From assembly GCF_003054225.1 (NCBI RefSeq), contig NZ_QBKQ01000001.1:1302001-1366000 (forward strand): 64,000 nt of DNA. Direction: 5' to 3'. Numbering within the stretch: position 1 is the stretch's first letter; each line of letters starts with the position of its first letter. Positions 1 through 64,000 of the stretch are shown piece by piece. The notes under the pieces are model-generated. The model was not told the origin of the DNA and did not search any database. It saw nothing but the letters and a program-made list of their open reading frames with translations. The position numbers and the translations under genes were made by a program. The stretch comes from Christiangramia gaetbulicola (GTDB lineage Bacteria > Bacteroidota > Bacteroidia > Flavobacteriales > Flavobacteriaceae).

Positions 1-521
1 AAGGCATCTTTCTTTCTTTTCAATACCCGGTGGAAATTCCTGGAGTTTCAGTAACCAATTTTATTAAAACGGCGATCAATGCTCAGCGTAAAGCTCATGG
101 GAAAGAAGATATGCCAGCTAATGAAATGCTGAAACTTATCCGTGAGAAGTCTGAAATGCTCGAGATAGACCGTAAATTCTTATCCCGTTCCCTTAACCAG
201 GGATTCTCTGGTGGTGAGAAGAAACGTAACGAGATCTTCCAGATGGCGATCCTGGACCCGAAATTATCTATACTAGATGAGACAGATTCAGGTCTGGATA
301 TCGATGCTTTAAAAGTTGTGGCTAACGGAGTGAATAAGCTTAGAAGAGAAGATAACGCAGTGTTGCTTATTACTCACTACCAGAGATTGCTGGATTATAT
401 CGTACCAGATGTAGTGCATGTAATGGTAGATGGTAAGATCGTGAAGTCTGGCGGAAAAGAGCTGGCACACGAACTTGAGGAAAGAGGCTACGATTGGGTA
501 AAGCCGGAAAAAACAGTTTAA
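1..521 (+). CDS. sufC: SufC, Fe-S assembly ABC ATPase (5' truncated by window edge)
   Basis: This is the ATPase of the SufBCD scaffold complex, which drives Fe-S cluster assembly in the cytoplasm. The reading frame is open from base 3 and the window cuts off the N-terminal part, including the Walker A loop. An internal GTG at 30 is not a believable start because in-frame homology continues upstream (residues reading GIFLSFQYP). What remains shows the ABC signature FSGGEKKR (nt about 205-230), a Walker B ending LDETDSGLD, and the H-switch ITHY. These are SufC-type, as is the motif QYPVEIPG. It is followed by sufD after 79 bases, in the usual suf order, so sufB is expected just outside the window. 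Confidence 0.95.
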
Positions 522-600
522 ATAATTCAAGATTGAATTTTCGATAAGGCCTGGAAAATGGATTATTGACTTTTAAATTTTGAAATTGAAATTGAACAAA

Positions 601-1917
601 ATGGAATTAAAAGATAAACTTATCTCCTCTTTTTTAGCTTTCGAAGAAGGTCTGGAGCCAGATAACGGCATGGATCTTATAAGAAATCAGGCGATCAAGG
701 ATTTTGAAGAACTTGGTTTCCCGAATAGAAAGGATGAGAACTGGAAATATACTTCGCTTAACTCGGTTCTTAAACATGATTACAGCGTATTTCCGAAGAA
801 AGAAGAAGCAATAGAATACCGTGATATCAAGAAATATCTTATCCACGACATAGATACTTATGACCTGGTATTTATCGACGGTATCTTTTCTTCACATCTT
901 TCGCAAACAACACACGATAAGATCGATGTTTGCTTGATGTCTTCGGCATTAACTAAAGATAAATACAGACCGGTTATTGAGAACTACTTTAATAAAGTGG
1001 CTCCAAAATCTGGGTTGAACTCTTTGAACACCGCTTTTTCAAGAGAGGGTGCTTTTATACATATTCACAAGAACAAGCTTGCCGATAAGCCGATACAGAT
1101 CATCAATTTCGCAACCGGGAATGAGTCTTCATTACTTTTGCAACCAAGAAATCTGGTAGTTGTTGAGGAGAATTCACATGTACAGATCATCGAAAGACAT
1201 CAAAGTCTTACAGATCATCCTGTGTTAACGAATTCGGTAACCGAAATTTTTGCAGATCGCAGAGCGATCGTGGATTACTATAAGATTCAGAACGATAATC
1301 TTTCAGCTTCGCTTATCGATAATACATTTATCGAGCAAAAGGATGAAAGTAATGTTTCTGTACATACTTTTTCTTTCGGTGGAAAGCTAACGCGTAATAA
1401 CCTTAATTTTTATCAGAGAGGTGAGCGTATAGATTCTACCATGAAAGGTGTTACCATCATTGAAGGGAAACAGCATGTAGATCACAATACCCTGGTTCAT
1501 CATATTGAACCTAATTGTGAGAGCCACCAGGATTATAAAGGAATCTATGGCGATAGTTCTACGGGTGTTTTCAACGGAAAGGTTCTTGTGGAGAAAGAAG
1601 CCCAGAAGACCAACGCATACCAGTCTAACAACAATATCCTCGCAGACGATAAAGCGACCATCAACTCTAAGCCACAGCTGGAGATCTTTGCAGATGACGT
1701 AGCTTGTAGTCATGGTTGTACTATTGGACAGTTAGACGAAGATGCATTGTTCTATTTGCAGTCCAGAGGTATTCCAAGAAAGGAAGCCCGTGGATTAATG
1801 ATGTATGCATTTGCTAATAACGTACTGGAAAGTGTGAAGATCCCTGAAGTGAAGAAAAGGATCAATAAACTGATCGCTTCGAAACTAGAGGTTGAACTGG
1901 GGTTTCATAACCTATAA
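601..1917 (+). CDS. sufD: SufD, Fe-S assembly scaffold subunit
   Basis: SufD is the partner of SufB and SufC in the Fe-S scaffold complex. The protein is about 438 residues, a normal length. The C-terminal signature of the SufB/SufD family is clear: SHGCTIGQLDEDALFYL followed by GIPRKEARGLM, near residues 368-400. The frame is open to a TTG at 580, but I choose the ATG at 601 because it gives the typical MELKDKL start and the upstream bases are a simple TGAAAT repeat. It sits between sufC and sufS with short gaps (24 bases to sufS), so it is almost certainly cotranscribed with them. Confidence 0.95.
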   Translation: MELKDKLISSFLAFEEGLEPDNGMDLIRNQAIKDFEELGFPNRKDENWKYTSLNSVLKHDYSVFPKKEEAIEYRDIKKYLIHDIDTYDLVFIDGIFSSHLSQTTHDKIDVCLMSSALTKDKYRPVIENYFNKVAPKSGLNSLNTAFSREGAFIHIHKNKLADKPIQIINFATGNESSLLLQPRNLVVVEENSHVQIIERHQSLTDHPVLTNSVTEIFADRRAIVDYYKIQNDNLSASLIDNTFIEQKDESNVSVHTFSFGGKLTRNNLNFYQRGERIDSTMKGVTIIEGKQHVDHNTLVHHIEPNCESHQDYKGIYGDSSTGVFNGKVLVEKEAQKTNAYQSNNNILADDKATINSKPQLEIFADDVACSHGCTIGQLDEDALFYLQSRGIPRKEARGLMMYAFANNVLESVKIPEVKKRINKLIASKLEVELGFHNL

Positions 1918-1941
1918 TATAAATTCAAAAAAACATAAAGG

Positions 1942-3180
1942 ATGAGTCATCAAACTCAGGCTAAGACTTTTGAGGTTGAAAAAATTCGAGAAGATTTTCC
2001 AATCCTGAAACGTGAGGTTAATGGCTATCCTTTGGTTTATTTTGACAATGCGGCCACAGCCCAGACCCCTAAACAGGTTATGGATGTGATCGTGGATTAC
2101 TACTCAAATTACAACGCCAATATTCACAGAGGCGTACACTCCCTGTCTCAGGAAGCTACAGATAAATACGAGCAGGCGAGAATAAAAATTCAAAAGCATT
2201 TTAATGCTGAAAAAGCTCACGAGATCATTTTTACCTCGGGTACTACCCATGGAATCAATCTTGTGGCGAACGGTTTTTCATCGATGCTGAAAGAAGGCGA
2301 TGAGATCCTGGTTTCGGCTATGGAGCATCACTCCAATATTGTTCCATGGCAAATGTTATGCGAAAGAACCGGGGCCGTGCTGAAGGTGATTCCTATGGAT
2401 CTTAACGGTGAACTTATCTATGCCGAATTTGAAAAGCTTCTAAATTCCAGAACCAAGCTGGTTTTTCTTAATCACGTATCCAATGCTCTTGGGACAGTAA
2501 ACCCGATCAAGAATATTATTGACAAGGCTCATGAGTATGGGGCAGCTGTATTGATAGATGGAGCCCAGGCGGCACCGCATATTAAGGCAGACGTGCAGGA
2601 GCTGGACGTAGACTTCTATGTGGTCTCAGCGCACAAGATGTGTGGACCCACGGGAGTTGGGGTGCTTTACGGAAAAGAAGAATGGCTTGAAAAATTACCG
2701 CCTTACCAGGGTGGTGGAGAAATGATCGCGACGGTTTCTTTTGAAAAGACTACTTATGCAGGATTGCCTCATAAATTTGAAGCCGGAACTCCAAATATTT
2801 GCGGAGGTATTGCTTTTGGTGCAGCCATCGATTATATGAATGAGATCGGTTTTGATGCGATCGCTAAATACGAGCATGAATTGCTTGAGTATGCTACTGC
2901 AAAGCTAAAGGAGATCGACGGCATGCAGATCTACGGGGAAGCTCCGGAAAAGACCTCGGTAATTTCATTTAATATTGAGGGCTTACATCCTTATGATATA
3001 GGTACTTTGGTAGATAAAATGGGAATTGCAGTTAGAACTGGTCATCACTGCGCGCAACCGATCATGGATTTCTTTAAGATCCCGGGTACGGTGAGAGCAT
3101 CCTTTTCATTTTACAACACCTTTCACGAGATAGACCTTTTTATCGACGCGGTGAAAAAGGCAAAAATGATGCTGCAATAA
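1942..3180 (+). CDS. sufS: SufS, group II cysteine desulfurase
   Basis: This PLP-dependent enzyme takes sulfur from L-cysteine and passes it as a persulfide to SufE and then to the SufBCD scaffold. The protein has 412 residues. The PLP-binding lysine is K232 in SAHKMCGPTG, and the persulfide-forming cysteine is C370 in RTGHHCAQP, the short-loop arrangement of group II (SufS/CsdA) enzymes. These need a SufE-type activator, and one is present at 5358. The ATG is preceded by AAAGG at 1937-1941, one of few purine-rich sites in the window. Confidence 0.96.
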   Translation: MSHQTQAKTFEVEKIREDFPILKREVNGYPLVYFDNAATAQTPKQVMDVIVDYYSNYNANIHRGVHSLSQEATDKYEQARIKIQKHFNAEKAHEIIFTSGTTHGINLVANGFSSMLKEGDEILVSAMEHHSNIVPWQMLCERTGAVLKVIPMDLNGELIYAEFEKLLNSRTKLVFLNHVSNALGTVNPIKNIIDKAHEYGAAVLIDGAQAAPHIKADVQELDVDFYVVSAHKMCGPTGVGVLYGKEEWLEKLPPYQGGGEMIATVSFEKTTYAGLPHKFEAGTPNICGGIAFGAAIDYMNEIGFDAIAKYEHELLEYATAKLKEIDGMQIYGEAPEKTSVISFNIEGLHPYDIGTLVDKMGIAVRTGHHCAQPIMDFFKIPGTVRASFSFYNTFHEIDLFIDAVKKAKMMLQ

Positions 3181-3221
3181 ATTCTTAGGGATTTTCCTAT
3201 ATGGCCTTAAATTAAAATTTT

Positions 3222-3413
3222 ATGGCTCCTGAAGTGTCTATCTACCTTTGGCAAACTCATGTGATTACTGCGTTAATTCTGGGATTTTATATATTATTAA
3301 AAGTCAAATGCAAATTGGAGCTTAAAACTGCCTGGATGCTTATGGTACTTTTTGTACCATTAATTGGTTCTTTAGCATACCTGAGCTTTGGTAGAAAATA
3401 TCTAAAAACCTAG
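3222..3413 (+). CDS. Small PLDc_N-like two-helix membrane protein
   Basis: This 63-residue protein has two hydrophobic segments (about residues 9-27 and 37-56) and ends in a basic tail. The second segment carries FVPLIGSLAYLSFGRK, typical of the PLDc_N (phospholipase D N-terminal-like) module, which is often found alone in small bacterial membrane proteins. Its function is unknown. It lies 41 bases after sufS and may be at the end of the same transcript, but nothing shows that it takes part in Fe-S assembly. Confidence 0.7.
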   Translation: MAPEVSIYLWQTHVITALILGFYILLKVKCKLELKTAWMLMVLFVPLIGSLAYLSFGRKYLKT

Positions 3414-3831
3414 ACCGGATAAACTCCTTTTCTTAAGTTTATTACTACTAATTTCTATTCTTTTCCTATACTTCAAAATCGCATTACTCATATTTTGAGT
3501 ATTCAGACTTCTTGCCCGCAATTTGACTAAGCGGGTTGATATTTGCCAATTAATTTCCATTAATTTAAAAATTTAACACAACCGTTGAGCCGACGAATAG
3601 CCTATATTCATCGGTGAAATGCATATTTGCGTTAATAATTCATTGTTTTTGCGTTAAGGATAACTTAAATATTTATCTATATTCGGCTCGTATTTTTCAG
3701 GAAAAACCCTGAAATAGTGTCAAAATTTCTAAACAAAAACCAAACAATTAGAAAGTCGGTAATTCTATTTTGACCAATACATTTTTAATTACTGACGGAA
3801 AAACAATTTATTAACCAAATACTTATTCTTA
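3414..3831. promoter_or_regulatory. Long intergenic region with a hairpin and paired direct repeats
   Basis: This 418-base gap has no credible gene. It contains an inverted repeat CCGACGAATA/TATTCATCGG (3590-3599 and 3605-3614, one mismatch, 5-base loop). It also has two exact copies of TTTGCGTTAA at 3626-3635 and 3648-3657, which start 22 bases (two helical turns) apart. The gap separates the suf genes from the M43 protease and probably holds that gene's promoter and regulator sites, though I see no perfect TAnnTTTG box close to the start. Confidence 0.45.
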
Positions 3832-4806
3832 ATGAAAAGAATTTATTTACTGGCTTCGGCCCTGACCCTAATTTTTGCTTCCTGTGAGAAGTCTTCAGAA
3901 CAATCTGCAGATGAAACACTAGCTGTAGAGCAAGAAACCCTTAGCATCGCTGCAGATCAGTGTGGAACTATGGGTGTTCTGGAAGAAAAAATGGCTGAAA
4001 ATCCTGAACTCGCTGAAAAAATGGCTGCTGTAGAAAGGCATACCAAAATGGCGGTTGAAAGAGGTCTTACCAAGCGTTTGGCTTCCGATGGGAAAATCGA
4101 AATTCCTGTTGTTTTTCATGTACTGTATAACAGTGCTAGTGAAAACATCCCGCTTTCTCAGTTACAGGATCAGATCACTGCTTTAAATGAAGATTTCAGC
4201 ATGAGCAACCCGGGAAGAAATTCTATCCCTGCAGAATTTGCTGCTGTTGAATCTAACATTGGGATTAGATTTGTACTGGAAGACGTTATTAGAGTTAAAA
4301 CTAAAAAACGTCAGTGGAGACCAGATGATGCTATGAAGTTTTCTTCAAGTGATGGATCTGATGTTGTTAATCCACAGGAATTCCTGAACATCTGGGTTGT
4401 AAGTAATATGCCATACCGTGGAGGTAATATCCTTGGTTACGCTCAGTTCCCTGGAGGTAGCTGGTCTACAGATGGAGTGGTAATGGATCACAGATTCACA
4501 GGAACTACGCAATATTCTACTGGTAGAACTGCTACTCACGAGGTTGGTCACTGGTTGAACCTACGTCACATTTGGGGTGATGGTGGATGTGGAGCTACAG
4601 ATTATGTGGCCGATACTCCAGACTCTGATGGTCCTTCCAGAGGATGTCCTTCTTATCCAACAGTTAACTGTGGTACTGCAGATATGACCATGAACTTCAT
4701 GGACTATTCAGATGACCCTTGTCTTAACATGTTTACTGAAGGTCAGAAATCAAGAATGCTTAGTGTATTCGCTAACGGAGGTTTCCGTGCGACTATGGCT
4801 GACTAA
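3832..4806 (+). CDS. Secreted lipoprotein zinc metalloprotease, M43 (pappalysin/cytophagalysin) family
   Basis: This 324-residue protein is predicted to be exported and lipid-anchored: the signal peptide ends in a lipobox with Cys20 (IFASC). The zinc motif HEVGHWLNLRH (H236, E237, H240, H246) is the extended HExxHxxGxxH-like metzincin form, with Asn in place of the usual Gly. A downstream MNFMDYSDD segment supplies the Met-turn. Paired cysteines around CGATD and CPSY/NCG also fit M43B. Residues 40-80 are charged and helical and may be a propeptide. A strong terminator follows, so it ends its own transcript. The natural substrate cannot be told from the sequence. Confidence 0.9.
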   Translation: MKRIYLLASALTLIFASCEKSSEQSADETLAVEQETLSIAADQCGTMGVLEEKMAENPELAEKMAAVERHTKMAVERGLTKRLASDGKIEIPVVFHVLYNSASENIPLSQLQDQITALNEDFSMSNPGRNSIPAEFAAVESNIGIRFVLEDVIRVKTKKRQWRPDDAMKFSSSDGSDVVNPQEFLNIWVVSNMPYRGGNILGYAQFPGGSWSTDGVVMDHRFTGTTQYSTGRTATHEVGHWLNLRHIWGDGGCGATDYVADTPDSDGPSRGCPSYPTVNCGTADMTMNFMDYSDDPCLNMFTEGQKSRMLSVFANGGFRATMAD

Positions 4807-4831
4807 TCTTTCAGTTAATAAAGTTCTAAAG

Positions 4832-4856
4832 AGGCACCCCTGTGGTGCCTTTTTTT
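4832..4856 (+). terminator. Intrinsic terminator after the M43 protease gene
   Basis: A perfect 7-bp stem AGGCACC/GGTGCCT with a 5-base loop is followed directly by six T. Confidence 0.9.
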
Positions 4857-4888
4857 GTAATATGCTATCAACCTAAAAATGAAGACCA

Positions 4889-5320
4889 ATGAAAATCAGC
4901 TTTTTTGCTTTTGTAATATTCCTTTTCGCAGCTAATGACTGCTCAAACCAGCAGGCACAAGCCATAAATTCTATTACCTATGAAACCTTTACCCGTGGTT
5001 CATCCACATTATATACGGTTAGCCCGGATAGTATCCATCTAAAAAGTACCGGGTTGAACGCTAATGAGAATTCGAAGAGCATAACAGGTGAAGACTGGAG
5101 AATGCTTATGGATAAGCTTACCGAGGTAAACGTCGCGAACATAAACCAGTTAAAGGCACCTTCAGATTCCAGGGCTTCAGATGCTGCCCCGCATGCGATC
5201 CTGAGCATTCGTAAGAATGACACCATTTATAAGACTAATTCTTTCGATCATGGGAATGCCCCTGCTTCAATAAAACCATTGGTAGAGGCTATCTTAAGAT
5301 TAGCAGAAAATGTTGAATAG
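4889..5320 (+). CDS. Small secreted protein or lipoprotein, unknown function
   Basis: This 143-residue protein has an N-terminal hydrophobic segment (about residues 3-15) followed by AANDC, a poor but possible lipobox with Cys18. The rest is soluble and mixed; I recognise no family. It may encode an envelope protein. Its 3' end overlaps the -33 part of the candidate sufE promoter, so it is probably not needed for sufE transcription. Confidence 0.7.
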   Translation: MKISFFAFVIFLFAANDCSNQQAQAINSITYETFTRGSSTLYTVSPDSIHLKSTGLNANENSKSITGEDWRMLMDKLTEVNVANINQLKAPSDSRASDAAPHAILSIRKNDTIYKTNSFDHGNAPASIKPLVEAILRLAENVE

Positions 5321-5343
5321 CAGTAGTTCTTATTGTACTTTTG
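5313..5343 (+). promoter_or_regulatory. Bacteroidetes-type promoter for sufE
   Basis: TTG at 5313-5315, a 20-base spacer, then a perfect TACTTTTG box at 5336-5343, with the sufE ATG 15 bases further on. This matches the Bacteroidetes sigma-A pattern TTTG/TAnnTTTG. Confidence 0.65.
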
Positions 5344-5357
5344 CGTAAAATTAAAAT

Positions 5358-5780
5358 ATGACGATTCAGGAAAAACAACAGGAGGTAGTTGATGAGTTTG
5401 CAATGTTCGATGACTGGATGCAGCGTTATGAATATATGATAGAGCTGGGTAAGTCATTGCCTTTAATAGAAGATAAATATAAGATCGATGAGAATCTCAT
5501 CAAAGGTTGCCAGAGTAAGGTTTGGGTTCATGCCGAACTGGAAGGCGATAAACTTGCTTTTACGGCAGATAGTGATGCTATCATTACCAAAGGTATCGTA
5601 GCGATCCTTATCAGGGTATTTTCAGATCAGCATCCTTCTCAGATCATAGAGGCCGATACTAAATTCATAGACGAAATAGGATTGAAGGAACATCTTTCTC
5701 CAACTCGCGCCAATGGATTGGTAAGTATGATCAAACAATTAAAAATGTATGCGGTAGCATATCAAACACAATTGAATTAA
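5358..5780 (+). CDS. sufE: SufE, sulfur acceptor for SufS
   Basis: SufE accepts persulfide sulfur from SufS and raises its activity. The protein is 140 residues with the acceptor cysteine at C51 in the conserved context LIKGCQSKVW. It is separated from sufS by three unrelated genes and has its own promoter-like element, so it may be expressed independently of sufBCDS. The next gene starts one base after its stop, and a DUF59 protein there continues the Fe-S theme. Confidence 0.95.
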   Translation: MTIQEKQQEVVDEFAMFDDWMQRYEYMIELGKSLPLIEDKYKIDENLIKGCQSKVWVHAELEGDKLAFTADSDAIITKGIVAILIRVFSDQHPSQIIEADTKFIDEIGLKEHLSPTRANGLVSMIKQLKMYAVAYQTQLN

Positions 5781-5781
5781 A

Positions 5782-6105
5782 ATGGAACAGGAAATAAACA
5801 CTCAGGAATTAGGGGAAAAGATCGTAACCGTTCTAAAAACGATCTATGATCCAGAAATACCTGTAGATATCTATGAGCTTGGGCTTATTTATGATGTGAT
5901 GGTGAGTACAGATTATGATGTAAAGATTTTAATGACGCTTACTACTCCAAATTGCCCGGTTGCCGAAACACTTCCTTTAGAAGTTGAAGAAAAGGTGAAG
6001 TCTCTGGATATGGTAAAAGACGCTGAGGTAGAGATCACTTTTGATCCACCATGGAGCCAGGACCTTATGAGTGAAGGCGCCAAGCTGGAACTCGGACTTT
6101 TATAA
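5782..6105 (+). CDS. DUF59/MIP18-family SUF-associated Fe-S assembly protein
   Basis: This 107-residue protein has the DUF59 (MIP18, SufT-like) fold markers YDPEIPVDIYELGLIYDV near residues 19-36 and TTPNCPVAETLP near 55-66, with the single conserved cysteine. Members linked to SUF operons help Fe-S cluster assembly or delivery. It follows sufE by one base and is surely cotranscribed with it. The symbol sufT is sometimes used for such genes, but I leave it blank because sequence alone does not settle equivalence. Confidence 0.9.
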   Translation: MEQEINTQELGEKIVTVLKTIYDPEIPVDIYELGLIYDVMVSTDYDVKILMTLTTPNCPVAETLPLEVEEKVKSLDMVKDAEVEITFDPPWSQDLMSEGAKLELGLL

Positions 6106-6114
6106 TATTAAATT

Positions 6115-6627
6115 ATGGCGGAAGAGATTATAAATCGCGTCGCTCAAAGTAAATTAATAACCTTTAATCTTGAGGATTACTATCCAAAAGGTCAAAGGTT
6201 TATTTTTGACCTTAGTGAGTGGCTTCATGAAGGTTTTGTACTTAGAGAAAAGGATTTCAGGGAACACGCTAAAAACCATGACTGGTCACAGTATAAGGAT
6301 CAGTTCATCGCATTAACATGTTCTACAGATGCCATTGTGCCTGCCTGGGCTTATATGCTGGTGTCTACTTATCTGGAACCCTATGCTAAAAAAGTAGTAA
6401 TAGGAAACCTGGAAGACCTCGAAAGTCACCTGTACCAGGAAGTGATAGAAAGACTTGATGTTTCGGCATTAAAAGATCAACCGGTAATAATTAAGGGTTG
6501 TTCAAATAAGCCTGTTCCAAAAAATGCGTATATTTTCCTGATTAAAAAGCTCCAGCCCGTTGTGAAAAGCCTAATGTATGGTGAAGCCTGTTCTTCGGTT
6601 CCATTGTATAAACAACCAAAAAAATAA
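6115..6627 (+). CDS. DUF2480 family protein
   Basis: This 170-residue cytoplasmic protein is recognisable as DUF2480, a Bacteroidetes family of unknown function (features such as WLHEGFVLREKDFR and IKGCSNKPVPKNAY). Two cysteines sit in ACSS and KGCSN and another in LTCSTD. It is placed 9 bases after the DUF59 gene and 2 bases before the DUF3078 gene, so the cluster is an operon. Its steady linkage to sufE/DUF59 hints at an Fe-S role, but that is inference. Confidence 0.85.
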   Translation: MAEEIINRVAQSKLITFNLEDYYPKGQRFIFDLSEWLHEGFVLREKDFREHAKNHDWSQYKDQFIALTCSTDAIVPAWAYMLVSTYLEPYAKKVVIGNLEDLESHLYQEVIERLDVSALKDQPVIIKGCSNKPVPKNAYIFLIKKLQPVVKSLMYGEACSSVPLYKQPKK

Positions 6628-6629
6628 AT

Positions 6630-7526
6630 ATGAAGAAAATTTTACTTTGCGCTTTTTCCTTACTATGTATAGGAATGGCACAATCTCAGGAAGAAGAAAA
6701 TGATACTATACCAAATGGCTGGACCAGAGAAGGAAATGTCCAGTTGCTTTTTAACCAGTCTGCTTTCAACAAGGAATGGACTGGTGGGGGTACTTCCAGT
6801 ATCGCCGGTAACTTATCTGTAGACTATCAGTTCAATTACAAGATGGACGACTTTTCCTGGAACAACAGGATTTTCGGAAACTATGGTCTTACCAAGGTAA
6901 AGGATGATGAGTTCGTGAGAAAGACCAGTGACCGTTTGGAACTAACTTCCATTGCGGGAAAAAGGATACAGGAGTCTAACTTCTATTATTCCTGGTTCCT
7001 TAATTTCAGAACTCAGTTTGCTAAAGGTTATGAATTCAGTGAAGATGCTGAAACAGGTAAAACCGTGAGAACAGAGATCTCAGATTTCATGTCTCCTGCT
7101 TATCTTCAAACCGGTCCCGGGATCATGTGGAAAAAGACCGATGATCTTGTGATAAATTTCGCTCCGGCAACCGCAAGATTCATTTTTGTAAATAAAGATT
7201 TCACAACCAGACCGGGTTACGTTGATGGAGATTACTTTGGAGTAGATGAGGGAAAGACCATGAGATTTGAGCTTGGTGCTTCACTAAGTGGATATTCAAA
7301 ATACGAGATCATGGAAAATGTTTCCATGGAGCATACACTTTCTCTGTATTCCAATTACCTGGATAAACCTGGAAATATTGATATAGATTATTTACTGAAT
7401 GTAGAAATGGGAATAAACGATTACCTTTCTGCTAACCTGGTATTTCAGGCAATCTACGATGATAATGCGGTGGGAGCATTTCAGATAAGAGAAGTATTTG
7501 GTTTAGGAATTAACTTCGGGTTTTAG
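6630..7526 (+). CDS. DUF3078 family outer-membrane protein
   Basis: This 298-residue protein has a signal peptide (MKKILLCAFSLLCIGMAQSQ) and then a series of alternating beta strands rich in aromatic residues, ending in INFGF, as expected for an outer-membrane beta-barrel. WTGGGTSSIAGNLSVDYQFN matches the DUF3078 family, common in Bacteroidetes and functionally uncharacterised. It is the last gene of the sufE operon, followed by a terminator. Confidence 0.85.
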   Translation: MKKILLCAFSLLCIGMAQSQEEENDTIPNGWTREGNVQLLFNQSAFNKEWTGGGTSSIAGNLSVDYQFNYKMDDFSWNNRIFGNYGLTKVKDDEFVRKTSDRLELTSIAGKRIQESNFYYSWFLNFRTQFAKGYEFSEDAETGKTVRTEISDFMSPAYLQTGPGIMWKKTDDLVINFAPATARFIFVNKDFTTRPGYVDGDYFGVDEGKTMRFELGASLSGYSKYEIMENVSMEHTLSLYSNYLDKPGNIDIDYLLNVEMGINDYLSANLVFQAIYDDNAVGAFQIREVFGLGINFGF

Positions 7527-7547
7527 AAGACCCTAATAATAAAAACA

Positions 7548-7573
7548 AGGCTCGCTAGAATGCGGGCCTTTTT
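7548..7573 (+). terminator. Intrinsic terminator after the sufE-DUF3078 operon
   Basis: AGGCTCGC pairs with GCGGGCCT (one G-U) around a 6-base loop, followed by a T run. Confidence 0.85.
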
Positions 7574-7628
7574 CAGTTAAAATTTTGTTGAAGTATTTTC
7601 AGTATTAAACTGATAGCTTTCTATTGAT

Positions 7629-7636
7629 TACCTTTG
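7629..7636 (+). promoter_or_regulatory. -7 box for hflX
   Basis: TACCTTTG fits TAnnTTTG and ends only 5 bases before the ATG at 7642. The mRNA would be leaderless or nearly so. It also argues against the TTG at 7624 as the start, since that codon lies upstream of the box. No clear -33 element is seen. Confidence 0.5.
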
Positions 7637-7641
7637 TGCTT

Positions 7642-8865
7642 ATGATTGAAAAGACCGATTTAGCTTATGAAAGAACTGTTCTAATTGGTATAGTTACCAA
7701 AGATCAGGATCAGGAAAAACTGGAGGAATACCTGGACGAACTGGAGTTCCTTACCTATACTGCAGGAGGGGAAGTAGTGAAGCGCTTTTCACAGCGTTTG
7801 GACAGGCCAGATCCAAAGACTTTTATTGGTTCTGGGAAGATGAACGATGTCAAGGAATTCGTAGATGAGAATGATATTGGAGGGGTGATCTTTGATGATG
7901 AACTTTCTCCTGCTCAGCAAAAGAATATCGAGAAGATCCTGAAGTGTAAGATCCTGGACAGGACTGGGCTTATTCTGGATATTTTCGCCCAGAGAGCTAA
8001 AACAAGTTATGCCAGGACACAGGTAGAACTGGCGCAATATGAATATTTACTTCCAAGACTTGCCGGGATGTGGACTCACCTTGAAAGACAGCGAGGTGGT
8101 ATTGGAATGCGTGGTCCCGGGGAAACAGAGATCGAGACCGACCGTAGAATTGTTCGAGATAAGATCTCCCTGCTTAAAAATAAATTAAAGACCATCGATA
8201 AGCAGATGGAAGTTCAGCGTGGTAATCGCGGGCAACTGGTTCGTGTGGCCCTGGTTGGATATACCAATGTTGGTAAATCTACCCTGATGAACGTGATTAG
8301 CAAAAGTGAGGTCTTTGCTGAAAATAAACTTTTCGCCACCCTGGATACAACCGTTAGGAAGGTGGTTATACGCAATTTACCGTTCCTGCTGAGCGATACG
8401 GTAGGATTTATTAGAAAGTTGCCTACTCAGCTTGTAGAGTCCTTTAAATCGACTCTTGATGAGGTAAGGGAAGCAGATTTGCTTTTACATGTGGTTGATA
8501 TTTCCCATCCCAATTTCGAAGAGCATATAGATTCGGTAAACCAGATTCTAACCGAGATAGAGACCCTGGGAAAACCTACGATCATGGTCTTTAATAAGAT
8601 CGATGCTTACGAACCCGAAAAGATCGAAGAGGATGATCTTATGACCGAAAAAACTTCGGCACACTATACTTTGAAGGAGTGGAAAAAGACATGGATGAAC
8701 CGTATGGGAGATAATGTGTTATTTATCTCTGCTCTTAACAAAGAGAATATGGAAGATTTCCGTAAAAAGGTATACGAAGCCGTAAGAGAGATACATATTA
8801 CCAGGTTCCCTTATAACAATTTCCTTTATCCCGAATACGATAAGTACGGGGAGCAGAAAGAATAG
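7642..8865 (+). CDS. hflX: HflX, ribosome-associated GTPase
   Basis: HflX is a GTPase that binds and splits stalled ribosomes under stress. The protein has about 407 residues. The HflX N-terminal domain ends in the family signature GGIGMRGPGETEIETDRR. It is followed by a coiled linker and a GTPase domain with G1 GYTNVGKST (from about residue 206), G3 DTVGFI, and G4 NKID. The ATG at 7642 is preferred over the TTG at 7624 because the promoter box lies between them. The C-terminus is short, as in Bacteroidetes homologs. Confidence 0.95.
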   Translation: MIEKTDLAYERTVLIGIVTKDQDQEKLEEYLDELEFLTYTAGGEVVKRFSQRLDRPDPKTFIGSGKMNDVKEFVDENDIGGVIFDDELSPAQQKNIEKILKCKILDRTGLILDIFAQRAKTSYARTQVELAQYEYLLPRLAGMWTHLERQRGGIGMRGPGETEIETDRRIVRDKISLLKNKLKTIDKQMEVQRGNRGQLVRVALVGYTNVGKSTLMNVISKSEVFAENKLFATLDTTVRKVVIRNLPFLLSDTVGFIRKLPTQLVESFKSTLDEVREADLLLHVVDISHPNFEEHIDSVNQILTEIETLGKPTIMVFNKIDAYEPEKIEEDDLMTEKTSAHYTLKEWKKTWMNRMGDNVLFISALNKENMEDFRKKVYEAVREIHITRFPYNNFLYPEYDKYGEQKE

Positions 8866-8935
8866 CTTAGCAAAGCTTTAACTGAATTCGTTGGCTTTCT
8901 TTTCTAAATTTATAAGAATCAAAAACTTATAGATC

Positions 8936-9658
8936 ATGAAAGGATTCGTCGTACTTGCTATTATATTATTTTCTACCGGTTTATTTTCTCAGAACCTGGA
9001 AGGCTCCTGGAAACTAATTGAAGAAAATGGCCGTGGTATTTCAGATAAAGAGGTCGTTAGGATCTACCAGGATAATTACTTTGCTGAAGGAGCAAAAGAA
9101 ACCGAAACCAACGAATTTCTCTGGGCTTTGGGAGGGGAATATACTTCAGAAGATTATAAGGTTACCCTAGATTTTAATACCCATGCTCCAGAGTTGGTGG
9201 GTACCACCCAGGATCCAAAACTTACTTTTATTGGAGATGATAAGATTGAAATCGATAATGTAAAAGAAGTTCAGATCTGGGAACGGATTTCTGTAAATGA
9301 AAATGCTCTCAGCGGCAACTGGGTTATTACCGGAAGAAAACGAAACGGGGAAATGAACACCATGAAACCCGGCGACCGGCGAACTATCAAGATCCTTGGC
9401 GGGAATAGATTCCAGTGGGTCGCTTTTAATTCTGCCACCAGGGAATTCTACGGTACCGGAGGCGGAACCTATTCAGCTGAAGATGGAAAATATATAGAGA
9501 ATATCGAGTTCTTTTCCCGGGACAGTAATAGAGTAGGAGCCAGCCTCGATTTTGAATTTGAGGTGAGAGATGGAGAGTGGCATCATTCAGGAAAAAGCTC
9601 CAAAGGCGACCCCATATATGAGATCTGGTCTCCTTATGCCGAAGCCTATTCAGAATAA
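8936..9658 (+). CDS. Secreted protein with two lipocalin-like repeats
   Basis: This 240-residue protein starts with a signal peptide (MKGFVVLAIILFSTGLFSQ) and consists of two related parts beginning NLEGSWKLIEENGRG and ALSGNWVITGRKRNG. Both end in an EIW/QIWER strand, a pattern seen in lipocalin-like or DUF4488-like proteins. The second repeat is the better preserved. A role in binding a small ligand is possible by fold only. It is monocistronic, followed by a weak terminator. Confidence 0.75.
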   Translation: MKGFVVLAIILFSTGLFSQNLEGSWKLIEENGRGISDKEVVRIYQDNYFAEGAKETETNEFLWALGGEYTSEDYKVTLDFNTHAPELVGTTQDPKLTFIGDDKIEIDNVKEVQIWERISVNENALSGNWVITGRKRNGEMNTMKPGDRRTIKILGGNRFQWVAFNSATREFYGTGGGTYSAEDGKYIENIEFFSRDSNRVGASLDFEFEVRDGEWHHSGKSSKGDPIYEIWSPYAEAYSE

Positions 9659-9672
9659 ATTGTAAGAAATTT

Positions 9673-9703
9673 AAACAGTTCTTTTCATTTCAACTGTTTT
9701 TGT
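9673..9703 (+). terminator. AT-rich intrinsic terminator
   Basis: AAACAGTT/AACTGTTT stem with an 11-base loop and T run; only two G-C pairs, so probably weak. Confidence 0.55.
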
Positions 9704-9808
9704 CACTGTTTCATCTAAAAAACACTTAAACTATTGAAAAACAGATGTTTATGTTTTAACTTTTAGTTGCGTTAGACCCTACGAGCGTTTAATCTAAACC
9801 TGGGGGAC

Positions 9809-10384
9809 ATGCGTTTTTTCTACAAAGTATTTCTAGTTTTCATTTTCCTTCTTTCCTGTGATTCAGAAGATGATAAGATATCTCCTGATCCGTTAGGATC
9901 TGAACCAGAACTTATCAATTTAGAAAATTATGAAGAGTATATTCTGCTCGAGCTCGAGGATCATCACGTGATCTTTAGCGATATAATGAAGAATTATAAA
10001 AATGAGAATCTTGGGGCAGAGCTGGTTTCCAAAGTAGATTATGATGGGAATCGTTATAATTCCCTGAAATTATGGGGTGTTCTGGAAGATCAGAATTCCA
10101 GGGAAGTAAGAAGGTTGGGAATCACCATTCAATATTTTTATGGAGAAGGTATATATGAAACCGGTAAGCAGTATAATAGCAATTGTGATTATTTTGACCT
10201 GGGTACTTCCTGGTATTCACATTACGCGGAACAGGGAAAAGGATATCTGGAAATCACCTCTTTTGAAGCTGGTTCTGTGGAAGGCAATATCGATCTAATG
10301 GTCCATAATTCCAACGATAGGAAACAGGACAGGAAAATTACCGGGAAATTCAAATTAAAACTGGAAGATCGAAACTCTAACTAA
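9809..10384 (+). CDS. Lipoprotein of unknown function
   Basis: This 191-residue protein has a short signal peptide with a clean lipobox (FLLSC, Cys17), followed by acidic DSEDD, the kind of tail found in surface-exposed Bacteroidetes lipoproteins. The remainder looks beta-rich, with no recognisable domain. GGGGG at 9802-9806 lies just ahead of the ATG. Its stop overlaps the convergent SDR gene by four bases. Confidence 0.75.
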   Translation: MRFFYKVFLVFIFLLSCDSEDDKISPDPLGSEPELINLENYEEYILLELEDHHVIFSDIMKNYKNENLGAELVSKVDYDGNRYNSLKLWGVLEDQNSREVRRLGITIQYFYGEGIYETGKQYNSNCDYFDLGTSWYSHYAEQGKGYLEITSFEAGSVEGNIDLMVHNSNDRKQDRKITGKFKLKLEDRNSN

Positions 10385-11184
10385 ATAGATTCTGAAAATT
10401 CAAATTTCAATTCCTTCATCAATTTTTCTGAGGAGATCTTTTTGCCTTTTGATGGCTTTGAATGATCAAATTCAGGTCCCTGGAGATTTCTTTCTTTAGC
10501 TATCCTGGTATAATATGCTTCTTTCGAAGGATGTTCCGGGTTGACTACATTCCAGACTGAATTGTCTTTTTCCAGCTCTATTAATTTGCAAACTGCTTTA
10601 ATACAGTCTTCCTGGTGCACCAGGTTCACAGGAGCTTCAGGATTACTAATCCCGGTTTTTCCAGACAGAAACTTTACGGGATGTCTTTCCGGACCAATAA
10701 GTCCGCCAAATCTCAAAATAGAAGCATTGAAGCTTTCATTATTCAACAGCAGTAATTCAGCATTTCTAAGCTGGATTGAAATATCATTGGAATTATCTGT
10801 TTGCGCGCTCTCGTCATAAACAGGGAAGTCTTCTGTATCCTCATAAACCGAGGTCGAACTGGTAAAGATAACCTTCTGTAAATATGATTTTTCTATATAA
10901 GGGATCAGCTTTTTTATCTTTTTGACAAAGTTTCCTTCGGGATTTTTTCTCAATCCCGGCGGAATATCGATGATCAGGATATTCGCTCCGGAAAGAAATG
11001 ATCTCATATCTCCCTGTATACCTTTTTCGAAAAGCTTTATAGAATAAGGAACGATTCCCGCTGCACGTACTTCCTGCATTCTTTCATGCCTGGTGACCGA
11101 TCCCCGCACCTCATGATTCTGTTCCCAAAGTCTTTTCCCAAGCTCGAGACCGAGCCATCCACATCCTAATATCGCTATTTTCAT
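10381..11184 (-). CDS. SDR-type NAD(P)-dependent epimerase/reductase (YeeZ-like)
   Basis: This 267-residue protein begins with a Rossmann motif MKIAILGCGWLGLELG (GxGxxG at residues 7-12) and has TSSTSVYED in the place of the SDR catalytic Ser/Tyr region. It resembles extended/atypical SDRs such as YeeZ; the usual YxxxK is not obvious, so catalysis is uncertain. It lies one base after the M28 peptidase gene and is translated from the same mRNA. Confidence 0.8.
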   Translation of the reverse strand: MKIAILGCGWLGLELGKRLWEQNHEVRGSVTRHERMQEVRAAGIVPYSIKLFEKGIQGDMRSFLSGANILIIDIPPGLRKNPEGNFVKKIKKLIPYIEKSYLQKVIFTSSTSVYEDTEDFPVYDESAQTDNSNDISIQLRNAELLLLNNESFNASILRFGGLIGPERHPVKFLSGKTGISNPEAPVNLVHQEDCIKAVCKLIELEKDNSVWNVVNPEHPSKEAYYTRIAKERNLQGPEFDHSKPSKGKKISSEKLMKELKFEFSESI

Positions 11185-11185
11185 T

Positions 11186-13507
11186 CTAGTCTTTTATTCT
11201 GATAGTTTTCTTTAAAATAGTAGCATCATTCAACACAAAAGGCTTTGGTATCATCGCTTCAGGCCGTTCTTGGACCTCCAAATCCTTATTGCCAATAAGA
11301 TCATATGCCGACTCATAAAGTACAAATTCTGGCGTATCTTCTTTACCAATACTGAATTCAATTCTCAAAGTATCCATATTAGAGGCATAATAAGTGAGTA
11401 AATGCTCTTTCCAGCGTCTTTTGAACATATGGAAGGCATTTTCTCCTAAATACACTTCTTCGGCTTCGAGACCGTTTACTTTGAATTCTTCAAAATCTAC
11501 ATCTTTAATTTCAAATAGCTCGATCCTGTTTATAGATCTGTTTGGGGCTATTTTCAACGAATAACTTTGATGCCCAAGGCTATCCCGGCCGGTATCTTCA
11601 ATAATGACCGAAGGTTCAGGAATTTCAATAAATGGGGCTTCTGCCTTGAAGGTAAAGTTAGTCCCGTATTTACTGCTGAAAATCGATTCTGTATGAGAGC
11701 TTTTCTGTGCATCCTCCCCAAAAAACGTTGAAGTCCAGTCATCGATCATTTTGTCATAGGAATACCAGGTTGAGGTATTTTGATCCAGATCCTGCAAGTA
11801 CACCAGGCTGTTAGGTTTAGGTCTTTCTACGCTGAATTCTGAATAATAATGTGCCACGAATATAAGAACATTAAATACCAGGAAGCAAAGTACCGCAAAG
11901 GATTTCAGCCTTCTGAAGTATCCAAAAAGCGGAAGAAAAAGAAAGAACAATAAACTGGTTAAGATCGCGGTGGCAAATAACATTTTCAGTCCTAAAGCTA
12001 CCGGCAGGCTCCAGATAAATGGAAGCAGGATAAAGATTGCCGGGCAGGAAAGCAGCACCATTAAGATCCTGTTCGGTTTTTCCTGGCGCACCATGATGAA
12101 CAGCTGTAAAAGTCCGAAATAAACCGGGATAATAAAATAGGAAGCTCCTGTCAGGTAAACAGATAAAAGAGCGCATATCGCGAGCCAGATGGCCAGTGGA
12201 GCTACAAAGACCGAGGCAGTTCTAAGACTTCTGCGTAATAAGTGATAGACCATGAAACATACAGCAAGGCTTAGAAAAATAGCGAGGGCGATATACCAGT
12301 AACCATTATAGGTGAAGCCTTGTTCCATTTCAGAATATTCCGGGTAGATAAAAAGGCAGAACTTCCAGAATGCCCATACCAGCAAGCCGGAAACTATAAG
12401 GCTTAATATCACCGGGATAAATCCTTTAAGAATGCCTAACAGATCCAGTCTTTCCCTTTTTATTCCATATATGACCAGAACCAAAAAGAGTATGATCGCC
12501 AGGATGAGCATAGGCTGGATCCAGTCGAAAGGATATTTTACAAATTCTCCGAAAGGCAGGGAGAAATAGATGAGATCGCGATCGCTGGAGAGATTCGTTA
12601 TATCTTCATTGCCGAAATAATTTAAAAGTGGCATCAGGTAAGTTCCCTGGTGCGCGAGGGTTTCTTTATCCAGGTTTGCAGGTACGTCGTTTGCAGTATG
12701 GTAATCAAAATGATCGTCTATGAACGCGAAATTATACCCGTTGATATCTGCTTGTTCTCTTAAAACAGTCAGGTCTGTGTCATTTGGGAGCATCTTGTAG
12801 ATGCTGTAGGCAAGAGAATTAGAAACCGGGTATGCTGTTTCTGCCTTTTCAAAGGCTTCGATAAGGCGTGCATTCTTAGCATTGGTTTCCAGAAGCATGA
12901 AAGGATTTCCACCACTACCACGCGCTTCAAAATTAAGGGCAAGGGCAACATCTTCTGCCCAGGGATGATCTTCAATAAAAAGACCGGCACCGTTCAGTCC
13001 TAATTCTTCAGCATCGGTAAATAAAAGGATAATATCATTCTTATGAGAAGTGTCTTTTTCAAGAAATGCCCTGATGCCTTCTAATATTGTGGCCACTCCG
13101 CTCCCGGCATCACTTGCTCCAAAAGAAGAATGCGTGGCAGAATCATAATGGGTCATTAGAACCAAAGCATCACCCTTACCTGTACCTTCTATCCTGGAAA
13201 GTATATTTTGTGGTCTTGCCAGAATCCCTTTCTTATTCAGATAATAACCTTCCTGGGTTTGAACTTCCAGTCCCATATTCTGAAGCTGGTCTACTATATA
13301 ATTCCTGACCTTATTGTGAGCAGGACTTCCAAGATAATGTGGCTGTTGGGCGATCGCTTCTACATGTTTAAAAGCTCTTGAAGTGGAAAATTGTGTGAGC
13401 GATATATGGTCATCAGGATCAAAACCTGGCTGATCAAAATTGAAATTTACCCATACCGCCAGGATAATAAGCAGAAAGGCGATGAGGCCGGTAAGTCGGT
13501 TATTCAT
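11186..13507 (-). CDS. M28 family zinc peptidase with C-terminal membrane domain
   Basis: This 773-residue protein has one N-terminal membrane anchor (residues 5-21) and then an M28 aminopeptidase-like domain. Visible metal and catalytic residues are H120 and D122 (MTHYDS), D133 (ASDAGSG), the E-E pair at 167-168 (FTDAEELG), and later HFDYH. Residues from about 335 to 575 form eight or so membrane helices, and the last 170 residues are soluble. This is the Fxna/ER-type architecture seen in Bacteroidetes M28 enzymes, with the peptidase domain outside the cytoplasm. The adjacent SDR gene shares the mRNA but has no obvious functional tie. Confidence 0.9.
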   Translation of the reverse strand: MNNRLTGLIAFLLIILAVWVNFNFDQPGFDPDDHISLTQFSTSRAFKHVEAIAQQPHYLGSPAHNKVRNYIVDQLQNMGLEVQTQEGYYLNKKGILARPQNILSRIEGTGKGDALVLMTHYDSATHSSFGASDAGSGVATILEGIRAFLEKDTSHKNDIILLFTDAEELGLNGAGLFIEDHPWAEDVALALNFEARGSGGNPFMLLETNAKNARLIEAFEKAETAYPVSNSLAYSIYKMLPNDTDLTVLREQADINGYNFAFIDDHFDYHTANDVPANLDKETLAHQGTYLMPLLNYFGNEDITNLSSDRDLIYFSLPFGEFVKYPFDWIQPMLILAIILFLVLVIYGIKRERLDLLGILKGFIPVILSLIVSGLLVWAFWKFCLFIYPEYSEMEQGFTYNGYWYIALAIFLSLAVCFMVYHLLRRSLRTASVFVAPLAIWLAICALLSVYLTGASYFIIPVYFGLLQLFIMVRQEKPNRILMVLLSCPAIFILLPFIWSLPVALGLKMLFATAILTSLLFFLFLPLFGYFRRLKSFAVLCFLVFNVLIFVAHYYSEFSVERPKPNSLVYLQDLDQNTSTWYSYDKMIDDWTSTFFGEDAQKSSHTESIFSSKYGTNFTFKAEAPFIEIPEPSVIIEDTGRDSLGHQSYSLKIAPNRSINRIELFEIKDVDFEEFKVNGLEAEEVYLGENAFHMFKRRWKEHLLTYYASNMDTLRIEFSIGKEDTPEFVLYESAYDLIGNKDLEVQERPEAMIPKPFVLNDATILKKTIRIKD

Positions 13508-13630
13508 GGATTCGGATTCAAAGGTCTTAAAGTTAAATAAGTTTTTGATTTTTAGGCAATGAAAATTCAGAAGTAGCTGCTAAACTAAAATTCGTTATAT
13601 TTAAGTAATTAAGAATCAAAAGTTTATACT

Positions 13631-14098
13631 ATGGGAATCAAAAGTTTTATGGGGAAGCGGGCAGCGCCCGAAAAACCAGCAGAATTACCAATTTCGGTCA
13701 AGGATTATATGGCTACTAACCTGGTTACCTTCCGGGAAAATGAAAATATAATGGACGTGATGGAAAAGCTTATCAAGCATGGGATTTCCGGAGGTTGTAT
13801 AGTAAATGAAAAGAACGAGCTTTTAGGGATGATCTCTGAAGGTGATTGTATGAAGCAGATCTCAGACAGCCGTTATTATAACATGCCAATGAGCGACCTT
13901 ACCGTGGGCAAGCGCATGAACAAAAATGTGGTTACCATAGATGGTAATATGAACGTGCTGGAGGCGGCCAATAAATTCACTGAGCTTAAATTCAGGAGGT
14001 TTCCTATCGTGGAAGATGGAAAACTAGTAGGACAGATCAGTCAGCGGGATGTGCTTCACGCGGCCATTAAGTTAAGGGCTCAAACCTGGGGCCATTAA
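13631..14098 (+). CDS. CBS-domain-pair protein
   Basis: This 155-residue cytoplasmic protein consists of two CBS motifs, starting around VKDYMATNLVTF (residues 23-34) and VGKRMNKNVVTI (95-106), each with the typical GMIS/GQIS-xxD ending. Such pairs bind adenine nucleotides and act as energy sensors or regulatory subunits. No catalytic domain is attached. Its stop overlaps the stop of the convergent HTH gene by four bases. Confidence 0.9.
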   Translation: MGIKSFMGKRAAPEKPAELPISVKDYMATNLVTFRENENIMDVMEKLIKHGISGGCIVNEKNELLGMISEGDCMKQISDSRYYNMPMSDLTVGKRMNKNVVTIDGNMNVLEAANKFTELKFRRFPIVEDGKLVGQISQRDVLHAAIKLRAQTWGH

Positions 14099-14511
14099 TT
14101 TTTTGAAGATTTCCAGATGAAAACCTGGATAAGGACTAGAGCCAACACAATAAAGAACCAATAAACCTGAAGTTCAAAATCGGTTTCAGGAAAGGAATTA
14201 GACTGGGATAAAAAGGCCATCGCACCCAGAATTATCAAGAATAAACTTCCAATAGAAACTATCAATTTTATAGCGATGTTCGAAGAACTTTCAATTTGAG
14301 ACTCTTTAGTCGATATTTCAAACGTAGTGTCCAAAGCTTCCGATAATTTATTGAGCGAATAGGCTCTTGGCTTTACTTCAGCCTTTTCTATGCGTTGAAT
14401 GGACCTTAAGCTAAGTCCGGTTTTTTCGCTTAGAGATGCCTGGGTGAAACCCTTTTCTTTTCTGGATCTTTTTAAATGTTCGGCTATTTCTATTTTTGGG
14501 TCCGATTTCAA
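14095..14511 (-). CDS. XRE-type HTH protein with two membrane helices
   Basis: This 138-residue protein combines an XRE/Cro-like HTH (residues 7-60, with TQASLSEKTGLSLRSIQRIEK) with two hydrophobic helices (about 78-98 and 112-132). It could be a membrane-tethered repressor. The only start that fits is TTG at 14511; no in-frame ATG lies upstream. It converges on the CBS-protein gene. Confidence 0.8.
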   Translation of the reverse strand: MKSDPKIEIAEHLKRSRKEKGFTQASLSEKTGLSLRSIQRIEKAEVKPRAYSLNKLSEALDTTFEISTKESQIESSSNIAIKLIVSIGSLFLIILGAMAFLSQSNSFPETDFELQVYWFFIVLALVLIQVFIWKSSKN

Positions 14512-14723
14512 TTTTCTAGAATAAATTTCGGTTTTTATTTACGACATTCTTACGTCATTTCTTCGACAGAAGGCTGCTAGGGTAAATTTATAAATTATCA
14601 GGAATAGCCTGGACCGGAATGCTAATTCTTTTTATTCCTGCTTACGCCATTTATCGAATCCGTTAGTTTAAGCAACACTTTCAAACCTGATAAAAGCCTA
14701 ATTTTGATCAAAAAGATTCATTG

Positions 14724-15422
14724 ATGATCGGAATTATAATTTGCATTCTTGCTACCTGGCTACTCATTAAGATCACAAACACGAAACCCTCGGTTCTTGG
14801 ATTTAAACCTAATATTAAAAGACTTAGGCAATTTGGATTAGGTTTTGGTTTCTCATGTATTGCGGCCCTTATTTATTATTGGTTAACGGTATGGATGTTA
14901 GATGCCCGCCTGGAAGTGAATGCCAATTATAGCATAATAGATTTCCTTGAGGCCTCTTTTTGGACCTTTAGATCGGTTCTTTTCGAGGAATTGATCTGGA
15001 GAGGAATTTTACTGTATTTACTTATTAAATATGTTGGGGTTCGAAATGGGATTATACTTTCGGCCATCACTTTTGGTATTTTTCATTGGTTCAGTTACGA
15101 GATTCTCGGTAATCTTTCGCAAATGCTGGCAGTTTTCCTACTTACAGGAATCGCAGGTATCATGTTTGGTTATGCATATGCTTTAACGGGATCCCTATAC
15201 CTTCCGGTTAGCCTGCATTTTGGTTGGAACTTTGTTTCGATCGTGATCTTCTCACAAGGCCCTATTGGGAATCAATTATTAACGGTTTCTACTTCGAACC
15301 AAATTGAAGGTATAAGTTCACTCGTATTTTTTCTTGTGCAATTATTCATATTACCAATAATCATGTTGGTATACTTTTATTTTTTGAGAAAGAAGCAGGG
15401 GAAATATCCTGTATTAGAATGA
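14724..15422 (+). CDS. CPBP family intramembrane metalloprotease
   Basis: This 232-residue membrane protein has the CPBP (Abi/CAAX-protease-like) motifs: EELIWRG (motif 1, EExxxR), FGIFHW (motif 2, FxxxH), and HFGWN (motif 4, HxxxN). It has six to eight hydrophobic segments. I start at the ATG at 14724 rather than the TTG three bases before. The substrate is unknown; family members cleave prenylated peptides or immunity/anti-sigma proteins. It is divergently placed from the XRE membrane protein, with 212 bases between, so a regulatory link is possible but not shown. Confidence 0.9.
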   Translation: MIGIIICILATWLLIKITNTKPSVLGFKPNIKRLRQFGLGFGFSCIAALIYYWLTVWMLDARLEVNANYSIIDFLEASFWTFRSVLFEELIWRGILLYLLIKYVGVRNGIILSAITFGIFHWFSYEILGNLSQMLAVFLLTGIAGIMFGYAYALTGSLYLPVSLHFGWNFVSIVIFSQGPIGNQLLTVSTSNQIEGISSLVFFLVQLFILPIIMLVYFYFLRKKQGKYPVLE

Positions 15423-15423
15423 G

Positions 15424-15852
15424 TTAATTTTTATTCCTGCGCATTTCAGCCTGTCGCATAGGCATGGAATCTATGAGACCGAATAGCTTTTTAGTCGTTA
15501 GTATTTGGTTCTGCCTTAATTTGACTCCGCCATCGAGCCCGATGAGGATCACTTCGAAGCTCTCTTCAGAGCCTTTTCTGTTTTGATAAAGGTTTGAGTC
15601 CTGCCATCTGGTTTCTTTGGGAAGAATAGTTCTCTGTTTTTGAGGCAGGGAGTGGATAATTAAAAGTTTCCTGTCCTTTAAGCCAGTGATATCGCTTTCA
15701 AGTTCCTCAAATTGTTCCTGAAATTCTTTGGAATCTTCGGCTTCAGTAAAAATGACTATAAGCCTGTTTTCCCATTGATATTCAGAAAGAGATTGTGCAG
15801 ACATAGATGGAATTGCTAAAAATAGAAGAATAAGAATTAGAACTTTTTTCAT
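15424..15852 (-). CDS. DUF4174 secreted protein
   Basis: This 142-residue protein has a signal peptide ending MSAQ and a body with YQWENRLIVIFTEAED and VILIGLDGGVKLR, matching DUF4174, a thioredoxin-like fold without the CxxC pair. Function unknown. It ends two bases beyond the convergent CPBP gene. Confidence 0.8.
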   Translation of the reverse strand: MKKVLILILLFLAIPSMSAQSLSEYQWENRLIVIFTEAEDSKEFQEQFEELESDITGLKDRKLLIIHSLPQKQRTILPKETRWQDSNLYQNRKGSEESFEVILIGLDGGVKLRQNQILTTKKLFGLIDSMPMRQAEMRRNKN

Positions 15853-15899
15853 GCTCCTTAAGATAATAATCTGCGGGCACTCTATATCTCAAGAAAATG

Positions 15900-16247
15900 C
15901 TAATTCCTTTTTACCAGCGCATAAAAATCATTTTCCAGTTTCAGGTAACCCTGGTCATAAACAAAGAAATACTGGTTCCCCGTTTTGGTAACATAGATAC
16001 TGGTGAAAACCTCGAAACTGAAACCTTTGGCCAGAAGCTTTGTTCTGGGCACCGAGGTCTTATCAGTTGGATTCAGCTCCTCGAGAATGCGATGATTCTT
16101 CCTTAGCTGATTATTCGTATTCCTGATGAGGTTACTACTGTCTTTATTGGCTTTATTGTGATAAGCATTCCGGCAATAATCACTGCAAAACTTCTTATCG
16201 GTTCGGCCAATGATCTTTTCGCCACATTCCGGGCAAGATTTTTCCAT
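15900..16247 (-). CDS. DUF2116-like zinc-ribbon protein
   Basis: This 115-residue protein starts with a zinc ribbon of the form CPEC-x(11)-FCSDYCRNAYHN (Cys5, Cys8 and two later cysteines), the DUF2116-type module. The remainder is basic and then beta-rich (QYFFVYDQGYLKLEN). A nucleic-acid or protein-binding role is likely but undefined. It is a single gene. Confidence 0.8.
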   Translation of the reverse strand: MEKSCPECGEKIIGRTDKKFCSDYCRNAYHNKANKDSSNLIRNTNNQLRKNHRILEELNPTDKTSVPRTKLLAKGFSFEVFTSIYVTKTGNQYFFVYDQGYLKLENDFYALVKRN

Positions 16248-16298
16248 AGTGAAATATAGGGAAAAACCTATATACCCGGAAATGAGTAAATAAAAAGC

Positions 16299-17264
16299 TT
16301 AATTGAAGATATGAGTCCCATAAATAGGCTCCCACACGTCTTCATAGGTACTTTTGTTATAAGACTGTTTGGGTTCCTGCATTTGAATAAATGGAGACTC
16401 ATCTTCTTCTCCAGTGGCTACATCAACTTCTACTTCCCATTCGTTATCAGATATTTTTGTTCCGGTAATTTCTCCCTTAGTTACTCGTCGTATGATTTTG
16501 TCACTTGCTGAAAAGCCTATTAGAGCATTGGCTTCTTCAAAATTATCTGTATTCAACGTAAATTCTGTCGCTTCGGGATCTACTTCGAAATAGACAATTT
16601 TGGTGAGTTCATCATCGGCAACTTGCTCGCTACCTTCATCATGAGTGAGTAATTTAAATACAAGTTTATCTCCCTGTACCACATCAATATCCTTTAAGTT
16701 GGAATTAAAGTATGAATTCGCAAATGGAGTTATTTCCAATTCTGAATTTTCGAAAAAGGCATGATAATTCTCTAAACTTTCACTAGCTCCTACTGAAGAC
16801 CTGATAGATTTTTTAATTATATAAATGCCAGTTTCCTCATCAAGCTCATAGTCTGCCCCTTCTATAATCACGTCATTTATTTGCACGGAAAAGCAACAGT
16901 CTTCAGTTCGTTGTTCGGTATCCACAGAAAATTTGAAAATCTCTTCATTGGTATAATAATAACTATGTGTAATAGTGAAATCGGAGGGATTGAAGGTGCT
17001 GATTCGTAAAATGTTGCGGTCGTTTTCAGTAATAATGCTATAATCCGGATCTGAAGTTGATAAGGCATTGGTTACCTCTATACCCTGGCCTGAAATTATC
17101 TTTCCAATAATATTTTCTCCGGTTTCAATATCTACGATCTTAAACTCAAAAACTGCGGGACCAGAATTACATAATATATCTGAACAATCATTATCATCAT
17201 TATTACTACAGGACTGCACTACGATTACGGCTAAAAAAAGAAGAAATTTAATTAAGGTTCGCAT
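16299..17264 (-). CDS. Two-domain lipoprotein, unknown function
   Basis: This 321-residue lipoprotein (lipobox VVQSC, Cys19, then acidic NNDDNDC) has two parts. Residues about 25-150 match the whole of the 148-aa lipoprotein at 18941-19387, including a shared SVDTExxxxxCC motif. Residues about 155-300 match the body of the neighbouring 165-aa lipoprotein at 17302-17799 (NSELEI, GDKLVF/GNKLVF, KGEITGTKI/SGEISGEKI). The cysteine pattern suggests disulfides in the N-terminal part. I recognise no named family. The adjacent paralog on the same strand implies a local gene family. Confidence 0.8.
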   Translation of the reverse strand: MRTLIKFLLFLAVIVVQSCSNNDDNDCSDILCNSGPAVFEFKIVDIETGENIIGKIISGQGIEVTNALSTSDPDYSIITENDRNILRISTFNPSDFTITHSYYYTNEEIFKFSVDTEQRTEDCCFSVQINDVIIEGADYELDEETGIYIIKKSIRSSVGASESLENYHAFFENSELEITPFANSYFNSNLKDIDVVQGDKLVFKLLTHDEGSEQVADDELTKIVYFEVDPEATEFTLNTDNFEEANALIGFSASDKIIRRVTKGEITGTKISDNEWEVEVDVATGEEDESPFIQMQEPKQSYNKSTYEDVWEPIYGTHIFN

Positions 17265-17301
17265 AAATAGGTATTTCGGTTGATCAATAAGGTTTAAATT
17301 A

Positions 17302-17799
17302 TTAGGGTCTGAAAGTTCCTGAATTTTGAATGGCTATGGTTTCAACAATTTCTCCATCTTCTTCTATCGCGGCTTCAACGTCAAAACTTATATTCCATGT
17401 ATTATTACCAATCTTTTCTCCAGAAATCTCTCCGGACGTAAGCGGTCTGAAATCGGTAAAAATACAAAAACAGGATCGTCGCAAATATGCGCGGCTAATA
17501 GTAATGCCTTCATCAATTAGTCGAAAATCCTCAGTTCCTTCCTCCAGCTCGAAGTATAGATATTCATCATACCCACTATCGGCAATATCAGGATCTTCTG
17601 CCTTACTAAAATGATATTCAAAAACCAGTTTATTTCCCCGAACGATGTCTACGAAAGTACCAAATTCTAAAGTTTCTATTTCTAATTCTGAATTTCTATG
17701 TACAATATACTCTTCATTTATTCCACCCGAATCATCGTCTGAAGTATCACAGGAAATGGCAAAAATCATTAGTGATAAAAGTAAAAATATTCTTTTCAT
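17302..17799 (-). CDS. Lipoprotein related to the C-terminal half of its neighbour
   Basis: This 165-residue lipoprotein (lipobox FAISC, Cys17, then DTSDDDSGG) aligns by eye with the C-terminal domain of the 321-aa protein 38 bases downstream. Shared features are NSELEIxxLEF/PF, VRGNKLVFEY, YFELEEGTEDFRL and GEISGEKIGNNTW. It has an extra pair of cysteines in RRSCFCIF not seen in the relative. Function unknown; both genes are probably cotranscribed. Confidence 0.8.
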   Translation of the reverse strand: MKRIFLLLSLMIFAISCDTSDDDSGGINEEYIVHRNSELEIETLEFGTFVDIVRGNKLVFEYHFSKAEDPDIADSGYDEYLYFELEEGTEDFRLIDEGITISRAYLRRSCFCIFTDFRPLTSGEISGEKIGNNTWNISFDVEAAIEEDGEIVETIAIQNSGTFRP

Positions 17800-17850
17800 G
17801 ATGCAACGGGATTTATAGAGTAGATGAGGTTTTCCTTAAAAGGTTGCGTA

Positions 17851-18171
17851 TTAAATTGTTTTAAAATGATAATCGCGTTCTACTTTAGTGATCCTGATAT
17901 GGTATTGTTCGTACCAATTCTCTCTTCCTGATTTTTGAGCGAGTAAATGTTTGGTATTTTGTTTCCAGGATCTTATGCTTTCCAGGTCTTTCCAGTAGGA
18001 AATGCTAATTCCAAGCTTTTGCCTGGCCGATTCAAAACCTAAATAGCCAGGTTGTAGCTTCGCTAGTTCTTCCATTTTATCTGCCATTTCTGAATATCCC
18101 TCATGAGTTTTTTTCAAAACGGAAGTAAAAATAACGGCGTAATATGGTGGTTCGGGAGTTTTGGCGATCAT
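17851..18171 (-). CDS. ABM-domain (antibiotic biosynthesis monooxygenase-like) protein
   Basis: This 106-residue protein has the dimeric alpha-beta barrel pattern of the ABM family: PPYYAVIFTSVL at the start, then MEELAKLQPGYLGFESAR, and SYWKDLESIRSWKQNTKHLLAQ with the typical WxxxE/HxxA helix. Small proteins of this type include heme-degrading and quinol monooxygenases; substrate unknown. Its start overlaps the methyltransferase stop by four bases (ATGA), so the two are translationally coupled. Confidence 0.85.
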   Translation of the reverse strand: MIAKTPEPPYYAVIFTSVLKKTHEGYSEMADKMEELAKLQPGYLGFESARQKLGISISYWKDLESIRSWKQNTKHLLAQKSGRENWYEQYHIRITKVERDYHFKTI

Positions 18172-18791
18172 GGTTTTTTAAATAATAGGCTGAGTATCCT
18201 GGGAGTATGGTTTCCACCTTCATCAAAGCCTTCGTTTAACTTTTCCAGTTGGAAACCGGCAGTGCTTGCAGTTTCCAGGAATTCTGAAATATGGTGGGTA
18301 TAGGTTTCCAGTTCTAAAATCCCTTCTCCTGCGTCGAACCTGGCTTTAGAGCCAGTATATTGTTTGAAGGGATGAAGTTCTGAGATGAAAAAATATCCAC
18401 CAGGTTTGAGTTTTGAAAACGCCTGTGCAAAAATAAAGTTCAGGTTCTCAATATGTTCCAGGATCAGGTTGCAGGTAACCAGATCAAAATTATCGGTAGT
18501 CCAATCCCAGTCTTTGGTAATATCTGCTTTAAGGAAAACAGTTTTTTCTGTTTTGATCTTTTTCTTGGCGATGTTCAACATTTCTTCTGAGAAATCTACT
18601 CCGAGGATTTTCTCTGCCTTTTTTTGCAACCAGATCGTGTTTTTTCCTGTTCCACAACCTAATTCCAATACCGTCTTAAAATTGACTTTATTTAGAATCT
18701 CCCTGGTAACCTTTTTATCAAGGTCCCGGGTTTTATTCTGATTAGTGTCATATTGCGAAGACCAGGAATCGTATGCTTTTTCTATACTCAT
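18168..18791 (-). CDS. Class I SAM-dependent methyltransferase
   Basis: This 207-residue enzyme has SAM motif I VLELGCGTGKNT (from about residue 40), motif II with GVDFS (about 64), and motif IV FDLVTCNLILEHI, followed by LKPGGYFFISELHP. The acceptor is unknown; it resembles UbiE/BioC-like small-molecule methyltransferases. Coupling with the ABM protein (ATGA overlap) suggests they act on a shared small molecule such as a quinone, but that is inference. Confidence 0.88.
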   Translation of the reverse strand: MSIEKAYDSWSSQYDTNQNKTRDLDKKVTREILNKVNFKTVLELGCGTGKNTIWLQKKAEKILGVDFSEEMLNIAKKKIKTEKTVFLKADITKDWDWTTDNFDLVTCNLILEHIENLNFIFAQAFSKLKPGGYFFISELHPFKQYTGSKARFDAGEGILELETYTHHISEFLETASTAGFQLEKLNEGFDEGGNHTPRILSLLFKKP

Positions 18792-18940
18792 GGTTTACAA
18801 GTTCAGAAAATAAATTAAAAAATAACTGGAGCTAATTTAAATAAACTTGCACTTCTTAAGGAAGCTTGCCAGGTTTCAAGATGTTTTAGTCATGAACCTG
18901 TTTTTCCTTAACTGGTTAAATCGTTACTTATATCAGGAAA

Positions 18941-19387
18941 TTAATCAATTAAGATAGCGAAGTAATAATCGTCAATTTCCTCAAATTCTCCCAAGGTTAT
19001 TTGAAGATCAGAAATAATTTTACCAGAACAACATTCAGATCTTTTCGTTTCAGTATCCACGCTCATTTCTAAAACAATGTCTGAATTCACCTGAACGCTC
19101 ATATCATGATTTCCATCCTGCCAGTTATCTATAAACACGTATAATTGTTCTCCATTACTATTAAATCCTACGTTGGGACCTATAATATTTGATACCTCGA
19201 TCTTGATATCTTCAGCATCGATCGTTCCATTTTTCAATAAGTTTTCATTGCTTTCTTTATCTATAAATTCTAGTTGAATACCGGGCGAAATACAGTCTAC
19301 AGTGCTGCAATCAACATCGTCCTCGCTACCACATGATATTAGAAAAAGGCTGGTAAATACCAGGAATAGGTTAGTTAGTCTTTCCAT
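18941..19387 (-). CDS. Lipoprotein related to the N-terminal half of the 321-aa lipoprotein
   Basis: This 148-residue lipoprotein (lipobox LISC, Cys19) corresponds to the first domain of the protein at 16299-17264: both start with an acidic linker and CxxxxC, and share the block SVDTETKRSECC/SVDTEQRTEDCC. The C-terminal domain is absent. Function unknown. It stands alone, separated from the methyltransferase by 149 bases. Confidence 0.78.
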   Translation of the reverse strand: MERLTNLFLVFTSLFLISCGSEDDVDCSTVDCISPGIQLEFIDKESNENLLKNGTIDAEDIKIEVSNIIGPNVGFNSNGEQLYVFIDNWQDGNHDMSVQVNSDIVLEMSVDTETKRSECCSGKIISDLQITLGEFEEIDDYYFAILID

Positions 19388-19505
19388 TTTATGGTTTTAT
19401 ATAAGTTTGATATCTTATCTAAGATGCAGTGATCGCATAATAGTTGCGTGAAAAATTAATCAAAATGAGATCCCGGTGATTGTGGCCTGTTAGCCATTTT
19501 CAAAC

Positions 19506-19525
19506 GTTTACAAACGCAAGTAAAC
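19506..19525. promoter_or_regulatory. Inverted repeat upstream of ssb
   Basis: GTTTAC and GTAAAC flank an 8-base spacer about 100 bases before the ssb start, within a stretch rich in AAACG/TAAAC words. It could be an operator; no regulator is assigned. Confidence 0.3.
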
Positions 19526-19626
19526 ACATACAAATACTTTACAGACGAATAAAGCCTTCAAAGCCTCACATCTTTGTCCTGTTGAAATGAACTAATGATT
19601 TTCAGCTGCAAAAAAATTCTATAGTT

Positions 19627-19959
19627 ATGAGCACTTTAAGAAACACAGTACAATTGATAGGGCATGTAGGTAATGATCCTGAAATCGTAAATCTTGAATC
19701 GGGTAAGAAACTGGCTAAATTTTCAGTTGCTACCAATGAGAGTTATAAGAACGCTAAAGGCGAAAAAATCACCGATACGCAATGGCATAATATAGTTGCC
19801 TGGGGAAAGACTGCCGAATTGATCGAAAATTACGTTCCTAAGGGTAAAGAAATAGGAATTGAGGGTAAGCTTACCAGCAGAAGCTACGAGGATAAAGAAG
19901 GTGTTAAGAGGTATATTACCGAGGTTATTTGTAACGAGGTTTTGCTACTAGGTAAATAA
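19627..19959 (+). CDS. ssb: Short single-stranded DNA-binding protein
   Basis: This 110-residue protein is a complete SSB OB-fold (LRNTVQLIGHVGNDPEI, FSVATNESYKNAKGE, TQWHNIVAWGKTAELIENYV, EGKLTSRSYEDKEG). It stops right after the fold: the flexible linker and acidic C-terminal tip (usually DDDIPF-like) that recruit replication and repair partners are missing. It is therefore likely an accessory SSB, with the main ssb elsewhere. The gene is monocistronic. Confidence 0.92.
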   Translation: MSTLRNTVQLIGHVGNDPEIVNLESGKKLAKFSVATNESYKNAKGEKITDTQWHNIVAWGKTAELIENYVPKGKEIGIEGKLTSRSYEDKEGVKRYITEVICNEVLLLGK

Positions 19960-19976
19960 TTGAAATTATCATATTA

Positions 19977-20007
19977 AAAAACCCCCGCTGAAAAGCGGGG
20001 GTTTTTA
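19977..20007. terminator. Bidirectional terminator between ssb and the M16 peptidase gene
   Basis: ACCCCCGCT/AGCGGGGGT with a GAAA loop, flanked by an A run on the left and a T run on the right, so it works for both convergent genes. Confidence 0.92.
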
Positions 20008-20010
20008 TTT

Positions 20011-22785
20011 TTATTGATCAACTTTATCTTTTTCTTTCTTAATGGTCTTAGGCTTAATTGGATTTCCGTCTACATCGATTTCCACGATCTCGTCGAAATC
20101 CAGTTCGTCCATTTTTGAAGCTATCTTGGCCCTGTCACCAATGATGAACCAGTTCACCTTTTCAGGACTCACCATTTTCTTACTAACCTTCTGAATATCC
20201 TCAGCACTTAGATTTCTTATTTCAGAATCATAAGTTTTATAATAATCGTCTGGCAGATCATATTTTACCATATTTCTAAGTGAGGCATTAACAGCGGCAT
20301 TGGTTTCCCACTGTCCCGGAAGTGCCAGCACCTGGTTGGTCTTTACTTTTTCTACCTCTTCTGCCGTTGCCGGACGGGTAGTTACAAACTCAGCGATCTC
20401 TTTTCTTAGTTCGGTTACAGATTCAGCCGATTTATCTGTTTGTACCGGAGCATAAACAAGGAAAGGTCTTTCTTCTTTAGTGCCTAATACAAAACCACCT
20501 GCACCATAAGCCCAGTGCTTGTCTTCCCTTAGGTTCATGTTGATCCTGGAAGTAAATTCTCCACCAAGGATATTTACCATTTGCTCTACGGCATATTCAG
20601 GATTCTCCCCATACTTATCTGTTAAGTGACCGGCGATGATCACAGATTGCTGTGATTCGGGACGGTCCATTAAATAAAGAGTGTTCTTAGTGTCAGTTTT
20701 CGGCTTGGTAAATGTAACCTGAGGCACGTCTCCTTTTTTCCATTTTCCAAGGGATTTTTCAAGATACTGCTTCAATTGGTCCATTTCAATATCACCCGTA
20801 ACCACCAGAGTAGCATTGTTAGGCTTTAACCAGGTGTTATAGAATTTAACAACATCCTCCCTTTTTAGGTTTTCAACCGTCTCTTCATATCCCGAACCTG
20901 TTTGAGGGGTGCTATACGGATGATCTTCCCCGTAAAGGTATTTATTCATAACCCTTAGGGCCATGGTGATAGGTTGAGACTTTTCACGTTTTATATCATT
21001 CAGCTGGTCTGTTTTTAATCTGTCAAATTCCTTTTGAGGAAAGGAAGGATTCAATACCACATCTGAGAATAATTCTATACTAGCCTCCAGGCTTGGTTTC
21101 AAAGTTCTAAGACTTACCGTAGAAACATCCATATCTGAACTCGTGTAAAGATCTGCTCCCAGTAATTGCAATTTCTCACTGATCTCAAGGGAATTTAGAT
21201 TTTCGGTTCCTTCATCTAAAAGGTTCATCGCTAAGGAAGCTGTTCCAGGGCTGGCCATATAATCTGTTTTGTAACCGGCATCGAACATAAGATCCATAAC
21301 TATCGTAGGAACTCCTTCACGTTTTGCCAGGACGATCTCCATTCCGTTCTTCAGGGTTGAACGCTGAACATCGGGGAATTTCGAAGGTTTCGCTTCAGCA
21401 ACCGGAGGAAGGGAAGACCTGTCTACAGAAGTTTCGGTAATGCTATATTCCGGGAATGGTTTTGCGATGAGCGTATGTTTTCCTTTGGTAAGCCATTTTT
21501 TTGCCGTAGCCTGAAGATCTTCTACGGTAGCATTTTCAACGAATTGAAGTTTTTTCTTGTAGTAATCTGCGTCACCATGATAGGTTTCATTAGAGGCGAG
21601 GATATCTGAAATTCCGCCAAATCCTCCAATTCGCTCCATTCCTTTGATAAAATCAGCGAAATATTCCGCTTTTACTCTCTTCAGTTCAGCTTCGGTTGGG
21701 CCTTCGGCAATGAATTTATTTATTTCTGAAAGCATTTCAGTTTCTACCTTCTCGATATCTACGCCCGGCTTCACGTTCGCCTGTGCAATAAACCTGCTGG
21801 CGATCTCTGAAGAAGCCTGGTAAGCACCTGCGCTGCTGGCGATCTGGTTTTCATAGACCAGGTTCTTATATAAACGGGAATTTTTACCGCTGCTTAGGAT
21901 CGCGGAAATAAGGTCAAAATGAAGATCTTCTTTTGAACCAAACTCCGGGCTGTTCCAGGTGTATACCACACGAGCTTCCGGAACACGGTCTTCATAAACC
22001 TGGTAAGTATCTGTTGGATGCTCAGGAATATTTCTTTCCTGTCTTTCGATGGTTGGCCCCGCAGGAATATCTCCAAAGTACTTTAAAACCTTTTTGTGAG
22101 CCTCTTCCGGAGTAATATCACCGGCGATGGCAACAACCGCGTTGTTAGGCCCGTAATACGATTCGAACCATTCTTTTACATCTTCTACCGTGGCTGCATT
22201 TAGATCTTCCATTTCCCCAATCACGGTCCAGGAATATGGATGCCCTTTTGGATACATGGCCTTGGTAAGATAATTCCACTGTTGCCCGTATGGCTGATTT
22301 TCTCCCTGGCGCTTTTCGTTTTGCACCACTCCGCGTTGTTCGTCAAGCAACTCCTGACTTATCACTCCCTTGAAATGACCCATTCGGTCTGATTCCAGGA
22401 ATAGAACCTGGTCCAGTGCTGCTACAGGTACATTCTGAAAATAATTGGTTCTGTCTGTATTGGTAGTTCCGTTCACATCGGTTCCTCCAATTCTTTCAAT
22501 CGCCTGGAAGTAGTCGTCTTTAAAGTTTTCACTACCGTTGAACATGAGGTGTTCAAATAAATGTGCAAAACCACTCTTGCCGGGTTTTTCATTTTTTGAG
22601 CCTACATGATACCAAACGTTCACGGCTACAATTGGAGCTTTATGGTCTTCATGAACTAAAAGTGTCAACCCATTGGGAAGGACAAATTTTTCATAGTCGA
22701 TATTGATATCGTCTGCCTTAAAAGTTTGAGCCTGTGATGAACCTATAATGAATAGGCAGGCCATTAGAAATAGGAATCTTTTCAT
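20011..22785 (-). CDS. Secreted M16 family zinc peptidase, two-domain (pitrilysin-like)
   Basis: This 924-residue protein has a signal peptide (cleavage near AQ at 20) and two M16 halves. The first half holds the inverted zinc motif HLFEH at H75-E78-H79, with a downstream NEKRQGENQ that can give the third ligand. The second half (from about residue 490, PDVQRSTLKNGMEIVLAKREG) lacks HxxEH and is the structural partner. It ends in a lysine-rich tail. It is expected in the periplasm and probably degrades peptides. Confidence 0.93.
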   Translation of the reverse strand: MKRFLFLMACLFIIGSSQAQTFKADDINIDYEKFVLPNGLTLLVHEDHKAPIVAVNVWYHVGSKNEKPGKSGFAHLFEHLMFNGSENFKDDYFQAIERIGGTDVNGTTNTDRTNYFQNVPVAALDQVLFLESDRMGHFKGVISQELLDEQRGVVQNEKRQGENQPYGQQWNYLTKAMYPKGHPYSWTVIGEMEDLNAATVEDVKEWFESYYGPNNAVVAIAGDITPEEAHKKVLKYFGDIPAGPTIERQERNIPEHPTDTYQVYEDRVPEARVVYTWNSPEFGSKEDLHFDLISAILSSGKNSRLYKNLVYENQIASSAGAYQASSEIASRFIAQANVKPGVDIEKVETEMLSEINKFIAEGPTEAELKRVKAEYFADFIKGMERIGGFGGISDILASNETYHGDADYYKKKLQFVENATVEDLQATAKKWLTKGKHTLIAKPFPEYSITETSVDRSSLPPVAEAKPSKFPDVQRSTLKNGMEIVLAKREGVPTIVMDLMFDAGYKTDYMASPGTASLAMNLLDEGTENLNSLEISEKLQLLGADLYTSSDMDVSTVSLRTLKPSLEASIELFSDVVLNPSFPQKEFDRLKTDQLNDIKREKSQPITMALRVMNKYLYGEDHPYSTPQTGSGYEETVENLKREDVVKFYNTWLKPNNATLVVTGDIEMDQLKQYLEKSLGKWKKGDVPQVTFTKPKTDTKNTLYLMDRPESQQSVIIAGHLTDKYGENPEYAVEQMVNILGGEFTSRINMNLREDKHWAYGAGGFVLGTKEERPFLVYAPVQTDKSAESVTELRKEIAEFVTTRPATAEEVEKVKTNQVLALPGQWETNAAVNASLRNMVKYDLPDDYYKTYDSEIRNLSAEDIQKVSKKMVSPEKVNWFIIGDRAKIASKMDELDFDEIVEIDVDGNPIKPKTIKKEKDKVDQ

Positions 22786-22943
22786 AATGAATTAATGATT
22801 AAAATTGATTAATTGGTAAGTAGGGCTCCTAAATATAGAAATTAAAATATTATCATTCAGCCGGTTGAATTGAAATTACGCGTTTTTGAAGCGAACAAGC
22901 CGGCAAAATTGATAATTCTGCCACGGTTTAGTGTGTAGAAAAT

Positions 22944-23846
22944 CTAAAAATAGATCTGCTGGGCGAGTCTATAGGTATTGGCGTGTGCATCGATGATGAG
23001 TTTGATGTCTTTGGAATATCCGCCGCCCATACTACATTCCACCGGAATTCCCAGGTCATGGCAGGTTTGCAGCACATAGCGGTCTCTTTCCTTACATCCT
23101 GAAATTGAGCAGGAAAGTCTCCCCAGTTTATCAGTTTCGAGAATATCTACGCCACAGAGATAAAAAATAAACTCCGGCTCGGTTCTTTCGATAAGATCGG
23201 GTAGGGTAGACTTCAACTTTTTGAGATACTCTGCATCACCAGTGCCGTCTGCCAGTTCAATGTCCAAGTCAGATTTCTCTTTTCTAAAGGGATAGTTTCC
23301 TTTCCCGTGCATTGAAAAAGTAAAAACCGAATCATCATTCTGAAAGATCTCTGCGGTGCCATTTCCCTGGTGCACATCAAGATCTACGATCAGTATCTTT
23401 TTTGCGAGGCCTTTTGCCTGAAGATATCTCGCTCCTATAGCCTGATCGTTTAGCAAACAGAAAGCCTCAGCGCGGTTGGTATAGGCATGATGTGTACCGC
23501 CGGCGATATTCATGGAAATTCCATTTTCCAAAGCAAAATGACAGGCTTTTAGAGTGCCATCGGCAATGATCTGCTCGCGATCTACCAATTCCTGCGATAA
23601 AGGAAACCCGGAAACGCGAATCTCCTTTTTGGTTAATTCAAGATTCTTTAATCGTTTTACATATTCTGCCGCGTGAACTTTTAGGATATGAGATTCCTCC
23701 GCAAAGTCCGGCTCAAAGAAATTATCCTCCTCACAAGTCCCTTCATGCAAAAGCTGTTTTGGCAGCAGGTCATACTTCTCCATAGGGAAGCGATGTCCTT
23801 CTGGTAACGGATGTTTATAGATATGATGATTGGCTATTTTAAGCAT
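22944..23846 (-). CDS. Histone deacetylase-family hydrolase
   Basis: This 300-residue protein belongs to the HDAC/acetylpolyamine amidohydrolase superfamily. Visible motifs are GGTHHAY (catalytic His pair), NDQAIGARYL, DLDVHQGNGT (zinc ligands D and H), FSMHGKGNYPF, and CGVDILETDKLGR (last zinc Asp). Bacterial members deacetylate small molecules or proteins; the substrate is not evident. A TACATTTG box ends 5 bases before the ATG. Confidence 0.92.
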   Translation of the reverse strand: MLKIANHHIYKHPLPEGHRFPMEKYDLLPKQLLHEGTCEEDNFFEPDFAEESHILKVHAAEYVKRLKNLELTKKEIRVSGFPLSQELVDREQIIADGTLKACHFALENGISMNIAGGTHHAYTNRAEAFCLLNDQAIGARYLQAKGLAKKILIVDLDVHQGNGTAEIFQNDDSVFTFSMHGKGNYPFRKEKSDLDIELADGTGDAEYLKKLKSTLPDLIERTEPEFIFYLCGVDILETDKLGRLSCSISGCKERDRYVLQTCHDLGIPVECSMGGGYSKDIKLIIDAHANTYRLAQQIYF

Positions 23847-23850
23847 TAGC

Positions 23851-23858
23851 CAAATGTA
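23851..23858 (-). promoter_or_regulatory. -7 box for the HDAC-family gene
   Basis: On the minus strand TACATTTG matches TAnnTTTG and ends only 4 bases before the start codon, implying a very short or no leader. The -33 element is unclear. Confidence 0.45.
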
Positions 23859-23867
23859 ACAAACCTG

Positions 23868-24134
23868 CTAATTAACTGAAATAGATTTCACATCATAGAT
23901 CAGATCACCACCTGCGGTAAACCCTTCGATAATTAATTTGAAATCGACCTCGGGCCTGGCAAATTCGATAGCAATATTTTCTCCTTTTCTCGCGATGAGA
24001 TCGCTTTTCCAGTCGATGACGCCATATTGTTGAAAGAATTCGTCATTGGTATTTGTATATTTTGGAACGTAAAATTCTTTTTTCACGGCATAAGAAACCG
24101 GGAATTCAAATTTTTGAAGCCTGTTCCTGGTAGG
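23868..24134 (-). pseudogene. C-terminal stub of an MG2/plug-like paralog
   Basis: The last ~88 codons of the 24785 and 27452 proteins are repeated here: RNRLQKFEFPVSYAVKK, then FYVPKYTNTNDEFF, GVIDWKSDL, and GGDLIYDVKSISVN to the stop. All upstream parts (signal peptide, MG2-like part, plug) are absent. A GTG at 24086 would give a 72-aa product, but there is no promoter or signal peptide. The homology begins two codons after the stop of the 203-aa lipoprotein gene and is in the same frame as that gene. I read it as the surviving end of a third tandem copy. Its middle part is closest to the 27452 copy, its last ~20 codons to the 24785 copy. Confidence 0.82.
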
Positions 24135-24746
24135 TTAATTTTCTGTTTCGAATGAATTTGTATACTGGCTAAAAGCTAGATCTTTTATTTGACCATCACT
24201 TTTTCTAAGTTTTACATTACATATTTCGTTGTTTGTGCTATTTCTGAAAAAAAAGAAATATTCGTTATTCTCTAAGGGTTGAACAGATTTCTCCCCACAA
24301 TTCCATTCCATTTCAATTTCAGAATATTCTTTAAAAGGTACCTGACCTACAAAAACCGTGAAACAGTAATCCTCTTCCTCAGGAAAATTATCCGTCTTTT
24401 TCTCATTGAGTAAAATAAAACAATGGTTCTTATGAAACATTGATTTGGAACCATTTCCATTTAATTTCGCATAACTTATAAGATTGCTGTTTCCTTCCAG
24501 AAATCCGTAATAATGATCTTGATTTAACTTGTATATAAGCCCGGTATAGCTAGAATCAATCTTTTTACTTAAAACCAAGTCAATATCCTTTATTTCATTT
24601 GGACTTGTTTTCTGTGAATGAAATCTATAAAGAATGGCTTCATATTTTTCATCGGTGTATTGACCTTTCTCATTACAACCCATGAAAGCCATAAAAATTA
24701 ATATTATAATTCCCCGGAATAGGCTATTACTGTTTCTGAAATTCAT
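24135..24746 (-). CDS. Lipoprotein of unknown function inside the MG2/plug cluster
   Basis: This 203-residue protein has a signal peptide and lipobox AFMGC (Cys24). The mature part has several cysteines (HCF, DYCF, WNCG, EICN) and ends NSFETEN. I recognise no family. It lies between an intact MG2/plug gene and the stub of another, so it either came in with a rearrangement or replaced the front of that copy. The stub follows its TAA in frame, so stop read-through would add an ~88-residue tail, though nothing shows that this happens. Confidence 0.7.
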   Translation of the reverse strand: MNFRNSNSLFRGIIILIFMAFMGCNEKGQYTDEKYEAILYRFHSQKTSPNEIKDIDLVLSKKIDSSYTGLIYKLNQDHYYGFLEGNSNLISYAKLNGNGSKSMFHKNHCFILLNEKKTDNFPEEEDYCFTVFVGQVPFKEYSEIEMEWNCGEKSVQPLENNEYFFFFRNSTNNEICNVKLRKSDGQIKDLAFSQYTNSFETEN

Positions 24747-24784
24747 AAAGTAATTTTTAGTTGGTTTTTTGAAATATTTAGATG

Positions 24785-27238
24785 TTAATTAACTGAAATA
24801 GATTTCACATCATAGATCAGATCACCACTTGCGGTAAACCCTTCAATAATTAATTTGAAATCAACCTCTGGTTTGGCAAATTCAATAGCGATATTTTCTC
24901 CCTTCCCGGCCATAAGATCACTTTTCCAGTCGATGACGCCATACTCTTGAAAAAATGTGTCTTTTTTATTGGAGTACTGAGGCACATAAAATTTCTTTTT
25001 TGAGGCATATGCTACAGGAAATTCAAACTCCTGTAATCGGTTGCGGTAGTTCCTATTGAAACTGACATCAAAATCTGAATAAATTTTGATACTTCCCCTA
25101 GATCCAATAAACCCATTACCCATCCCAGTTCGATTAATTTCAATATAGTCTATATTAGAAAGAGGGTATTGGTATAGCATTCCCTTATTAAAAAGAGGCA
25201 TACCGTCCATGAATATAGCCAGGCCTCGAGATTCTTCAATACCCGAAGTATCTGCGGTACCAGTAAAGGTTTCATCAAATCCTGCATCTGGTGTTCCAGC
25301 AGATTCAGAGGATTGTTGCGATAAGCTTGTTTCTACAACGAATTGGTCTGGAGATTCGCTAACTCGTAAACCTTGAGCAATTAAATAACCTGCAAGAGTA
25401 TTAAACATCATCTTTTCCTCGTCATCCAGAACGTCAACTTTTCCCCAGGCGTGATTACTCAATTTCCTTTCCCGTGCAATTATTTTATCTATTTTGGTCT
25501 CGATCAATACTTCATCCAGTTGTTCTAAACCTTTAGCAAAGTCATTGAAATAAGAAAAGCCGGGATCTAATTTTTCAGAAAATAAATGTGATTTCTGCAC
25601 CAATCCCTTTGCATCATGCTTTAATTCCTCAATATGGTTTGGATAGAATTGAACCGCAATGCCAGCAGGTGCTAGCGCATCCTTTCTTCTGACTTTAGAA
25701 ATAAAAAGCTTCTCTTCTTCCATTGGGATCACTTCTTCAACCATAAAAGAATCTTTGCCTGCTGGCAGGTCAATGTAGGTAGGAGGATTTGTACTGGAAG
25801 CATGAATCAGGAATCTTCTGTCTTTATCATTATCCCCGTTAGCACGGGCTGTGAGATGTACATATTTTTCGAATTGGTATTTCGGAAATTTATTAACCTT
25901 CATGAAGATCTCTGTCCAGTCATAACTACTCCAGCCCTGTGTGAGGAGTAATAAATCGAGAGCAGTTTTTTTCTCACTATCAATATCCCGAAAATACCAG
26001 CTGGCATCTTCAATAGTTCCATTTACAAAAGGTTGTAACATCATGTATGAAATGATATTATGATTCCTGTGATCTGAAATGGTATTTTCCGGTAAAATAG
26101 ATACACTCAAAAAAGTACTATCGGCGAGTTTTTTAGTAGGTATCGTCAATCGAAGAGAATCGTTTTGATCTACAAATATTGGTTTCTCAAGCTCCTCTAC
26201 TTTTAAGTCATTATAATTGAAAAATAATCGCTCCGCCACCGGTCTCTTGTTCTTGTCGAACAAGGTGATAATATTTATTCCAGAATTTAAATCAGTATAA
26301 GGGACCTCTAAGCTCATGGCTTTTTCATCGTTAAAAGTTACCTGATAGGTAATAGCCTTTCCCGGATTTTGTATGGATAATATAAAAGGATCTTTTCCGA
26401 AATTCTCTATAGTTTCTGAATTGGTTTTTAAGACTATCTCTACAGCATTTTCTTTATTCACAGTAGCTATTAGAATGCCCTGGTCTTCGATCTCAGTGTC
26501 AATAATTTCAGTGAAATTCCGGCCTTTGTAATTTATTAGTGCAACATATTCTTCCTCTATTTTTGGGGTAAAAGAGATACTGCCAATACCAAACCGATTC
26601 AATTTCGTTTCTCCTATAATGCGATTTTTTTTATCCTTTATTTGAACACTGGCATCAGATAAACCGTAGCCTAGACTATCTTTTATTGCAATTCCCAGGT
26701 TATTTACTGTATTCTTTAATAAATGTCCGCTTTCAGATAAGAATTGTGCATCAATTTTATGCAGATTATCAATCTTCTTCTCTTCAAAACCTAAATTGCT
26801 TTCAATAACTTGAATCTTTTCAGTGAAAAAATATTGCTGCTTGAAATTACGCATCCAATTGGTAAAAGCGACGATGGAGTAAGTTCCATTGGTAAAGGTA
26901 GAGTCTATATCGAAAGTATCTGCACCAGTACCCCGATCTATCAAAAGCATTTTTTCCTTTATCACAACATCGTTAGAGTCTTTAACCTGTACATACAAAT
27001 TGGTAGTTTCCAGCGAAGGCTTAAAATCTTTTTGAAGCATCACATAAGCCGATATTCCCAGCTGTTCACCTTGCAAAAGAATTGATTTGTTAAGATGCAG
27101 ATAAGCAATTTCCTTTGGGGTGGAATGGTAATCCAAAAGTTTATTTAATACCTCCCTTTGATAATTCTGGCCTGCAGCATTTTGAAAGTTGAAAATTAAA
27201 AACAATAGGAGTAAAGCAGGGGAGTATTTACGAATCAT
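24785..27238 (-). CDS. Large secreted MG2/TonB-plug-like protein, copy B
   Basis: This 817-residue protein has a signal peptide (to about residue 23, AAGQ). The first part contains YLHLNKSILLQGEQLGISAYV and FTNWMRNF, resembling the macroglobulin MG2-like modules of Bacteroidetes envelope proteins. The centre has several beta-sandwich-like parts. Near residue 710 comes IDYIEINRTGMGNGFIGSRG followed by IKIYSDF, which resembles the plug of SusC/TonB receptors (IExIEVLKG...GSRGANGVI), but no 22-strand barrel follows. It likely works at the outer membrane. It is a tandem paralog of the gene at 27452, from which it is separated by a metG scar. Confidence 0.85.
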   Translation of the reverse strand: MIRKYSPALLLLFLIFNFQNAAGQNYQREVLNKLLDYHSTPKEIAYLHLNKSILLQGEQLGISAYVMLQKDFKPSLETTNLYVQVKDSNDVVIKEKMLLIDRGTGADTFDIDSTFTNGTYSIVAFTNWMRNFKQQYFFTEKIQVIESNLGFEEKKIDNLHKIDAQFLSESGHLLKNTVNNLGIAIKDSLGYGLSDASVQIKDKKNRIIGETKLNRFGIGSISFTPKIEEEYVALINYKGRNFTEIIDTEIEDQGILIATVNKENAVEIVLKTNSETIENFGKDPFILSIQNPGKAITYQVTFNDEKAMSLEVPYTDLNSGINIITLFDKNKRPVAERLFFNYNDLKVEELEKPIFVDQNDSLRLTIPTKKLADSTFLSVSILPENTISDHRNHNIISYMMLQPFVNGTIEDASWYFRDIDSEKKTALDLLLLTQGWSSYDWTEIFMKVNKFPKYQFEKYVHLTARANGDNDKDRRFLIHASSTNPPTYIDLPAGKDSFMVEEVIPMEEEKLFISKVRRKDALAPAGIAVQFYPNHIEELKHDAKGLVQKSHLFSEKLDPGFSYFNDFAKGLEQLDEVLIETKIDKIIARERKLSNHAWGKVDVLDDEEKMMFNTLAGYLIAQGLRVSESPDQFVVETSLSQQSSESAGTPDAGFDETFTGTADTSGIEESRGLAIFMDGMPLFNKGMLYQYPLSNIDYIEINRTGMGNGFIGSRGSIKIYSDFDVSFNRNYRNRLQEFEFPVAYASKKKFYVPQYSNKKDTFFQEYGVIDWKSDLMAGKGENIAIEFAKPEVDFKLIIEGFTASGDLIYDVKSISVN

Positions 27239-27300
27239 AAAGTCGTTTTTAATAATGGTAAAATATGAAAATATCAGTATAATTAACGGTTACTTATAAA

Positions 27301-27343
27301 AAAACCTCCGAAGTTTCTATCTTATTAAAGTTTCGGAGGTTTT
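27301..27343. terminator. Hairpin between the two MG2/plug genes
   Basis: AAAACCTCCGAA pairs with TTCGGAGGTTTT over 12 bp around a 19-base loop. On the minus strand a long T run follows, so it can end transcription from the 27452 gene before copy B. Confidence 0.8.
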
Positions 27344-27360
27344 ATAATATATATTGAAAT

Positions 27361-27424
27361 TAATTTATTGTAGTTCCGAGCTTTACTCCATCTTCATCCG
27401 AATCTACAAAAACCAGTTTTCCTT
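27361..27424 (-). pseudogene. Scar: duplicated C-terminal end of metG
   Basis: On the minus strand this reads GKLVFVDSDEDGVKLGTTIN and a stop. That is the last 20 codons of the real metG ([20 protein letters not shown]) at 30231-30295 with three substitutions. Similarity ends at about 27424. It has no start or upstream part, so it is non-functional. It lies upstream of copy B just as the real metG lies upstream of the 27452 copy, so it marks one end of a tandem duplication. Confidence 0.9.
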
Positions 27425-27451
27425 AAGCCTTAACCTAAAGTAATAATCCTG

Positions 27452-29863
27452 CTAATTAATTGAAATAGATCTCACCTCATTGATGAGATCACCACCTGCG
27501 GTAAAACCTTCAATAATTAATTTGAAATCGACCTTTGGTTTGGCAAATTCGATAGCAATATTTTCTCCGATACCGGCGATGAGATCGCTTTTCCAATCGA
27601 TGACTCCGTATTGCTGAAAGAATTCGTCATTAGTATTTGTATATTTTGGAACGTAAAATTCTTTTTGTACAGCATAAGCAACCGGAAATTCAAATTTCTG
27701 GATTCTGTTCTTCGTAGAAACTTTGTCTGGACTAAGATCAAAATCTGAATGGATTTTAATTGTTCCGGCACTACCCATGAAACCTTCTCCCATCCCAGAC
27801 TTATTTATTTCGATGTAATCTATTGTAGATAAAGGATAACGATAAAACATGGTAGTATCAAAAATGGGGACACCGTCCAGATAAATAGTTACTGGGGAAC
27901 CTGTTCCGGAAAATCCATCACCGCCGCCACCTATGGCTAAACTGCTTACTACTTTAAACGCCAGAGGGGATTCTGTGACTCTAAATCCTTGCGAAATTAG
28001 ATAGTTACCTAGAAATTGGAACATGTTTTTATCTTCCTCACTCAGGACATCTACTTTACTATGGGCAGATTTGCTTAGACTTCGTTCCCGGACCAGGATT
28101 GGGTCTACTTTGGTTTCTAGTAAAACTTCTTCCAGCTGTTCGATTCCTTTTCCAAAATCGTTAAATTGAAAAAATACAGGATCTGGTTTTACAGAATATA
28201 AATGTGACCATGGGGCAAGACTTTCACCTGAATGTTTAAAATCCTCAATATGATTGGGAAAGAATTGCACGGAAAGACCGGCCGGAGTGAGCTTGTCATT
28301 GTTTTTTACCCTGGAAATAAAAAGATTCTCTCCTTCCAGGGGCTTAATACCTTCAAAGATAAAGGCATCCTTACCTTCAGGTACCTCTACAAAAGTAGGG
28401 GCATTCGTAGAGGAGGCATGAATCAAAAATCTTTGCTCTTTATCCCGGTTATTATTTATGTTCGCCTTTAGATCTATATAATTCTCGAATCCATAATTCA
28501 GTTCCCTGGATCCTTCAAAAATGTTTCTCCAGTTATAACTGCTCCATCCCTGGGTTAATAATAAATTATCCAGAGCTTCTTTTTTAGTCCCATCAATATC
28601 TTTAAAATACCAGGAAGCATTTTCGACTGTTCCTTTTAAGTGTGGTTGTAGCATCAGGTAAGAAATGATATTGTGGTTTCGCTTATCTGAAATGGTTTTT
28701 TCCGGTAAAATGGAAACACTTAAGAAGGTACTGTCAGCGATCTTACCTGTGGGTAGACTTAATTGAATGGAATCTTTTCTATCCTGAACAATCGGTTTAT
28801 CCAGTTCTACGATGGGTAGGTTTTTATGATTGAAGATCAATCTTTCGGCTAAAGGCTTTTTATCACTATTAAATAGGGTAATGATATTGATACCTGAATT
28901 TAATTCCTTGTATGGAACAGGAACTAACACCGATGTAGCGTTATTAAAGTCAATTTGGTAAGCAATTACCTTATTAGGATTCTGAATTGTTAAAATAAAA
29001 GGAGTGCCTTCAATAGATTTCTGTGTCTCCAGGTTTGTATTTAAAGTTACCTGCAATTCATTTTCCTGATTATTGGTGTTAATGGTCACTCCGCGCCTTT
29101 CTATCTTTGTGGAAATTTTTTGAGAAAACTCCCGGCCTTTAAAATTGATAAGTGCCGTGTATTGCTCTGAAACATCAGGGATTAAAGAAACCTTCCCAAT
29201 TCCTAATTGATTAAGCCTGGTGTAAGCCACCATTTTATTGTCCTGATTCAAAATTCTAACATTGGCTTTGGAAAGTCCGTAACCCAGGCTATCCTTGATA
29301 ATAATGCCTAGATTATTAACCACATTATTCAATAAATGACCACTTTCAGGCAGAAATTGCGCATCTAATTTTTGAAGCTTATCGACCTTTTTTTCTTTAT
29401 AATCAGAGTCAGATTCCAGGATCTGAATTTTTTCTGTAAAGAAATTTTGCTGGTCAAAATTGCGCATCCAATTCGTAAAGGCGGTGATCGAGTAAGTTCC
29501 TTTGGAAAAGGTGGAATCGATATCGAAGGTGTTGGAAGCAGTACCATTCTCTACTAGCAACATTTTTTCCTTAACCACTTTATCATTCGAATCCTTGACC
29601 TGTACATATAAGTTAGTCGTTTTCAAGGAAGGTTTGAGGTCCTGCTGATTGATGATATAAGCTGAAAATCCCAACTGTTCCCCCTGTAATAATATGGATT
29701 TGTTTAAATGTAGGTAGGCAGTTTCTTTTGGTGTAGATTGAAATTCGATGAGCTTTTCCTGAATTTCCTTAGAAGTATCCTGTGCGTTGATTGATTGGTG
29801 AAATGAGAGCCTGAAAATAAATAGAATTAACAGTAAGGGTTTTGCGAGTAGTAGTTTTTTCAA
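27452..29863 (-). CDS. Large secreted MG2/TonB-plug-like protein, copy C
   Basis: This ~803-residue protein is the paralog of the 24785 gene. It has the same layout: signal peptide ending NAQ, YLHLNKSILLQGEQLGFSAYI near the front, and IDYIEINKSGMGEGFMGSAG near residue 700, then a C-terminal domain identical in type (DWKSDLIAG, FKLIIEGFTAGGDL). An open frame continues to about 29917, but I place the start at the TTG at 29863 (LKKLLLAKP), which gives a normal signal peptide. No ATG is available nearby, so the start is uncertain. It is the first copy after metG and ends with CTA/TAG rather than TAA. Confidence 0.85.
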   Translation of the reverse strand: MKKLLLAKPLLLILFIFRLSFHQSINAQDTSKEIQEKLIEFQSTPKETAYLHLNKSILLQGEQLGFSAYIINQQDLKPSLKTTNLYVQVKDSNDKVVKEKMLLVENGTASNTFDIDSTFSKGTYSITAFTNWMRNFDQQNFFTEKIQILESDSDYKEKKVDKLQKLDAQFLPESGHLLNNVVNNLGIIIKDSLGYGLSKANVRILNQDNKMVAYTRLNQLGIGKVSLIPDVSEQYTALINFKGREFSQKISTKIERRGVTINTNNQENELQVTLNTNLETQKSIEGTPFILTIQNPNKVIAYQIDFNNATSVLVPVPYKELNSGINIITLFNSDKKPLAERLIFNHKNLPIVELDKPIVQDRKDSIQLSLPTGKIADSTFLSVSILPEKTISDKRNHNIISYLMLQPHLKGTVENASWYFKDIDGTKKEALDNLLLTQGWSSYNWRNIFEGSRELNYGFENYIDLKANINNNRDKEQRFLIHASSTNAPTFVEVPEGKDAFIFEGIKPLEGENLFISRVKNNDKLTPAGLSVQFFPNHIEDFKHSGESLAPWSHLYSVKPDPVFFQFNDFGKGIEQLEEVLLETKVDPILVRERSLSKSAHSKVDVLSEEDKNMFQFLGNYLISQGFRVTESPLAFKVVSSLAIGGGGDGFSGTGSPVTIYLDGVPIFDTTMFYRYPLSTIDYIEINKSGMGEGFMGSAGTIKIHSDFDLSPDKVSTKNRIQKFEFPVAYAVQKEFYVPKYTNTNDEFFQQYGVIDWKSDLIAGIGENIAIEFAKPKVDFKLIIEGFTAGGDLINEVRSISIN

Positions 29864-29917
29864 AATGATTGGTTTTGGCTGTGTTAGGTTTTTCGATAAA
29901 CACAAATAACCTGCCAA

Positions 29918-30230
29918 AATTAACGGTTGCCCCTAAAAAATAAGATTGATTGTTATTTTCTAATGGCAGAAATCTTTTAATATTTATGTTCTATTAATTG
30001 ATTTTCAGTTGTTTGTATTTAATTATTTCTAACTGATTTAATCTCAATAATTTTAATAAAAATGGTTTTTCAGATGCATCGATTTCATAAAGAAATGATG
30101 AATTGATAGTTGAGCAATTATTTAAAAATGAAAAAACCTGTCCTTTTGAGCAAAGTCAAAAAAGACAGGTTTTATCCTAAATATTTAGTGTTTGATCACA
30201 TTTCAAATAGGCTCAATGTGACGGGAAGAT
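29918..30230. promoter_or_regulatory. Spacer between metG and the MG2/plug copy C
   Basis: This AT-rich gap of about 310 bases carries the metG terminator. Near its left end it has AACCGTTAATT on the minus strand, a word also found upstream of copy B at 27282-27292. The shared word supports duplication of the upstream region with the gene. No gene is seen. Confidence 0.5.
30133..30173 (-). terminator. Terminator of metG
   Basis: AAAACCTGTC pairs with GACAGGTTTT around a 21-base loop, with an A run on the left that becomes a T run on the minus strand. Confidence 0.75.
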
Positions 30231-32306
30231 CTAATTTATCGTAGTTCCGCTTTTTACGCCGTCTTCATCCGGATTCACAAATACCAGTTTTCCTTCCGCG
30301 TTTTCGGTCATTAAGATCATTCCCTCACTTTCTACTCCGCGTAATTTTCTTGGAGCAAGGTTTACCAGTACGGTCACTTTTTTGCCAATGATATCTTCAG
30401 CTTTAAAATGCTCGGCTATCCCTGAAACAACAGTTCTTTTATCTATTCCGGTATCCACCTTTAAAACCATTAATTTCTTGGTTTTTGGCATTTTTTCAGC
30501 TTCGATGATGGTTCCTACGCGAAGATCCATTTTGGTGAAATCTTCAAAAGTAGCGATCTCTTTCTGAGGTTCTGCTTTTTGATCTTTCATGGCATTTGCA
30601 GTTTTCGTTGCTTCTAATTTTTCCAGTTGTTTCTCCATTTGTTCATCCTCGATCTTGCTGAATAATAATTCGGCTTTTCCAATTTGATGCCCTGCAGGAA
30701 TTAATGCTTCCTTGGTTCCGATAATATCCCAGTCTGGTGTATTATCTGAATTCTCATCTACATGATTCAGCATCTTTTTTAGTTTGGCTGAGGTAAATGG
30801 TAAGAAAGGTTCGCTGATGATAGATAGGGCAGAAGCGATCTGAAGTGCTACATACATAATGGTTTTTACCCTTTCCTCATCGGTCTTGATCAATTTCCAT
30901 GGTTCTTCATCAGCAAGATATTTATTACCAAGCCTGGCCAGGTTCATCAATTCTCCCTGGGCTTCTCTAAACCTGTATCTTTCGATGGAACTTGCGATAA
31001 CCGAAGGATATGCCTTTAGTTCAGCAACGGTCTTTTCATCAACTTCAGAATAGGTTCCCGGTTCTGGAACAATCCCGTTGTAATATTTATTGGTTAGAAC
31101 CACCACCCGGTTAATGAAGTTTCCGAAGATGGCTACCAGTTCATTGTTGTTTCTTGCCTGGAAATCTTTCCAGGTAAAATCATTGTCCTTAGTTTCAGGT
31201 GCGTTTGCAGTTAAAACATATCTAAGCACATCCTGCTGGTCTGGAAAATCTTCCAGATATTCATGAAGCCAAACCGCCCAGTTCTTGGAAGTTGAAAGTT
31301 TCTTTCCTTCAAGGTTCAGGAACTCGTTAGCAGGAACATTTTCCGGAAGTATGAATTCGCCGTGAGCTTTTAACATCACCGGGAAAATGATACAATGGAA
31401 AACGATATTATCCTTCCCAATGAAATGTACCAGTTTGGTGTTTTCGTCTTTCCAGTATGGCTCCCAGTCCTTGCCTTCTCTTTCAGCCCATTCTTTGGTA
31501 GAAGAAATATAACCTATAGGCGCATCGAACCAAACGTAAAGAACTTTACCATCGCCGCCTTCAACAGGAACGGGAATTCCCCAATCCAGGTCACGGGTTA
31601 CCGCACGGGCACGCAGCCCATCGTCTATCCATGATTTCACCTGTCCGTAAACATTCGATTTCCAGTCGGCTTTATGCCCTTTAAGTATCCATTCTTTCAG
31701 GAAATCCTCATATTGATCTAAAGGAAGAAACCAGTGACGGGTTTCCTTTAAAGTTGGAACTGCGCCGGTAATGGCAGATTTTGGATTTATAAGATCTGTT
31801 GCGTTCAGGGAAGTCCCGCAGCTTTCACACTGGTCTCCATAAGCTTCTTCGTTACCACATTTAGGGCAGGTCCCGGTTACAAATCTATCGGCCAGGAATT
31901 GTCCTGCTTCCTCATCATAAAGCTGCTTGGTGGTCTCCTCAATGAATTTACCATCTTCATACATTTTTTTGAAAAATGCCGAAGCGGTATCATGGTGGGT
32001 TTTTCCGGAAGTACGCGAGTAATTGTCAAAGCTTACTCCAAAATCTTCAAAGGATTTTTTAATGATCCCGTTGTATTTATCAACTACATCCTGCGGAGTT
32101 ACCCCTTCTTTTTTTGCTTTTATGGTAATAGGCACTCCATGCTCATCACTACCGCAAACAAAGGCCACATCGTGCCCCTGCATTCGAAGAAAACGGGAAT
32201 AAATATCTGCCGGAACATAAACACCGGCTAAATGTCCAATATGAATAGGCCCGTTGGTATAAGGTAAGGCCGCTGTAATCGTAAATCTCTGAGGATTTTT
32301 GTTCAT
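30231..32306 (-). CDS. metG: Methionine-tRNA ligase
   Basis: This 691-residue enzyme charges tRNA-Met. It has HIGH at residues 22-25 (GPIHIGH), a zinc knuckle CPKCG...CESCG near 145-162, and a KMSKS variant KKLSTSK near 335. The anticodon-binding domain is followed by a C-terminal EMAP-like tRNA-binding domain ([15 protein letters not shown], about residues 590-691), which makes it a dimeric bacterial type. The open frame extends 30 codons upstream, but ATG at 32306 gives the normal N-terminus ([19 protein letters not shown]). Its last 20 codons have been duplicated at 27361. Confidence 0.97.
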
Positions 32307-32430
32307 TATTCTATGTCCTTTTTTAAGAGCCGTAAAGTTAAGCAAAGACGTTCGATTACGCGTTAAATTCTTGCAAAAGGCAAATGAGCTCATCAATAAC
32401 TTTCTACTTTTACCTTAAATAAAAATTGAA

Positions 32431-33012
32431 ATGCGTAAAATAATCCTGATCGTTGCCGTGATATTTATGGCTGCCTGTAATTCTGCAAAAAAAGGAACTT
32501 CTGCTGGTACGGCAAAGTATACCGTGGAAAATCTTGGTAAGATGAGTGCTGCCGATATTCAGAAGAATTATCCCGATGCAAATATCGAACAGGGAACAGA
32601 TATGTTTGAAGAAGGAACAGACGAGCGACCTTTCACTATTCTTTATCCGGGAACTGAAAATGAATTACATATCACCTGGCAGGATAAGAACAGGACTGAA
32701 ATTCATGACCTTCGATTTTCGAATAAGGGAAAATGGAATTCTGAAACCGGAGTAGTTATTGGAACTACCTATGAGGAACTGAACAAAATGAACGGGAAAA
32801 AAGTTTCATTTTATGGTTTTGGCTGGGATTACAGCGGTGCTGTAGACTGGAATGGAGGTAAACTTGAAAAAAGCGGGTTAAGGGTTTTCCTGACTCCTAC
32901 AAAAGAACCTTCTAATAAATTTTACGGAGATAAGATCATTGAAGCTACACCCGAAGAGATCGAAGAACTCGATCTAAAAGTAGGCTCGATAATGATCAAT
33001 TACGCGATCTAG
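32431..33012 (+). CDS. Lipoprotein of unknown function
   Basis: This 193-residue lipoprotein has the lipobox MAAC (Cys16). The mature part contains EGTDERPFTILYPGTENELHI and GVVIGTTYEELNKMNGKKVSFYGFGWDY, resembling small periplasmic proteins that describe a substrate-binding or inhibitor-like fold, but I assign no family. It is divergent from metG (124 bases) and is 12 bases from the YraN gene, so the two are probably cotranscribed. Confidence 0.75.
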   Translation: MRKIILIVAVIFMAACNSAKKGTSAGTAKYTVENLGKMSAADIQKNYPDANIEQGTDMFEEGTDERPFTILYPGTENELHITWQDKNRTEIHDLRFSNKGKWNSETGVVIGTTYEELNKMNGKKVSFYGFGWDYSGAVDWNGGKLEKSGLRVFLTPTKEPSNKFYGDKIIEATPEEIEELDLKVGSIMINYAI

Positions 33013-33024
33013 AACTAAAAAATC

Positions 33025-33384
33025 ATGGCAGATCACAACGAACTTGGAAGAAAAGGGGAGGACCTTGCCGTGGAATATCTACTTCTCAAGGAATTCGAAA
33101 TTCTGGAAAGAAACTATAGATACCAGAAGGCTGAAATAGATATTATTGCCAAAAGGGGGAATACGCTTATCGCTGCTGAGGTGAAGACCAGGAGTACTCC
33201 AGAATTCGGGAATCCGCAGGATTTCGTAAAACCCAAACAAATTCAGCAGTTGGTTAAGGCCATGAACTATTACGTTGAAGAATCTGGCCTGGATGTAGAT
33301 GTAAGATTCGATATTATCGCCATTGTAAAGAATAAAGCAGGACAAAAAATTGAGCATATTCAGGATGCATTCCTGTATTTCTAG
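33025..33384 (+). CDS. YraN family (UPF0102) putative endonuclease
   Basis: This 119-residue protein has the full YraN pattern: NELGRKGEDLAVEYLL at the start, YRYQKAEIDIIAKRG (the D of EIDI), and EVKTRS with the E-x-K of a PD-(D/E)xK nuclease fold. Activity has rarely been shown in this family. It ends with a strong bidirectional terminator. Confidence 0.92.
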   Translation: MADHNELGRKGEDLAVEYLLLKEFEILERNYRYQKAEIDIIAKRGNTLIAAEVKTRSTPEFGNPQDFVKPKQIQQLVKAMNYYVEESGLDVDVRFDIIAIVKNKAGQKIEHIQDAFLYF

Positions 33385-33390
33385 AAACAA

Positions 33391-33420
33391 AAAAAGGCCG
33401 GTTTTTAACCGGCCTTTTTT
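33391..33420. terminator. Bidirectional terminator between YraN and the M13 peptidase gene
   Basis: AAAAAGGCCGGTT pairs with AACCGGCCTTTTT around a TTT loop; A and T runs on both sides serve both convergent genes. Confidence 0.92.
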
Positions 33421-33435
33421 TATCATTTCTGGTAA

Positions 33436-35502
33436 TTACCATATCCTAACTCTTTCTTCAGGCTTCACATACATTGGATCACCTTCTTTAATCACGAAAG
33501 CGTCATACCATGCATCGATATTCTGAAGCGGTACATAAGCTCTGTACATTCCAGGAGAATGTGAGTCTGTCTTGATCCTGTTTCTCAAGGCTTCTTCTCT
33601 CATTTTTGTTCTCCATACGGTTGCCCATGAAAGGAAGAAACGTTGCTCTGGAGTAAATCCATCGATCTCACCAGGATTTCCATTTTCATTTAAGTGGATC
33701 TGCAGACCATCATAAGCGGCATTCACACCACCAAGATCTCCAATATTTTCACCTAAGGTGAATTTACCGTTGATGTAAACACTATCTAATACTTCAATTG
33801 CGCTGTACTGCTCGGCAAGTTCACTACCAAGTCCTTCAAACTGCTCAAGATCTTTCTCTGTCCACCAGTTGTTCAGGTTTCCTTCAGCGTCGAAACGAGC
33901 ACCACTATCATCGAATCCGTGAGAGATCTCATGACCAATTACGGCTCCAATTCCACCATAATTTACAGCGGCATCAGCTTTATAATCATAGAAAGGTGGC
34001 TGCAGGATAGCTGCCGGGAATACGATCTCGTTGTAACGAGGATTGTAATACGCGTTCACAGTTTGCGGAGACATAAACCACTCGGTCTTATCTACCGGCT
34101 CACCAAGATCTGCCATATTTTCGGCTACTCTCCATTTCTGTGCGTTCAGCATGTTCTGGAAATAAGAACCACCTTCTTCAGGGCTCTGTATCTCAAGTTC
34201 GCTATAATCTTTCCAGGTATCAGGATAACCTATTTTCACATTGAAAGTACCAAGTTTTTCTAGGGCTTTTTTCTTAGTATCTTCGCTCATCCAGCTTAGG
34301 TTATTGATCCTGTTCTCGTAAGCTTTTAGAATATTGTCCACCATTTCTTTAGCGGTTTCCTTAGCTTGTGGAGGGAAGTGCTTTTCTACATAAAGCTTAC
34401 CAAGAGCTTCACCAAGAACACCATTAATGGTGCTTAAAGCTCTTTCATTACGAGGTCTTTGTTCTTTAGCTCCACGAAGGGTCTTACTATAGAATTCCCA
34501 TGATTCTTTTTCAAGATCTGTAGAAAGTGAAGAAGCCGCGCTGTTGAAAAGGTCCCATTTAAGGTATGTTTTCCAGTCTTCAACAGAATTTTCAGCAAGA
34601 AGGTCCTGCAGAGCTTTCATATATTCTGGCTGTGAAACGATGATCGTATCAAGATCTTTCGCTCCGATTCCTTCAAAATATGAATTCCATTGCATGGCCG
34701 GAGTGATCTTTTGTAATTCTGCAACCGTCATTGGGTTGTAAGTTTTACGCGCATCACGACGCTCTACTTTATCCAGTCTAGGCTCAGCCAGTCTTGTTTC
34801 AAAAGCAAGAATGGTCTCAGCCGCTTTTTTAGCATCTGCTTCGGTATAGTCTAAATACTGAAGCATATCTGTGATGTATTCCTTATACTTTTTTCTGGTG
34901 TCTTTAGAATCGGCATCGTCCAGCAGGTAATAATCTCTTTCTGGAAGCCCCAATCCTGAAGGGTTAAGATATGCAGCATTCATGTCTGAATTTTTGCTGT
35001 CTGCCCCAACTCCAAAAGAGAAAAATCCGGCACTACCGTATTCGCTCATTTCTACAAGAAAAGCCTGAAGATCTTCTTTAGACTGGATCTTGTCAATCTT
35101 AGCCAGGTAAGGTTTTACAGGTTCAACGCCCTGCTTATTTCTTGTAACGGTGTCCATTATGCTTTTGTAAAGAAATACCGCTTTCCCCTGGTCTGTAGAA
35201 CCGTCAAGGCTATCGCTTTCAGCAGTTTTTTCTAAAAGCGCAAGGGCATCTTCATCTGTTCTCTGGCGTAATTCATCAAAACTTCCCCATCTTGTACGGT
35301 CGTTCGGGATCTCTGTGCTGTCCAGCCAGGCTCCGTTCACATAGCGGAAAAAGTCTTCTTGAGGTGTAGTGGTAGTATCCATGTAGGCAAGGTTAATCCC
35401 ATGGATCTCTTCTTTCTCTTCTACTTTCTTATCGTCGTTACAAGCCGTTAAAAGACCTGCTCCAAGTGCAGAAACAAAGAGAATTCTGTTTATTTTTTTC
35501 AT
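33436..35502 (-). CDS. M13 family metallopeptidase lipoprotein (PepO/neprilysin-like)
   Basis: This 688-residue enzyme has a lipobox LLTAC (Cys21) and so is membrane-attached. The zinc motif HEISH (about residue 522, within GHEISHGFDD) and the downstream GENIGDLGG (zinc Glu) and NAYYNP substrate motif are those of the M13 family. It ends with VKPEERVRIW, the normal C-terminus. Likely role: digestion of oligopeptides in the periplasm or at the cell surface. Confidence 0.95.
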   Translation of the reverse strand: MKKINRILFVSALGAGLLTACNDDKKVEEKEEIHGINLAYMDTTTTPQEDFFRYVNGAWLDSTEIPNDRTRWGSFDELRQRTDEDALALLEKTAESDSLDGSTDQGKAVFLYKSIMDTVTRNKQGVEPVKPYLAKIDKIQSKEDLQAFLVEMSEYGSAGFFSFGVGADSKNSDMNAAYLNPSGLGLPERDYYLLDDADSKDTRKKYKEYITDMLQYLDYTEADAKKAAETILAFETRLAEPRLDKVERRDARKTYNPMTVAELQKITPAMQWNSYFEGIGAKDLDTIIVSQPEYMKALQDLLAENSVEDWKTYLKWDLFNSAASSLSTDLEKESWEFYSKTLRGAKEQRPRNERALSTINGVLGEALGKLYVEKHFPPQAKETAKEMVDNILKAYENRINNLSWMSEDTKKKALEKLGTFNVKIGYPDTWKDYSELEIQSPEEGGSYFQNMLNAQKWRVAENMADLGEPVDKTEWFMSPQTVNAYYNPRYNEIVFPAAILQPPFYDYKADAAVNYGGIGAVIGHEISHGFDDSGARFDAEGNLNNWWTEKDLEQFEGLGSELAEQYSAIEVLDSVYINGKFTLGENIGDLGGVNAAYDGLQIHLNENGNPGEIDGFTPEQRFFLSWATVWRTKMREEALRNRIKTDSHSPGMYRAYVPLQNIDAWYDAFVIKEGDPMYVKPEERVRIW

Positions 35503-35678
35503 TGTTTTATATAATTGTTAGAAAATAAAGTCGCTAAAGTAAAAAATTGGCTAAAAAATCAAAGTTATTTTTGCTCGAATTTGAGCTGTAAGAACCTGTT
35601 TCTCAAAAAATGAGAAGACATATGCGTAGCTTGAAAATCGCTTTTCAAATCAAAAAAAGATGGTTGAGGGAAGTAAGA

Positions 35679-36209
35679 TTAATTGTTCTTAAGCTTTTGG
35701 GTAAGATCCTTATCGAACTCTTGTTTCATCTTCGTGATCTCATCCACATTTTCATTGGGAATCGCGATAGAGAGCACATAATGATGAATTTTCCATTTAC
35801 TGTTTTCTTTCACAACAATTCCAGATCCACGGCATAACCCCATATGGGTGTCGAGTAATTCGTCGAACCAGGCAACCCTTAGGTTTTCATGAACATAGAT
35901 ATTTCGTTCTACCGGAGTGAAGCTCCAGGCTTTACCGGCGTCGAAGTAAGGTTTGGCGAATTTTTTGAATTCCGGAAGGTTCCAGTTCTCGGTAGCATCG
36001 GTGCCAATAAAGACGGCATCATTGGTCATAAGATCGAAGTAATCTTTAAAATCTGCTTCTGCAGCAGCTTCATGCCATTTATCAACAGTTTTGGTCACTC
36101 TTTTCTTTACGGCTTCGATATTTTGTTCGGTGTTCTTAACCTGAGCCTGTATTCCTGAAACTGAAAAAAGAAGAAAAGTGAAAACGACTAAAATTGTTGA
36201 TCTATTCAT
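35679..36209 (-). CDS. Secreted SnoaL-like/NTF2-fold protein
   Basis: This 176-residue protein has a signal peptide (ending GIQAQ) and a SnoaL-like (DUF4440-type) cone fold: VDKWHEAAAEADFKDYFDLMTNDAVFIGTDATE and WKIHHYVLSIAIPN. Such domains can be enzymes or binding modules; no substrate can be read from it. It lies 15 bases downstream of a lipoprotein gene on the same strand. Two small hairpins (TTCTCA/TGAGAA and TTGAAAA/TTTTCAA) follow in the 176-base gap to the M13 gene, but without a T run on the minus strand. Confidence 0.82.
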   Translation of the reverse strand: MNRSTILVVFTFLLFSVSGIQAQVKNTEQNIEAVKKRVTKTVDKWHEAAAEADFKDYFDLMTNDAVFIGTDATENWNLPEFKKFAKPYFDAGKAWSFTPVERNIYVHENLRVAWFDELLDTHMGLCRGSGIVVKENSKWKIHHYVLSIAIPNENVDEITKMKQEFDKDLTQKLKNN

Positions 36210-36224
36210 TGGTTGAAATTTATT

Positions 36225-36803
36225 TTAAGATACATCTTTTTCCTCATTCTCAGAGGTGCTCAAACTGTCCATTTGCCTTTCCATTTCCTCGAAATCATCC
36301 AGTTCCTTTTCAAATTCCTCAAGGGTTTTAAGGAATATCTCGTTCATCTGTAATTTGAGATTGTTGAATTCCAGGTGCAGTTCCTGTGAGGTCTGGGCGA
36401 TATCCCGGGCATTTGGATCCTGCCTGCCGGCATATTGCTTTAAAAGCTGGGCCTTGGTATTTACAACATTTAATCGAGCTTCTACCGCAACCGACTTTAA
36501 ACTATCTGGAACAGAATTTTTCAGGGTTTCCATGATCTGGGCGATCGTCCCGGCATTATTCTTCACATCGTTTACAGAGGATTCTTCAAGTTTGTTTACT
36601 TCGTTTTGTGCTGTGATGAATTCAACCCAGTTCAAGGCATATTTTTTTGCTTCAGCTTCCAGGGCATAATTTGGATCTTCAATTTTCAGTTTTTCCTGGA
36701 AAGCTTCAGTGTCTTCTACATTTTCGGTAGAATTATCCGGTTCCTGGTCGGGTTTACAGGAAAATATGGTCAGTATAAATAACAGGTAAAAAAACTTGTT
36801 CAT
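36225..36803 (-). CDS. Helical lipoprotein of unknown function
   Basis: This 192-residue lipoprotein (IFSC lipobox, Cys16) is almost wholly alpha-helical, glutamate-rich, and likely coiled-coil in its last third (ELDDFEEMERQMDSL). I recognise no family. It probably forms a transcript with the SnoaL-like gene. The opposite-strand open frame here is a shadow of this regular, helical coding sequence. Confidence 0.75.
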   Translation of the reverse strand: MNKFFYLLFILTIFSCKPDQEPDNSTENVEDTEAFQEKLKIEDPNYALEAEAKKYALNWVEFITAQNEVNKLEESSVNDVKNNAGTIAQIMETLKNSVPDSLKSVAVEARLNVVNTKAQLLKQYAGRQDPNARDIAQTSQELHLEFNNLKLQMNEIFLKTLEEFEKELDDFEEMERQMDSLSTSENEEKDVS

Positions 36804-36933
36804 AAGGAAATTTCAATATTCAGCAAAGTTATTCATTATTTGGTGATCTCTTCAGAATAAAAAAGCATTGAAGAATTCATAACAGATTACGTCAAGAAAA
36901 TACTAAGATTACGATTTCCTCTTTATAATTAAA

Positions 36934-36941
36934 TATATTTG
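36934..36941 (+). promoter_or_regulatory. -7 box for the threonine dehydrogenase gene
   Basis: TATATTTG, a TAnnTTTG match, ends 15 bases before the ATG. The -33 element is weak. Confidence 0.45.
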
Positions 36942-36956
36942 CAAAAAATTTAATTT

Positions 36957-37916
36957 ATGGCCGGAAGGATTTTGATAATTGGTGCCTGCGGACAAATTGG
37001 TACTGAACTTACGCTGAAGTTAAGAGAGATACATGGGAATGATCAGGTGGTCGCCAGTGATATCAGGGAAGGAGCTGAGGAATTGATGCAGTCGGGTCCA
37101 TTCGAAATATTGAATGCTACAGATGAAGCTCATATTAAGGAGATCGTCGAAAAATATAAAGTAAAAGAGGTTTATTTAATGGCAGCGATGCTTAGCGCTA
37201 CTGCTGAGAAGGCTCCAATGAAAGCATGGGATCTAAATATGGATTCTTTGTTCCATATACTTAACCTAGCTAAAGACGGCAAGATCGATAAGATCTTCTG
37301 GCCTTCGAGTATAGCCGTTTTTGGGCCAAGTACTCCAAAAGATGATACCCCGCAAACCACGATCATGGAGCCTACTACGGTTTATGGAATTAGTAAGCAA
37401 ACCGGGGAAAGATGGTGTGAGTATTATTTCAGGAAATTTGGGGTAGATGTGCGCAGCATACGTTATCCCGGGATCATTAGTTACAAGACGCTACCGGGTG
37501 GAGGAACGACAGATTACGCGATCGAGATCTTCCACGAAGCCATAAAAAATTCACAATATACCAGCTTCCTGGCTAAAGATGCTGCCTTGCCTATGATGTA
37601 TATGGACGATGCGATAAAAGCAACGGTAGATATTATGGAAGCGCCTGCAGAAAAGATTAAGGTTAGATCTTCCTATAATCTTGCGGCGATCAGTTTTACT
37701 CCTGAAATTCTAGCGGAAGAGATCAAAAAGCACATCAAGGATTTTGAAATCTCCTATGAGCCAGATTTCCGTCAAAATATTGCTGAATCATGGCCTTCCA
37801 GTATAGATGACAGTTCTGCGAGAGAAGACTGGGGATGGACGCATGATTTTGATCTTGACAGGATGACCACGACCATGCTCGACGGAGTTGGAAAGACCCT
37901 GAAGGAAAAAGCATAA
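36957..37916 (+). CDS. SDR-type L-threonine 3-dehydrogenase
   Basis: This 319-residue NAD-dependent enzyme oxidises L-threonine to 2-amino-3-oxobutyrate. It is of the GalE-like SDR type known from Bacteroidetes and archaea, not the zinc alcohol-dehydrogenase Tdh. It has GACGQIG (residues 9-15), SSIAVFGP (catalytic Ser), and Y143-x3-K147 (YGISK), with PGGGTTDYA after it, which is characteristic of this TDH group. A related sugar epimerase cannot be excluded but is less likely. Confidence 0.88.
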   Translation: MAGRILIIGACGQIGTELTLKLREIHGNDQVVASDIREGAEELMQSGPFEILNATDEAHIKEIVEKYKVKEVYLMAAMLSATAEKAPMKAWDLNMDSLFHILNLAKDGKIDKIFWPSSIAVFGPSTPKDDTPQTTIMEPTTVYGISKQTGERWCEYYFRKFGVDVRSIRYPGIISYKTLPGGGTTDYAIEIFHEAIKNSQYTSFLAKDAALPMMYMDDAIKATVDIMEAPAEKIKVRSSYNLAAISFTPEILAEEIKKHIKDFEISYEPDFRQNIAESWPSSIDDSSAREDWGWTHDFDLDRMTTTMLDGVGKTLKEKA

Positions 37917-37919
37917 ATA

Positions 37920-37948
37920 AAAAAAAGCCGCTGAAAAGCGGCTTTTTA
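37920..37948. terminator. Bidirectional terminator between threonine dehydrogenase and csp
   Basis: AAAAGCCGCT/AGCGGCTTTT with a GAAA loop, A run before and T run after. Confidence 0.92.
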
Positions 37949-37968
37949 ATTTCCTCAGAAAAAATATA

Positions 37969-38163
37969 TTATTCGATCACGCGTACTTCTGTAGCGTTCA
38001 CTCCTTTTCTTCCTTCTGTTTCTTCGTACTCAACTCTATCACCTTCCTGGATAGTTTCTCCGTTCAAACCGGTGATGTGTACGAAAATGTCTCTTTTTGT
38101 GTCGTCGTTGGTAATGAATCCATAACCTTTAGATTCATTGAAAAATTTAACTGTGCCTTGCAT
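37969..38163 (-). CDS. Cold-shock-domain RNA chaperone
   Basis: This 64-residue single CSD protein has RNP1 KGYGFITND and RNP2 DIFVHI, so binds single-stranded nucleic acid. It lies behind a perfect TATGTTTG box (38186-38193, minus strand). Cold regulation is not shown by the sequence. It ends at the terminator shared with the threonine dehydrogenase gene. Confidence 0.95.
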   Translation of the reverse strand: MQGTVKFFNESKGYGFITNDDTKRDIFVHITGLNGETIQEGDRVEYEETEGRKGVNATEVRVIE

Positions 38164-38185
38164 AAAAATAATAATTAATAAAGCA

Positions 38186-38193
38186 CAAACATA
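38186..38193 (-). promoter_or_regulatory. -7 box for the cold-shock gene
   Basis: TATGTTTG on the minus strand, a TAnnTTTG match, 22 bases before the ATG. Confidence 0.5.
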
Positions 38194-38254
38194 ATAGATA
38201 AAATTTTAGAATCCGCTGAAAATCAGAATTTTTTATGATTTTTTTTGTCAGACT

Positions 38255-38494
38255 TTAGTCGATCCCTTTATCCCGCATTTTTTTCATATTGTCCTCAGAG
38301 AGAGTGTAATCCTTTAATTTTTTCCCTCTCCAGCGCACTGCTAAAAAGATAGGCATGAGTATAAATGCGCTTACCAGAACGGCAATTCCAATAATTCTGT
38401 CGCCGGTTAAAACATCATCATTTATGCGAAAATAAAATCCTACAGCGATCGCTATTAGAATTGCAATTCCCAATATTTTCATAAAAATTTTCAT
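38255..38494 (-). CDS. Small two-helix membrane protein
   Basis: This 79-residue protein has two membrane helices (about residues 7-23 and 35-53), then WRGKKLKDYTLSEDNMKKMRDKGID, a basic cytoplasmic tail. It looks like widespread flavobacterial small membrane proteins of unknown function. It starts at the second of two close ATGs that both fit; I use the outer one. Confidence 0.7.
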   Translation of the reverse strand: MKIFMKILGIAILIAIAVGFYFRINDDVLTGDRIIGIAVLVSAFILMPIFLAVRWRGKKLKDYTLSEDNMKKMRDKGID

Positions 38495-38574
38495 CGGTAA
38501 TTCGAATTTTGAGTTTCTATTCTTGCCTGGATAAGCTTAGGCAAATTTAGTATTCAATTTGAAAGAAAATAGAA

Positions 38575-40365
38575 CTAAACGGTAACTTCTATTAATTTCT
38601 TCCTGTAGGCTGTTAGCATTTTAGATTTAGAGATAAAGCCAATATACTTTCCTTCCTGCACAACCGGCAAATTCCAGGCATTGCTTTCCTGGAATTTTTT
38701 CATGATCATTTTCATTCTATCGGTTTCAAGATCGATGATCTCAGGAGCCTGTTGCATAATGTCCTGCACCTTTACTTCATCATAAAGCTTTTCATTGAAC
38801 ATGATAGGCCGAATATCATCTAATAATATGATACCCATGAAATTACGATTTTCGTCGATTACAGGAAAGATATTCCGGGATGATTTTACCACTCCTTTAT
38901 GGATAACATCACCCAGGTTCATTTCTATTTCCAGCGGGATGAAATTCTTTTCAATAACCTGGCGAATATTCATTAAGGTAAGCACGGTTTGATCTTTATC
39001 ATGGGTAAGCAGGTCTCCTCTTTGTGCCAGCTCCATGGTATAAACAGAATGAGGCTGAAATTTACTGGTGATCATATAAGAGATCGCTGCCGTTATCATT
39101 AACGGGATAAAAAGTTCGTAACCGTGAGTAAGTTCAGCTATAAGGAAAATCGCCGTGAGCGGGGCATGTAGGACACCCGCCATGAGTCCGGCCATTCCTA
39201 CAAGCGTAAAATTGCTTACCGATATCTGATGCTTTAATACTGAAATATTATTTATAAAAAGGGCAAAGCAGTGACCCATAGCACTTCCCATGAACATCAC
39301 CGGGGCAAAGATACCACCTACACCACCGGCGCTAAAAGTAAGCGAGGAAGCAATGATCTTGAATATAACCAGGCCGGCCAGAAGAAGGATTACTACCCAG
39401 ATATTTTCCAGGTAGGCATTGAATAAATTTGTTCCCAGCGCTTCTATATAATTTTCCTGAAGCAGGTTGTTAATAACGTTATACCCCTCTCCATACAGGG
39501 GCGGGATAAAATAAATTAGAACTCCCAGACCAAGACCTGCAAGAATGAGCCGCACGAATGGGGAGGATATTTTCGCCAGAAGCTTCGTGGATCCAAAATA
39601 TACTTTTGAAAAGTATATGGAACAGGCAGAGGCTAGTACTCCTAACAATATATAATAAGGGACTTCAGAAAGAGTAAAGGCATCTTCCAGTTTAAATGGG
39701 AGGATGATCTCGCTTCCGAAGAAAAAATAGGAGGTGATAATTGCCGAAACAGACGCCAGTAAAAGCGGCAGGAGGGAAGCCAGGGTTAGATCAAGGCTAA
39801 ATACCTCTATGGCAAAAATGATCGCTGCAATAGGTGCTTTGAAGATCGAGGACATCGCTCCGGCAGCTGCACAACCAATAAGCAATGTTCTGGATGCCTG
39901 ATTCATCAGGAACAGTCGGGAAATATTAGAGCCTAACGATGCTCCGGTAGCAACAGTAGGTCCCTCAAGCCCTACCGAACCACCAAAACCTACTGTTATG
40001 GGTGCGGTGATGACAGAGGCATACATCTGGAATCGTTTCATGATCCCTTTCTGCCGGGAAATAGCATACAGGGTAGTAGGAATCCCGTGTCCTACCTTTC
40101 GTTTCAGGACGAATTTTATGATGAGGTAAACCAGCAATAAACCTATAACCGGAAAGATAAAATAGAACGCGTCGTGGTATCTCACGATAAATTCACCTTC
40201 CAGCAATGATTGGATTAAATGCGTAAGGTTTTTAATGATGACCGCGAAGATACCGGCAACAAAACCTATCAGGGCACTTAAGAACATTAAGAATTGCCTG
40301 TGAGATAGGTTCCTGGATTTCCAGGTCAAAAACTTATGTAGCCAAGACCTCCTGAATTTCGCCAC
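38575..40365 (-). CDS. ClC chloride channel/exchanger with CBS domains
   Basis: This 596-residue protein has a ClC membrane core (residues about 20-440) and a pair of CBS domains at the C-terminus. The selectivity motifs read GHGIPT (usually GSGIP), GLEGPT (the gating Glu is kept), and GGVGGIFAP. A His in place of the usual Ser is seen in other bacterial ClCs and may change anion choice. The gating Glu would permit proton coupling. The start is GTG at 40365. Confidence 0.93.
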   Translation of the reverse strand: MAKFRRSWLHKFLTWKSRNLSHRQFLMFLSALIGFVAGIFAVIIKNLTHLIQSLLEGEFIVRYHDAFYFIFPVIGLLLVYLIIKFVLKRKVGHGIPTTLYAISRQKGIMKRFQMYASVITAPITVGFGGSVGLEGPTVATGASLGSNISRLFLMNQASRTLLIGCAAAGAMSSIFKAPIAAIIFAIEVFSLDLTLASLLPLLLASVSAIITSYFFFGSEIILPFKLEDAFTLSEVPYYILLGVLASACSIYFSKVYFGSTKLLAKISSPFVRLILAGLGLGVLIYFIPPLYGEGYNVINNLLQENYIEALGTNLFNAYLENIWVVILLLAGLVIFKIIASSLTFSAGGVGGIFAPVMFMGSAMGHCFALFINNISVLKHQISVSNFTLVGMAGLMAGVLHAPLTAIFLIAELTHGYELFIPLMITAAISYMITSKFQPHSVYTMELAQRGDLLTHDKDQTVLTLMNIRQVIEKNFIPLEIEMNLGDVIHKGVVKSSRNIFPVIDENRNFMGIILLDDIRPIMFNEKLYDEVKVQDIMQQAPEIIDLETDRMKMIMKKFQESNAWNLPVVQEGKYIGFISKSKMLTAYRKKLIEVTV

Positions 40366-40390
40366 TGTCTATTAATTAGCTTATGAATAT

Positions 40391-40415
40391 AAAAAATCCC
40401 GCAACACGCGGGATT
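40391..40415 (-). terminator. Terminator of aspS
   Basis: AATCCCGC pairs with GCGGGATT around a 5-base loop; on the minus strand a run of T follows. Confidence 0.8.
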
Positions 40416-40421
40416 AAATAT

Positions 40422-42170
40422 TTATAATTTCAATTGAAGATGTAATTCGTCCAGTTGATCATTATCAAGTTTTGCAGGCGCATCTATCATTACATCACGC
40501 CCCGCGTTATTTTTAGGGAAGGCGATGAAATCTCTAATACTTTCCTGTCCACCAAGAATTGCTACCAGCCTGTCGAAACCAAAAGCGATCCCACCGTGTG
40601 GCGGAGCTCCATACTGGAAAGCATCCATTAGGAATCCAAATTGTGCTTTAGCTTCTTCAGGAGTAAATCCAAGATATTTGAACATCTGGGACTGAGTTTC
40701 CTTATCGTGTATCCTTATAGATCCACCTCCAATTTCGTTACCGTTCAATACAAGATCATATGCGTTTGCTCGTACTTTTCCAGGTTCTGTTTCCAGAAGC
40801 GCGAAATCTTCTTTTTTAGGAGAAGTAAACGGGTGGTGCATTGCGTGGAATCTTTCGGTCTCTTCATCCCATTCCAGAAGTGGGAAATCCACAACCCATA
40901 ATGGCGCGAATTCATCAGCTTTTCTTAATCCAAGCTCATTTCCTAAATGCATTCTTAAGGCGCTAAGCTGAGATCTTGTTTTGGCAGCATCTCCAGCCAT
41001 AACCAGCATAAGGTCTCCCGGTTTTGCACCGGTAGCTTCTGCCCAGGCAGCAAGATCTTCCTGAGAATAGAATTTATCTACAGAAGATTTTAGAGTTCCG
41101 TCCTCATTATATTTTGCCCAAACCAGTCCGTTTGCCCCAATCTGTGGTCTTTTAACCCAGGAAATAAGATTATCGATCTCTTTTCTAGTGAAAGAAGCAG
41201 CACCCGGAACAGCAATTCCAACCACTAGTTCCTGCTGATCGAAAACATTGAATCCTTTATTCTTTGCCAGGTCATCAAGTTCTGCGAATTCCATCCCAAA
41301 ACGAATATCTGGTTTGTCGTTCCCGTACTTTTTCATGGCCTCATCATAAGTCATTCTTGGGAATTCGGCTACGTCTACACCTTTGATCTCCTTAAGCAAA
41401 TGCATGGTAAGACCTTCGAAAATATTCAGGATATCTTCCTGCTCCACAAAGGCCATCTCGCAGTCTATCTGGGTGAATTCCGGCTGGCGATCTGCCCTAA
41501 GGTCTTCGTCCCTGAAACACTTAACGATCTGGAAATATTTATCCATTCCGCCAACCATCAGCAATTGTTTGAAGGTTTGCGGAGATTGAGGAAGGGCATA
41601 AAACTGACCTTCGTTCATTCTGCTTGGTACTACAAAGTCACGAGCTCCTTCTGGAGTAGATTTTATAAGGTAAGGTGTCTCAATTTCAATAAAACCTTGG
41701 TTAGAAAGGTAATTTCTCACCTTCATTCCTACCTGGTGGCGGAACATTAATTTGTTCTTAACCGGGTTACGACGAATATCCAGGTACCTGTATTTCATTC
41801 TAAGATCTTCCCCACCATCGGTTTCATCTTCAATAGTAAAAGGAGGGGTTTTAGAAGAATTAAGGATCTTGAAGTCATCAACCAGTACTTCGATCTCTCC
41901 GGTAGCCATATTCGGGTTTTTCGCCTCTCTTTCTATCACCGTTCCTTCTACCTGGATCACGAACTCACGAGCCAGGTTTCCAGCCTTTTCCATAAGCTCT
42001 TTGGAGGAGCGTTCCTCATCAAAAATTAACTGGGTTAAACCGTAGCGATCACGAAGATCTACCCAGATCATAAAACCTTTATTTCTAACTTTTTGAACCC
42101 ATCCTGAAAGGGTTACTTTGTTACCGATCTGTTGTGCGTTTAGTTCACCGCAGGTATGACTTCTGTACAT
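40422..42170 (-). CDS. aspS: Aspartate-tRNA ligase
   Basis: This 582-residue class II synthetase charges tRNA-Asp. It has an N-terminal OB fold ([21 protein letters not shown]), motif 2 ([18 protein letters not shown]), the bacterial GAD insertion, and motif 3 ([13 protein letters not shown]). The open frame reaches 42197, but ATG 42170 gives the standard [10 protein letters not shown] start. The TACTTTTG box at 42197-42204 also sits just upstream of it. Confidence 0.97.
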
Positions 42171-42196
42171 GTTATCCTTGAAATTTAGAATGGGCA

Positions 42197-42204
42197 CAAA
42201 AGTA
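42197..42204 (-). promoter_or_regulatory. -7 box for aspS
   Basis: TACTTTTG on the minus strand, a TAnnTTTG match, 26 bases before the ATG. Confidence 0.5.
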
Positions 42205-42261
42205 AGAAGTTAAACACTTTTACTGAACCTTTCCTGCTTAAAAATTATTCGATTTTATTTC

Positions 42262-42333
42262 AATGTTACCTAATGTTCATTACGTAATTGTTTGAAAACA
42301 AGTTAAAAAGCACTCCAATGTTAACTTAATGTT
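42262..42333. promoter_or_regulatory. Four AATGTT half-sites in two pairs
   Basis: AATGTT occurs at 42262-42267, 42272-42277, 42317-42322 and 42328-42333: two pairs, each with a 10- or 11-base step (one helical turn), 55 bases apart. The copies sit in a longer approximate direct repeat (CAATGTTA..TAATGTT..ACGTAA). They lie upstream of the MORN gene and within 170 bases of aspS, so they could be a regulator array. Confidence 0.45.
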
Positions 42334-42342
42334 ACGTAAATA

Positions 42343-42372
42343 TTGATTGTTTGTAAACTTTTGGTATATTTG
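42343..42372 (+). promoter_or_regulatory. Promoter of the MORN-repeat gene
   Basis: TTG at 42343-42345, 19-base spacer, then TATATTTG at 42365-42372, with the ATG 27 bases further on. This fits TTTG/TAnnTTTG well. The AATGTT array ends 10 bases before the -33 part. Confidence 0.6.
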
Positions 42373-42399
42373 TAATATTAACGTTAACTGAAAAGAGCT

Positions 42400-42765
42400 A
42401 TGAAGACTATAAAGAACATATTTTTGGCAGCGGTATTTCTAGTAGGAGGAACTGCATTAGCCCAGGATAAATCCCCTGAACCTACCTTTGAGAAAAAGGG
42501 AGATCTAATTAAAGGAACGTTTTATTATGAAGATGGAAGTGTTAGACAGGAAGGTACGTACAAGGACGGCAGACTCCACGGACAATGGGTTTCTTACGAC
42601 CAAAATGGTGAGAAGGCAGCCATCGCGCATTACGAAAATGGTAGAAAAGACGGAAAATGGTTTTTCTGGTCTGAAGATAAACTTACTGAAGTGGACTATC
42701 AAAATAGCGTAATCGCAAGTGTGAACAGCTGGAAAAACGAAAGTTCATTAGTGAGCAATCAATAA
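42400..42765 (+). CDS. Secreted MORN-repeat protein
   Basis: This 121-residue protein has a signal peptide (ending ALAQ) and three MORN_2-like repeats: YYEDGSVRQEGTYKDGRLHG, WVSYDQNGEKAAIAHYENGRKDG, and WFFWSEDKL. Repeats of this type are seen in Bacteroidetes secreted proteins; a membrane or protein contact role is possible. Monocistronic, ending in a strong terminator. Confidence 0.85.
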   Translation: MKTIKNIFLAAVFLVGGTALAQDKSPEPTFEKKGDLIKGTFYYEDGSVRQEGTYKDGRLHGQWVSYDQNGEKAAIAHYENGRKDGKWFFWSEDKLTEVDYQNSVIASVNSWKNESSLVSNQ

Positions 42766-42785
42766 AGAGAAATTAATATTTCAAC

Positions 42786-42818
42786 AAAAAACCCCGAAGC
42801 ATCGCTTCGGGGTTTTTT
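42786..42818. terminator. Bidirectional terminator between MORN gene and efflux operon
   Basis: AAAAAACCCCGAAGC/GCTTCGGGGTTTTTT with an ATC loop; serves both convergent units. Confidence 0.93.
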
Positions 42819-42822
42819 GTTA

Positions 42823-45800
42823 TCAGGCTTTTTGCAGTTCCCTTTCTTTACGTTTATCTGCGAACTTCACCTTGGCCCTGTTCACCAGGTAGAACATTAC
42901 CGGTACTACTACCAGGGTAAGGAAAGTGGCGAATACAAGCCCGAAGATCACCGTCCATGCCAGTGGTCCCCAGAAGATAACGTTGTCACCTCCAATATAA
43001 ATTCCGGGATCGTAATCTGTAATTAACCCGAAGAAATCTATATTAAGTCCTACTGCCAGCGGGATCAAGCCAAGAACCGTGGTGATCGCAGTAAGCAATA
43101 CCGGTCTTAACCTTGATTTACCACCTCTAACAATAACCTCGAAATATTGTGCTCTGGTTAAAAGCTCATCTTCCTCAAGTTCCAGCTCCTTTTTCTTACG
43201 ATCTATCAGGATCTGGGTATAATCTATTAGAACGATCGCGTTGTTAACAACGATACCTGCCAGCGAAATGATTCCCATCATGGTCATGATGATGATGAAA
43301 TCCATCTGGAAGATTATTAGTCCCAGGAATACACCTACAAGACTCAGTACCACCGCCATCAAAATAATGATAGGTTTGGAGATCGAGTTGAATTGAGCTA
43401 CGAGGATCAACAGAATTCCACCAAGCGCAATAAGAAGTGCTTTTAAAAGGAAATTCATGTTTTCTTGCTGCTCCTCCTGCTCTCCGGTAAACTCAAGGCT
43501 AATATCTTCTGGCATCTCGTAATTCTTAAGAGCGGTTTTTAATTGCTCTACGATTTGGTTCCCGTTGTAACCTTGAAGCACGTTAGAATAGACCGTTATC
43601 ACTCGTTTAAGATCCTTTCGTTTAATGGAGCTAAAAGAAGAGGCTACCTCTGTCTCTACCAAAGAGGAGATAGGGATCTGCCTGGTTTGCCCTGAATTTT
43701 GATCTTTAAAGGTTATTGGCTGGTTGAAAAGTGCATTTTCGTTATACCTGAATTCTTCATTAAAACGAACATTAACTTCATAATCATCATCACCTTCCTT
43801 GTATGTTGAAACTTCCTCACCATAGATCGCACGTCTTAAAGTTTGTCCAACCTGTGAGGTAGAAACCCCAAGCTGACCGGCTTTTCTTCGGTCGACTCTT
43901 ACATCAAGTTCAGGTTTAGACTTGTTCACGTCAATCTTAAGTTCCTCGATCCCCGGAATGCTTAATTCCTGGATATAAGATCTAAGATTTTCAGCTTCGG
44001 CAAGCATGGTCTCATAATCCTCACCTTTTAATTCAATGTTTATTGGGTAACCTGCCGGAGGTCCTGCTGCGTCTTTTTCAACCTGTATAGAAGCACCTGG
44101 AAATTCATTAACTGCATTACGAACTTCAGCCAGAACCTGCGAACTTTCCACACCACGACGTTTCTTGAATTCCCGCATAACGATAGTGACCTTACCCTTG
44201 TGAGGCATTTCATTTTGCTGGCCACCGTCTGTCTGAGGGTTTCCGGCACCTTCACCTACCTGTGAAATAACAGATTCCACCATGAAGTTGTAGCCGTCCT
44301 CATCTTCATATTTTTCAATTACATCAAAGATCTGCTCCTCAACTTTCTTGGTAAGCTCATTGGTCTTTTCGATATCGGTACCTTCAGGATATTCAATATA
44401 AGTGATCACCTGTTTAGGCTGGTTTTCCGGGAAAAACAGAACGTCTGGCTGTACAAGTCCTATCAATACAAAAGAAAGGAATAATAAAAGCAGTGTTCCA
44501 AAGAAGAAACCATATGCTTTTCTCCCCCTTAAGGCAAACTTTAGAAAACGTTCGTAATTGCTCTCCAGTTTTTTAAGTGACTTGAACTGAAAGTATTTTA
44601 CCGCTCCCGAAAGTACATATTTGTAGAACCACATTAATATTGCGCCCAGAAGGAATAAATTACCCAGGGCTCTTAGTGCTCCTACTTTTACCAGGTACCC
44701 AGAAACGAGTAATACAACACCGATCACCACCATAATAATACTTATCCTGATCAATCTCTTTTTAGAGATCCTGCCTTCCTCGGTCTTCATGAACTGCGAG
44801 GTTAGCATGGAGTTAATGATCAAAGCGACAAAAAGAGAGGAACCTAATACGATAGACAAGGTGATAGGGAAGATCACCATGAACTTTCCTATGGTTCCAG
44901 GCCATAATCCCAGCGGGAAAAAGGCCATTAAAGTGGTTGCGGTAGATGCGATAATAGGCCAGGCGATCTCACCAAGTCCTTGTTTCGCCGCTTTTTTTCT
45001 TGGCCAGCCTTCATCCATCAGGGTATAGACATTCTCCACAACAACGATCCCGTTATCTACCAGCATTCCCAGACCCATTACCAGTGCAAAAAGCACCATG
45101 GTATTCAGGGTATAACCAAGGCTGGAAAGTATGATATAAGAAAGGAACATAGACAGTGGAATCGCCAATCCTACGAATAGCGAGTTTCTAAAGCCCAGGA
45201 AAAACATTAACACCAGTACTACCAGGATCACCCCGAAAATAATGTTGTTTACCAGGTCATTTACCTGGTTACGGGTATCGGTAGATAGGTCATTGGTAAG
45301 GCTTATGTCTAAAGAATCCGGGAGATATTCTTCCTGCTCGGTCTTGATGATCTCCTTGATCTCATCTACCGCCTCGATCATGTTCTTTCCGCTTCGCTTC
45401 TTAACATCGAGCATGACTACCGGCTCGCCATATTCTCTCGCGTAAGTGGTTGCATCTTTTTCCTGAAAATTAACTTCAGCGATATCTTTAAGGAAGATAT
45501 TTCCTCCGTCGCTTTTTACCACGACATTCCTTAGCTCTGCCGGATCCTCGATCTCTCCAATGATCCTGATATTCTTCTGAACTCCGCTGGTGATAATATT
45601 ACCTCCTGAAATTGTCCTGTTTTCGGCACTAACCGCGCTTATAATATCCTGAAAACTAACTTCGGAAGCGCTCATTTTATAAATATCAACGGCGATCTCC
45701 ACCTCCATATCTTCAGCTCCGCGAATACTGGCTTCTTTGATCTGCGGAAGTAATTCGATCTTTTCCTGGAGATATTCAGCGTAATCCTTCAGCTGCTGTA

Positions 45801-46284
45801 CGGTATAATCACCCGTAAGGTTGATATTCAGGATAGGTTGTTCTTCCGATAGGTTGAGGTCAAAAACGTTAGGCTCGACCTTAGCGCCATTGTCCAGCGT
45901 CGGCCAGGTGGTTTCTGCTTTAACCAGGTCTACCTTATCCTTTATCTTTTGTTTGGCGACATCAACATTTACCTCTTCTTCAAATTCTACGATAACCAGT
46001 GAATAATCCTGAAGGGTAGTGGAGCTGATCTCCTTAACACCCCCAACATCATTGAATTCTTCCTCGAGGGGTTCAGTGATAAATTTCTCAACGTCTTCTG
46101 CCGAGTTACCCGGGTTAATGGAACTCACATATATTTTGGTCTCTATGATCTCAGGAAAAGATTCCCGCGGCATGCTATAATAGGAAAGTAAACCACCTAT
46201 CATAATAATGGCGATGATCACGTACACCGTCATCTTGTTGTCTATCGCCCAGGAAGAGAGTTTGAATTCTTTATCTAATTTCAT
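42823..46284 (-). CDS. RND family efflux permease (AcrB-type)
   Basis: This 1153-residue inner-membrane transporter has the RND layout: two large periplasmic loops and 12 membrane helices. LVDNGIVVVENVYTLMDEG in TM4 carries the paired Asp of the proton relay expected in TM4 (position judged by family), and the second half repeats VVNNAIVLIDYTQ. It is the last gene of tetR-tolC-MFP-RND and lies 6 bases after the adaptor gene. A drug or small-molecule efflux role is likely; the substrate is not evident. Confidence 0.94.
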   Translation of the reverse strand: MKLDKEFKLSSWAIDNKMTVYVIIAIIMIGGLLSYYSMPRESFPEIIETKIYVSSINPGNSAEDVEKFITEPLEEEFNDVGGVKEISSTTLQDYSLVIVEFEEEVNVDVAKQKIKDKVDLVKAETTWPTLDNGAKVEPNVFDLNLSEEQPILNINLTGDYTVQQLKDYAEYLQEKIELLPQIKEASIRGAEDMEVEIAVDIYKMSASEVSFQDIISAVSAENRTISGGNIITSGVQKNIRIIGEIEDPAELRNVVVKSDGGNIFLKDIAEVNFQEKDATTYAREYGEPVVMLDVKKRSGKNMIEAVDEIKEIIKTEQEEYLPDSLDISLTNDLSTDTRNQVNDLVNNIIFGVILVVLVLMFFLGFRNSLFVGLAIPLSMFLSYIILSSLGYTLNTMVLFALVMGLGMLVDNGIVVVENVYTLMDEGWPRKKAAKQGLGEIAWPIIASTATTLMAFFPLGLWPGTIGKFMVIFPITLSIVLGSSLFVALIINSMLTSQFMKTEEGRISKKRLIRISIIMVVIGVVLLVSGYLVKVGALRALGNLFLLGAILMWFYKYVLSGAVKYFQFKSLKKLESNYERFLKFALRGRKAYGFFFGTLLLLFLSFVLIGLVQPDVLFFPENQPKQVITYIEYPEGTDIEKTNELTKKVEEQIFDVIEKYEDEDGYNFMVESVISQVGEGAGNPQTDGGQQNEMPHKGKVTIVMREFKKRRGVESSQVLAEVRNAVNEFPGASIQVEKDAAGPPAGYPINIELKGEDYETMLAEAENLRSYIQELSIPGIEELKIDVNKSKPELDVRVDRRKAGQLGVSTSQVGQTLRRAIYGEEVSTYKEGDDDYEVNVRFNEEFRYNENALFNQPITFKDQNSGQTRQIPISSLVETEVASSFSSIKRKDLKRVITVYSNVLQGYNGNQIVEQLKTALKNYEMPEDISLEFTGEQEEQQENMNFLLKALLIALGGILLILVAQFNSISKPIIILMAVVLSLVGVFLGLIIFQMDFIIIMTMMGIISLAGIVVNNAIVLIDYTQILIDRKKKELELEEDELLTRAQYFEVIVRGGKSRLRPVLLTAITTVLGLIPLAVGLNIDFFGLITDYDPGIYIGGDNVIFWGPLAWTVIFGLVFATFLTLVVVPVMFYLVNRAKVKFADKRKERELQKA

Positions 46285-46289
46285 TCTGC

Positions 46290-47459
46290 TTATTTTCTGA
46301 ATTTAACTTCCTGACCGTCGCGTATATTTTTCGCCCCGTCGGTAATTAAGATTTGTCCGCTTTCAAGTCCTTTTTTGATCTCGATAGAATCATTATAGAC
46401 CAGTCCGGTTTCAACAACCACTTTCTTAGCAACGCCAAAATTCTTATCATTTTCCTGCTCCAGTACATATACTATGTTTTCTCCCTGGGCATTTTTCTGA
46501 ATACTGCTTTCCGGGATCACGATAGCATTTTCTGAAGTGTAATCGTTCAATTTGATCGTGGCGATCTGGTTAGGCTTAATGAGTCCCTTTTCGTTTGGTA
46601 CGGCAACTTCGATCCTGAAAGTCCTGTTGTTCGGGTTGATGTTATTTCCAACCTGGCTGATCTTTCCTTCAAATTCACGCCCTACAGATCCGATATTTAC
46701 CTTTACTTCAGTTCCCTTCGAAATCTTACTCAGGTAATTTTCGGGAACATCGGCCTCCACATACATATTATCAAGACTAATTATTCTAAAAAGCTGGTTC
46801 TGTCCAGGGTTCACCACTTCGCCCTGCTCGCTGATTACATCATCTACCACTCCGCTAAAAGGAGCTCTAACTACGGTCTTATCCAGTTGCGACTTCAACC
46901 TGTTAACTGAACTCTGTAAAGATTCATAATTGGTTTTCGCTTGCAGGTACTGCATTTCTGAACCTATATTTTGTTCCCAAAGTCTTTCCTGTCTTTCATA
47001 GGTGGTTTTGGCAAGTCTTTCCTGAGCTTCCAGTTGGGCTAGTTCGTTTTGCAGTCCTCCGTCATCAATACGGGCAAGGACCTGTCCTTTAGAAACCATG
47101 TCTCCTTCGTTCACCCGAACATCGGTTAGAATTCCCGAAAATTCAGGATAGATTATGATGTTTTCATCTGTAGCAACATTACCCTGCACTTCTGCGTAGT
47201 GTTTGAATAGGGTATCCTGGATAGTATGGACATTTACCAGGTCCATTCTCCTATTCTTATCTAACTTTTTAATGGCTTCGTCCAAGCGATCTATTTGTTC
47301 GGCGATCTGGGCCTGTTCGGTGCTGAGTTCAGATTTTTTTGCTCTTATCTGGCTGAGATCTTCACTTTCCAGTACCTCGTCTATAGATTTGGTTTCCGCG
47401 TCTCCACCGCAGGAAATAAGGACAAGGGGCAATCCAAATAGTAGTATAAATTTTTTCAT
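46290..47459 (-). CDS. RND efflux periplasmic adaptor (membrane fusion protein)
   Basis: This 389-residue lipoprotein (lipobox LISC, Cys17) links the RND permease to a TolC-type channel. It has a coiled-coil hairpin early on (ELSTEQAQIAEQIDRLDEAI), a lipoyl-like half (VRVNEGDMVSKGQVLARID), its partner (VVRAPFSGVVDDVISEQGEVV), and beta-barrel domains. The frame extends 22 codons further to 47525, overlapping tolC, but the ATG at 47459 gives a clean signal peptide. Confidence 0.92.
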   Translation of the reverse strand: MKKFILLFGLPLVLISCGGDAETKSIDEVLESEDLSQIRAKKSELSTEQAQIAEQIDRLDEAIKKLDKNRRMDLVNVHTIQDTLFKHYAEVQGNVATDENIIIYPEFSGILTDVRVNEGDMVSKGQVLARIDDGGLQNELAQLEAQERLAKTTYERQERLWEQNIGSEMQYLQAKTNYESLQSSVNRLKSQLDKTVVRAPFSGVVDDVISEQGEVVNPGQNQLFRIISLDNMYVEADVPENYLSKISKGTEVKVNIGSVGREFEGKISQVGNNINPNNRTFRIEVAVPNEKGLIKPNQIATIKLNDYTSENAIVIPESSIQKNAQGENIVYVLEQENDKNFGVAKKVVVETGLVYNDSIEIKKGLESGQILITDGAKNIRDGQEVKFRK

Positions 47460-47481
47460 GTTCTTCTGTATAAATGGGAGA

Positions 47482-48921
47482 TTAGTTTTCATCGTTATAA
47501 CTTCTTGTATCCAGTAAATTTTCAAGTTCTGCTTTTGCGGTGATCACATCCAGCATAGATTGTAGATATTCCTGCTGGGCAGTATATAATTGTCTTTGCG
47601 CTTCGGTAAGTTCAAAACTGCTGGCGATCCCTTCAAAAAACTTTATCTGGTTTTTGTTTTCTATTCTTTCGGCCAATTCAAGATTTCTTACCGCATTCTG
47701 ATAACTCTCTATGCTGAACTCGTATTCGCTTTTAGCCATATTGATTTGGCGTTTCACATCATTTTCGGTCTGTTCAAGATCAAGCAACGCCTGTTCATAT
47801 TCCAGCTCTCTCTGCTGCGTCCGGGAACTTCTCATCCCGGAGCTGAAAATTGGAATATTCAGGCTCACTCCTAAAATGGATTGCCCATAATACTCCTGGT
47901 CGCTATTAAGAAAAGTGAATTTATCTGCAAATCCCTGGTAACCGTAATTCACGAATCCAGAAAGGGTAGGCAAAGCCTTGGCTTTTTGAAGTCTTACCTG
48001 AATTTGCGCAGACTCAGCAGAATTCTTGGCAATACGATAATCGATATTTTCTTCTATAGGTATGGTTCTTTCTAGAATTGCCGGCTCATAATATTTCATG
48101 GCCAGGCCATTGAGGTCATCGGTAAGGGTTACCTGGTCTTCTACCGGGATCCCTAAACTCAGGTTCAACAATTCATATGCGATCTCGCGCATTCTCTCGC
48201 TTCGGCTAAGATTGTTTTTAAGTCTTAAAAGAGTAATTTCCAGTTGCTCAACATCTTCCTGCTCGGCAAGACCATTTTCATAGATCTTCTGGGTGTCGTT
48301 ATAATTCTTTTGAACCGTGGCCACATTCTTTTCAAGTATATCAACACTTTCTTCAGCCAGTAGTACATTTCCGTAAGCGCTTATGACAGATTTTTTTATC
48401 TCCAGGTCGGTCTTGGTTTTGGCATTTTTGGAGATCTGTAATAAGGTTTTCACAGATTGTATCCCTACGATATAAGATCCGTCGAAGATCAACTGCCTCC
48501 AGGTGGCGGTAGCATTTACACTTTGTTTGGTTCCAAATCTCACCGGGATAAAACCTTCCGGAGCATCTACCGGGGTGTCATTTCTTTCTACATTATCAAA
48601 ATAATCCTGTACAATATCTATAGTGCTTTGTGTATTATCAAAAGCTGCTGCCGGTAATAAAGTGACCGGTTGTTTCAGGAGATTCTGATAATCTACCGCA
48701 CCATCTATTTGCGGAAGCCCCTGGGCAATGATTTCCCATTTTTGCTTCAATGCGATCTGTACATCTTTTTCTGCGATCTGGGATTGATAATTGTTTTCAA
48801 TTCCAAATTCTATAGCTTCCTCTATAGAAAACCGGTAATTTTTTGAGCTTTCTTCCTGGGCGAATAATCCTGAAGCGAGCAGGATCAAGAAGCTAAAAAT
48901 CTTTACTGACCTATTTTTCAT
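47482..48921 (-). CDS. TolC-like outer-membrane efflux protein
   Basis: This 479-residue protein has a signal peptide (ending LFAQ) and two repeats of the OEP family with long helices (QIAEKDVQIALKQKWEIIAQ; EQALLDLEQTENDVKRQINMA). It forms the exit duct for the RND pump encoded downstream. Its ATG lies 11 bases inside the tetR gene, so tetR and tolC are coupled. Confidence 0.92.
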   Translation of the reverse strand: MKNRSVKIFSFLILLASGLFAQEESSKNYRFSIEEAIEFGIENNYQSQIAEKDVQIALKQKWEIIAQGLPQIDGAVDYQNLLKQPVTLLPAAAFDNTQSTIDIVQDYFDNVERNDTPVDAPEGFIPVRFGTKQSVNATATWRQLIFDGSYIVGIQSVKTLLQISKNAKTKTDLEIKKSVISAYGNVLLAEESVDILEKNVATVQKNYNDTQKIYENGLAEQEDVEQLEITLLRLKNNLSRSERMREIAYELLNLSLGIPVEDQVTLTDDLNGLAMKYYEPAILERTIPIEENIDYRIAKNSAESAQIQVRLQKAKALPTLSGFVNYGYQGFADKFTFLNSDQEYYGQSILGVSLNIPIFSSGMRSSRTQQRELEYEQALLDLEQTENDVKRQINMAKSEYEFSIESYQNAVRNLELAERIENKNQIKFFEGIASSFELTEAQRQLYTAQQEYLQSMLDVITAKAELENLLDTRSYNDEN

Positions 48922-49510
48922 TTAAAATCTCTTCTAATGTTTCTATTCCTTTTGGGGTGCAGATGGCACGCAGATGATATTCGGTAAAATAATCCATGAG
49001 CATGGAGTGACTGTATTCTTCTATAGGGAAAACGTCTGTATCTTTTATTCCCATCATTCCAACAAAATGGATACGGCTAATAAAATCTATAGGCATATTC
49101 TTCCTGTAGTAACCCGTCTCGATACCTCTCTTTATATTATCTGTAACGCAATCGTCCAGCAATTCAAATTGTCTTGTTCTAAGACTTTCAAATGCCTTGG
49201 GATAATATTTCTTTAGCTGAAAATGAGGGGAGGTCTTCTGATCCTTCAAATGATGTATTACAAATCTTTTGATCTCGAAATTCTCTTTGATAGGATTCTG
49301 TTTCTTCGCTCTTATTTTTTCGATCCCGCAATTGATGTTCTCAAAAACATGATGGCCGGTGGCAAGTACGAGCTTGCTTTTAGTAGAATAGTGAGTGTAA
49401 ATCGTTTTTTTTGATATACCAAGCTTTTCAGCAATATCATCCATGGTCACGCTCTTAAAGCCATAATTGAGAAACATCTCAGCGGCAGTATTTAAAATGG
49501 CATCTCTCAC
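48911..49510 (-). CDS. TetR family repressor of the efflux operon
   Basis: This ~199-residue protein starts with a TetR HTH: VRDAILNTAAEMFLNYGFKSVTMDDIAEKLGISKKTIYTHYSTKSKL. The open frame extends to 49591, but I choose GTG at 49510. This is where the family N-terminus begins, and a -7 box (TACTTTTG at 49528-49535) lies just upstream; longer starts would read through the promoter and operator. The ligand domain shows no obvious motif. It likely represses its own operon via the nearby inverted repeat. Confidence 0.85.
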   Translation of the reverse strand: MRDAILNTAAEMFLNYGFKSVTMDDIAEKLGISKKTIYTHYSTKSKLVLATGHHVFENINCGIEKIRAKKQNPIKENFEIKRFVIHHLKDQKTSPHFQLKKYYPKAFESLRTRQFELLDDCVTDNIKRGIETGYYRKNMPIDFISRIHFVGMMGIKDTDVFPIEEYSHSMLMDYFTEYHLRAICTPKGIETLEEILNEK

Positions 49511-49527
49511 TAACAAATAATTTTTGG

Positions 49528-49535
49528 CAAAAGTA
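49528..49535 (-). promoter_or_regulatory. -7 box for the tetR-tolC-MFP-RND operon
   Basis: TACTTTTG on the minus strand, 18 bases before the GTG. The inverted repeat GGAAACT/AGTTTCC lies immediately upstream (49541-49568). Confidence 0.5.
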
Positions 49536-49540
49536 AATAT

Positions 49541-49568
49541 GGAAACTTTAAAAACCATAATAGTTTCC
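49541..49568. promoter_or_regulatory. Inverted repeat, candidate TetR operator
   Basis: GGAAACT (49541-49547) and AGTTTCC (49562-49568) flank a 14-base spacer. The site covers the -15 to -40 region of the tetR promoter and lies 34-61 bases upstream of the divergent polyprenyl synthase promoter's -33 box, so a bound repressor could block the efflux operon. Confidence 0.6.
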
Positions 49569-49601
49569 AAAGTTTTACTATTATTTAACATCTGCTTAAA
49601 A

Positions 49602-49631
49602 TTTGAATTACTAGCATTTATGGTATTTTAG
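49602..49631 (+). promoter_or_regulatory. Promoter of the polyprenyl synthase gene
   Basis: TTTG at 49602-49605, 18-base spacer, then TATTTTAG at 49624-49631 (one mismatch to TAnnTTTG), with the ATG 17 bases further on. Confidence 0.55.
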
Positions 49632-49647
49632 CGGAAAATTTTTTTTC

Positions 49648-50622
49648 ATGCTTGCCATTTCCCAGTATAGAGAAGCCGTAATCGACTATCTACACGAAAA
49701 GATCAAAGTAAAAGAACCCGCTAATTTATATGAACCAATGGTTTATATCCTTGAACAAGGCGGAAAGCGTTTACGTCCTGTCCTGGTTCTAATGGCAACA
49801 GAGATCTTTGACTGCAACTACAAAAAGGCCTTAGATGCTGCTTTGGCGATCGAGGTTTTTCATAACTTTTCCTTGGTGCATGACGATATTATGGACGATG
49901 CGCCAATTAGAAGAGGGAAGGAGACCGTACATGAAAAGTGGGATATTAATACCGGTATCCTTTCTGGTGATGCCATGCTCATTAACGCCTATCAGCTTTT
50001 TGAAAATTACGAAGGAGAAACATTCAAGGAATTATCATCTTTATTCACTAAAACTGCCATTCAGGTATGTGAAGGTCAGCAATATGATATCGATTTTGAA
50101 ACAAGGGATAATGTAAGTATCGATGATTACCTTAAGATGATCGAATATAAAACCGCTGTCCTGGTAGGTGCTTCATTACAAATGGGGGCGATCGTCGCTC
50201 AGACTTCGAAAGCTTGCAAAGAAGCTATCTATCAATATGGAAGATTGCTGGGTATTGCATTTCAGCTTCAGGATGATTACCTGGATGCATTTGGAGATCC
50301 TGAAACCTTTGGGAAGCAACCTGGTGGAGATATCATCGAAAACAAAAAGACCTTTCTTTATCTAAAGACCCTGGAGCTGGCTAACAAAAGTGAGGCGATG
50401 CAATTAGAACATTTGTATACTATTTCTCCGGCAGAAAATTCCGGAAAGATAGAAGCGGTAAAAGCCCTATTTGAAAGTAGTGGTGCCGCCGAACTTACCC
50501 GCAGGGAGATTGAAAATTATACAGATAAGGCCTTTAAGATCCTTGATAAAATAGAATTACCTGAAGCAAAAAAATTACCGCTACGCAACTTCGGAAAAAT
50601 GCTCATGGAGCGACAGGTATAA
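49648..50622 (+). CDS. Polyprenyl diphosphate synthase
   Basis: This 324-residue trans-prenyltransferase makes the isoprenoid side chain of menaquinone or a related lipid by adding isopentenyl units. It has the two aspartate-rich motifs: DDIMDD at D79-D84 and DDYLDAFGD from D209, and EQGGKRLRP, typical for the family. Product length cannot be judged safely from the bases before the first motif. It is divergent from tetR; a link to efflux is not implied. Confidence 0.93.
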   Translation: MLAISQYREAVIDYLHEKIKVKEPANLYEPMVYILEQGGKRLRPVLVLMATEIFDCNYKKALDAALAIEVFHNFSLVHDDIMDDAPIRRGKETVHEKWDINTGILSGDAMLINAYQLFENYEGETFKELSSLFTKTAIQVCEGQQYDIDFETRDNVSIDDYLKMIEYKTAVLVGASLQMGAIVAQTSKACKEAIYQYGRLLGIAFQLQDDYLDAFGDPETFGKQPGGDIIENKKTFLYLKTLELANKSEAMQLEHLYTISPAENSGKIEAVKALFESSGAAELTRREIENYTDKAFKILDKIELPEAKKLPLRNFGKMLMERQV

Positions 50623-50742
50623 TTATCATCCTTACATTCTTATTATCAGCTTACAATAACTTCATTTACAGTTACTGTTAAAATTCCTATAATGCTATAG
50701 AGAATTCTACTCATGCTTACAAGCTGTTTTTTTTAAAAATTG

Positions 50743-50750
50743 TATTTTTG
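50743..50750 (+). promoter_or_regulatory. -7 box for sucA
   Basis: TATTTTTG, a perfect TAnnTTTG, 40 bases before the ATG at 50791. A -33 element is not clear. Confidence 0.5.
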
Positions 50751-50790
50751 CTATGTTTTCAAAAACAAAAGAAACATTTGTTTCAATTCT

Positions 50791-53571
50791 ATGGATAGAT
50801 TTTCATTTCTAAATGCTGCTCATACTGCATATTTCGCAGAACTTTACGATCAATACTTAAAATATCCTGATAGTGTGGAGCCCAGTTGGAGGGCTTTTTT
50901 CCAGGGATTCGACTTTGGAATGCAACAAGATGGCGTTTCTGAAGAGGTATTAAGTGAAGCTCCTGTAGATTTTGCTGAAGGAGATATACCAGCACACGTT
51001 ATAAAAGAATTTCAGGTAATTCGTTTAATTGACGGTTACCGAACAAGAGGACACTTATTTACCAAAACCAATCCGGTTAGGGAGCGTAGAAAATATACTC
51101 CTACCCTGGAAATTTCCAATTTTGGTCTTGAAGAGAGTGACCTTGATACCAAGTTCAATGCAGGAGATATTCTGGGCATTGGGCCAACTTCTCTTAAAGA
51201 GATCATCAGGCACCTTGAAAAGATCTACTGTGAGTCTATCGGGATAGAGTATATGTATATTCGAAAGCCTGAGGAGATCGAGTGGATTCAGAATAAATTA
51301 AATGTAAATGAGAATCATCCAAAATTTGATGAAACTCAGAAGAAACAGATCTTAAAGAAGCTGAATGAAGCGGTTTCTTTTGAATCTTTTCTACATACAA
51401 AATATGTCGGTCAAAAGCGTTTCTCACTGGAAGGTGGAGAAAGTTTAATTCCTGCCCTGGACGCGCTTATAGAAAAAGCTGCTGAAATTGGCGTTGAAGA
51501 ATTTGTGATGGGAATGGCCCACCGTGGGAGATTAAATACCCTTACCAATATCTTCGGAAAGAATGCCAAGGATATTTTCAGCGAATTCGACGGAAAGGAT
51601 TACGAGCAGGATATATTTGACGGGGATGTGAAATATCACCTGGGATGGACTTCCTGCCGCACTACAGATACCGGTAAGGAAATAAATATCAATATCGCGC
51701 CTAACCCTTCCCACCTGGAAACAGTAGGAGCTGTGGTAGAAGGAATTGCCCGTGCAAAACAGGACAGACGTTACGAAAGAGATAATTCTAAAGTACTGCC
51801 TATTCTCGTTCACGGAGATGCCGCCATCGCAGGGCAGGGACTCGTTTATGAATTAGTACAAATGGCGAAGCTGGAAGGTTATGAAACCGGCGGAACCATA
51901 CATATAGTGGTAAACAACCAGATTGGTTTTACCACAAACTATCTGGATGCAAGAAGTTCAACTTATTGTACAGATGTGGGGAAAGTAACGCTTTCTCCGG
52001 TATTGCACGTGAATGCAGATGATGCTGAAGCGGTAGTACACGCGATACTTTTCGCTTTGGATTTCAGGATGAAATTCAAAAGAGATGTATTCATAGACCT
52101 TCTTGGTTATAGAAAATATGGTCATAACGAAGGTGATGAACCAAGATTTACTCAGCCAAAATTATATAAGGCGATCTCGAAACATGAGAATGCCCGGGAT
52201 ATATATTTTGAAAAGCTGAAAAAAGAAGGTGTTGCCGATGATGAGTATCTAAAGAAACTTGAGGATACCTATAAAGCAGCGCTAGAGGAGAAGCTGGAAG
52301 ATTCCAGAAAGGAAGAAACTACCAGGATCACTCCTTTTATGCAGGACGAATGGGATGGCTTCCAGAATGTGCAGGAAGATGAGATGATGAAAGACGTGGA
52401 TACCACGTTCGACCTGGAAAAACTGGATAAGGTAGCTGAAGCTATTTCTCAATTACCGGAAGGTAAAAAGTTCATGAGAAAGATCCAGAAGATCATCGAT
52501 GGTAGAAAGAAAATGTATTTCGAAGATAATAAGCTGGACTGGTCTATGGCCGAGCATCTTGCTTATGGATCTTTAATGACTGAAGGATATAATGTGAGGA
52601 TCAGCGGTCAGGATGTGGAAAGGGGAACCTTCTCTCACCGTCATGCCGTGGTTAAAGTAGAAGATAGTGAGGAAGAGATTATTCTTCACAACAATATAAA
52701 AGACAGAGACGGAGATTTCTTTATTTACAATTCATTGCTTTCAGAATATGGAGTGGTAGGTTTCGATTATGGTTATGCCATGGCGAGCCCAACTACACTG
52801 GCGATCTGGGAAGCTCAGTTCGGAGATTTTGTGAACGGAGCCCAGATCATGATAGACCAGTATATTTCTGCAGCAGAGGATAAATGGAAATTACAGAATG
52901 GATTGGTGATGTTACTGCCTCATGGTTATGAAGGTCAGGGAGCAGAACACTCTTCAGGTAGAATGGAGCGTTTCCTTCAGCTTTGTGCTAAGGATAATAT
53001 GTACGTGGCCGATATTTCAACGCCGGCAAACATGTTCCATATTTTAAGAAGACAGATGAAGGCTGAATTCAGAAAACCTCTGATTATTTTCACGCCGAAA
53101 AGTCTTCTTCGTCATCCAAAAGTGATCTCTACCAAAGAAGAGTTTGCCAACGGAAGCTTCCAGCCACTTATAGATGATTCAGAAGCTGATGTGGATAAGG
53201 TAGAAACACTTGTCTTCTGTACCGGTAAATTCTATTATGATTTGCTAAAACACAGAGAGGATAATGATAGAAACGATATCGCTCTGGTAAGAATAGAACA
53301 ATTATTCCCATTGCCTAGCTCACAAATGAGAGAGATAATGGAGAAGTATAAAAATGCTGATGATGTAGTTTGGGCTCAGGAAGAACCTAGAAATATGGGG
53401 GCTTATGGTCACTTATTGCTACATTTTGAAGAGGCGCGCAAGTTCAGGGTATGCAGCCGTAAATTCTACGGATCGCCTGCTGCCGGTAGTTCAGTGCGTT
53501 TCAAGAAACGTCACGAGCGTGTGATAAATAGTGTTTTTGACAAGAATTTAAAAGAAGAAGAAAATAATTAA
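50791..53571 (+). CDS. sucA: 2-oxoglutarate dehydrogenase E1 component
   Basis: This 926-residue thiamine-diphosphate enzyme decarboxylates 2-oxoglutarate in the TCA cycle. Motifs include an N-terminal region for E2 contact (YLKYPDSVEPSWRAFFQGF), GMAHRGRLNTL, HGDAAIAGQG, NNQIGFTT and HRHAVVKVED. The frame extends 17 codons upstream, but the ATG at 50791 gives the standard MDRFSFLN start. It is followed 44 bases later by sucB, its E2 partner. Confidence 0.96.
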   Translation: MDRFSFLNAAHTAYFAELYDQYLKYPDSVEPSWRAFFQGFDFGMQQDGVSEEVLSEAPVDFAEGDIPAHVIKEFQVIRLIDGYRTRGHLFTKTNPVRERRKYTPTLEISNFGLEESDLDTKFNAGDILGIGPTSLKEIIRHLEKIYCESIGIEYMYIRKPEEIEWIQNKLNVNENHPKFDETQKKQILKKLNEAVSFESFLHTKYVGQKRFSLEGGESLIPALDALIEKAAEIGVEEFVMGMAHRGRLNTLTNIFGKNAKDIFSEFDGKDYEQDIFDGDVKYHLGWTSCRTTDTGKEININIAPNPSHLETVGAVVEGIARAKQDRRYERDNSKVLPILVHGDAAIAGQGLVYELVQMAKLEGYETGGTIHIVVNNQIGFTTNYLDARSSTYCTDVGKVTLSPVLHVNADDAEAVVHAILFALDFRMKFKRDVFIDLLGYRKYGHNEGDEPRFTQPKLYKAISKHENARDIYFEKLKKEGVADDEYLKKLEDTYKAALEEKLEDSRKEETTRITPFMQDEWDGFQNVQEDEMMKDVDTTFDLEKLDKVAEAISQLPEGKKFMRKIQKIIDGRKKMYFEDNKLDWSMAEHLAYGSLMTEGYNVRISGQDVERGTFSHRHAVVKVEDSEEEIILHNNIKDRDGDFFIYNSLLSEYGVVGFDYGYAMASPTTLAIWEAQFGDFVNGAQIMIDQYISAAEDKWKLQNGLVMLLPHGYEGQGAEHSSGRMERFLQLCAKDNMYVADISTPANMFHILRRQMKAEFRKPLIIFTPKSLLRHPKVISTKEEFANGSFQPLIDDSEADVDKVETLVFCTGKFYYDLLKHREDNDRNDIALVRIEQLFPLPSSQMREIMEKYKNADDVVWAQEEPRNMGAYGHLLLHFEEARKFRVCSRKFYGSPAAGSSVRFKKRHERVINSVFDKNLKEEENN

Positions 53572-53615
53572 GAATCATTTTCCTGAGAATTCAGGAGACT
53601 AAATAGATAACAATC

Positions 53616-54890
53616 ATGGCCTTAGAAATGAAAGTTCCTTCACCCGGGGAATCCATCACTGAAGTTGAAATAGCCCAGTGGCTGGTAGAAGACGGGGATT
53701 ACGTTGAAAAAGATCAGGCAGTAGCCGAAGTTGATAGTGATAAAGCTACCCTGGAGCTTCCTGCAGAAGCTAGTGGTATCATCACTCTTAAGGCTGAAGA
53801 AGGCGATGTGGTTGAGGTTGGTGAAGTAGTTTGTCTTATAGACACCGAAGCTGAAAAGCCGGGTGGCGGAGATAGTAAAGACGACAAACCTGCTGAAGAA
53901 GAAGAAAAAGAACGTCAGGAAAAGACTGAAGATAAGAAGGATAGTGAAAAAGCTGATGCTAAAACTGAAGAGCCTTCAAAATCCAGCACTCCTAAACAAA
54001 AACAGGATACTTATGCTACGGGAAGTCCTTCTCCTGCGGCTAAAAAGATCCTTGATGAAAAAGGAATTTCTTCAAAAGATGTTAAAGGAACCGGAAGAGA
54101 TGGTCGTGTAACTAAAGAGGATGCTGTGGAAGCTAAAGCTTCTATGGGAACTCCGGGAACAGGATCCAGAGGAGAAGAGAAGAAGAAGATGTCCATGTTC
54201 CGTCGTAAACTGGCAGAACGTCTGGTAAGCGCTAAGAACGACACGGCGATGCTAACTACTTTTAACGAAGTAGATATGTCTCCTATCTTCGAACTAAGAA
54301 AGAAATATAAAGAAGAGTTTAAGGATAAGCATGGGGTAAGTCTTGGGTTTATGTCTTTCTTCACTTTAGCCGTTATTCGTGCATTAGACGAATATCCTGC
54401 GGTGAATTCCATGATAGATGGAGATTACCAGGTGAGCTATGACTATAAAGATATTAGTATTGCTGTTTCCGGACCTAAAGGACTTACGGTTCCGGTAATT
54501 AGAAATGCAGAGAACTTAAGTTTCCGCGGAGTGGAAGCAGAGGTTAAACGACTTGCGCTAAGAGCTCGTGATGGAAAGATCACGGTAGACGAAATGACTG
54601 GAGGTACTTTTACCATTACTAATGGTGGTGTGTTTGGATCTATGCTTTCAACGCCAATCATTAATCCTCCACAAAGTGCGATCCTTGGAATGCATAATAT
54701 CGTGGAAAGACCGGTTGCGATCGATGGGCATGTAGAGATTAGACCTATCATGTATGTGGCCTTATCTTATGATCATAGAATTATTGATGGTAAAGAATCT
54801 GTTGGATTCCTGGTAGCGGTTAAAGAAGCACTGGAAAATCCTGAAGAGTTATTAATGGATAATGATGTAAAAAGAGCTCTGGAATTATAA
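53616..54890 (+). CDS. sucB: Dihydrolipoyllysine-residue succinyltransferase (E2)
   Basis: This 424-residue protein is the core of the 2-oxoglutarate dehydrogenase complex. It has one lipoyl domain (lipoate on K43 in [12 protein letters not shown]), a lysine/glutamate-rich linker (about residues 88-135), a small E1/E3-binding domain ([15 protein letters not shown]...VTKEDAV), and the catalytic domain with H387 and D391 in DHRIIDGKE. It closes the sucAB operon with a strong terminator; E3 is elsewhere. Confidence 0.96.
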
Positions 54891-54913
54891 ATATTTCCAG
54901 AGAATAATAAATA

Positions 54914-54947
54914 AAAAAAGGGGTCCGAAATTTCGGACCCCTTTTTT
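54914..54947. terminator. Terminator of sucAB
   Basis: AAAAAAGGGGTCCGAAA and TTTCGGACCCCTTTTTT form a perfect 34-base palindrome with a T run, a strong intrinsic terminator. Confidence 0.93.
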
Positions 54948-54959
54948 ATTCTAACGAAA

Positions 54960-55091
54960 TTAAAACAAAACTAACAAACGAATAATATTCAAAGCTAAAG
55001 TGCTTACTACTAGAATGGCTAGGATTACAAATAGGATCTGCGAGTGTGCTTTAGTTTTGATGATATTTCCTTTTATTATTAAAACACTCAA
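54960..55091 (-). CDS. Possible small membrane peptide (43 aa)
   Basis: A short open frame with TTG start encodes a charged front (GNIIKTKAHSQ) and a single long hydrophobic helix (ILFVILAILVVSTLALNIIRLLVLF-like), ending in TAA just beside the sucAB terminator. There is no ATG and no promoter evidence, so it may be chance, but the clean helix after a polar N-terminus in a 243-base gap is suggestive. Confidence 0.4.
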   Translation of the reverse strand: MSVLIIKGNIIKTKAHSQILFVILAILVVSTLALNIIRLLVLF

Positions 55092-55133
55092 ATCTAGGTT
55101 TAATAAGAAAGTGAGTCAAAGGGGATTTTTCCC

Positions 55134-55568
55134 TTATTTCAAAAATAGAGCTTTGTTTTTGTAGTCTATTACGGCTTTCCCTTTTTTGAGGATATCGGCA
55201 CCTATTATTCCGTGTACTTTTTCGGCCTTATGATTGGTTAATGCTTCGTTCACGTGTTTAAGGTCGAAAACCACCAGATCCACCTTTTTCTTTTTCCATT
55301 TATCTATTTGCAGGCTATTCTTCTGGGAGACCTGCGTAAGCATATTTGTAGCTCCGGCGCCGGCAGCTTTAATATCGCTGTCTTCTGAAAGCAGATCGAA
55401 ATGTTCTATAGCTTCAATTCCCACGCAGGTGCTGGAAGCACCCGTATCCAGGATAAAATTACCTTCAATATCGTTTATTTTGGCTACCACCTCGAGATGA
55501 TTCGTTTTGGTGAATTTCATCTTGATTCGATGATATCCTTTTTCTTCTAATAGCTTCTTTAGAGACAT
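55134..55568 (-). CDS. Retropepsin-like aspartic protease
   Basis: This 144-residue protein has a single retropepsin-like domain: catalytic DTGASST at D41-T47 (FILDTGASST), and later GIIGADILKKGKAVIDYKNKALFLK, the paired structural motif. The size and fold fit clan AA aspartic proteases that work as dimers (as in retroviral or bacterial PerP-like enzymes). No signal peptide is seen, so it is probably cytoplasmic. Confidence 0.88.
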   Translation of the reverse strand: MSLKKLLEEKGYHRIKMKFTKTNHLEVVAKINDIEGNFILDTGASSTCVGIEAIEHFDLLSEDSDIKAAGAGATNMLTQVSQKNSLQIDKWKKKKVDLVVFDLKHVNEALTNHKAEKVHGIIGADILKKGKAVIDYKNKALFLK

Positions 55569-55638
55569 TCTTTTTTTTACAAATATATGATTCTAAGAAA
55601 TAGATAAGGAAAGAGAGGCTTTTCTGAAATTAGGTAAA

Positions 55639-55671
55639 TTGAAATTTTAGAGAAAATCCGTCTTATCTTTG
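55639..55671 (+). promoter_or_regulatory. Promoter of the FAD oxidoreductase gene
   Basis: TTG at 55639-55641, 22-base spacer, TATCTTTG at 55664-55671 (a TAnnTTTG match), ending 6 bases before the ATG at 55678. The mRNA would be nearly leaderless. Confidence 0.5.
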
Positions 55672-55677
55672 AGGCCT

Positions 55678-57237
55678 ATGAGCACATTGGTACAAATCAC
55701 GGCTTTGCCACACGAACTGGAGGATCATTATCTTTTGCTGAATAGAGTGGTTCAGAAATCGAAAATCAGGAAGGATGATATCGGGGACTGGCGAATTAGA
55801 AAGCGTTCTATAGATGCCCGAAACAAACCTGTACGGTTCAATCTTCAGGTCGAAATATGGAAATATGGGGAAGAAAAGAAGGTTATCCCACCATTCGTGC
55901 CTCAAGATGTTGCTGAAGCTAAAGAAATTGCCATTATTGGTGCCGGACCTGCTGGTTTATATGCTGCACTTCGTGCTGTCGAAGCCGGACTCAAACCTGT
56001 TGTTTTTGAACGCGGAAAAGATGTTAGAGCCAGAAGGCATGATCTTGCGAAGATCAATAAGGAGCAAATCGTAAATCCTGAATCTAATTATTGCTTTGGT
56101 GAAGGAGGTGCAGGAACTTATTCAGACGGAAAATTGTATACGCGATCTAAGAAACGTGGAAATGTGCTTAAGGCTCTGGAGTGGTTTGTAGAATTTGGTG
56201 CCGATCCCGATATTCTCGTGGATGCGCATCCACATATTGGAACCAATAAATTACCTAAGATCATTACCGCCATGCGTGAAGCGGTGATCGAGGCAGGTGG
56301 AGAAGTTCATTTCAATTCCAAACTCACCGATCTTAAATTAAAGGACAACCATATAGAAAGTATAGAGGTCAATGCTGAAAAGTGGTATTCTTTTGATGAA
56401 GTGATTCTGGCAACAGGGCACTCGGCCAGGGATATTTTTTACCTGCTGCATGGTAAGAATATCAAAATAGAAGCTAAACCTTTTGCTTTGGGTGTTCGCA
56501 TAGAACATCAGCAAAAACTGATAGATAAGATCCAATATCACGGTGATGATCAAAATCCTTATTTGCCTCCGGCTTCCTATAGCCTGGTGGAGCAGATGGA
56601 AGGATTGGGGGTTTATTCTTTTTGTATGTGTCCCGGTGGAATTATCGCGCCTTGTGCTACAGACCAGGAGGAAGTGGTGACCAATGGGTGGAGCCCAAGC
56701 AAGCGGAATAATCCTTATTCTAATTCCGGAATTGTGGTGAGCATTGAGCCATCAGATCTGCCTGATTACAAGCCAGACGATCCTTTTGTTTGTCTTGACT
56801 TCCAGAAATTAGTGGAAAAGAACTGCTGGGAAGCAGCCGGGAAAACTCAGCAGGTTCCGGCTCAGCGTATGAAGGATTTCGTGGAAGGTAGAATTTCAAA
56901 GGATTTCCCTAAAACTTCCTATCAGCCGGGAATCGTAAGTGTAGACCTGAATAAGGTTTTACCAGATCTTATCGCTCGAAGGTTACGTAAGGCATTCGTG
57001 CAATTCGGTAAAAAATTGAAAGGCTATTATACGAACGATGCGGTATTACATGCTCCGGAAAGCAGGACTTCTTCGCCTGTTTTAATACCTCGTGATCCTG
57101 AAACTCTTGAGCATGTGGAGGTAAAAGGTCTTTATCCCTGCGGGGAAGGTGCCGGTTACGCTGGCGGGATCATTTCTGCGGCTATAGATGGTATTAATTG
57201 TGTGGATGCGATCTCGATGAAGTATACTGCACTTTAA
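55678..57237 (+). CDS. FAD-dependent oxidoreductase (COG2509-type)
   Basis: This 519-residue protein has an ~80-residue N-terminal domain followed by a dinucleotide-binding motif (IAIIGAGPAGLYAALRAVEAG, so GxGxxG). It then shows GEGGAGTYSDGKLYTRSKK and, near the C-terminus, GEGAGYAGGIISAAIDG, where FAD closes. The layout is that of the COG2509 putative dehydrogenases, whose substrate is unknown. ATG 55678 is chosen over a TTG three codons upstream. Its C-terminal 280 codons have been copied as a pseudogene at 58776. Confidence 0.9.
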   Translation: MSTLVQITALPHELEDHYLLLNRVVQKSKIRKDDIGDWRIRKRSIDARNKPVRFNLQVEIWKYGEEKKVIPPFVPQDVAEAKEIAIIGAGPAGLYAALRAVEAGLKPVVFERGKDVRARRHDLAKINKEQIVNPESNYCFGEGGAGTYSDGKLYTRSKKRGNVLKALEWFVEFGADPDILVDAHPHIGTNKLPKIITAMREAVIEAGGEVHFNSKLTDLKLKDNHIESIEVNAEKWYSFDEVILATGHSARDIFYLLHGKNIKIEAKPFALGVRIEHQQKLIDKIQYHGDDQNPYLPPASYSLVEQMEGLGVYSFCMCPGGIIAPCATDQEEVVTNGWSPSKRNNPYSNSGIVVSIEPSDLPDYKPDDPFVCLDFQKLVEKNCWEAAGKTQQVPAQRMKDFVEGRISKDFPKTSYQPGIVSVDLNKVLPDLIARRLRKAFVQFGKKLKGYYTNDAVLHAPESRTSSPVLIPRDPETLEHVEVKGLYPCGEGAGYAGGIISAAIDGINCVDAISMKYTAL

Positions 57238-57429
57238 CTGTCCCAATAATTTTTTAGCCTAAATAGTGAGTTTTAGATCATACAAATTTTCGGCAAAAAT
57301 CATAGTATAGATTAAAAATCTATAAATAAGAAAATTCCTCAATTTCTTACATCTTTAAAGACACATTTTCAAGAATTTTGGTTGTTAAAAGATATAATAG
57401 TTCATTTTAACGAAAATAGGACCTGGCGG

Positions 57430-57460
57430 TAAAATTACCTAAATCTAATTAGTAATTTTA
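57430..57460. promoter_or_regulatory. Inverted repeat upstream of lipoprotein 1
   Basis: TAAAATTAC (57430-57438) pairs with GTAATTTTA (57452-57460) around a 13-base loop, just upstream of the GTG/ATG starts of lipoprotein 1. It is absent in front of lipoprotein 2. It may be a regulatory hairpin or chance in AT-rich DNA. Confidence 0.3.
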
Positions 57461-57489
57461 TCGTGAAAAACATTAATAACCAGTTTCTT

Positions 57490-58299
57490 ATGAGAAATTA
57501 TTATTTTTTCACCGTGTTGGTGGGGCTATTATTCTTGGGGTGTACCTTAGATAATGACGAACTGAACTTTAACGAAGATCAAATTCAAACTGCAAATTTA
57601 GATATCAATGATGTTTGTATTCCTTCGATTTATGGAATTGAAAATTCGGGAGTATTATTGGGAAATGTTACTGTAAGCAATTCTGATGATGGTAACATAG
57701 CTAATGTGAAATTCACAGCTGAAACGGGATTTTATATTACAGAAATCAGGTTTATGCATGCTGATGATGAGAATGGACTTCCTATTAATAATGGAGGTGT
57801 AATTCCGGGGAAATTAGAAAAACTGACTTATCCTTATGTTACTGAAGTTGATTTTGAATATGAAGTTTCTAGCTACTTTGTTTTAGCTGCAAGAGTTACT
57901 TTTGTAGACCAGAATGGCCAAAAGTATATAAGTTGGATTGGCCATGAAATGGCCGGAAATAACAGATCAACTTATTTAAGTTATAATGTCTGCATTCCTC
58001 CGCAACATAATCCAGTTTGTGAAGTAAATGCAGGTTACAATAACTCAAGGACATATACTTTTTCTGAAGTGGATGCATTGGTCAATGACGTAGGCGATGT
58101 AGAGCCTCTTTATAAAACATTATTAGATGAGGGAGTAAGCCGAGATGGAACTTTCGCTCCTACAGCAGCGGAATTATTAAGAGCTTTTAATCAAAATCCC
58201 TATCGAGAATTTACAACTGTTTATACTTTAAGGAATGAAGTTGGTGGTGTGGTATGTACAGATTCTACTGAATTAACTATTACAGTTATCCCTGATTAA
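57490..58299 (+). CDS. Lipoprotein 1 of a duplicated pair
   Basis: This 269-residue lipoprotein starts MRNYYFFTVLVGLLFLGC (lipobox LFLGC). An in-frame GTG at 57463 gives 9 extra residues shared with the other copy (KNINNQ); I prefer the ATG because the signal peptide is then normal. The C-terminal ~93 residues (from CEVNAG) are nearly the same as in lipoprotein 2 at 59869, while residues about 35-170 are much more diverged. I recognise no family. It is the copy directly after the oxidoreductase gene. Confidence 0.78.
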   Translation: MRNYYFFTVLVGLLFLGCTLDNDELNFNEDQIQTANLDINDVCIPSIYGIENSGVLLGNVTVSNSDDGNIANVKFTAETGFYITEIRFMHADDENGLPINNGGVIPGKLEKLTYPYVTEVDFEYEVSSYFVLAARVTFVDQNGQKYISWIGHEMAGNNRSTYLSYNVCIPPQHNPVCEVNAGYNNSRTYTFSEVDALVNDVGDVEPLYKTLLDEGVSRDGTFAPTAAELLRAFNQNPYREFTTVYTLRNEVGGVVCTDSTELTITVIPD

Positions 58300-58399
58300 T
58301 TGATATAATATTTTTTTAATGAATTTTATGATTATAGTACTTTTGATCGGCAATTAAAACAACTACCTTATTAGGAAAGGTCTAATGCTCTTGATTTTA

Positions 58400-58775
58400 T
58401 TATTTAATAGGTAGCTTAACTTTAAATCATGTACCCACCAGCCTTGGATCTGTTTGAGTAGGCTGCCTTGAGATCCATTTTATATCTAGGGAAATATAAC
58501 CGAGATTGTGCATCACTTTTCCTTAACATAGTTAGATACCTTAATTTCTAAGTGTGTATTTTTCTGTAACTTTTGGAAAGATCACTACATCAAAAATATC
58601 CCCGTCAACATCAAAGAAAATCCCGAAATACAGATATTTTCCATTGGAAGTTCCCGTTTTTCTGGAATTTACCAGGTTGCCGTAGATCTCAATGTTCTCA
58701 ACTATACGATGCTTTAGAGCCTTTGCTTTTAATGTTCCTTTTAAAGGATCTTTAAGGAGTTTAATATGATTGCAA
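58400..58775 (-). pseudogene. Duplicated 3' end of dnaE, degenerate
   Basis: On the minus strand this matches the last ~125 codons of the dnaE gene at 60842 (IEIYGNLVNSRKTGTSNG is kept exactly), but it has stop codons (after KYTLRN) and small indels. It runs into the oxidoreductase debris at about 58773-58776. It has no start or catalytic core, so it is non-functional. Confidence 0.88.
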
Positions 58776-59612
58776 AGTGGTATTCTTTTGTTGAAGTGAT
58801 CCTGGCAACAGGGCACTCGGCCCGGGATATTTCTTATCTTCTGCATGATAGGAATATTAAGATGAAGCTAAACCTTTTGCTTTGGGTGTTTGTATTGAGC
58901 ATCAGCAAAAACTGATAGATTAGATTCAGTATTACGGTGATAATGAAAATTATTATTTGCCTCCGGCTTTGTATAGTCTGGTGGAGCAGGTTGAAGGATT
59001 AGCTGTTTGCTCTTTTTGTATGTGTTCCGGTGGCATCATCGCTCCTTGTACTACAGATCAGGAGGAAGTGGTGACCAATGACTGGAGACCGAGCAAGCGG
59101 AATGATCCTTATTCTAATTCCGGAATTGTGTGAGCATTGAGCCATCAGATTTTCCTAATTACAAGCCAGACGATCCTTTTGTTTGTCTGGGCTTCCAAAA
59201 ATTAGTGGAAAGAACTGCTGGGAAGCTGACGGGAAAACCCAGAAGGTACCAGCGCAGCGTATGAAGGATTTTGTGAAAGGTAGAATTTCAAAGGATTTTC
59301 CGAAAACTTCCTATCAGTCAGGAATCGTAAGTGTAGATCTGAATAAGGTTTTATTAGATCTTCTCGCTCACAGGTTACAAAAGGCTTTTGTGTAATTCGG
59401 TAAAAAGCTGAAGGGTTATTATACCAATGATGCGGTGCTGCACGCTCCGGAAAGTAGAACTTCATCACCGGTTTTAATACCTGGTGATCATGAAACTCTT
59501 GAGTATGTGCAGGTAAAAGTTCTTTATACCTGTGGGGAAGGTGCTTGTTATGTTGGTGGAATCATTTCTACGGCTATTGATGGTATTAATTGTGTAGATG
59601 CGATTTGGGTAA
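58776..59612 (+). pseudogene. Duplicated 3' end of the FAD oxidoreductase, degenerate
   Basis: Starting AAGTGGTATTCTTTTG, this matches the parent gene from 56381 to about 57220, base for base with many changes. Inactivating changes are AAG to TAG within the LIDKIQ region, loss of one base in GAATTGTGGTGAG (frameshift), and CAA to TAA in FVQFGKK. Short open stretches inside it (such as 59183-59395) are debris. Homology ends near VDAIS at about 59612. Confidence 0.9.
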
Positions 59613-59617
59613 AAGGT

Positions 59618-59868
59618 AATTTTAAAATTTAATAGATCTAAAGGTTAATCTATTTGAGGTATATTTTTTTGGGAAAATAATAACAAACTTTAAGAAATTA
59701 TAAATAAGAAAATTCCGTGTATTCTTACATCTCATTGCTTTGATTTTCAGTTTTTTACGCGGTTGTGACGGTATAATTAAACACCTTAACGAATATCAAT
59801 ATTTCTATTAAAATCGCGCTTTGCTAATTTGTAAATTAATTGTGAAAAACGTTAATAACCAGTGTATT
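59618..59868. other. Duplicated intergenic region upstream of lipoprotein 2
   Basis: This stretch retains words of the parent region 57238-57489 (TATAAATAAGAAAATTCC, TCTTACATCT, and GTGAAAAAC-TTAATAACCAG) amid otherwise diverged DNA. No separate gene is seen; it probably holds the promoter of lipoprotein 2. Confidence 0.6.
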
Positions 59869-60687
59869 ATGAGAAATTATTATTTTATTGCCGCGATTGT
59901 GGGGTTATTATTGATGGGGTGTTCCGTAAATAATGACGAAATGAGCTTTAACAATGATCAAATTAAAACTGTAAATTCAGTTTGGGAAGTTGATGGATGT
60001 GAATCGATGATTTATGAATTTCATAGTTCATTAGGTGAATTTATAATCACTAATGATAATGATAATTTGTATTTAAATTTTTTAGCGAACGATGGATTTT
60101 TAATTTATGATATTAGATGGGAAGCTATGCCTTCTGAAGCAGACTTACCGATTAATGCAAATGGAATTAATTCAAGTCGGCTTGATCAAAGGGACAAATT
60201 TGATTCAGGAATAGCATATCATGGGGAAACGGTTCCTATTTCCGACTTTGGAGTTGATCCTGGTTATGTAATTGTAGCTGCAGAGGTAATACTTAAAAAT
60301 TCCTTAGATCAAAAATTTACTGCCTGGGTTGGTAATGAATCTGATTTTAGAAATGGAAGTAATTATTTGGTTTACGATATTTGTGACCCTAGTAGTGATC
60401 CAATTTGTGAAGCAAATGCGGGTTCTGACAACTCAAGGACATATACTTTTTCTGAAGTGGATGCATTAGTCAATGACCTAGGCGATATAGAGGCTCTTTA
60501 TAAGACATTATTAGATGAGGGAGTTAGCCGAGATGGTACCTTTTCGCCCACAGGACTCGAATTGTTAAGAGCTTTTAACCGAAATCCTTATCGAGGTTTT
60601 ACAACTGTTTATACTGTAAGTAACGATGTCGGGGGTGTGAAATGTACGGATTCGACTGAATTAACTATTACAGTTACCCCTGATTAA
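59869..60687 (+). CDS. Lipoprotein 2 of a duplicated pair
   Basis: This 272-residue lipoprotein (lipobox LLMGC) is the paralog of the gene at 57490. Both ends are strongly conserved: MRNYYF at the start, and the last ~93 residues from CEANAG (SRTYTFSEVDALVND, DEGVSRDGTF, TELTITV). The middle ~120 residues are related but clearly diverged, with several length changes. The function is unknown. It ends at a 50-base palindrome. Confidence 0.8.
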   Translation: MRNYYFIAAIVGLLLMGCSVNNDEMSFNNDQIKTVNSVWEVDGCESMIYEFHSSLGEFIITNDNDNLYLNFLANDGFLIYDIRWEAMPSEADLPINANGINSSRLDQRDKFDSGIAYHGETVPISDFGVDPGYVIVAAEVILKNSLDQKFTAWVGNESDFRNGSNYLVYDICDPSSDPICEANAGSDNSRTYTFSEVDALVNDLGDIEALYKTLLDEGVSRDGTFSPTGLELLRAFNRNPYRGFTTVYTVSNDVGGVKCTDSTELTITVTPD

Positions 60688-60703
60688 TTGATGAAATAAT
60701 TTC

Positions 60704-60753
60704 AATATTTCTAAATAAGGCAACTATTAATAGTTGCCTTATTTAGAAATATT
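60704..60753. terminator. Perfect 50-base palindrome after lipoprotein 2
   Basis: AATATTTCTAAATAAGGCAA-CTATTAATAG-TTGCCTTATTTAGAAATATT is fully self-complementary, and is followed by a T run. It can act as a terminator for lipoprotein 2. It is missing from the equivalent place after lipoprotein 1. Confidence 0.8.
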
Positions 60754-60841
60754 TTTTAAATATATTTTATGATTATAGTATTTTTGATCGGTAATTCAAA
60801 ACAACTTCCTTATTAGGAAAACTCTGATGCTCTTGAATTTA

Positions 60842-63835
60842 TTATTTAATAGTAGCTTGTAGCTTAACTTTAAATCCATTTCCCACCAACCTGGTGTCTG
60901 TTTGGGTAGCCTGCCTGGAGATCCATTTCACATCTAATGAAATATATCCAAGATCATACATTACCTTTCCGAAGCATTTATAGATACCCCGGCTCCTGAG
61001 CGGATATTTTTCAGCGACTTTTGGAAATAGAACCGTGTCAAAAATACCTCCATTTACGTCGTAGAAAGTTCCAAAATACATGTATCTGCCATTAGAGGTT
61101 CCTGTTTTTCTGGAGTTCACAAGATTGCCATAGATCTCGATGTCTTTACCAATATGGTCTTTAAGATCCCTGGCAGTAAGCGTATCTTCCAAGGGATTCT
61201 GTAAAAGTTCAAAATGACTGCAGAGCGGAAATCCCAGTAATTCCATCTGGTCATAAGCCTCTATAAGTTTTGAATACTCAAATTCCGGAAGTTCAAAATC
61301 CCTGTGCTGGGGTTTGAATAGTAAAGCCTGGTTGCTTTTGGGTTTGCTGTTATGAAGTTTAAAATAGGCTTTCCATAATAATTCATGCTTGTCTATTCCC
61401 GTAAACCTAAAGGCATTGATCTTGAGTAAGAGGCTAAGTTGTTCAATTGAAATATGGATGCGGTCTATAAAATCATCCAGGGACTTGAAAGACCCAAAAA
61501 ACTGTCTGTTTTCCAGGATCTGTTGAATGGTTTTAAGCTCAAGTTCTTTAATATATCCAAATCCCAGGTAGATGTCCTTTCCGTAGATCGTATTGGGATG
61601 ATCGCTTTTGTTTATACAGGGAGCATGGATTTTACCTCCACATTTTCGTATCTCCTGGATATAGGTCTGCAGATCATAAAATCCGCCCCCGTTATTTATA
61701 GCCGCCACCATGAATTCCAGAGGAAAATACTTTTTGAGATATAAACTCTGGTAGCTCTCTACCGCATAGGAAGCTGAATGTCCTTTAGGGAAGGCGTAAC
61801 CGGCGAAAGAAGATATTTGTTCCCAGACCTCGCTGGTAAGCTCTTCGCTGTAGCCTCTGTCTTTACAATTCTTTCTGAAGGTCTTTTCGATCTTCTCCAT
61901 CTGTCCTTTGGAGGTTTTCTTTCCGCTCATTCCCCGGCGGAGCACATCGGCATCGTCCAGGTCCAGCCCGGCAAAAATATGGGCTACCTTCATCACATCT
62001 TCCTGGTAGACCATAACACCATAAGTATCTTCCATGATCTTATACATGACGGGATGTGCCTGTTTTCTGAGTTCAGGATCACGATGCCTCTTTATAAATT
62101 CTTCTTTCATCCCAGCGCTGGAAACGCCCGGCCTTATTACCGAGCTGGCCGCGACCAGGTTCATATAATTATCGGTTTGCAGCCTGGTGAGTAGTCCGCG
62201 CATTGCCGGTGATTCTACATAAAAAACTCCCATACAGTCGCCAACCTTTAGAAGATCATTAATGGCTGGATCTTCCTTGAAGGTTTTTATGTTTTCAATG
62301 TCTTCTATTTCCGCATCCGGCTGATTCTGTTTTATGATCTCGATGGCATCAGTGATCTTGGAGAGTCCACGCTGGGCCAGAATATCAAACTTATGGATAC
62401 CTACATCCTCGGCGATGTTCATATCTATCTGGATCGTTTGAAAACCTTTGGGAGGCAGGAATGTACCGGCATAGTTGAAGACCGAATCGTTCAGAATAAG
62501 GATTCCGCCGGAATGAACACTCAGGTAATTAGGGAAACCTTCAATAAGCCTGCTGTACCTGATCACCAGTTTTTCAAGATGATCCAGTTGTTTATATTCA
62601 AAAAATCCCGAAGAAAGCTTATCGATATTTTCTTTAGGCAGACCAAAAACTTTTCCCAGTTCCCGGGCTACCGCTCTGCTTTTAAAAGTCACGTAAGTGC
62701 CCATTAAAGCAGTGTTTTTATAGGTTCTGAAGATATAATCGGTCACATCGTTCCGGTCTTTCCAGGAAAAGTCGATATCAAAATCGGGAGGCGAGCTCCG
62801 GTTAGGATTTATAAATCGTTCGAAATACAGGTCCAGTTCTATAGGGTCTACATTGGTGATGCCCAGAATATATGCAACGATGGAATTTGCCCCGCTGCCA
62901 CGCCCTACAAAAGGATAATTCTTAGAGCGGGCATAATTAACGATGTCGAGATTGATCAAAAAGTATGAAACGAACCCGAGTTTTATAATGGTGTCGAGCT
63001 CTTTCTTTAATCTTAAATACACTTCCTCTTTTGTGTCCGGGTATTTTTCAGGTAGATTCTGATAACATAAATCAATAAGTTTTTTTTCATCTTCTTCCGG
63101 ACTTTCTCCTGCTACCAGTAGATTGCGATTCTGCCCACGGCCAAATTCGAAATCCACCTTACAGGAATCCATAAGGTCTTGAGTATTTTTCAGAATGTGG
63201 GGAAAATCTTCAAATTCTTTTCTGAGTTCGGTTTCCGGGATCATTTGATGAGAAAAAGAACCTTGCTGGGTTTCGGGAAGTTTACTTAGCAGAGTGTTAT
63301 TGTCAATTGCCCGCAGCAGGCGATGCGCGTTATAATCTTTTTTATTTCTGAAACTCACTGTTTGCAGAACCACCAGTTTATCTTCCAGTTTTCTATATGC
63401 CGAAAATTTTAATTTTCTCAGGTTGTCTATAGAAACCCCTATGAATTCATTGCTTCTGAAATCTGTCTTTTTCAGGGCTATTATTTTTTCAAACGGATAG
63501 ATAATAAAACAATCGGGCAGGAGCGGGGCTTCTGTTTCAAATTCTTTTTTTTGATGCAGGTGACTGGAAAGATGTGCATTGAGCTGTCGGAAACCATCAT
63601 TATTCCTGGCGATGCCAATATATTGCTGGGCTGCCCCATTTCTAAAATCGATCCCGACCAGTGTTTTGATATCGGTTTCCTTGTTTATTTTGATGAATTC
63701 CAGGCAGGCCGAGGTATTATTGATGTCGGTTACCGCGAGTCGTTTTACCCCGTTCTTTCGCGCAAGTTCACAGAGTTCCTGTACCGGAAATGTTCCGTAG
63801 CGTAAGGAGTAATATGTGTGACAGTTTAAGTACAA
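60842..63835 (-). CDS. Short DNA polymerase III alpha subunit (DnaE2/ImuC-like)
   Basis: This 997-residue protein is a C-family polymerase: PDFDIDF (about residues 350-356) is the palm motif with two of the catalytic Asp. It has a PHP-like N-terminus, thumb, fingers and OB fold (IEIYGNLVNSRKTG) at the C-terminus. It is shorter than the main flavobacterial DnaE (about 1450 aa) and lacks the tau-binding tail. Two PHP metal residues are replaced (N4 and I38 where His is usual), so the PHP site is likely dead. It resembles the DnaE2/ImuC translesion polymerases; no imuB or lexA lies in the window. The start is TTG at 63835. Confidence 0.85.
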   Translation of the reverse strand: MYLNCHTYYSLRYGTFPVQELCELARKNGVKRLAVTDINNTSACLEFIKINKETDIKTLVGIDFRNGAAQQYIGIARNNDGFRQLNAHLSSHLHQKKEFETEAPLLPDCFIIYPFEKIIALKKTDFRSNEFIGVSIDNLRKLKFSAYRKLEDKLVVLQTVSFRNKKDYNAHRLLRAIDNNTLLSKLPETQQGSFSHQMIPETELRKEFEDFPHILKNTQDLMDSCKVDFEFGRGQNRNLLVAGESPEEDEKKLIDLCYQNLPEKYPDTKEEVYLRLKKELDTIIKLGFVSYFLINLDIVNYARSKNYPFVGRGSGANSIVAYILGITNVDPIELDLYFERFINPNRSSPPDFDIDFSWKDRNDVTDYIFRTYKNTALMGTYVTFKSRAVARELGKVFGLPKENIDKLSSGFFEYKQLDHLEKLVIRYSRLIEGFPNYLSVHSGGILILNDSVFNYAGTFLPPKGFQTIQIDMNIAEDVGIHKFDILAQRGLSKITDAIEIIKQNQPDAEIEDIENIKTFKEDPAINDLLKVGDCMGVFYVESPAMRGLLTRLQTDNYMNLVAASSVIRPGVSSAGMKEEFIKRHRDPELRKQAHPVMYKIMEDTYGVMVYQEDVMKVAHIFAGLDLDDADVLRRGMSGKKTSKGQMEKIEKTFRKNCKDRGYSEELTSEVWEQISSFAGYAFPKGHSASYAVESYQSLYLKKYFPLEFMVAAINNGGGFYDLQTYIQEIRKCGGKIHAPCINKSDHPNTIYGKDIYLGFGYIKELELKTIQQILENRQFFGSFKSLDDFIDRIHISIEQLSLLLKINAFRFTGIDKHELLWKAYFKLHNSKPKSNQALLFKPQHRDFELPEFEYSKLIEAYDQMELLGFPLCSHFELLQNPLEDTLTARDLKDHIGKDIEIYGNLVNSRKTGTSNGRYMYFGTFYDVNGGIFDTVLFPKVAEKYPLRSRGIYKCFGKVMYDLGYISLDVKWISRQATQTDTRLVGNGFKVKLQATIK

Positions 63836-64000
63836 AGTTCAATTATCAATTTTTCATTCTTCATTTTTTACTTTTAATGAGGACGTCTGAAAAATTTTAT
63901 TCCGTCATGCTGAACTTGTTTAACTACGTTGAATCTTCGATTTCAGCATCTGTTGAGATCCTGAAACGAGTTTAGGGTAACGTCTCAGTTTTTTGTCATT
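63836..64000. repeat. Intergenic imperfect palindrome, REP-like
   Basis: From 63903 to 63982 CGTCATGCTGAACTTGTTT faces CTGAAACGAGTTTAGGGTAACG about 60 bases away, forming an imperfect inverted repeat (about 14 of 19 matches). From memory, units like CGTCATGCTGAACTTGTTTCAG are scattered between genes in many Bacteroidetes genomes. The copy here looks diverged. No gene is seen in this end stretch. Confidence 0.5.

Follow-up and report, generated by a model that had tools for sequence, protein, structure and literature searches.

A duplicated metG 3' end between two paralogs of Christiangramia gaetbulicola as the probable scar of a joint between diverged metG-HDAC haplotypes

A short copy of the 3' end of metG lies between two large paralogous genes, B and C, in the 64,000-nt stretch of the C. 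gaetbulicola genome analysed here (the window). We found that this stub is a genuine rearrangement scar with a left break inside metG, approximately 21 codons before its end. Both break points are visible: the joint connects the start of a deacetylase-like gene (HDAC) to the metG end (HDAC :: metG at 27423/27422). On the minus strand, the gene order is metG, paralog C, metG stub, paralog B, lipoprotein-like gene, tail A and HDAC (Table 1). Since there are two types of spacer at the locus, since the metG-B junction exists in two relatives, and since the nearest relative (genome G018) harbours the paralogs in the opposite order, we conclude that the joint probably fused two diverged haplotypes, metG-C-HDAC and metG-B-lipoprotein-HDAC, head to tail. 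The stub most likely has no function, and metG itself is intact.

Table 1. Features of the metG-HDAC locus in the window, in the order of the minus strand.
Feature	Position	Strand	Evidence and remarks
Intact metG (methionyl-tRNA synthetase)	30231..32396	-	Pfam PF09334, E 4e-161; listed ORF begins with TTG
metG-C spacer	29918..30230	-	First ~105 nt of the metG-downstream type of paralog-free relatives; from 30100 upstream region of C
Paralog C, 821 aa	27452..29917	-	ORF called mechanically from TTG; MG2 at E 1.3e-5, which does not reach the Pfam cut-off
Other side of the joint	27423..27451	-	Copies the 21-nt gap that follows the paralog stop and the first 8 nt of HDAC
metG stub, last 20 codons and TAA	27360..27422	-	52/63 bases identical to 30231-30293
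Stub-B spacer with terminator-like hairpin, metG-B type	27239..27359	-	Spacer alignments with G018 and G010
Paralog B, 817 aa	24785..27238	-	MG2 matched weakly (E 0.0017), short of the Pfam cut-off
203-aa protein with lipoprotein-like start	24135..24746	-	Lipoprotein-like by inspection of the sequence, without a family match; follows B in three species
Tail A, 5'-truncated paralog remnant, ~88 codons	23868..24133	-	Directly after the lipoprotein stop; same remnant in G018
Deacetylase-like gene (HDAC)	22944..23846	-	PF00850 at E 7e-60; flanks the locus on the right

The translation of the stub on the minus strand is GKLVFVDSDEDGVKLGTTIN, followed by a stop codon. As stated in the preliminary description, it matches the last 20 codons of metG with three changes: 3 of 20 residues, and 11 of 63 bases, differ from the metG end at 30293-30231. 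The metG ends of G018 and of Christiangramia lutea (genome G010) each differ from the stub at 10/63 bases. When the region 22801-32500 was compared with itself by blastn, 27361-27431 paired with 30232-30302 (82% of 71 nt, E 7e-13), so that the alignment proposed previously is significant, and a separate repeat search recovered the same pair. The coordinates given earlier were right within a base or two; the start at 27361 misses the last base, the stub with its TAA corresponding to 27422-27360. A chance match is ruled out, because the second best place for the metG end on both strands of the window reaches 32/63 identical bases, compared to 52/63 in the stub. An assembly error is unlikely, since stub and metG are not identical in sequence and each side of the joint has its own context in relatives.

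The homology was said to end abruptly at about 27424. Indeed, the edge of the stub is sharp and the joint can be placed at 27422-27424, where the sequence switches to metG at GGAAAACTGG and two bases (AA) fit both the metG and the HDAC side. The HDAC side was recognized by a 295-nt repeat (87%) between 27423-27717 and 23839-24133. This repeat crosses the paralog stop codon, the 21-nt gap and 8 bases of HDAC, and thus ends in the HDAC start, 27451-27423 corresponding to 23867-23839. The copy of the HDAC start at the joint reads AGGCTTAA for ATGCTTAA.

A paralog profile, at a threshold of E 1e-60, gave matches in 67 genomes out of 397 sampled from the family. Among 19 family members, Pfam detected the MG2 domain in 13 and the Plug domain in one. 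NCBIfam gave no match at E 0.1 for B, C, the lipoprotein or HDAC, PADLOC none at E 0.1 for B, C and the lipoprotein, and a search by sequence for relatives of the paralogs with known structure none at E 0.01. A literature search on MG2 and plug domains in Bacteroidetes found nothing, and in the titles and abstract beginnings of the papers listed on Gramella, duplication and transfer there was nothing on the metG-HDAC locus. For the lipoprotein gene, the 397-genome sample contained, in addition to the gene itself, three weak matches (E not better than 3e-4). We retrieved 40 family loci from 36 of the 67 profile-positive genomes, chosen mainly by score, and the metG end was readable in 19 of them. 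In 10 of the 40 loci a paralog is located between metG and HDAC.

In bacteria, a truncated neighbour gene at the joint is the ordinary remnant of a tandem duplication, and the window has such a truncated gene. The stub was originally interpreted in this way, as the footprint of a duplication of a unit consisting of the metG end and a paralog, with B and C as the daughters. The topology of the joint is right for this interpretation, the right end of the unit (HDAC start) being connected to its left end (metG end), and tandem paralogs are common, two or more being present in 10 of the 40 fetched family loci. In addition, the stub-B and metG-C spacers have a similar 23-nt piece near the gene starts (E 0.002). 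However, if B and C were daughters of one duplication, these two spacers should match, and they do not. The units are not collinear, and apart from the 23-nt piece the best local score between the spacers is 17, a chance level reached by 270 of 500 shuffles (all spacer shuffles were first-order Markov resamples, not exact dinucleotide shuffles). Instead, the stub-B spacer aligns with the metG-B spacers of G018 (86%, 120 nt) and C. lutea (84%, 119 nt), and the stub with its terminator resembles the normal metG-B junction of these two genomes. The metG-C spacer, on the other hand, resembles the metG-HDAC spacer of the paralog-free genome G005 (74% over 96 nt, score 47, reached by 0 of 300 shuffles). 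Furthermore, tail A and the lipoprotein gene are absent from the C unit.

Phylogeny points in the same direction. In the tree of the N-terminal half, the B genes of the window, G018 and C. lutea form one group (100/100) and the C genes of the window and G018 another (80/66), which implies that B and C parted before the split between the window and G018 lineages. The B copy of C. lutea says nothing on the age of the B-C split, since B most likely moved between species (see below). Only in the tail are B and C closer to each other within the genome. The tree alone allows an old duplication with later losses, but the spacers speak against that. Thus, a simple tandem duplication is unlikely; it survives only if it is older than the split from G018, if the spacers diverged past recognition and if C was lost or moved elsewhere. 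Of the original interpretation we retain the rearrangement scar with its left break in metG, but not the simple copying of one unit. The view that B and C arose as copies in this event is disfavoured by the non-homologous spacers, the metG-B-like sequence on the stub side and the N-terminal tree.

A remote common origin of both spacer types is conceivable in view of the 23-nt piece and of the score of 21 between the metG-B spacer of C. lutea and an empty-site spacer, which 21 of 300 shuffles equalled. The motif AACCGTTAATT is found upstream of both B (27281-27291) and C (29918-29928) in otherwise unrelated spacers and is perhaps a shared part of their promoters.

The comparison with the genus shows in which contexts both paralogs occur. 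HDAC was detected in 22 of 24 genus genomes; G019 (73% complete) and G020 (67% complete) had no HDAC match and are outside the locus counts. At 19 of the 21 loci besides the window, metG and HDAC are separated by a gap of approximately 10 to 400 nt without a paralog. C. lutea has the arrangement metG-B-lipoprotein-HDAC, and G018, the nearest genome according to HDAC identity, metG-B-lipoprotein-tailA-C-HDAC. The lipoprotein-like gene is 88% identical in G018 and 82% in C. lutea; the C counterpart in G018 shows 76%, and the whole stretch 30100-27423 79% identity to G018. In G018, the 25 nt from the tail-A stop onwards are similar to the empty-site spacer of G023; the score of 17 was reached by 0 of 300 shuffles, and the second best spacer scored 11. 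This suggests that in G018, too, C arrived with a piece of the metG downstream region. Relatives with a one-copy arrangement, for which the preliminary description had proposed to look, do exist: single-copy metG-paralog-HDAC loci were found in C. lutea (L032/L057), Muriicola (L066) and Leeuwenhoekiella (L061), in the last of which metG and the paralog are 2.8 kb apart. A stub at loci without paralogs, which was named as a refuting case, was not seen: a second match to the own metG end did not exceed 37/63 bases at the 21 other genus loci and 35/63 at the 19 family loci with a readable metG end. None of the 22 genus loci (window and 21 others) has an intact metG-C-HDAC haplotype with C as the single paralog, and for this reason the metG-C-HDAC donor is one that we infer.

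B and C are mosaics with a conserved N-terminal half, a divergent stretch at approximately codons 440-730 and a more conserved tail. At the DNA level, B of the window and B of G018 are 88-96% identical over approximately 440 alignment columns and 49-71% thereafter, and the divergent halves of B and C depart from each gene's own counterpart. In the C-terminal tree, C of the window is placed with the B copies found in G018 and C. lutea (91/90), which conflicts with the N-terminal tree. In the last 40 columns B and C of the window genome are 88% alike, and B and C of G018 have a common block of 40 columns with 93% identity. Paralog tails thus appear to recombine within genomes. Tail A of the window also has stretches that are closer to the tails of B and C in the same genome than to tail A of G018.

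Synonymous divergence (dS) provides a relative time scale. Between the window and C. lutea, dS of four flanking genes is 1.22-1.96, of B codons 1-440 0.46 and of the lipoprotein gene 0.38; B from codon 441 does not share the low value (1.86). Since a dS of about 0.4 stands against 1.2-2.0 in the flanking genes, the first half of B and the lipoprotein gene most likely moved between the two lineages after their split. Between the window and G018, dS is 0.31 for B codons 1-440 (from codon 441 it is saturated), 0.24 for the lipoprotein gene and 0.305 for C codons 1-150, similar to metG (0.285); the gene beyond metG shows 0.19, and comparisons of the M13 peptidase of G018, which paired unlike genes, were left out. 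Both alleles were thus probably present in the common ancestor of the window and G018. Out of line with metG are C codons 150-600 (0.58-0.89) and HDAC (0.72), where recombination is likely. The HDAC value, far above those of metG and the gene beyond it, hints at recombination at the right flank also. In metG itself, window-G018 dS is 0.44 in the last 70 codons and 0.26 in the first 500, and neither these values nor sliding identity revealed a clear imported tract.

The stub can be dated approximately as well. It carries 8 changes of its own in 63 positions, roughly half of the window-G018 dS of metG, which makes it about as old as the split from G018. At two sites the stub agrees with C. lutea against metG of the window and of G018, a hint that it is perhaps older. 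This age, and the presence of both alleles in the ancestor, also fit a different history, in which an ancestral array metG-C-[joint]-B-lipoprotein-tailA-C'-HDAC existed before the split and the two lineages suffered different losses. In the window lineage, C' would have been deleted when its tail recombined with tail A; in G018, recombination of metG with the stub would have removed the first C. Each loss would be one deletion between existing direct repeats (71 nt of metG and stub; 266-nt tails), one ancestor would account for both gene orders, and the boundary between tail A and HDAC in the window is indeed 97% identical (39 columns) to the C-HDAC boundary of G018. Against this, the ancestor would have had two C copies and two joints, an arrangement seen in no genome examined, and making the array would still require the joining of unlike haplotypes, in which it overlaps with the account that we favour. 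We regard the array as the most serious rival, but as a tentative possibility, on balance rather doubtful. The 8 changes of the stub do not decide between it and a single addition of DNA from another haplotype, which is the least costly account.

According to the favoured account, the joining of two haplotypes by a single addition, the stub would be the original metG 3' end of a metG-B-lipoprotein-tailA-HDAC haplotype, displaced 2.9 kb downstream. The DNA inserted between metG and B would have come from another haplotype and would extend from the metG end and its terminator through paralog C to the eighth base of HDAC. On the left side, the incoming DNA may have paired with metG by homology and entered by one crossover; on the right side, HDAC codon 3 would have been connected to metG codon -21 by an illegitimate joint with AA shared. 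Two alleles of a variable surface-type protein would then be kept side by side, and their tails would subsequently exchange sequence. Provided that two haplotypes were joined, we consider that both sides arose in one such event with some reservation, giving it a little less than an even chance. The illegitimate route is disfavoured by the two shared bases at the joint and by the fact that no deletion was seen, although later changes could hide further shared bases. DprA and ComEC families were matched in the host genome, but the same searches match E. coli as well.

The proposed event resembles homology-facilitated illegitimate recombination as outlined in PMC3240628, in which one end is homologous and the other illegitimate and foreign DNA is added beside a homologous gene. 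Joints of that kind are described there as mostly sharing 3-10 bp, generally with a deletion of recipient DNA, whereas in the window there are 2 bp, no deletion is seen, and the event is known as an old scar only. A second known process is merodiploid formation in transformation, for which PMC3784515 reports tandem duplications of about 100 to 900 kb via pairing of repeats. There, as presumably in the window, unequal exchange gives two tandem alleles and a novel joint. The window differs from it by the 2.9-kb step, by a joint without repeat and by the unlike haplotypes.

We also considered site-specific integration of an element at the metG 3' end, in which case the stub would represent the far attachment site. 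Elements of this kind usually lie between two copies of a gene 3' end. However, the window contains no integrase-family gene (the five PF00589 matches in the genome are all elsewhere), and the insert ends inside the HDAC copy. Moreover, two similar cases in other genomes duplicate the HDAC end instead, with unequal lengths of 194 and 157 nt. On the whole, such integration is highly improbable. In the first of these cases (L067, an Allomuricauda MAG, 5577-5768), HDAC and a paralog are followed by a duplicate of the HDAC end, 194 nt long and 88% identical. This HDAC stub ends with EIYF like HDAC of G015, while the intact HDAC of L067 ends with GIWF. In the second case (L046 in G015, oriented positions 15412-15568), the HDAC 3' end is repeated over 157 nt with 96% identity at a distance of 1.4 kb past HDAC, behind a reverse-strand gene with aspartate-rich, presumably thrombospondin-3-like repeats. 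Both cases show a scar of the type seen in the window and thereby lend some support to the joining of haplotypes.

Scars of this type are not a common feature. When 53 further loci, three of them representing the same locus twice, were scanned for direct repeats of at least 50 nt, a repeated metG or HDAC end was found in L067 only, and we therefore regard such scars as rare. Likewise, among the 21 other genus loci only G015 has one (HDAC end). Repeats of other sequences were found in L058, L124, L126, L142 and L160, and between paralogs in L064, L065, L154 and L161.

In summary, the stub is genuine, clearly delimited and informative, yet it documents a known kind of event; the more interesting part is the locus as a slot for exchangeable alleles. 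It is tempting to speculate, with somewhat less confidence than the opposite would deserve, that the gap between metG and HDAC is an old, family-wide slot occupied by a variable surface protein of the MG2/plug-like type. In this view, the alleles would travel as cassettes from one species to another, illegitimate joints would stack them in one order or the other, and their C-terminal halves would then be shuffled; the stubs of metG, HDAC and paralogs would be the scars left behind. The stub alone is a relic. However, a joint with both breaks preserved and with relatives that allow its dating shows how bacteria can stack two fast-changing surface alleles with no mobile element in sight, and the surrounding locus could be used to test whether the diversity of flavobacterial surface genes comes from the uptake of neighbours' DNA.
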